Source: a virus
Length of the DNA: 20,556 nucleotides
IMG/VR virus record: IMGVR_UViG_3300039412_000986
Span: 1 to 20,556 of that record
Reading direction: 5' to 3' (one strand)
Positions 1 through 20,556 of the stretch are shown here, piece by piece. The position numbers were made by a program, and so were the translations under genes. Within the stretch, counting starts at the first letter, position 1. Every line of letters starts with the position of its first letter. The notes under the pieces were generated by a model. The model saw only the letters and a list, made by a program, of their open reading frames with translations, did not search any database and was not told where the DNA came from.

Positions 1-159
1 CCAACCTGAGCCGGGTCGACCTGAGCGGGGCCAACCTGAGCCGGGTCGACCTGAGCGGGGCCAACCTGAGCCGGGCCAACCTGAGCGCGGCCAACCTGAG
101 CCGGGCCAACCTGAGCGGGGCCAACCTGAGCGGGGTCGACCTGAGCGGGACCGACCTGA
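1..159 (+). repeat. 15-bp tandem repeats coding for pentapeptides
   Basis: Near-identical 15-bp units of the type GCCAACCTGAGCCGG or GTCGACCTGAGCGGG run head to tail from the window edge. Units alternate between an ANLSx and a VDLSx version in the first 75 bp, giving a 30-bp super-repeat. The very low divergence between units points to recent copying by slippage or unequal recombination. Confidence 0.85.
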
Positions 160-437
160 AAATCCACGCCCTGGAAGTGTTCACAGGACTCTACCCCTAC
201 CAGTGCTGGGCGTTCGTGACGGACCAGGGCGTTCCCTGGGTTCGCATGGGCTGTCTCTGGAAGACGGTCGAGGAGTGGGACCAGATCGGGATCCGCAAGA
301 GCAATGTCATCGAATTCCCGGACGATGGCTCAGAGAAGTGTGAGCGCCGGGTGCGGGCATTTGAATTCACCCGCACCGCTGCCCTGGCCATGGCCGAGAA
401 GTTCCGCGCCGAGAATCCCACCCAAGCCATGGCCTGA
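1..437 (+). CDS. Pentapeptide-repeat protein, 5' end outside the window
   Basis: The frame is open from the window edge (first full codon at 3) to a TGA at 435-437, so the start is missing. The visible N-terminal part is about eleven tandem A(N/D)LSx / VDLSx pentapeptides, which in this family stack into a right-handed quadrilateral beta-helix. A conserved-looking C-terminal region of about 90 residues follows ([42 protein letters not shown]). A GTG at 177 could start only this C-terminal part, but the repeats are in frame and continuous with it, so one protein is more likely. Some pentapeptide proteins (Qnr, MfpA) mimic DNA and bind gyrase; nothing here proves that role. The repeat-rich start makes the true length uncertain. 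Confidence 0.8.
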
Positions 438-460
438 GCCTGTCCAAATTCACGAACCAT
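435..460 (+). repeat. Intergenic repeat, copy 1 (TGAGCCTGTCCA...CGAACCAT)
   Basis: This stretch starts at the stop codon of the pentapeptide gene. It reads TGAGCCTGTCCA, six bases, then CGAACCAT. The same arrangement with a five-base spacer recurs at 573-597. A weaker third version (CACCTGTCCA) follows the stop codon at 797-799. Confidence 0.6.
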
Positions 461-474
461 CCAAGGGCCACCCG

Positions 475-575
475 ATGAACTATGACCTCCCGATCTTCCA
501 GCCCACGCCCCCCCGGCTTTCCGGGATCTCCTGCTCTCGCTGGTCGAACCCCTCACCGCCCAGGCCACGGCTTGA
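475..575 (+). pseudogene. Small gene, probably frameshifted in a run of seven C
   Basis: An ATG at 475 follows AAGGG and reads MNYDLPIFQPTPP up to a run of seven C at 508-514. In that frame translation becomes arginine/proline/serine-rich and runs through the next gene's start. One base back (equivalent to one extra C) it reads PAFRDLLLSLVEPL-TAQATA and stops at TGA 573-575. That stop is immediately followed by the same GCCTGTCCA sequence that follows the upstream gene's stop. The restored product would be about 33 residues. It may be an indel (real or sequencing) in the homopolymer, or a -1 slip during translation. Function unknown. Confidence 0.4.
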
Positions 576-597
576 GCCTGTCCAGGAGCCGAACCAT
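573..597 (+). repeat. Intergenic repeat, copy 2 (TGAGCCTGTCCA...CGAACCAT)
   Basis: Second copy of the element at 435-460. It again starts exactly at a TGA stop (573-575) and ends by merging with the ATG of the next gene (596). Here the spacer supplies an AGGAG ribosome site (584-588). Confidence 0.6.
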
Positions 598-799
598 GAC
601 CAAAGACGAATGGATTAAACGATGCATCGACCGGCTCCAGCTTCGCTCAGGGATGACCTACGACGAAGCCCGGCCCATTGCTGAATCACTGTATGAATGG
701 GACGGGATCGGGATGGAGGCCAGTCCCAGCGACCTCTACACCCCGGAAGAAATGGCCGATTCGGGACTCGAAGAATGGCCCGCGAACTCTGACCTGTAG
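596..799 (+). CDS. Small hypothetical protein, 67 aa
   Basis: Reads MTKDEWIKRCIDRLQLRSG... and ends EEWPANSDL. The frame is open further upstream to 482, but that part is arginine/proline/serine-rich and looks like out-of-frame DNA. The ATG at 596 has AGGAG at 584-588 at good spacing, so it was chosen. The product is acidic and soluble, with no membrane segment, and its first 40 residues look helical. It is not recognised as a named family. It is flanked by the pentapeptide gene and the esterase gene and is probably co-transcribed with them. Its low arginine/proline content and clean ribosome site support a real gene. Confidence 0.65.
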   Translation: MTKDEWIKRCIDRLQLRSGMTYDEARPIAESLYEWDGIGMEASPSDLYTPEEMADSGLEEWPANSDL

Positions 800-836
800 C
801 ACCTGTCCATAATCGCCCCGAGCCGAAAGGAGCACA

Positions 837-1808
837 ATGAGCCGCCGAAGCATGCATGCCGCCTGGACGACGGGAGCACTGGCCCTCCTGGCGGGCTGTG
901 CTGGTTCCTCGCCCCCTGCGCCGAGTCCCCCTCCCGGGCCGCGGCCCTACCTCCTCATTATGGCGGGCCAATCCCAGATTTGCGGCCGAGCCTCCAACGT
1001 CGAATTGGCGCTCGCCTTCCCCGCCATCGCGGCCCATGCCTTCACCACGCAGATCTGGGTGGACAACATCACGGAGTTGGGGGGGTGCGATTCGGAAACG
1101 CCCTTCCTTGACCCGTCGCCCTACACCGGACACTGGGAAACCCTGACGCTGGGGGTGCAGCAATCCCTCCAGTGCGATGCGGGGAGCCATGGCCCCGAGA
1201 TTGACCTCGCCTACCGGTTCGAGACCGAGCACCCGGGGGAACCTCTTTATATTGTGAAATTCAGTTATGGCGGTATCCCTTTGGCCGCCAATCCGGACCG
1301 AGGCATGGACTGGTGTCCTGCCAGCGATCACAGGATGTATTGGGCATTCACTAAATACGTGCTGCCTGGGGCGTTCTTTTCGCCGGAATTGAGCCATGGC
1401 TATCTGCCCCTCGGGTTTCTCTGGGCACAGGGAGATTCGGACGGCATCGGCACCCATCCGGAAATGACCACCAACCATCAATATGGGGAAAACCTGACCG
1501 CCTTCTTTGCTGGGCTAGAAGCTAGGTTCCCTGCCCTGGCCCGGTTCCCCAAGGTCATCATCCCTTGCCAGACCTTGGACGAGACTGACGCTACCCTGAC
1601 CACCCCGCCCAGCGAGCCTTCGCCCGACTATCCCTACATCGCCACCCGGGTCATCCCTGACCAGCAAGCCTTCTGCGCGAACCCTGAGAACCATGCGATC
1701 CTGCTGGACCCGAACCAGTGGCCCATCATCGGTCCCACCTTTTTAAATCCTCACTACGACTCGGCGGGGCTGGAGATGCTCGCCGCCGCATTCCCCCTTG
1801 AGAGGTGA
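837..1808 (+). CDS. SGNH/SASA-type carbohydrate esterase with lipoprotein signal
   Basis: This 323-residue protein has a signal-like start (arginines 3-4, hydrophobic 8-19) and a lipobox L-A-G-C at 18-21, then a proline-rich linker, so it is predicted to be secreted and lipid-anchored. Motifs fit the sialic-acid acetylesterase (SASA, CE6-like) branch of SGNH hydrolases. These are MAGQSQ with candidate nucleophile Ser46, a GPE block at 119-121, WAQGDSD at 196-202 (where the family usually has QGESD) and a C-terminal HYDSAG with candidate catalytic His306. Such enzymes remove acetyl or other acyl groups from sugars. AAGGAG lies just before the ATG at 837. A lipoprotein is unusual cargo for a phage. 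It could alter the host envelope after infection or act on a capsule. Substrate unknown. Confidence 0.8.
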   Translation: MSRRSMHAAWTTGALALLAGCAGSSPPAPSPPPGPRPYLLIMAGQSQICGRASNVELALAFPAIAAHAFTTQIWVDNITELGGCDSETPFLDPSPYTGHWETLTLGVQQSLQCDAGSHGPEIDLAYRFETEHPGEPLYIVKFSYGGIPLAANPDRGMDWCPASDHRMYWAFTKYVLPGAFFSPELSHGYLPLGFLWAQGDSDGIGTHPEMTTNHQYGENLTAFFAGLEARFPALARFPKVIIPCQTLDETDATLTTPPSEPSPDYPYIATRVIPDQQAFCANPENHAILLDPNQWPIIGPTFLNPHYDSAGLEMLAAAFPLER

Positions 1809-1811
1809 CCC

Positions 1812-2024
1812 ATGGGCCAAGCCAAACGCCGCGGCAACATGTCTGAGCGGGTAGAACTCGCCTTCGCCTGGGAGGAAGCCTACGACGAGAAATGGGAGCG
1901 GGAGCGCCCCCTCTGGGCGGCCGAGATATCCCGCCGGCAGGCCGCCGCCGCGCAGCACCGGGTGGTCCACTCCCCCCATCTGGGCCGGATTGCCCTGGTC
2001 CTGGCCGGCCTGTTGGGGCGGTAG
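1812..2024 (+). CDS. Small hypothetical protein, 70 aa
   Basis: The ATG at 1812 lies three bases after the esterase stop, with GAGAGG overlapping that stop as ribosome site. The product is highly charged (MGQAKRRGNMSERVEL, then a Glu/Arg/Trp-rich stretch) with a short hydrophobic C-terminal segment (LGRIALVLAGLLGR). Family not recognised. The next gene's GTG follows its stop directly (2025), so the two are translationally linked. The hydrophobic tail may be a weak membrane or peripheral anchor, but this is only a guess from composition. Confidence 0.55.
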   Translation: MGQAKRRGNMSERVELAFAWEEAYDEKWERERPLWAAEISRRQAAAAQHRVVHSPHLGRIALVLAGLLGR

Positions 2025-2219
2025 GTGCGCTGCCTCCGTTGCCACCGCCGGTTGGCCACCCAGGATTCCATCCTTCGGGGCTACGGGCCGACCTGTTGGG
2101 CACGGGTAGAGGCGGAGATCAATGCGGCCCACGCCCTCTTTGCCGGCTGGGAAACTTACGAATCTGAAGGAGCACCCAATGCCAACCCGAAAACGCGGCC
2201 GACCCCTGGAGTGGCCTAA
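2025..2219 (+). CDS. DUF6011-like small zinc-binding phage protein
   Basis: GTG start directly after the preceding TAG. The 64-residue product begins RCLRCHRRLATQDSI and continues RGYGPTCWARVEAEI. The pattern CxxC (Cys3, Cys6), then S-x-x-x-G-x-G-P-x-C (Cys24), is the hallmark of the DUF6011 family common in phage genomes, where the cysteines probably bind zinc. Molecular role unknown. The last 14 codons overlap the start of the next gene (2179), and the extreme C-terminus (PNANPKTRPTPGVA) looks less constrained. Confidence 0.65.
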   Translation: MRCLRCHRRLATQDSILRGYGPTCWARVEAEINAAHALFAGWETYESEGAPNANPKTRPTPGVA

Positions 2220-2439
2220 AGCCTGGAGGGAATTCGCCGAGAAGCTGGGCGGCGTTCGGGCACTGTCCGAAGGGATGGGCTATCGAGGCCACAACACCCT
2301 GGCTAACAAGGTTTACGGCCGCTCGCCCTGGTCCAAAGGGGACCGGCTCTTGCTCTCTGTACTGGCGAAAGAGGCCGGGTTTGATTTCTCCCGCTTATTC
2401 CCAAACAAAAAAGTTGAATCACGCGGGATGCTGAGGTAG
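2179..2439 (+). CDS. Putative small helix-turn-helix DNA-binding protein, 86 aa
   Basis: The ATG at 2179 is preceded by AAGGAG (2167-2172). The open frame extends to 2122, but that part is inside the preceding gene and lacks a better site. The protein starts with a basic arm (MPTRKRGRP). It continues with KLGGVRALSEGMGYRGHNTL-ANKVYG and a Leu-rich helix followed by AGFDFSRLFP. The spacing and composition resemble Cro/XRE-like helix-turn-helix proteins with a LAKEAGFD..LF tail. This is a pattern judgement, not a firm family match. If correct it could regulate the adjacent replication genes. Confidence 0.6.
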   Translation: MPTRKRGRPLEWPKAWREFAEKLGGVRALSEGMGYRGHNTLANKVYGRSPWSKGDRLLLSVLAKEAGFDFSRLFPNKKVESRGMLR

Positions 2440-2442
2440 CCT

Positions 2443-2583
2443 ATGACTCCGCGACCAGGGTGCGCCTGGATCTATGCTATCTTCACCCCCAACCCCATTC
2501 CCCTTGCCGGGCGGTCCGAAAGGCGACCCGGGCGCACCAAGAGGGAATGGGGCCTTCCCTTTGGACTGCATTCATGGCCGTAA
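2443..2583 (+). CDS. Possible short gene, 46 aa, overlapping the J-domain gene
   Basis: The ATG at 2443 has GAGGT (2434-2438) just upstream and reads MTPRPGCAWIYAIFTPN..., ending at TAA 2581-2583. That stop overlaps the most likely start of the next gene (ATG 2574), as expected for coupled translation. The composition is Pro/Arg/Gly-rich and no family is recognised, so it may be only a leader or a chance frame. The alternative is that the J-domain gene starts further up, at GTG 2460 or ATG 2547. Confidence 0.35.
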   Translation: MTPRPGCAWIYAIFTPNPIPLAGRSERRPGRTKREWGLPFGLHSWP

Positions 2584-3065
2584 ACCCGGTAGCAGTCGTT
2601 GGTCTTTCCCCCTGGGAGATTCTTGGTCTCCATCGGGGCGCGGCCCCCGAGGAGATTCGGGGGGCGATGCGCCTTCTTGCCAAGGTCATCCACCCCGACG
2701 TCCTCCCACGGGGGAAGGCCCTTTTCCAGGTGGTCCAGGCAGCGGCTGCCGCCTGTGCCAATGGGGGCAGGTGGCCGCCCGACGCCCTGGACAAGTTTGA
2801 TGGGTTTGAACGCAAGACGCCTCAGCCCGCCCAGCCGACCAATGGCAAGCACCCATGGCAGTCATCCTGGCGATCGACTAAAAAGGGGAATTTCGCGCGA
2901 AGCGTGGGCCCCCAAACCTGGATCAACGTCTACTTCGCCAAGGACGGATCCGGGTGGAGGTTTCTCACTCCCGATGGGAAGGGTGGGACCTATTTCGACA
3001 ACGAGACATTCCCTACCGCCCTGGAAGCTCAGGAAGCGGCCGATGCCAAATGGGGAGGATTCTGA
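2574..3065 (+). CDS. DnaJ-like J-domain protein
   Basis: From the ATG at 2574 the product is 163 residues. Residues 11-60 form a short J-domain: SPWEILGLHRGA, helix EEIRGAMRLLAKVI, then the diagnostic HPD at 40-42. The HPD loop stimulates DnaK/Hsp70 ATPase, and lambda-type phages need the DnaK system to activate the origin complex. The C-terminal half (about 100-163) has a separate compact region (TWINVYFAKDGSGWRFLTPDGK) of unknown role. GTG 2460 and ATG 2547 are alternative starts that add a poorly conserved-looking N-terminus. Its stop overlaps the initiator start (TGATG at 3063-3067), so both are probably made together, which suggests a replication role. Confidence 0.75.
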   Translation: MAVNPVAVVGLSPWEILGLHRGAAPEEIRGAMRLLAKVIHPDVLPRGKALFQVVQAAAAACANGGRWPPDALDKFDGFERKTPQPAQPTNGKHPWQSSWRSTKKGNFARSVGPQTWINVYFAKDGSGWRFLTPDGKGGTYFDNETFPTALEAQEAADAKWGGF

Positions 3066-4012
3066 TGGCACGTATCAGAACGGTTAAGCCGGAATTCTGG
3101 GGGCACCCTATCCTCGCCCGATTATCTGACTGCACCCGGCTCATGGCACTGGCCCTGCTCAACATGGCCGATGATGAAGGGTATTTTCTGGCCGATCCCG
3201 CCCTGGTCAGAAATTTCGCCCGACCCTTCGATGAGGACTCCCGTAATACTACGGTAGCGATCCGGGAGCTTTCCAACGTGGGGTGGATTGAGGTCCGTTC
3301 CCACCCCTCCCATGGCCTCATCGCATGGGTGGTGAACTTCGCCAAGCATCAAGTGGTGAACCACCCAAGTCCCAGTAAACTCAAGACATACTTTTCCGGT
3401 AGCGTTCCGGTAATGCTCCCGGAAGGTTCCGGTAACGTTACTACCGGGAACAGGGAACAGGGAACAGGGATCAGGGAGCAGGGATCAGGGAGCAGGGATC
3501 AGGGAGTTCAAGCTCCTTCGGAGCTTCCTCCGAGCTCGCAAGGCTCACTCGGAGGCCCTCCCGGGAAGAAGGGAGTGGACAAGCCTGGGAAGCTGGACGA
3601 CTCCAAGATCCTGGTCTCGGTAGAATGCGTCGGGACTGGCCCTCATCTCTGGCCCTTGTCCCAGGCCAGGATGGACGAGTGGGTGACCGCCTTCCCCGGC
3701 ATCGACGTTCCGGCCAAGGTTCGAGCAGCCATCGTCTGGCTTCGGTCCAACCCTAAGAAACGGAAAACCTTCAACGGAATGCCCAATTTCTTCGCCTCCT
3801 GGCTCATCCGGGAGCAGAATCGCAGCCGTCCCCCTGCACAAGGAGCCTCCAATGGAACCCCATCCCATCGATCTTCCGACCTCCAGAGTTCTGCCGAACT
3901 TGCCCGCGAGCACGAAGCTCGGGTTGCCGCCACCTCCCCCTCCGGAATTGACCCTCTCGCTGGATTCATGGGTGCTGGCCCGGTTGTTGGAGATCGGGCT
4001 GGGGGAGGGTGA
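3065..4012 (+). CDS. Phage replication initiator (replisome organizer-like)
   Basis: The 315-residue product starts MARIRTVKPEFWGHP, the usual opening of phage replication-initiator/replisome-organizer proteins. A winged-helix-like N-terminal domain follows to about residue 110 (RLMALALLNMADDEGYF, a segment ending GWIEV). The ATG at 3065 overlaps the preceding stop and has GGGGAGG upstream. Longer in-frame starts from 2954 lie inside the J-domain gene. The middle (about 110-170) is low complexity because it is encoded by repeated DNA. The C-terminal part (about 190-265) carries a second folded region. In lambda O and similar initiators the protein binds repeats inside its own gene and recruits the helicase complex. 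The gene order initiator-loader-helicase supports this. The last 161 bp overlap the loader gene. Confidence 0.8.
   Translation: MARIRTVKPEFWGHPILARLSDCTRLMALALLNMADDEGYFLADPALVRNFARPFDEDSRNTTVAIRELSNVGWIEVRSHPSHGLIAWVVNFAKHQVVNHPSPSKLKTYFSGSVPVMLPEGSGNVTTGNREQGTGIREQGSGSRDQGVQAPSELPPSSQGSLGGPPGKKGVDKPGKLDDSKILVSVECVGTGPHLWPLSQARMDEWVTAFPGIDVPAKVRAAIVWLRSNPKKRKTFNGMPNFFASWLIREQNRSRPPAQGASNGTPSHRSSDLQSSAELAREHEARVAATSPSGIDPLAGFMGAGPVVGDRAGGG
3394..3448 (+). repeat. 11-bp phased repeats (TTCCGGTA-type) in the initiator gene
   Basis: Five consecutive 11-bp units are visible: TTCCGGTAGCG (3394), TTCCGGTAATG (3405), the degenerate CTCCCGGAAGG (3416), TTCCGGTAACG (3427) and TTACTACCGGG (3438). The last is partly an inverted version. 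Spacing is about one helical turn and not a multiple of three, so the periodicity belongs to DNA and not to the protein. Iteron-like initiator binding sites are the natural reading. Confidence 0.65.
3447..3502 (+). repeat. Eight 7-bp tandem repeats (GGAACAG / GGATCAG / GGAGCAG)
   Basis: Eight head-to-tail heptamers: three GGAACAG, then alternating GGATCAG and GGAGCAG. Seven is not a multiple of three, so the encoded peptide repeats every seven residues (REQG, REQG, RDQG). Strongly purine-biased on the plus strand. The block sits directly after the 11-bp repeats. Confidence 0.85.
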
Positions 4013-4562
4013 GGCGGAAGCCAGCCTGGAAATGATTCCCCAGGGCATCCGCCGGGCGCTCCCACCCATTGTGATCGAGCGGATGGCTGCCGGGCAGCTT
4101 CCGGCCACTGGCTTTGGGTTGGGGGGAGAGATCGGGTGGGGGAAGACCTTCACCCTGGCGGCCCTAATTCGGGCAAGCCTCCTGAAAGTCGCGGAGTTCC
4201 GGCGGGAAACTGTGGACCACGTCAGCACCGTTGCCTGGGCTTGTTGGCCGGTGGACAAAGCCGTTCGTGGCACCCTTGACCAGTCCCGGGAGCGACTGGA
4301 GCATCTGGCCAATGCCCCTCTGTTGGTGCTTGACGACCTGGGGCGGGAGCGGCTGAAGGGGTCCTACGGGGATGATTGGTCCCGTTCCTGCCTGGACGTG
4401 ATCGTCACCCAGCGGTGCCGCCGCCGGCTGCCCATCCTCTGGACCACCAACTGTTCGTTCCAGGAGCTATTGGGGATTTACGGTCCTGGGCTGGTCTCCC
4501 GGCTCTCAGAGATCAATCCTTTCCTCCGGCTGGAAGGTCTCCGCAACCTGCGGAGGGTGTGA
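3852..4562 (+). CDS. DnaC-type helicase loader ATPase
   Basis: This 236-residue AAA+ protein has Walker A GEIGWGKT (92-99), Walker B LLVLDDLG (157-164), a sensor-like WTTN near 198 and a C-terminal arginine-bearing segment (GLVSRLSEINPFLRL). This is the layout of DnaC/IstB-type loaders, which open and place DnaB on DNA. The start at 3852 has a strong AAGGAG upstream (3839-3844). It lies inside the initiator gene, giving a long 161-bp overlap. The N-terminal stretch in the overlap is proline-rich (GLPPPPPPELT) and may be a linker; helicase- or initiator-binding functions usually lie there. The stop overlaps the helicase start (TGATG at 4560-4564). Confidence 0.85.
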   Translation: MEPHPIDLPTSRVLPNLPASTKLGLPPPPPPELTLSLDSWVLARLLEIGLGEGEAEASLEMIPQGIRRALPPIVIERMAAGQLPATGFGLGGEIGWGKTFTLAALIRASLLKVAEFRRETVDHVSTVAWACWPVDKAVRGTLDQSRERLEHLANAPLLVLDDLGRERLKGSYGDDWSRSCLDVIVTQRCRRRLPILWTTNCSFQELLGIYGPGLVSRLSEINPFLRLEGLRNLRRV

Positions 4563-5890
4563 TGGCCGAGCTCCCGGTCGATCTTGACGCCGAACGAACC
4601 CTGCTTGGATCCGTCTGGTCCGGCCTCGCCATCCGCGATCCGGAGAGTCGGACCATCCTTTGGGACCTGCCCCCGGTCGCATTCTTCGTCACCGACCACC
4701 GGGCGCTCTGGGAGGGAATGCGGGCCTTGGCCAAGGAGTCCCAGGAGATCCCCTCCGAGCAGGCTCTGGCCTGGAAGGTCAGCAAGGGGACCTCAACTCC
4801 CCAAACCCTCTCCACGATCCTCGAAATCCTACGCCATGGTGCGGATGCACTACCCTCTCCCCTTTCGAGCCGTGTGCGCGAACTGTGGCGCAGGAGGGTG
4901 GCAATTTCGGCCTGCCGCACGGTCGAGGATGCCGCCGAAGACTTGTCCATGCCCTTCCCGGAGGTGGCCGCCAGCGCCAACGCGGCCTTCCTGGAGGTCG
5001 CCAAGGGGGACACGGCCGCCAACCGGTCCTGGTGGAGCTCGGAGATGGTGGAGCGGCTCCAGGAGAACCGCCCCTTCCGGGAGGGGGCGGCCGGGGCTCA
5101 GTTGCTCTGGTTCGGGATTGGTTGGCTGGATGACATGCTGGTCTCCGGGCCCGGGAACATCACCGTGCTGGGCGGCCGGCCCGGGTGCGCCAAGTCCGGG
5201 CTCGGGCTTCAGGCCAGGAACGTCAGCGCCTCCAGGGGGATCGTGAGCGGGTTCTATTCCCTCGAGCTCTCGAAGGAGGAGGTGGAGGCCCGGGACGCCG
5301 CTTGGTGGCTTTCGGATCCAGCCCACGGGCTGGTCTATGGCTACAAGGCCCTGCTGCGGGAGAAATACGACGCCTCCGCGGCCATGGCCACCCTCATGGA
5401 CCGGGCACCCTTCCTGCAAAACGCCCGGGGCTGGACCCATCCGGCCAACGTGGAAGTGGGGGCCTTGATCGCCGCGATCTCCGAGGACGTTCACGCCTAC
5501 GGCCTCAAACTGGCGGTAATTGATTATTTCCAATACATCCGGCCGGTCCGGCAGAAAGGGGACACCCTGGCCAGCGCCTACGCAGCGAACTCTGGGGCGC
5601 TCAAGCAAGCCGCCCAGGACCTGGGGATCCACATCCTGCTCCTGTCCCAGCTGAACATCCGGGACGACGGGGCCCGCCCAGGCATGGGCGATCTGAAGGA
5701 GACCGGGCAGTTGGAGCAGGACGCCGCGGCTGTGCCGATGCTCTACAAGGACAAGGACGGCAATCTTTGCATGACCGTCCCGAAGAACCGGGACGGGAAA
5801 ACCGAGATTTCCAAGCAGTTGGACGTGGTCTGGCCCTGCCTCCGGATCACCGCCCCCTACCGGGAGACCGAGCAGGCTGCGTTCTTTTAA
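4562..5890 (+). CDS. dnaB: DnaB-type replicative helicase
   Basis: The 442-residue product starts MAELPVDLDAERTLLGSV, a standard DnaB N-terminal opening, and has the N-terminal helical domain to about 110. The RecA-like motor has Walker A GGRPGCAKS (204-212), Walker B LAVIDYFQYI (about 320), LLLSQLN, and the family signature DLKETGQLEQDA. The P-loop is unusual: Ala210 replaces the usual glycine before Lys211 and Ser212 replaces Thr (typical form GRPGxGKT). The ATG at 4562 overlaps the loader stop. An open frame upstream to 4376 lies within the loader gene and is rejected. It should form a hexamer that unwinds the phage replication fork. Confidence 0.9.
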   Translation: MAELPVDLDAERTLLGSVWSGLAIRDPESRTILWDLPPVAFFVTDHRALWEGMRALAKESQEIPSEQALAWKVSKGTSTPQTLSTILEILRHGADALPSPLSSRVRELWRRRVAISACRTVEDAAEDLSMPFPEVAASANAAFLEVAKGDTAANRSWWSSEMVERLQENRPFREGAAGAQLLWFGIGWLDDMLVSGPGNITVLGGRPGCAKSGLGLQARNVSASRGIVSGFYSLELSKEEVEARDAAWWLSDPAHGLVYGYKALLREKYDASAAMATLMDRAPFLQNARGWTHPANVEVGALIAAISEDVHAYGLKLAVIDYFQYIRPVRQKGDTLASAYAANSGALKQAAQDLGIHILLLSQLNIRDDGARPGMGDLKETGQLEQDAAAVPMLYKDKDGNLCMTVPKNRDGKTEISKQLDVVWPCLRITAPYRETEQAAFF

Positions 5891-5941
5891 TTTTCAGGAG
5901 GCTTGTTGCGATACCATGGGGAGGAATCCTCCGAGGTCCTC

Positions 5942-6334
5942 ATGTCCAGCACCCCCGTTGTCAGACTCAGAGCCTTGCAAACCACCATCCACGGGCTGAC
6001 GGGGGTCGAGATCCCCCTCCTGGACTTGTCCGAGGCGCTCCTTGAGCACATGACGCACCACAGCATCCGCTTCACTGTCCGGGCGATGCAGTCCTACCAC
6101 GACCGGCTCCGGAACTGGCGCACCGCGGATCAGGTGATCCTGACCAAGTTCCACGCCATCCGGAAGGACCGCCGGGCCACCTTCGCGGACATCCAGGCCA
6201 TTTATGAAATCTACCGTGGCATTTGTGAGGCCCAGGGGATCACCCCCATGGGGCTCTACACCTTCCGGGTCCGGGCCTACCAGATCCCCATTCCCCGCCG
6301 GCCCATCCCAGCCGGCATTCTGATGGGACCATGA
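5942..6334 (+). CDS. Hypothetical protein, 130 aa, after the helicase
   Basis: The ATG at 5942 has GAGGT five bases upstream. The same frame also begins at TTG codons 5903/5906 behind AGGAGG (5896-5901), which would add 12-13 residues; the ATG is preferred for codon strength. The protein is helical and basic (LEHMTHHSIRFTVRAMQSYH, LRNWRTADQVILTKFHAI, TFADIQAIYEIYRGICEAQG). No family is recognised. Its position after dnaB could mean a replication or recombination accessory, but that is only positional. Its TGA at 6332-6334 is followed at once by the next start. Confidence 0.65.
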   Translation: MSSTPVVRLRALQTTIHGLTGVEIPLLDLSEALLEHMTHHSIRFTVRAMQSYHDRLRNWRTADQVILTKFHAIRKDRRATFADIQAIYEIYRGICEAQGITPMGLYTFRVRAYQIPIPRRPIPAGILMGP

Positions 6335-6538
6335 ATGAACGAGAAACCGCCACCACCCAATGCCGAGGACCTGCCCGTCGGGACCTTGATCGTCACCCGG
6401 CACCAGCCCCGGACCCCCGTCCACGTCCTCGAAGTTATCCCCTATCCCGGCGCATCGGTGGGATTCCTGGTTCGGCACGATGGACCCGGTGTCCCCTGCC
6501 TGGACGGTGCGGACGTTCGCATCTGGAAGGCTAAATAA
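6335..6538 (+). CDS. Small hypothetical protein, 67 aa
   Basis: Starts MNEKPPPPNAEDLPVGTLIV directly after the preceding TGA and ends GADVRIWKAK at TAA. A second ATG at 6331 opens a competing frame, but that product is almost all Arg/Pro/Thr and looks like a shadow. The chosen frame has alternating hydrophobic residues (TLIVTRH, VHVLEVI, VGFLVRH) that suggest a small beta-barrel such as an SH3-like fold. Function unknown. The stop overlaps the next ATG (TAATG at 6536-6540). Confidence 0.65.
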   Translation: MNEKPPPPNAEDLPVGTLIVTRHQPRTPVHVLEVIPYPGASVGFLVRHDGPGVPCLDGADVRIWKAK

Positions 6539-6639
6539 TGGCTCCAAAAGAGTTCCTCATCAACGCCGGCCTGATCGCCTTGACCACACTCCTGGGTGGG
6601 AGCGCCCTTTGGGCGGTCTTCCGGTATTTTCGAGGCTGA
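6538..6639 (+). CDS. 33-residue single-span membrane peptide
   Basis: The ATG at 6538 overlaps the preceding stop codon, and the frame closes at TGA 6637-6639. It reads MAPKEFLINAGLIALTTLLG then GSALWAVFRYFRG: a short polar start, one hydrophobic span of about 20 residues and a basic tail (RYFR), as expected for an inner-membrane peptide with the C-terminus in the cytoplasm. Gene coupling on both sides (the next ATG is three bases after the stop) supports expression. Possible roles include a small lysis accessory or an exclusion peptide; nothing distinguishes them. Confidence 0.6.
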   Translation: MAPKEFLINAGLIALTTLLGGSALWAVFRYFRG

Positions 6640-6642
6640 ACC

Positions 6643-6846
6643 ATGAGCCACCACGACCGCACCATCTGCCCCCATGACCTTCCCCTCGAGGACTGCCCTT
6701 GGTGCGCGCCGGCCCGGGTGGTCCAGCAGGCCCCGCCGCACATCCTGGCCGACCTGGGGGCGGAGGAGGTCTCAGAGGAGCCCCGGGCTGGTCGGATTCT
6801 CCCGAACGGCCCCGCCGACACCGACCAGGAGCACGGGCATGTATGA
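6643..6846 (+). CDS. Small cysteine-motif protein, 67 aa
   Basis: Reads MSHHDRTICPHDLPLEDCPW-C..., with Cys9, His11, Cys18 and Cys21 arranged like a small zinc knuckle (CxH-x6-CxxC). The C-terminal part is acidic and proline-rich and looks disordered. The start follows the membrane-peptide stop by three bases. The last eight bases overlap the next gene. Not recognised as a named family; small CxxC phage proteins are often nucleic-acid or protein adaptors. Confidence 0.55.
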   Translation: MSHHDRTICPHDLPLEDCPWCAPARVVQQAPPHILADLGAEEVSEEPRAGRILPNGPADTDQEHGHV

Positions 6847-7063
6847 GGTCCTCCCCTTGTCCGGCACCAAGCTGGTGCTCCTGCCGCTGCCCCTGACGGA
6901 CGCCATGGGCTTCCCCACCTTCCCCCTCTCGGTGGATATCCCTCTCCGGGCCTATCCGGACCGCCCGGGCACCGCCGACCCGGTCGCCCTCCTCCACTGG
7001 ATCGCCGACATCGCGGAGCGGGATGGGGTGGAGACCATCGGGCTCGGAGGGATCCATGGCTGA
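6839..7063 (+). CDS. Small hypothetical protein, 74 aa
   Basis: The ATG at 6839 has AGGAG (6827-6831) upstream and overlaps the preceding gene by eight bases. The product (MYEVLPLSGTKLVLLPLPLT... to GVETIGLGGIHG) has a hydrophobic beta-rich N-terminal half and a helix (VALLHWIADIAERDG) near the end. The frame is open back to 6674 but no better start exists there. It overlaps the next gene's start by eight bases. No family recognised. Confidence 0.55.
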   Translation: MYEVLPLSGTKLVLLPLPLTDAMGFPTFPLSVDIPLRAYPDRPGTADPVALLHWIADIAERDGVETIGLGGIHG

Positions 7064-7520
7064 CGAGAACCCCCTCCTCTTCCGGTTCACAGTGACCGGC
7101 CCGGCCGTGATCGACGAGATTACCGCCTTCCTGGAAACCTACTGGGCGCAATCCTTGGAGAAGGATGAGCCGCTCACCGTGGAGATCGCCGCCTGGGACG
7201 CCCCCGCCTCCGACGAGGCCATCAAGTTCTACTTCGCCGCGGTGGTGCGGCAGATCGCCGAGCAAGCCTGGGTCCCAAACGATGCAGGAATTCGCCGCCA
7301 ATACGCCGTCAAAGAATGGCATGAAACTCTTAAAGATATGTTCGGCCTGCGACGGGATCGGCCCTTTGGCCCAAGCGTCCCCATCTCCATTCTCGAATAT
7401 AAGCGTAAGGAACTCACCAAATACATCCGCGAATGCGAATCCTGGGCCGCCGGCCCGCCGCTCAACATCCGCTTCATCGACAGATCGGAACCCCCCCCAT
7501 GGCTAGGCCACAAGCACTGA
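7056..7520 (+). CDS. NinB/YbcN-like putative recombination protein
   Basis: The 154-residue product starts MADENPLLFRFTVTGPAVID at an ATG behind CGGAGGG. It has the layout of lambda NinB-type proteins: a short beta-rich start, then SDEAIKFYFAAVVRQIAEQA, a conserved-looking WHETLKDMFG block near the middle, and a C-terminal helix region (LEYKRKELTKYIRECESWAA). NinB binds single-stranded DNA and takes part in phage recombination. Similarity is judged by eye and is moderate. It sits between replication and packaging modules, a usual place for nin-type genes. It overlaps the methyltransferase gene by 22 bases. Confidence 0.5.
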   Translation: MADENPLLFRFTVTGPAVIDEITAFLETYWAQSLEKDEPLTVEIAAWDAPASDEAIKFYFAAVVRQIAEQAWVPNDAGIRRQYAVKEWHETLKDMFGLRRDRPFGPSVPISILEYKRKELTKYIRECESWAAGPPLNIRFIDRSEPPPWLGHKH

Positions 7521-8851
7521 TCCCCCCGCCCCTCCCGGCGGATGACCTGAAGACCCTAATGGCGGTCGGCTCCCCCGGCAAGCTCCGCCTGTCCAAGCTG
7601 GTCCCGTGGGACGAGAACCCCCGCGACCACGATCCGGCCCAGGTGGAAATGCTGGCCGCCTCCATCCGGACCCACGGCATGGTCCGGCCCATCATGGTCC
7701 AGGCCAAGACCAACCGGATCGTCGCCGGGCACGGGACCCGGCTGGCCCTCATGCTCATCGCCGGGGGTGCCGACCCCGAGGTCCCGGTGGTGGTTTGCAA
7801 GCTCACGGACGCCCAAGCCCGGTCCTACGCCGTGGCCGACAACCGGCTCTCGGACCTCTCCACCTGGAACCCGGCCCTGCTCCGGGACTCCCTCACCGCC
7901 CTTAACGATGGGGCATTCGACTTCGCTTCCATCGGCTTCGACCAGTCCTCCTTGGCCGCCATCTTCAACACCGCCCCCCCCGAGTCCGGGATCCTGCCCG
8001 GCCGGGACCCTGACGATGCCCCACCCCTCCCCCCCGTCCCCCAGGCCCGGCTCGGGGACCTCTACCTCATCGGCCGCCACCGGCTGGTCTGTGGGGACTC
8101 CACCTCCAAGGATGACGTCTCTCTCCTCATGGCCGGGGTCAAGGCGGACTGCCTGCTGACCGATCCCCCCTACGGCGTGGCCTACAAATCGGATTCCAAG
8201 TCCCTCAAGGCCGGGGGCAAAGCCTCCATCAAGAACGACAACCTGGACCCCGAGGTCCTCCAGGACTTCCTGGCCCAAGCCTTCCACGCCGCGGCCTCCG
8301 CCCTCGCCCCCCACGCCGGGTGCTACATCTTCTACCCTTCCCGCTACCACCGGGAATTTGAGAACGCCCTGAACCTGTCCGGGTTCGAGGTCCGGGCCCA
8401 GATCATCTGGGCGAAGACCCAGGCCAGTTTCGGCTTTGCCCAATACAAGTGGAAACACGAACCCATCCTGTTCGCCGCCCGGCCTGACGCCATCCCCCTG
8501 ATCTTCGTCCCTGCCCATGAAGCCGCCTTCTACGCCTTCAAGGCCGGGCAGTCCGTCGCTTGGGAAGGGGACCGCTCCCAGACCACCGTCTGGACCTGCG
8601 GCCGGGACCACGGCTACGTCCACCCCACCCAGAAGCCGGTCGAACTCCTGGCCCGCGCCATCCGAAACAGCACCAAGCCGCGCGGCATTGTCCTCGACCT
8701 TTTCGGTGGAAGTGGTTCCACCCTCATGGCTTGCGAAGTCCACGGCCGGACCGCCTACCTCATGGAACTCGCCCCGGCCTTCGTGGACGTCATCGTGCTC
8801 CGCTGGGAGCAGGCCACCGGCAAGCAAGCTATCCTGGTGCGAGGGAAGTGA
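7499..8851 (+). CDS. ParB-like domain / DNA methyltransferase fusion
   Basis: This 450-residue protein has two parts. Residues about 25-130 match the ParB/Srx-like N-terminal domain found on phage methylases (LVPWDENPRDHD, SIRTHGMVRPIMVQ, IVAGHGTRLALM, VADNRLSDLS). The rest is an amino-methyltransferase with DPPY at 222-225 and the SAM-binding FGGSGS at 402-407. This motif order is that of the beta group. DPPY favours N6-adenine methylation, but N4-cytosine is not excluded. TARGET sequence unknown. Such enzymes commonly protect phage DNA from host restriction; no partner endonuclease is visible, so it is an orphan. The ATG at 7499 follows eight C residues, with only a weak ribosome site; coupling to the overlapping upstream gene is likely. 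Confidence 0.85.
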   Translation: MARPQALIPPPLPADDLKTLMAVGSPGKLRLSKLVPWDENPRDHDPAQVEMLAASIRTHGMVRPIMVQAKTNRIVAGHGTRLALMLIAGGADPEVPVVVCKLTDAQARSYAVADNRLSDLSTWNPALLRDSLTALNDGAFDFASIGFDQSSLAAIFNTAPPESGILPGRDPDDAPPLPPVPQARLGDLYLIGRHRLVCGDSTSKDDVSLLMAGVKADCLLTDPPYGVAYKSDSKSLKAGGKASIKNDNLDPEVLQDFLAQAFHAAASALAPHAGCYIFYPSRYHREFENALNLSGFEVRAQIIWAKTQASFGFAQYKWKHEPILFAARPDAIPLIFVPAHEAAFYAFKAGQSVAWEGDRSQTTVWTCGRDHGYVHPTQKPVELLARAIRNSTKPRGIVLDLFGGSGSTLMACEVHGRTAYLMELAPAFVDVIVLRWEQATGKQAILVRGK

Positions 8852-8854
8852 TCC

Positions 8855-9568
8855 ATGCCGCGCAAGCAAGCTGCACCTCTGCCCCCAGCTTCGGTTCCGA
8901 AGCAGAAGAAGGGGAGACCGCCTATTTGTCAGTGGGAGGTCCTTGAAAAGCTGTATATATACGGTGAGAAACCAGAAGGGGCGGCGGAAACCAGTATGCC
9001 GACCTTCTCATCCCTGGCCGTTCTCGCTACGCGGTTTAATGTCCCTCTAACAGCAGTATCCAAATACGCCCAGCGACATGACTGGGCCGACCTCCGGGCC
9101 AAGGCGCGCACCGGTATCGTGGATGCGACCCATGCCGCCATGGTCCGGCAGGCCACCGAGAACTACCTCCCCCTCCGAACAAGTGCTGTGGCCCTGGTGG
9201 GGCAAGCCTTCACAGAGGCCCAGGCCGCCCTCAAGGGCAGCGACGTCACCAAGGCGGAGACCACCACTCGGGTCATGGACACGGTGGACCGCGGCCTCAA
9301 GAATCTGGATCGGGCCTTGGGCATCGCCTCCCCGCCGGCAATCGCCCTGCAACAAAACAACCTTTTCGTGCAACAAACCCGCCCTGGGGAGGAACCACCG
9401 CCCCCTTCCCAGTCCCAGACTCTGATCGATCCGTCCCTCAGCGGGAGCATCTGGAGCCTGATCCTTCGGGCCCGGGAGTCGGCCAACGCCTCCAGCGACG
9501 GTTTCATCCGCAGCCTGGAGGAGGAGTCCACCCTGCCCCCTCACCTCTCCTCCGTGCCCCGTGGCTGA
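8855..9568 (+). CDS. Terminase small subunit (putative)
   Basis: The 237-residue product starts MPRKQAAPLPPASVPKQKKG, a basic arm. A likely helix-turn-helix follows near 50-75 (FSSLAVLATRFNVPLTAVSK-YAQRHDW), typical of small terminases that recognise packaging sites. A long helical stretch suited to oligomerisation comes next (about 90-155). The C-terminal part is Gln/Pro-rich, then helical. It sits directly before the large terminase and overlaps it by eight bases. GAGGGAAG precedes the ATG at 8855. Family assignment rests on helix-turn-helix pattern and position. Confidence 0.7.
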   Translation: MPRKQAAPLPPASVPKQKKGRPPICQWEVLEKLYIYGEKPEGAAETSMPTFSSLAVLATRFNVPLTAVSKYAQRHDWADLRAKARTGIVDATHAAMVRQATENYLPLRTSAVALVGQAFTEAQAALKGSDVTKAETTTRVMDTVDRGLKNLDRALGIASPPAIALQQNNLFVQQTRPGEEPPPPSQSQTLIDPSLSGSIWSLILRARESANASSDGFIRSLEEESTLPPHLSSVPRG

Positions 9569-11612
9569 CAAGTCCGATCTTCTCTTGGCCATGGAGGCCA
9601 AGCAGCTATCCAAGCTGAGCAAGCTGCCGCCGGACCCGGTGAAGGCCCAGGAGGCGATCGCCACCCTGGCGGACTACTTCTCCGCAGCTTGGCTGAAGAT
9701 TTCCCTGAAGGAAGCCGGGGGCGGGCTGGCCCCGTTCGTCTACAACCCGATCCAGATGGACCACCTCGTCGGGCTCCGGAGGCTCTACCGCCGCCGGCCG
9801 GAGATCGACCTCTTCCGGGGGATCCGGGACCTGATCCTGAAGCCGCGCCGGCTCGGATTCTCCACCTACATCGCCAGCCTCTACTTCCTGGATGGGCTGC
9901 TAAACCCTGGGACCAACACGGTTGTGATGGCCCACACGGAGGATGTGGTCAAGGAGCTATTCGATATTTATCGAATCTTCTACGAGACCTTGCCCAAGGA
10001 TGTCCGGGAGCGCTGTCCCACCCGGCGCATGTCCACCTCGGAAATGGAGATCAATTTCTACGACGAGAACGGTTCCCTCGATCTGACCACCCGGCCGCCC
10101 TCCACCTTCTCGGTCGGCACCGCCGGGGGTAAGGACAAGCGCGGGCTGACCCCGCACAACATCCACCTGTCTGAGGCGGCCTTCTACGAGAAGTGGGCGG
10201 AGGTGAACAAGTCCCTGGTCCAGGCCCTGGACGTCCGGGGGAACGCCTTCCTGGAGTCCACCGCGCGCGGTTTCAACCATTACAAGGATCTGGTGGACGC
10301 GGCGATCGAAGGCAAGTCCATGTATCGGTTGGTTTTCTTCCCATGGTTCGCCTTCCCTGAATACCGCATGCCGGCGGATCCGGGGCAGGCGGCGGAGATC
10401 TCCCGGACCCTGTCCTCGGAGGAGCGGGTCCTGGTGGAGCGTGGCGTGGGCATGGACCAATTGGCCTGGAGGCGGTGGAAGCTGACAGGCATGGACCTCA
10501 CCGACTTCCACCAGGAGTTCCCGAGCTCCGTCCTGGAAGCCTTTGTTTCCACCGGCCGGCCCGCCTTCAACCTGGAAATCGTCGTCCAGAACTGGGAGAA
10601 GGCCCGCAAGGCGGCCGGGAACTGGGCCAAGCGGGACGAATGCACCACCATCTTTGCCGCCCCCGACCCGGCCGGGACCTACGTGCTCTCTGCGGACCCG
10701 GCGGAGGGGCTGGACCGGGGCGAGGGTGACAGCCGGAACGAGGTGGGCGGGCTGGACTATTCCTCTGCATCGGTCCGGGACGCCGCCACCCTCCGGGTCA
10801 TGGCGGTGATCCATGGGCGGCTTGGGGAAGCCGACTTCGCCGGCCGGATCGGCAACCTCGGGTACGAATACAACACCGCCTTGATCGTGGTGGAGCGGAA
10901 TAACCACGGTGGAACCGTGCTTTACGCTCTCGAACAGGCCATGTATCCGAACCTCTACCGGCACCAGGAGTATGACGCCGCCGGCCAGCCCTTCCACAAG
11001 TTGGGGTTCCCGATGAACGTCCAGACCCGGCCGCTGGTGGTGGACTGCATCCGGGAAGTGGTCAAGCGCGGGGCTCACCCTGACCCCGATCCAAACTTCT
11101 GGAAGGAGGCCAGCTTCTTCGTTTCCAACGTCCTCGGCAAGTATGAAGCTCAGTCCGGCCGGCACGATGACCGGGTCATGGACCGGGCGATCGGGACTTA
11201 CGTCTGCACCCTCGGGGCGAAAGCCTGGGGCGCGGACGGGCTGCTCCGCCATGCCGACGCCGCTGGCCTGCCGCTGCCTCCAGATGCTGTAGGAAGCCCC
11301 CAGCCGCGTCAAGCGGTGCCCCCGCCCCCAGAACCCGTCCAAAGGGCTTCCACCGCCCTGGAGCTTGCCCCAGGCTTCGCACACCCCCTCTTCCAGAACC
11401 TCGCGGCACTGCGGGAGCAGGAGAACGGGCCCGAGACCTCCCGATGTGCGAATTGCCAATATTGTCCCGTCAAGGTCGGGCCCACCGTCTGCGGGGCCCA
11501 TGGGTTCAAGATCGATGCCTCTATGTCGGGCTGTGAAACCTGGGAGCCTCGCCTCTCGGATACAATGGATCAGCCGAAGGTCACCACGGACATCTGGGGG
11601 AGCGGGTCATGA
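9561..11612 (+). CDS. Terminase large subunit, with cysteine-rich tail
   Basis: The 683-residue product opens at GTG 9561 (MADKSDLLLAMEAKQLSKL). The motor domain has a P-loop-like LKPRRLGFST (93-102) and a Walker-B-like NIHLSEAAF (from 200) in which Ser204 occupies the usual Asp before Glu205. The RNase-H-like nuclease has candidate metal ligands Asp379 (SADPAEG), Glu445 (VVERNNHG) and Asp536/537 (HDDR). It cuts concatemers and pumps DNA into the prohead. Beyond the nuclease is a Pro-rich linker, then an unusual segment with SRCANCQYCPVKVGPTVCG and a later SGCETWEP, probably zinc-binding. The stop overlaps the portal ATG (ATGA at 11609). Confidence 0.88.
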   Translation: MADKSDLLLAMEAKQLSKLSKLPPDPVKAQEAIATLADYFSAAWLKISLKEAGGGLAPFVYNPIQMDHLVGLRRLYRRRPEIDLFRGIRDLILKPRRLGFSTYIASLYFLDGLLNPGTNTVVMAHTEDVVKELFDIYRIFYETLPKDVRERCPTRRMSTSEMEINFYDENGSLDLTTRPPSTFSVGTAGGKDKRGLTPHNIHLSEAAFYEKWAEVNKSLVQALDVRGNAFLESTARGFNHYKDLVDAAIEGKSMYRLVFFPWFAFPEYRMPADPGQAAEISRTLSSEERVLVERGVGMDQLAWRRWKLTGMDLTDFHQEFPSSVLEAFVSTGRPAFNLEIVVQNWEKARKAAGNWAKRDECTTIFAAPDPAGTYVLSADPAEGLDRGEGDSRNEVGGLDYSSASVRDAATLRVMAVIHGRLGEADFAGRIGNLGYEYNTALIVVERNNHGGTVLYALEQAMYPNLYRHQEYDAAGQPFHKLGFPMNVQTRPLVVDCIREVVKRGAHPDPDPNFWKEASFFVSNVLGKYEAQSGRHDDRVMDRAIGTYVCTLGAKAWGADGLLRHADAAGLPLPPDAVGSPQPRQAVPPPPEPVQRASTALELAPGFAHPLFQNLAALREQENGPETSRCANCQYCPVKVGPTVCGAHGFKIDASMSGCETWEPRLSDTMDQPKVTTDIWGSGS

Positions 11613-13540
11613 ACGAGCCAGGAAACGGTGGATCTGCTGAATTTCGCCCAATCTTCTCCAAATCGGACGATATGGGGGCACAGGAGGCCGTCGTGGCCTA
11701 CGACCCGGGCGCTCCGGCCGGGGAGGTCGTGGACGCGACGGACAAACTCTCCCGGATGTATTCCGGGGCCATGGGGGCGGTGGACCCAGTGCTCTACGGG
11801 GAAATGGCCGGCTATGCCACGGTCAACCGGATCGAGCACCGGGCGGAGGACATCATCGCCAAGGCCATCAGTTTCCGGGACGATCCGGAAGGCTGGCGGA
11901 AGGACCCGGACCGAATCACGCCGGAGGGGAAGGCCCAGACCACCAGCTGGGGCTCTGACTTCGGCCGCGGCTACTTCAAATGGCTGCCCAAGCGGGGCGT
12001 CCAGCTGCCCATCCTCCGGGCTTTCGCCCGCCGCCTGGAGGTGGCCCAGGCGATCATCCGGACCCGGAAGCGGCAGGTTGACCGGTTCAGCCGCCGGGCC
12101 CAAACCGCGGACGATATCGGCTGGAGGTTGGCGATGGACGACGAGGAGGCCACCGCCGGCACGGAAATGAAGGCCAAGATCAAATGGATGTCCCGCCTGC
12201 TGGAGTGTGGTGGCCGGGAATTCAACGCGATCAAGCGGCGGGAGCTCAAGCGTCAAGGCATGACCCAATTCCTCCGCCACTTGATCGAGGACGGGCTGGT
12301 CCTGGATCAGGCCGCGGTGGAGCTCATCGGCCTGGACGGGGCGGAAGGGCTGGACTCCTGGTTCGTCCGTCCCAGCGACACCTTCGCCCTGGCCTCCCCC
12401 CACTACGCCCAGACTTTGGACGATGGCCGCCCCATCTATGCTTTCCAAATCCTGAACGGGAAGGCAGAGATCCCCTTCGGCTTCGATGAACTGGCCCTGT
12501 TCACCCGGAACGCCTCCACCTGGGCGGAGGAGAACGGCTATGGCTACTCGGAATTCGAGCAGTCCTTGGAAACCTTGAACAACGTCCTCCAGGCGCTCAC
12601 CTTCACCAAACAGGGCCTGTCCGAGAATTCGGTTCCGCGCGGGATCCTACTGGCCTACGGGAATTTCGACGTCAAGACCCAGAACCAATTCCAGGCCGCT
12701 TGGCAGGCCAAGGTCAGGGGCATCCAGAATTCCTTCGGCACCCCGATTCTTTTCTCCCGTGGGCAGCAGGGTGCGGTGCAGTATCTCCAGACTGGCCAAC
12801 CTTTTGATGAGATGGCATTTAGCAAATGGATCAGCCTGAACATGGTCATCATGGGGGCCATCTTCGGGGTGGCGGCGGAGGAGGTCGGCTTCGAGTCCTT
12901 CAGCGCCTCCGGGAAGAGCAGCCTGTCTGGGGATGACACGGGCGAAAAGCTGGCCGCGGCCAAGGACAAAGGGCTCAACCCCTTGCTCAAGGACGTTGCC
13001 TCGTTCATGAACGACGAGATCGTGGACCGCTGCGTCCCCGAGCTCCACCTGGAATTCTGCGGCTTGGACGTGGAGCAGACCAAGGAGCGGTGGCAGGAGA
13101 AGATGAAGCATTCCACGATTAACGAGGTCCGGGCACAGTTCGATATGCCGCCCCATCCTATCGACTGGTTCGGGGACCTGCCGGCCGACCCGGGCGAAAT
13201 GACCGCCCACTTCCAGCGGGTCCAGCAGGCCCAGACGCTCGGTGAGGTTCGGTTCGACATGCATCTTCCGGAGTATCCCAGCCCCATGCTCGACGCCGCG
13301 CCCCTCAATCCCAGCTTCGGAGCCCTCTACCAGCAAGTCCTCATGGTCCCGCCGGAGGGATCAGAGGCGGGGGAAGGTGGCTCTGGCGACGCGTCAGAGC
13401 CAGGGGAGGGCGGTCCGGAAGGTGCTTCTGAGCCGGGGCAGCCTTCCATCCTGGCCCAGAAGCTCCAGGATCTCGGGGAAGGGCGCACCCCCTACCAACC
13501 CATGGAATTCGAGAAACAGCCGGCTGAAGCCCAGGAGTGA
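11609..13540 (+). CDS. Portal protein
   Basis: The 643-residue product follows the large terminase with an ATGA overlap and precedes a MuF-type head protein, the usual place of a portal gene. The sequence has a variable N-terminus and a long mixed alpha/beta core with LPILRAFARRLEVAQAIIRT, RPSDTFALASPHYAQTLDDG, PIYAFQILNGK and LETLNNVLQALTFTKQGLSE. A stem-like hydrophobic stretch follows (ISLNMVIMGAIFGVAAEEVG). Near 585-612 is a Gly/Glu/Ser/Pro-rich acidic low-complexity segment, then a short helical tail. Portals form the dodecameric gate for DNA entry and the tail attachment point. Assigned by context, size and overall pattern. Confidence 0.8.
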   Translation: MNEPGNGGSAEFRPIFSKSDDMGAQEAVVAYDPGAPAGEVVDATDKLSRMYSGAMGAVDPVLYGEMAGYATVNRIEHRAEDIIAKAISFRDDPEGWRKDPDRITPEGKAQTTSWGSDFGRGYFKWLPKRGVQLPILRAFARRLEVAQAIIRTRKRQVDRFSRRAQTADDIGWRLAMDDEEATAGTEMKAKIKWMSRLLECGGREFNAIKRRELKRQGMTQFLRHLIEDGLVLDQAAVELIGLDGAEGLDSWFVRPSDTFALASPHYAQTLDDGRPIYAFQILNGKAEIPFGFDELALFTRNASTWAEENGYGYSEFEQSLETLNNVLQALTFTKQGLSENSVPRGILLAYGNFDVKTQNQFQAAWQAKVRGIQNSFGTPILFSRGQQGAVQYLQTGQPFDEMAFSKWISLNMVIMGAIFGVAAEEVGFESFSASGKSSLSGDDTGEKLAAAKDKGLNPLLKDVASFMNDEIVDRCVPELHLEFCGLDVEQTKERWQEKMKHSTINEVRAQFDMPPHPIDWFGDLPADPGEMTAHFQRVQQAQTLGEVRFDMHLPEYPSPMLDAAPLNPSFGALYQQVLMVPPEGSEAGEGGSGDASEPGEGGPEGASEPGQPSILAQKLQDLGEGRTPYQPMEFEKQPAEAQE

Positions 13541-13542
13541 CC

Positions 13543-14577
13543 ATGAAGGGCACCCGGAAGCCGGCCCAGGCCCTGCATGGCCACGAGGTTGAACGAGCCA
13601 TGTGGGGGCCCAATCCGGACCCGCTCCGGGGGTTCGTGGAGGATGGGCTCTGGTTCCTCGGGGCCGGCTTTCTCAATCGGTTCGCCTCCGCGGTGTTGGG
13701 TCAGGCCACCACGGTTGTGGCCAAGGCGGAGGGGCCCGCCAAACCCCCGGGCTGGGGCGAGATCATGCACCTGTTCGAAGCCGGCGGGCCGCCCGGGGCG
13801 CAGATGGCCAGCTGGGGCAGCCTGATCGACGGCTTCACCCAGGCCATCCTGCCGACCAACACCGCCCTCCAGCAGGCCCAGGTTTGGGCTCTCCGGACCG
13901 CCCTGTTAACCCAGATCCAGGAGCGGGTGAAGGCGATCACCACCCCCTGGGCCTGGGACCGCTACTTCCAGATCATGCCGCCGGCCCAGAAGCACATCGC
14001 CGCCTGGACGGCCCAGCGGGGCGCGCAGTTCGTGACCAAGATGACCAGCGCCGCTCGCCAGAAGACCCTGGATGTCCTGGTGGACGCGGAGCTCGCACAC
14101 GAGGGGCCCCGCTACATCCAGACCATGCTCATGGAGCGGCTTGGTGAGTTAAACCGTGACTGGAGAAGGATTGCGATCACCGAGACGGCCATGGCCATCT
14201 CCAACGGACAGCTTGCCTCGGTGGCGGACGAGGGGGGCTGGGAGGCGGTCTGGATCGGCGCGCCCACCGCCTGCCCGTTCTGCCGGAAGATGTTCGGCCG
14301 GGTGTTCGAAGTGGTGGCCAAGCCCAAGATCGGCATGGATCCTGAGAAGTTCATCTGGCCCGGGAAGCACAACGTCGGGCGCTCCGCCCACCTCTACCGG
14401 AAGGATGGCACCAAGCGGACTGCGGCCGAGCTCTGGTGGCCCTGTATCCCGGCCCACCCAAATTGTGCCTGTTTATGGTCACTTCGCAGGAAAATCACGA
14501 ATTTGGCAGGGAAACGCGCAGAAGCCATTCTTGCCGGTCTTCGCAAGGAAAGATACGAGCGTTATTCAAAGGTATAG
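13543..14577 (+). CDS. MuF/SPP1 gp7-type head morphogenesis protein with replaced 3' end
   Basis: The 344-residue product begins at ATG 13543, behind CAGGAG that overlaps the portal stop; GTG 13537 is an alternative. The first two-thirds are helical (portal-binding in this family). The C-terminal MuF-like domain runs from about 210: ITETAMAISNGQ, WIGAPTACPFCRKMFGR and the family's hallmark PAHPNCAC. Such proteins are minor head components made with the portal. From about 14460 to the stop, codons turn AT-rich (TTA, TCA, AAA, GAA, GTA) unlike the rest. The last 21 residues have a near twin at 15154-15216. The terminal 16 bp overlap the convergent HNH gene. The 3' end therefore appears to have been swapped by the inserted element. 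Confidence 0.8.
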   Translation: MKGTRKPAQALHGHEVERAMWGPNPDPLRGFVEDGLWFLGAGFLNRFASAVLGQATTVVAKAEGPAKPPGWGEIMHLFEAGGPPGAQMASWGSLIDGFTQAILPTNTALQQAQVWALRTALLTQIQERVKAITTPWAWDRYFQIMPPAQKHIAAWTAQRGAQFVTKMTSAARQKTLDVLVDAELAHEGPRYIQTMLMERLGELNRDWRRIAITETAMAISNGQLASVADEGGWEAVWIGAPTACPFCRKMFGRVFEVVAKPKIGMDPEKFIWPGKHNVGRSAHLYRKDGTKRTAAELWWPCIPAHPNCACLWSLRRKITNLAGKRAEAILAGLRKERYERYSKV

Positions 14578-15140
14578 TTCAGCTTTGCGAACTCCCCGAA
14601 TAATTCTATTGCCGCTTTATCATAAGCCATGGCGGCATCTTCTACTTCCGGGAAATGTCCAAGATGCCTCTGATGCTGATCTTTCTTGATATAGGCGCGC
14701 CATCGCATCCGCCTCTTATCCCACGAAACGCCTTTAAATCCGCTGGTATTATGGGGAGGTTTGACCATGTTCGCCCCGTTCTGTGTTGGTGTGGCTGGGC
14801 GGATGTTATCACGGCAATTGTTCAATTTGTTATGGTCCTTGTGATCGGTTCTTATCCCTTTCTGAAGCCCAAGAATAAATCGATGCAGACGAACGGCAGG
14901 GAGTGGCCATGAACTTGCTACATACCCATCCCTGTCCACACACCACCTTCGGTTCATTACTTCAGCCGTATAATCCGAAGTCCATAAAATGGTAGATCGC
15001 CAATCCTGAAGATGCATGATGGTGAGACCATTCGGTAAATGCTCGACCTTGTTCGCCCCAATACATTCGAATCCGCCACCCGGCTTACCTCTTCTTGGTT
15101 TTCGCATGGGCCACCTCTAATCAAGGATGCGCTTCTTCGC
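14460..15140. mobile_element. HNH homing-endonuclease insertion carrying a recoded target-gene end
   Basis: Inside the GC-rich head region lies a block of clearly lower GC: 28 of 60 bases at 14581-14640, against 42 of 60 at 13561-13620. It contains a foreign 3' end for the head gene and a minus-strand HNH-AP2 endonuclease with its own ribosome site. The original head-gene end resumes near 15139-15154. Boundaries are estimated from codon use and from the restart of homology, not from target-site duplications, which were not seen. The likely entry point is at or next to the codons for the conserved NCAC motif. Confidence 0.65.
14562..15107 (-). CDS. HNH homing endonuclease with AP2 DNA-binding domain
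   Basis: The 181-residue minus-strand protein starts at 15107 behind AGAGGTGG. Residues about 73-114 form an HNH_3-type nuclease core: RLHRFILGLQKG, then TDHKDHNKLNN (87-97) and RDNIRPATPTQN. Residues about 122-178 match an AP2/ERF-like three-strand-plus-helix domain: SGFKGVSWDKRRMRWRAYI, HLGHFPEVEDAAMAYDKAAI, KLNYTF. HNH-AP2 proteins are free-standing homing endonucleases of phages; they cut a recipient genome so that repair copies the element. The gene is convergent with, and overlaps by 16 bp, the head gene. Its AT-richer composition marks it as acquired. Confidence 0.9.
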   Translation of the reverse strand: MRKPRRGKPGGGFECIGANKVEHLPNGLTIMHLQDWRSTILWTSDYTAEVMNRRWCVDRDGYVASSWPLPAVRLHRFILGLQKGIRTDHKDHNKLNNCRDNIRPATPTQNGANMVKPPHNTSGFKGVSWDKRRMRWRAYIKKDQHQRHLGHFPEVEDAAMAYDKAAIELFGEFAKLNYTFE

Positions 15141-15225
15141 ATGTGTGTCAATCAAGCGGGCGGAGGCGATTCTGGCCGGGCTCAGGAAGGATCGCTACGA
15201 GCGATATGCCAAGGTGCCCGCTTGA
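15139..15225 (+). pseudogene. Displaced original 3' end of the head morphogenesis gene
   Basis: The frame reads ACVSIKRAEAILAGLRKD then RYERYAKVPA and stops at TGA 15223-15225. Over 15154-15216 it matches the present C-terminus of the head protein (14512-14574) at 19 of 21 residues, but only 46 of 63 bases, with most differences at third codon positions. Codons here are GC-rich like the rest of the phage (CGG, GCG, CTG, GGG). It is therefore best read as the native end, cut off by the insertion. An ATG at 15127 is in frame but has no clear ribosome site, so translation is unlikely. Confidence 0.75.
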
Positions 15226-15257
15226 GGCGATAATGGGGGGACCTCAAAGGAGCCTCC

Positions 15258-16460
15258 ATGGCCACCGTCGCGTCCCTCCTTGCCACACTTCAGGCTGACC
15301 TTGCCACCGCCCAGGCCGATCTGACCGCCCTGGCCGCGGCCATCGCCGCCGGCACCCCCACCGGGCCGACGGGCCCGACTGCGCCTTCGGGTCCAACCGG
15401 GCCCACCGCTCCCACCGCCCCCTCCGGCCCGACCGGTGCCAGCGGCCCCAGCATCCCCCCGGGGAACATCATCCTGGTGCCAGCCTCCTTGGCCGGCACC
15501 GACTGCGGGGCCCAGATCCAGGCGCTGCTCCAGCAGGCTGGTTCCAAGGCCACCGCCGCCAGTCCCTGGACCGTGGAGGTTCCAGCTGCGTCCAAGCCCT
15601 ACATGGTGAATCCCACTCTGCACGGGGAATACGGGCTGGAGATTCCCTCCCACGTCACCCTCCAGGTGGACGCCGGGGCGACCATCGGCACGGTCACCAC
15701 CCCGAGTTCCCTCCAGACCTATTACACGATTTATATCGCGGCTGGGGTGGTGGACGCCCATCTCCTGCTCCTGGGGACCCTGATCGGCGACAAGGCCACC
15801 AAGTCCAGCCCTTCGGAATGGGGCATGGGGTTTGGGGTCGATGCCTGCAATGGCTGTTCCCTGGATGGCACCGGCACGATCACCGGCTGCTATGGGGATG
15901 GCATCTACATCGGCCCGGGCGCTCCCGCCCAGACTTTCAAGATTGGGGCCATCGTCAGCACCGGCAACCGGCGGCAGGGCCTCACCATCGATTCGGTCAA
16001 TGGGCTGATGGTGGACGGGGCCGAATTTTCCCACACCTCCGGGACCTCCCCGGCCTGCGGGATCGATATCGAGCCGGACCAGACGACCCAGTCCGTGAAG
16101 AACGTCACCATCCAGAATTGCAACATCCACGACAACGCGGGCGGGGGCATCCAGTCCGGACCGGACGATTCCGGGCCCGGCTCGGTGGACACCCTGACCA
16201 TCCAGGGCAACACCCTTAACAGCAACGGCTCGCCCGGCGGCAAATACGGGATCTACGCGACTTTCGGTATTGAAAACCAGAATTCCTCGAACGTCACCAT
16301 CCAGAACAACACCGTGAACGGGACCCAAGGCCCGGCCGTGCAGGTCCGGAACCGCGGGACCAACATCAAAGTGCTCAACAACAAGGGGACCGGGAATAGC
16401 TCGGGTGTCTCCAACAGCATCGGCACCTCCTGCACATCCTCTGGCAACTCCTTCTCCTGA
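15258..16460 (+). CDS. Collagen-like and beta-helix tail fibre or spike protein
   Basis: The 400-residue product starts behind AAAGGAG. Residues 1-32 form an Ala/Leu-rich heptad-like helix (LLATLQADLATAQADLTAL), probably a trimeric coiled coil. Residues about 32-66 are collagen-like G-P-T / G-P-S triplets. The rest is a right-handed parallel beta-helix of the pectate-lyase type, with many short N/D/G-rich turns (VTIQNCNIHDNAGGG, LTIQGNTLNSNG, VTIQNNTVNG). These features are typical of phage adhesins and polysaccharide-degrading spikes. No catalytic residue can be assigned. No standard virion-anchoring head domain is visible at the N-terminus, so attachment may be through the coiled coil and collagen stalk. 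Confidence 0.8.
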   Translation: MATVASLLATLQADLATAQADLTALAAAIAAGTPTGPTGPTAPSGPTGPTAPTAPSGPTGASGPSIPPGNIILVPASLAGTDCGAQIQALLQQAGSKATAASPWTVEVPAASKPYMVNPTLHGEYGLEIPSHVTLQVDAGATIGTVTTPSSLQTYYTIYIAAGVVDAHLLLLGTLIGDKATKSSPSEWGMGFGVDACNGCSLDGTGTITGCYGDGIYIGPGAPAQTFKIGAIVSTGNRRQGLTIDSVNGLMVDGAEFSHTSGTSPACGIDIEPDQTTQSVKNVTIQNCNIHDNAGGGIQSGPDDSGPGSVDTLTIQGNTLNSNGSPGGKYGIYATFGIENQNSSNVTIQNNTVNGTQGPAVQVRNRGTNIKVLNNKGTGNSSGVSNSIGTSCTSSGNSFS

Positions 16461-16469
16461 AAGGTCCCC

Positions 16470-16691
16470 ATGTCCATCATCGGGTTGATCATCTGTCTCA
16501 TCATCATCGGCGTCCTGCTCTGGCTGGTGAACGCTTACATCCCCATGGCCCAGCCGATCAAGACGATCATCAACGTGCTGGTGATCCTCCTGGTGGTCCT
16601 GTGGCTCTGCAACCTCTTCGGAGTGTTTGACATGGGCGGCGGCTACCGGATCGGAACCGGGCACACCGGGCACACGCACACGTTGCCTTGA
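16470..16691 (+). CDS. Small two-span membrane protein (Thivi_2564-like)
   Basis: The 73-residue product has two hydrophobic spans: MSIIGLIICLIIIGVLLWLV (1-20) and IINVLVILLVVLWLCNLFGV (about 33-52). These are separated by NAYIPMAQPIK and followed by a Gly/His/Thr tail. The span-NxYIPM-span pattern resembles the small Thivi_2564-type membrane family seen in bacteria and phages, function unknown. AAAGG lies upstream and the start is nine bases after the fibre stop. A holin role is possible from size and topology, but no endolysin is recognised nearby to support it. Confidence 0.7.
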   Translation: MSIIGLIICLIIIGVLLWLVNAYIPMAQPIKTIINVLVILLVVLWLCNLFGVFDMGGGYRIGTGHTGHTHTLP

Positions 16692-16739
16692 ATTAATCCC
16701 GGAACGGGAGTAACCTGGGGGTATCGCAAAGGAGCCCTC

Positions 16740-16943
16740 ATGTCCATCCCTGTCGCCCTTCTGATCGCCACCATCACCATGGAGACCGCCTTCCTCATCC
16801 GGGTCTCCTTGGATCTCCGGGAGGCCCGGAAGGAAACCAAGGAAGCCCTGGCTGCCCTGGACGCCGTCGCCAAGACCACCCGGATGCTCAAGTCCGCCGC
16901 CAAGGCCGCCCAGGCCGTGATCGCCGGCCTCAGCCACCGGTAG
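16740..16943 (+). CDS. Small single-span membrane protein with helical tail, 67 aa
   Basis: Starts MSIPVALLIATITMETAFLI behind AAAGGAG. One N-terminal hydrophobic span is followed by an amphipathic, charged helix (LDLREARKETKEALAALDAV, then AKTTRMLKSAAKAAQ), likely a coiled coil. The layout is compatible with holin- or spanin-like or stalk proteins, but no family is recognised. The 48-base gap before it holds a weak inverted repeat (TCCCG-GAA-CGGGA) without a T-run. Confidence 0.6.
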   Translation: MSIPVALLIATITMETAFLIRVSLDLREARKETKEALAALDAVAKTTRMLKSAAKAAQAVIAGLSHR

Positions 16944-16947
16944 CCGC

Positions 16948-17925
16948 ATGGTCACCCCGGTCTGCATCTCCCGCTGGTCCGGCCTCGGCGACGTCTGCAT
17001 GGCCCTGGCGGCGGCCCACGCCTACAAGGCCGTCAACGGTGGCTGGGTGGTGGTTTGCACCGATCCGAAATACCACCAGCTGGCCCGCGCCTGCCCCTTC
17101 GTGGATGGGGTGGTCAGCCTTCCCCCTCCGGGCATCCAGGAGGTCCAGCTGCATGCCGCCTTCCATGGCCTCAACCCTGGCCACGAGGTGGACAGTTTTT
17201 GTCGCGCGCTGGGCCTAGGGGAAGTCGAGCCGGAGCTCAAGACCCTGGAAATCCGGGTGCCCGTTTCGGCGCAGGCCAGGGTGGCCAGCATCCTGTCCGG
17301 CCACCCCCTCTGGCACCGGAGCATCCTGAACCACGTGGTGCTCCACCCTGGGTCCATCGACCCGAACCGGACTTGGCCGGAGGCGCACTGGGTCGAACTG
17401 GCCAACCTGCTGCTCTGGCGCGGGGACATCGTCTACCTGATCGGGGGCGAGCACGGCTGCTTCATGGTCGAGGATAAGCTGGATCCCCTGGCTCCCGTCC
17501 ACAACGTCCGGAACTTAATCGGGCTCTTGAACCCATTGGAAACAATCGAGGTATTGCGCCAGTCCTCCGCCCTGGTAAGCACGGACGGGGGGCCGATCCA
17601 GCTTGCGGGCGCGACCGAGACCCACATCTTCGGGATCTACTCCGTGGCCTCCGGGGCAATGCGCCTGCCCTACCGCACCGCGGGCCGGCAAACTGCCCTG
17701 GTGCCCACCTGTGAGATGTATCCCTGCTACCTCCACACGAACAACCCGACCATCTGGGAAACCCAGGTGCGCCGGCTGGAGTCCCACGGCACCCTGGGCC
17801 TGGGCCCGCTCTTGGCGCACTGGTGCCCGGCGGTGGAGGACCTGGAGGACTCCGCCCGCTATCCCTGCATGCGGGAACAAATCACCCCAGCCCAGGTCTG
17901 TTCGGCTATCCTGAATGTGCTCTGA
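16948..17925 (+). CDS. GT9-like (heptosyltransferase-type) glycosyltransferase
   Basis: The 325-residue protein has the two Rossmann halves of family 9 glycosyltransferases. The N-terminal SRWSGLGDVCMALAAAHAY resembles the usual GxGDxL...P opening. The C-terminal half begins VVLHPGSIDPNRTWPEAHW and includes the donor-binding STDGGPIQLAGATETHIFGI. GT9 enzymes (WaaC, WaaF, WaaQ) add ADP-heptose or similar sugars to the LPS inner core in the cytoplasm. Cysteine-rich segments near the end (PTCEMYPCYLHTN) are also seen in some GT9-like enzymes outside LPS loci. It starts five bases after the preceding gene. In a phage it may modify host surface sugars or a phage structural protein; the sequence does not say which. 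Confidence 0.75.
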   Translation: MVTPVCISRWSGLGDVCMALAAAHAYKAVNGGWVVVCTDPKYHQLARACPFVDGVVSLPPPGIQEVQLHAAFHGLNPGHEVDSFCRALGLGEVEPELKTLEIRVPVSAQARVASILSGHPLWHRSILNHVVLHPGSIDPNRTWPEAHWVELANLLLWRGDIVYLIGGEHGCFMVEDKLDPLAPVHNVRNLIGLLNPLETIEVLRQSSALVSTDGGPIQLAGATETHIFGIYSVASGAMRLPYRTAGRQTALVPTCEMYPCYLHTNNPTIWETQVRRLESHGTLGLGPLLAHWCPAVEDLEDSARYPCMREQITPAQVCSAILNVL

Positions 17926-17951
17926 GATTCATCCTTTTCGGGAGGTTCCCC

Positions 17952-18326
17952 ATGGTTCAGATCAGCGGGCTCAATCTTTTCTTCCTCTGCTTGGGGGTGG
18001 GGATCGTCGGGGTGGCCGTCGGCGCGACCTCCCATTGGGCGATCGCCCTGGCCGCCAAGGTGAAAGCCTGGGAGAACAAGGAGGCCAAGGCCGCGGAGGC
18101 CGAGCTCCTGAAGGTCAAGCTGGCAGCCGAGCACGACGCCGCCCTGGTGGAAGCCGCGGCCAAGGGCCTCGGGGCCATCTGGGACAAGCTGAAGGCTGAC
18201 GCCGCCGCCCTGGAGGCCGCCAAGGCCGCCGCTGCCGCTGCCCAGGCTCCCCCGCCGGCCGCCCAGCCCCCGGCCGCCGCCCCTCCCGCGCCGCCCCCGC
18301 CGGCCGCGGTCCCCGTTCCTGTTTAA
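17952..18326 (+). CDS. Membrane-anchored Ala/Pro-rich coiled-coil protein
   Basis: The 124-residue product starts MVQISGLNLFFLCLGVGIVG behind GGGAGG (17940-17945). Residues about 6-30 form one membrane span. Residues about 35-90 are a charged helix rich in Ala, Lys and Glu (KVKAWENKEAKAAEAELLKV). The tail (about 95-124) is nearly all Ala and Pro. The in-frame extension to 17823 lies inside the glycosyltransferase gene and lacks a ribosome site. The span-helix-Pro-rich arrangement recalls TolA-like or spanin-like envelope-bridging proteins, though no lipoprotein partner is adjacent. Last gene of the rightward unit. Confidence 0.65.
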   Translation: MVQISGLNLFFLCLGVGIVGVAVGATSHWAIALAAKVKAWENKEAKAAEAELLKVKLAAEHDAALVEAAAKGLGAIWDKLKADAAALEAAKAAAAAAQAPPPAAQPPAAAPPAPPPPAAVPVPV

Positions 18327-18549
18327 CCATCGGCCGTCCTCCGCCGCTTCCCGGGTGCGGAATGGGGATGGCTGAAGGGGGCAGGCTTCCCGATCCTCTC
18401 GCCTCGAGTGTGAGGGAACCCGCAAAGCTGGCAATAAGGATGGCAAACCCCAGCCGCCCCCGCTTCTTTGAACCCCAAAAGCCAACGCAGGCTTCGCGCT
18501 TCGGCGGGTGATTCCTGGCACCGGTTCCCAGGACAATCCCACAAGGATC
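18327..18549. other. Noncoding convergence zone, 223 bp
   Basis: No supported gene lies here. A minus-strand frame (18323-18544, TTG start) gives a cysteine-containing 73-residue product with no ribosome site; it was not accepted. Short inverted repeats (AAGCC-6-GGCTT near 18478-18494; CCTGG-9-CCAGG near 18514) hint at RNA structure. The plus-strand genes end at 18326 and the minus-strand genes end at 18595. Confidence 0.5.
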
Positions 18550-18577
18550 AGGGCCCCAAGCGGGGCCCTTTCGATTT
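18550..18577 (+). terminator. Intrinsic terminator for the rightward gene unit
   Basis: AGGGCCCC (18550-18557) pairs perfectly with GGGGCCCT (18562-18569) around a 4-base AAGC loop. TTCGATTT follows, a broken T-run. It lies downstream of the last rightward gene. Read from the other strand the hairpin lacks a T-run, so it should act mainly rightward. Confidence 0.7.
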
Positions 18578-18596
18578 CCGTGACGTCACGGAAATC
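18573..18596. promoter_or_regulatory. Perfect 24-bp palindrome between convergent operons
   Basis: GATTTCCGTGAC (18573-18584) is followed directly by its exact reverse complement (18585-18596), with no spacer. The centre is TGACGTCA. The palindrome begins four bases after the terminator stem and ends inside the stop codon of the leftward gene (18595-18597). It could form a terminal hairpin for leftward transcripts or be a dimeric protein binding site; neither is proven. Confidence 0.6.
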
Positions 18597-18978
18597 AGGC
18601 CGGGATGACCTCGCCGTTCCGCACGTAGAAGTGGGCGTGGCAGGCTGACGTCTGGAGCAGGATCGAGGTGCTCCGGCCGCCGTCGCTGCCCAGGGTGAGG
18701 TCATCGAACCCGGTCCCCTCCAGGCTCCAGCGGCCGGGTCCGGGCAGGACGTCCGCCGGCACCCCGCGGCTCTCTGACCAGCACCTGATGGAGTGGACGC
18801 CATGCCCTGGCAGCAAGCTGATCCTGTTCTTCAGCGGATCCCCCTCCGCCTCCCTGAAGCAGGCCGGGCACAGGAACATGACGCCCTGGGCTTCCTGGAT
18901 GGTGCTGACGTATTCCGACACCCCCGGACGATCCGGCACCAGCCGCATGAACTTGGGGGCGAGTTCCGTCAGCCTCAT
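18595..18978 (-). CDS. DUF6527-like phage protein, 127 aa
   Basis: Starts MRLTELAPKFMRLVPDRPG; the ATG at 18978 overlaps the methyltransferase stop (ATGA). A long upstream extension of the same frame (to 19386) is arginine/proline-rich and antisense-like, so it was discarded. The protein has CPAC at 37-40, a GHGVHSIRCW block, then PGPGRWSLEGTGFDDLTL and a C-terminal SACHAHFYVRNGEV. This order of Cys pair, W-rich middle and C-H-x-F-V-x-(N/D)-G-E end resembles DUF6527 proteins of phages, likely zinc-binding and of unknown function. Last gene of the leftward unit; its stop lies in the 24-bp palindrome. Confidence 0.6.
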   Translation of the reverse strand: MRLTELAPKFMRLVPDRPGVSEYVSTIQEAQGVMFLCPACFREAEGDPLKNRISLLPGHGVHSIRCWSESRGVPADVLPGPGRWSLEGTGFDDLTLGSDGGRSTSILLQTSACHAHFYVRNGEVIPA

Positions 18979-19640
18979 TTGATCGCCCGGACCGTGACCC
19001 GCTTGAGTTCTTCCCAGATCCCGGCGCGCTCGGTTCGGCGGAAGCCGACCTGTTTCAGGGCCGCCTCCAGGCCGGGGATGCTGGGATACCACTGATTCGT
19101 GGGGTCTCCCGCCTCGCCCGGGCGAAATTCCCAGCTGGGCCGTCCCGGGACCCCGTCGCTGAAGGCGGTCTCGATCAGGGCCGTCTCTCCGGTTGCCGCG
19201 GCAAGGTGGCGCAGGCCGCCGATGGGGTCCTTCAGGTGATAGAGCACCCCATAGAACAGCACGACGTCCCACTGCTCTGACCGGTCCAGATCGAATAGGT
19301 TCTGCTCTCGGAACTCCACGCGGGAGCCCAGGATCCGTTTGGCGAATTGGAACCCTCTGGGCCAGTCCTCGCTTTTGCCTATGCACCGCTCGGTCGGCCG
19401 GCCAGTGTCGATGGCGGTCACCGCCCCCCCGCGGCGCTCAGCCTCGAAGGCAAACATGCCGTCTGCGGTGCCGATGTCCAGCACCGTCTTGCCTCTCAGG
19501 TCCTCCGGCAGGCCGAAGTAGGATGATGCCAGCCCCACGGTGTGCCCGAAGTATCCCGGGGTCACCACCCCGCCGCCAAGATCGATCCGATGGCTCCACC
19601 GGATGGTGTTCATTTCCGCCTTTTGTTCCATGGTCAGCAT
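18975..19640 (-). CDS. Class I SAM-dependent methyltransferase
   Basis: The 221-residue product starts at ATG 19640, with AAGGAG lying in the end of the preceding gene. It opens WSHRIDLGGGVVTPGYF (from residue 15), a signature shared with the DUF1698/CmoB-like methyltransferase group. The SAM-binding motif VLDIGTADG (53-61) follows, then acidic loop AIDTG and a post-motif segment VVLFYGVLYHLKDPIGGL. The C-terminal part ends LKQVGFRRTERAGIW. The substrate cannot be read from the sequence; related enzymes act on tRNA wobble uridine or on small molecules and sugars. With the GT9 gene on the facing strand, a sugar-tailoring role is one option. Confidence 0.8.
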   Translation of the reverse strand: MLTMEQKAEMNTIRWSHRIDLGGGVVTPGYFGHTVGLASSYFGLPEDLRGKTVLDIGTADGMFAFEAERRGGAVTAIDTGRPTERCIGKSEDWPRGFQFAKRILGSRVEFREQNLFDLDRSEQWDVVLFYGVLYHLKDPIGGLRHLAAATGETALIETAFSDGVPGRPSWEFRPGEAGDPTNQWYPSIPGLEAALKQVGFRRTERAGIWEELKRVTVRAIK

Positions 19641-19955
19641 TCATTTCTCCTTGGCGAGGCGGTCCTTGACGGCCGTCAGAATCAATTTGTCCCACTGGTC
19701 CAGGACCGGCTCCGGGCCCAACCCACTCTTCCTCGCCCGCTCCACCAGGAACTGTGCCAGCATCCGGCCAAAGGTGATTCCGTCCCGCAGGACCGCCTCC
19801 TTGATGCGGGCATCCGGGTCAAAGATCACCATCTCCCCCAGATGCTTCTCCAAGTTCCCCAGCAGGACTCCCAGGCCGTTCAACCCCAGGGATAGCTCCA
19901 GCGCGACGGTCTCCGCCTCGCGGTGGGAACAGAGATGGGGCACGGAGGAGTCCAT
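19641..19955 (-). CDS. Hypothetical protein, 104 aa
   Basis: Starts MDSSVPHLCSHREAETVALE and ends TAVKDRLAKEK at TGA, directly before the methyltransferase start. Mostly helical (LSLGLNGLGVLLGNLEKHLG, IKEAVLRDGITFGRMLAQFL), with no membrane span or recognised motif. The ribosome site before the ATG at 19955 is weak. Translational coupling with the methyltransferase is likely, because that gene's ribosome site lies in this coding end. Function unknown. Confidence 0.6.
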   Translation of the reverse strand: MDSSVPHLCSHREAETVALELSLGLNGLGVLLGNLEKHLGEMVIFDPDARIKEAVLRDGITFGRMLAQFLVERARKSGLGPEPVLDQWDKLILTAVKDRLAKEK

Positions 19956-19976
19956 GCCCCATTGTGACAGGCGACC

Positions 19977-20556
19977 CTACCTGGAGTAGATAAGGTCTTT
20001 GAGCCCAGCCCGGTTGAAAGTGAGGGTCTTGACCTCTCCCCCATCATCGGCCGCGACGGGCGTCCCGCTGTTCCAGATCTCGTTGAAACACCACTCCTTC
20101 TCCCTTTCCTGCACCCTGACAAGCTGGTCGGCGGTCTCCCCGTGCCGGCGGCATTCCGCCTGGAGTTCTATCTTCAGAGCAGCGACATTGGCCCAGCCAC
20201 CGCGGCCCCATCGGGCCAGCTTGCCCTCGAAGACGTCAGGACGGTCCTCCATGGCATTGAAACTGGGCTCGGGAGGGTTATCAGCCTTGGCGGCTTCGAT
20301 GGCGACGATGCGCGCCTTCTGGCTCTGGCAAAGATCGGCCATCAGGATCCGCTGGTTGTTCGCGTCCCGGAGGGCGGTCCCCAGTTCTTCTACCTGGGCC
20401 AACGCCTTCTCCAGGGCCACGGCCTTCTCTTCCGCCAGCTTCTGCCAGCTTTCAAGCTGCCGCTTCAGGTTGTGGCACTCGATGTCCACCCCAGCGAAGG
20501 CTTCCCGGGCGTCCTCCCGCTCCTGCACCAGCTTCTCCACCGTGTGGAGGATGCTG
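19977..20556 (-). CDS. Coiled-coil protein, 5' end outside the window
   Basis: The frame is open to the right edge. Beyond the GTG at 20540 it still reads SILHTVEKLVQEREDAREAF, so the true start is probably outside and at least 192 residues are visible. The first 75 visible residues have clear heptad character (LKRQLESWQKLAEEKAVALE, LAQVEELGTALRDANNQ). The C-terminal part (KIELQAECRRHGETADQLVR, FNRAGLKDLIYSR) is helical and mixed. No enzymatic motif is seen. Possibly structural or a nucleic-acid-associated accessory; family unknown. Confidence 0.65.
   Translation of the reverse strand, partial: SILHTVEKLVQEREDAREAFAGVDIECHNLKRQLESWQKLAEEKAVALEKALAQVEELGTALRDANNQRILMADLCQSQKARIVAIEAAKADNPPEPSFNAMEDRPDVFEGKLARWGRGGWANVAALKIELQAECRRHGETADQLVRVQEREKEWCFNEIWNSGTPVAADDGGEVKTLTFNRAGLKDLIYSR

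Follow-up and report, generated by a model that had tools for sequence, protein, structure and literature searches.

A recoded head-gene end beside an HNH-AP2 endonuclease gene in a phage genome: a candidate case of homing with replacement of a gene end

Organization of the locus

The window, that is, the whole stretch of DNA analysed here, comprises the 20,556 bases of a virus record, and terminase, portal and head-morphogenesis genes follow one another in it in this order (Table 1). The head-morphogenesis gene is complete, with its own stop codon, ahead of a gene for an HNH-AP2 endonuclease, and the stop codon of the HNH gene, which is read from the other strand, lies inside the tail of the head gene, the two overlapping at 14562-14577. 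Beyond the nuclease gene a second version of the head-gene terminus is found, here called the stranded native end.

Table 1. Features of the locus and of two related records (window coordinates, except for L058)
Feature	Position	Strand	Remarks
Minor head / head-morphogenesis gene	13543..14577	+	Probable hybrid of native body and foreign tail; PHROG minor head / head morphogenesis, E 7e-5 to 9e-4; 3' of the terminase and portal genes
AT-rich recoded tail of the head gene	14458..14577	+	Probably came with the element; change point 14458, log-likelihood ratio 25.9; GC3 0.41 (gene body 0.895)
Gene for an HNH-AP2 endonuclease of homing type (181 aa)	14562..15107	-	Convergent with the recoded tail, 16-base overlap; Pfam AP2, HNH_3 (sub-threshold), PHROG_99
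Upstream region of the HNH gene	15108..15153	-	Minus-strand TTGACA at 15146-15151; the element's right border falls at about 15151-15153
Native 3' terminus of the head gene, stranded	15154..15225	+	21 matching codons, then Pro-Ala-stop; 19/21 aa and 46/63 nt identical to the recoded tail; GC3 0.81
Weak promoter-like site over the end of the stranded copy	15206..15234	+	ATGCCA, 17 bases, GATAAT; 1 found vs 0.7 expected by chance
Patch of 60 bases in which sibling record L004 has 18 substitutions	14302..14361	+	Only 2 other differences in the shared 7,951 bases
L058: HNH-AP2 gene and DnaB-like helicase gene with replaced start	2635-3494 and 3491-5005		Old start stranded upstream

The AT-rich codons of the head gene begin abruptly and occupy its final 39 codons. 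The change point in codon usage has a 2-unit support interval of 14452-14461, and the same analysis, applied as a control to five further genes of the window and to five head genes that lack the insertion, never gave a log-likelihood ratio above 2.4. The GC3 of the HNH gene is 0.486. When the recoded tail KRAEAILAGLRKERYERYSKV (14512-14574) is compared with the stranded copy KRAEAILAGLRKDRYERYAKV (15154-15216), the 17 base differences fall on first, second and third codon positions in the proportion 3/0/14. The likeness is not due to chance (E = 1.2e-9, flank compared against flank), and the stranded copy is in frame and undecayed. The head-gene stretch at about 14458-14511 has no counterpart in it, which means that some 50 native bases are missing between the two joins. 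These results bear out the first-pass annotation, which had described an AT-richer end of the head gene, a convergent HNH-AP2 endonuclease and, at coordinates and with counts that proved correct, a reappearing C-terminus differing mostly at third positions. In spite of its composite build, the hybrid head gene is predicted still to encode a full-length head protein, and its AT-rich tail may reflect the codon usage of a donor rather than selection against cleavage. As a separate observation, the downstream beta-helix gene may owe a promoter to the retention of the stranded end, although such sites occur in about the number expected by chance.

As regards the nuclease, its profile matches are to PHROG_99 (7.5e-37) and to Pfam AP2 (2.9e-11, above cut-off); HNH_3 stays slightly under the cut-off (19.5 vs 24.8) and exceeds it in the corresponding nuclease of a related phage, L024. 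A profile made from the window and L024 nucleases also matches the structure 1u3e_M, an HNH homing endonuclease, and by sequence the window protein belongs to the phage HNH-AP2 nucleases. The TTGACA hexamer is found at a similar distance upstream of the L024 HNH gene too. HNH genes often lie inside introns, and an in-frame, undecayed terminus on the far side of one could be read as the exon of a group I or II intron (or as part of an intein-split gene) of which the recoded tail would be the other side. Nevertheless, the head gene ends at its own stop before the HNH gene is reached and the latter is on the opposite strand, which makes such an element very improbable; moreover, a search of 13400-15500 for Rfam intron families and group I RNA structure, run without a positive control, gave no match at E up to 1.

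Sibling records and relatives without the insertion

The 800-base region containing the junctions is letter-for-letter identical in three other IMG/VR records (L002, L003 and L004), which have 7.8 to 10.9 kb of wider sequence in common with the window, at about 99.98% identity in two of the three. The abrupt change in composition is what an assembly chimera of two phages would also produce, but the identical junctions in these records, which come from named metagenome datasets, rule out an assembly error, and a similar arrangement exists in L024, leaving the chimera with a negligible probability.

One sibling, L004, carries in addition a trace of exchange within the head gene. Of the 20 positions at which it differs from the window over 7,951 bases, 18 are packed into 60 bases located about 97 bases 5' of the recoded tail, a clustering with a probability of about 1e-32 under uniform scatter; the GC content of the patch is 0.483 in L004 and 0.567 in the window. 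This patch is likely to be a short gene-conversion footprint from another head-gene allele, left either by the homing event itself, through patchy heteroduplex repair, or by a later event. L004 also holds a 1.75-kb insertion (7951-9700) that is missing from the window (window position 16490) and adjoins TTGAT; it contains a gene for a 156-aa TnpA-like protein and a 522-aa ORF resembling TnpB, and from the appearance of its sequence it would be an element of the IS200/IS605 type.

Phage genomes are mosaic, and a foreign patch well away from the HNH gene could be taken as a sign that generic recombination between related phages produced the whole locus, in which case two segments were exchanged and the HNH gene between them was simply carried along. 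We consider this improbable, since the foreign stretch consists of the nuclease and the abutting gene end and nothing more, a related nuclease occupies the same site in L024, and HNH-AP2 proteins are a homing-type family.

Seven related phages have a single GC-rich tail and no adjoining HNH gene, with head genes 67% (L005, L022) or about 50% (L023, L025, L026, L006, L007) identical to that of the window. The nuclease is thus patchily distributed at the head-gene site, being present in the window lineage and in L024 and missing from these seven other head-gene relatives. In L005 the head gene runs straight into a gene that, judged from its first residues, seems homologous to the window gene at 16948, so that the local gene order has been partly kept. 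The earlier claim that a homologous, recoded end arrived with the nuclease, as opposed to a recent duplication, is supported by the single GC-rich tails of the uninserted phages and by the occurrence in L024 of the same nuclease type behind a recoded tail; furthermore, an uninserted phage in which the GC-rich copy already follows an AT-rich tail was not seen among the relatives, the closest of which stands at 67%. The lower-GC donor phage supposed for the recoded segment was searched for and not found in the collections covered, which also held no uninserted allele closer than 67%. The DNA of the element had no match among isolate phages, and comparison of the head proteins with genome contigs gave one match only, weak and 50 residues long. 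In L238, a distant relative of the head gene is followed (4948-5100) by an AT-rich stretch (GC 0.39) of some 150 bases; there is no HNH gene in it, and an insertion that was later lost may have left this scar.

Further cases beside HNH genes

The head-gene site is also occupied in L024, whose head protein is 54% identical to that of the window and is placed on a branch apart from the window lineage. Its HNH-AP2 gene, 48% identical, is the closest relative of the window nuclease outside the window's own lineage, and is likewise convergent with the head gene, with a 20-base overlap. The last 88 codons of this head gene are AT-rich, and the change point, at position 4733, is the strongest of all (log-likelihood ratio 49.6). 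In both phages the switch lies at or near conserved Cys motifs, within PCIPAHPNC in the window and shortly after CAFC in L024, as would be expected for homologous joins at short conserved stretches. A stranded native end was not found in the right flank of L024, where the best scores did not exceed those of shuffled queries; stranding is therefore not obligatory.

A mirror-image case emerged when flank was compared against flank, first in 73 and later in 150 distinct HNH loci. In L058 (L057 is the same phage), the last bases of an HNH-AP2 gene 41% identical to that of the window overlap a replicative helicase gene (DnaB-like; PHROG_19, 1e-40) at its start and not at its end. The old helicase start lies on the 5' side of the nuclease gene, matching the present one at 32/42 aa and 93/126 nt, with 21 of the 33 differences at third positions, and is soon interrupted by a stop. 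In L058 as in the window, the 3' end of the nuclease gene adjoins the replaced terminus, and the old one is found past the 5' end of that gene. To judge from this layout and from the broken old start, the copy now joined to the helicase would be the newcomer. No uninserted allele covering the helicase start was found among helicase relatives. The L058 and L057 contigs also hold a second HNH-AP2-like gene (L094, L095).

Clear stranded gene termini were confined to two of the 150 distinct loci, namely the window and L058, and a layout of this rarity may arise incidentally in ordinary homing. Flank matches at L167, L040, L126 and L154 were rejected, as they look like neighbouring paralogous genes and not replaced ends. 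A survey of GC3 change points in 144 genes abutting HNH genes had its highest likelihood ratios in the window and L024; among the lowest p values there was only a mild excess of near-end over far-end changes (12 vs 6), which means that recoded ends are not general.

Proposed mechanism

A homing-type transfer from an AT-richer homologue very probably accounts for the locus. More specifically, we favour homing with replacement of a gene end, the element being composed of the HNH-AP2 gene and a recoded end of its target gene; this fuller reading is probable rather than firm. Its basis is the anatomy of the locus, the foreign codon usage, the empty relatives, the second phage and the mirror-image case at a gene start, and we infer both the cleavage of the native head gene and the direction of transfer.

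The sequence of events was probably as follows. During a mixed infection, the nuclease of a phage with AT-richer codons would cleave the resident head gene within its 3' end, and repair would copy the donor allele, gene end and nuclease together. On the left, the join would be homologous, within the conserved PCIPAHPNCAC at about 14458, so that the last 39 codons became those of the donor; on the right, copying would break off near 15151, where it met the 21 final codons of the resident gene and left them stranded. Because about 50 native bases are missing between the joins, the cut or resected gap most likely lay there. The altered codons of the hybrid gene probably abolish the cleavage site, most third positions being different. 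Moreover, as the nuclease gene overlaps the recoded end, the two are not easily separated and would travel together.

In the main alternative, a free-standing HNH nuclease homed with homology on one side only. The tail would then be no more than a left flank that was co-converted, and illegitimate (microhomology) repair would have closed the locus on the right, accidentally leaving part of the native end, with no organised unit and no selection for immunity. Co-conversion followed by an illegitimate right junction would leave much the same sequence. Flank co-conversion is presented as general in T4 homing, and one-sided homology as leading to illegitimate repair and extensive resection, in the review PMC2988022; the unequal tracts of 39 and 88 codons are as co-conversion predicts, and L024 has no stranded end. 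Nevertheless, in the window, L024 and L058 alike it is the 3' end of the nuclease gene that overlaps the replaced terminus, and both stranded ends are on its 5' side, while pure accident would not favour one layout, an argument that is suggestive only, the cases being few. This alternative appears rather unlikely.

Under the end-replacement reading, the native end is predicted to be cut and the recoded end to remain uncut, and immunity of the recoded tail to cleavage is, from the extent of the recoding, somewhat favoured. That the stranded end acts as homology in later homing, as has been proposed for the WHO elements of yeasts, is a tentative suggestion by analogy. Broader still, and doubtful at present, is the view that phage HNH-AP2 elements form a recurrent class in which the mobile unit is a nuclease with a cleavage-resistant terminus, replacing the ends (window, L024) or starts (L058) of essential genes and leaving the stranded old terminus as homology for the next round, so as to constitute a natural cut-and-rescue drive. 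The end-replacement reading suggests how a selfish gene could occupy an essential phage gene at no cost while removing its own target. If it is true, some phage structural genes end in foreign sequence, with misleading gene trees as a consequence.

Comparison with known systems

Among phages, the free-standing homing endonucleases SegF, SegG, MobA and MobE of T4-like phages are described, in the part of PMC2988022 considered here, as mobile with co-conversion of flanking genes and without an intron; HNH members nick DNA, and one-sided events can be closed by illegitimate repair, as described there for phage T4 introns. The window element is also a phage element and intron-free. By contrast, the T4-like endonucleases sit between genes and cut the neighbouring region, and no replaced gene end with a stranded old end is described in that part of the source. 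An earlier report of stranded gene ends beside phage homing nucleases was not found in a search of the open literature, which took in few subscription journals.

The first-pass annotation had pointed to Allomyces atp6, and the comparison is apt. In the mobile ORF hybrids of fungal mitochondria (Allomyces atp6; Glomus atp6, atp9, cox2 and nad3), a foreign C-terminus and an endonuclease ORF are found in an essential gene, with the native C-terminus downstream (PMC3630166). The two Glomus atp6 ends have 91% protein and 63.5% DNA identity (PMC3630166), close to the 90% and 73% of the window. The window likewise has an in-phase foreign C-terminus, an adjoining nuclease ORF and a native C-terminus downstream, a likeness of working and not of membership, since the mitochondrial nucleases are of the LAGLIDADG or GIY-YIG type, whereas that of the window is HNH-AP2, encoded on the opposite strand, and in a phage.

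A closer precedent is offered by the WHO elements of the yeasts Torulaspora and Lachancea, in which a nuclease gene adjoins the essential gene FBA1 (eLife 2020 9:e55336, PMC7282813). At every integration the 3' end of FBA1 is replaced and the old 3' end persists as a fragment beyond the nuclease gene; moreover, resistant and sensitive alleles differ in their nucleotides, and allele-specific cleavage has been demonstrated (PMC7282813). In the window, too, a 3' end has been replaced by a divergent allele beside a nuclease gene, and the old 3' end lies beyond that gene; the likeness is one of sequence layout. The WHO nucleases are LAGLIDADG, intein-like proteins with a zinc finger acting in yeast nuclei, while the window has an HNH and AP2 protein in a phage, with convergent overlapping genes. 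With its HNH-AP2 nuclease and phage host, the window element is outside both the WHO and the mitochondrial-hybrid families, and, if the reading proposed here is true, end-replacing homing, so far described in yeast nuclei and in the mitochondria of fungi, also takes place in bacteriophages, with HNH nucleases, and includes the starts of genes.
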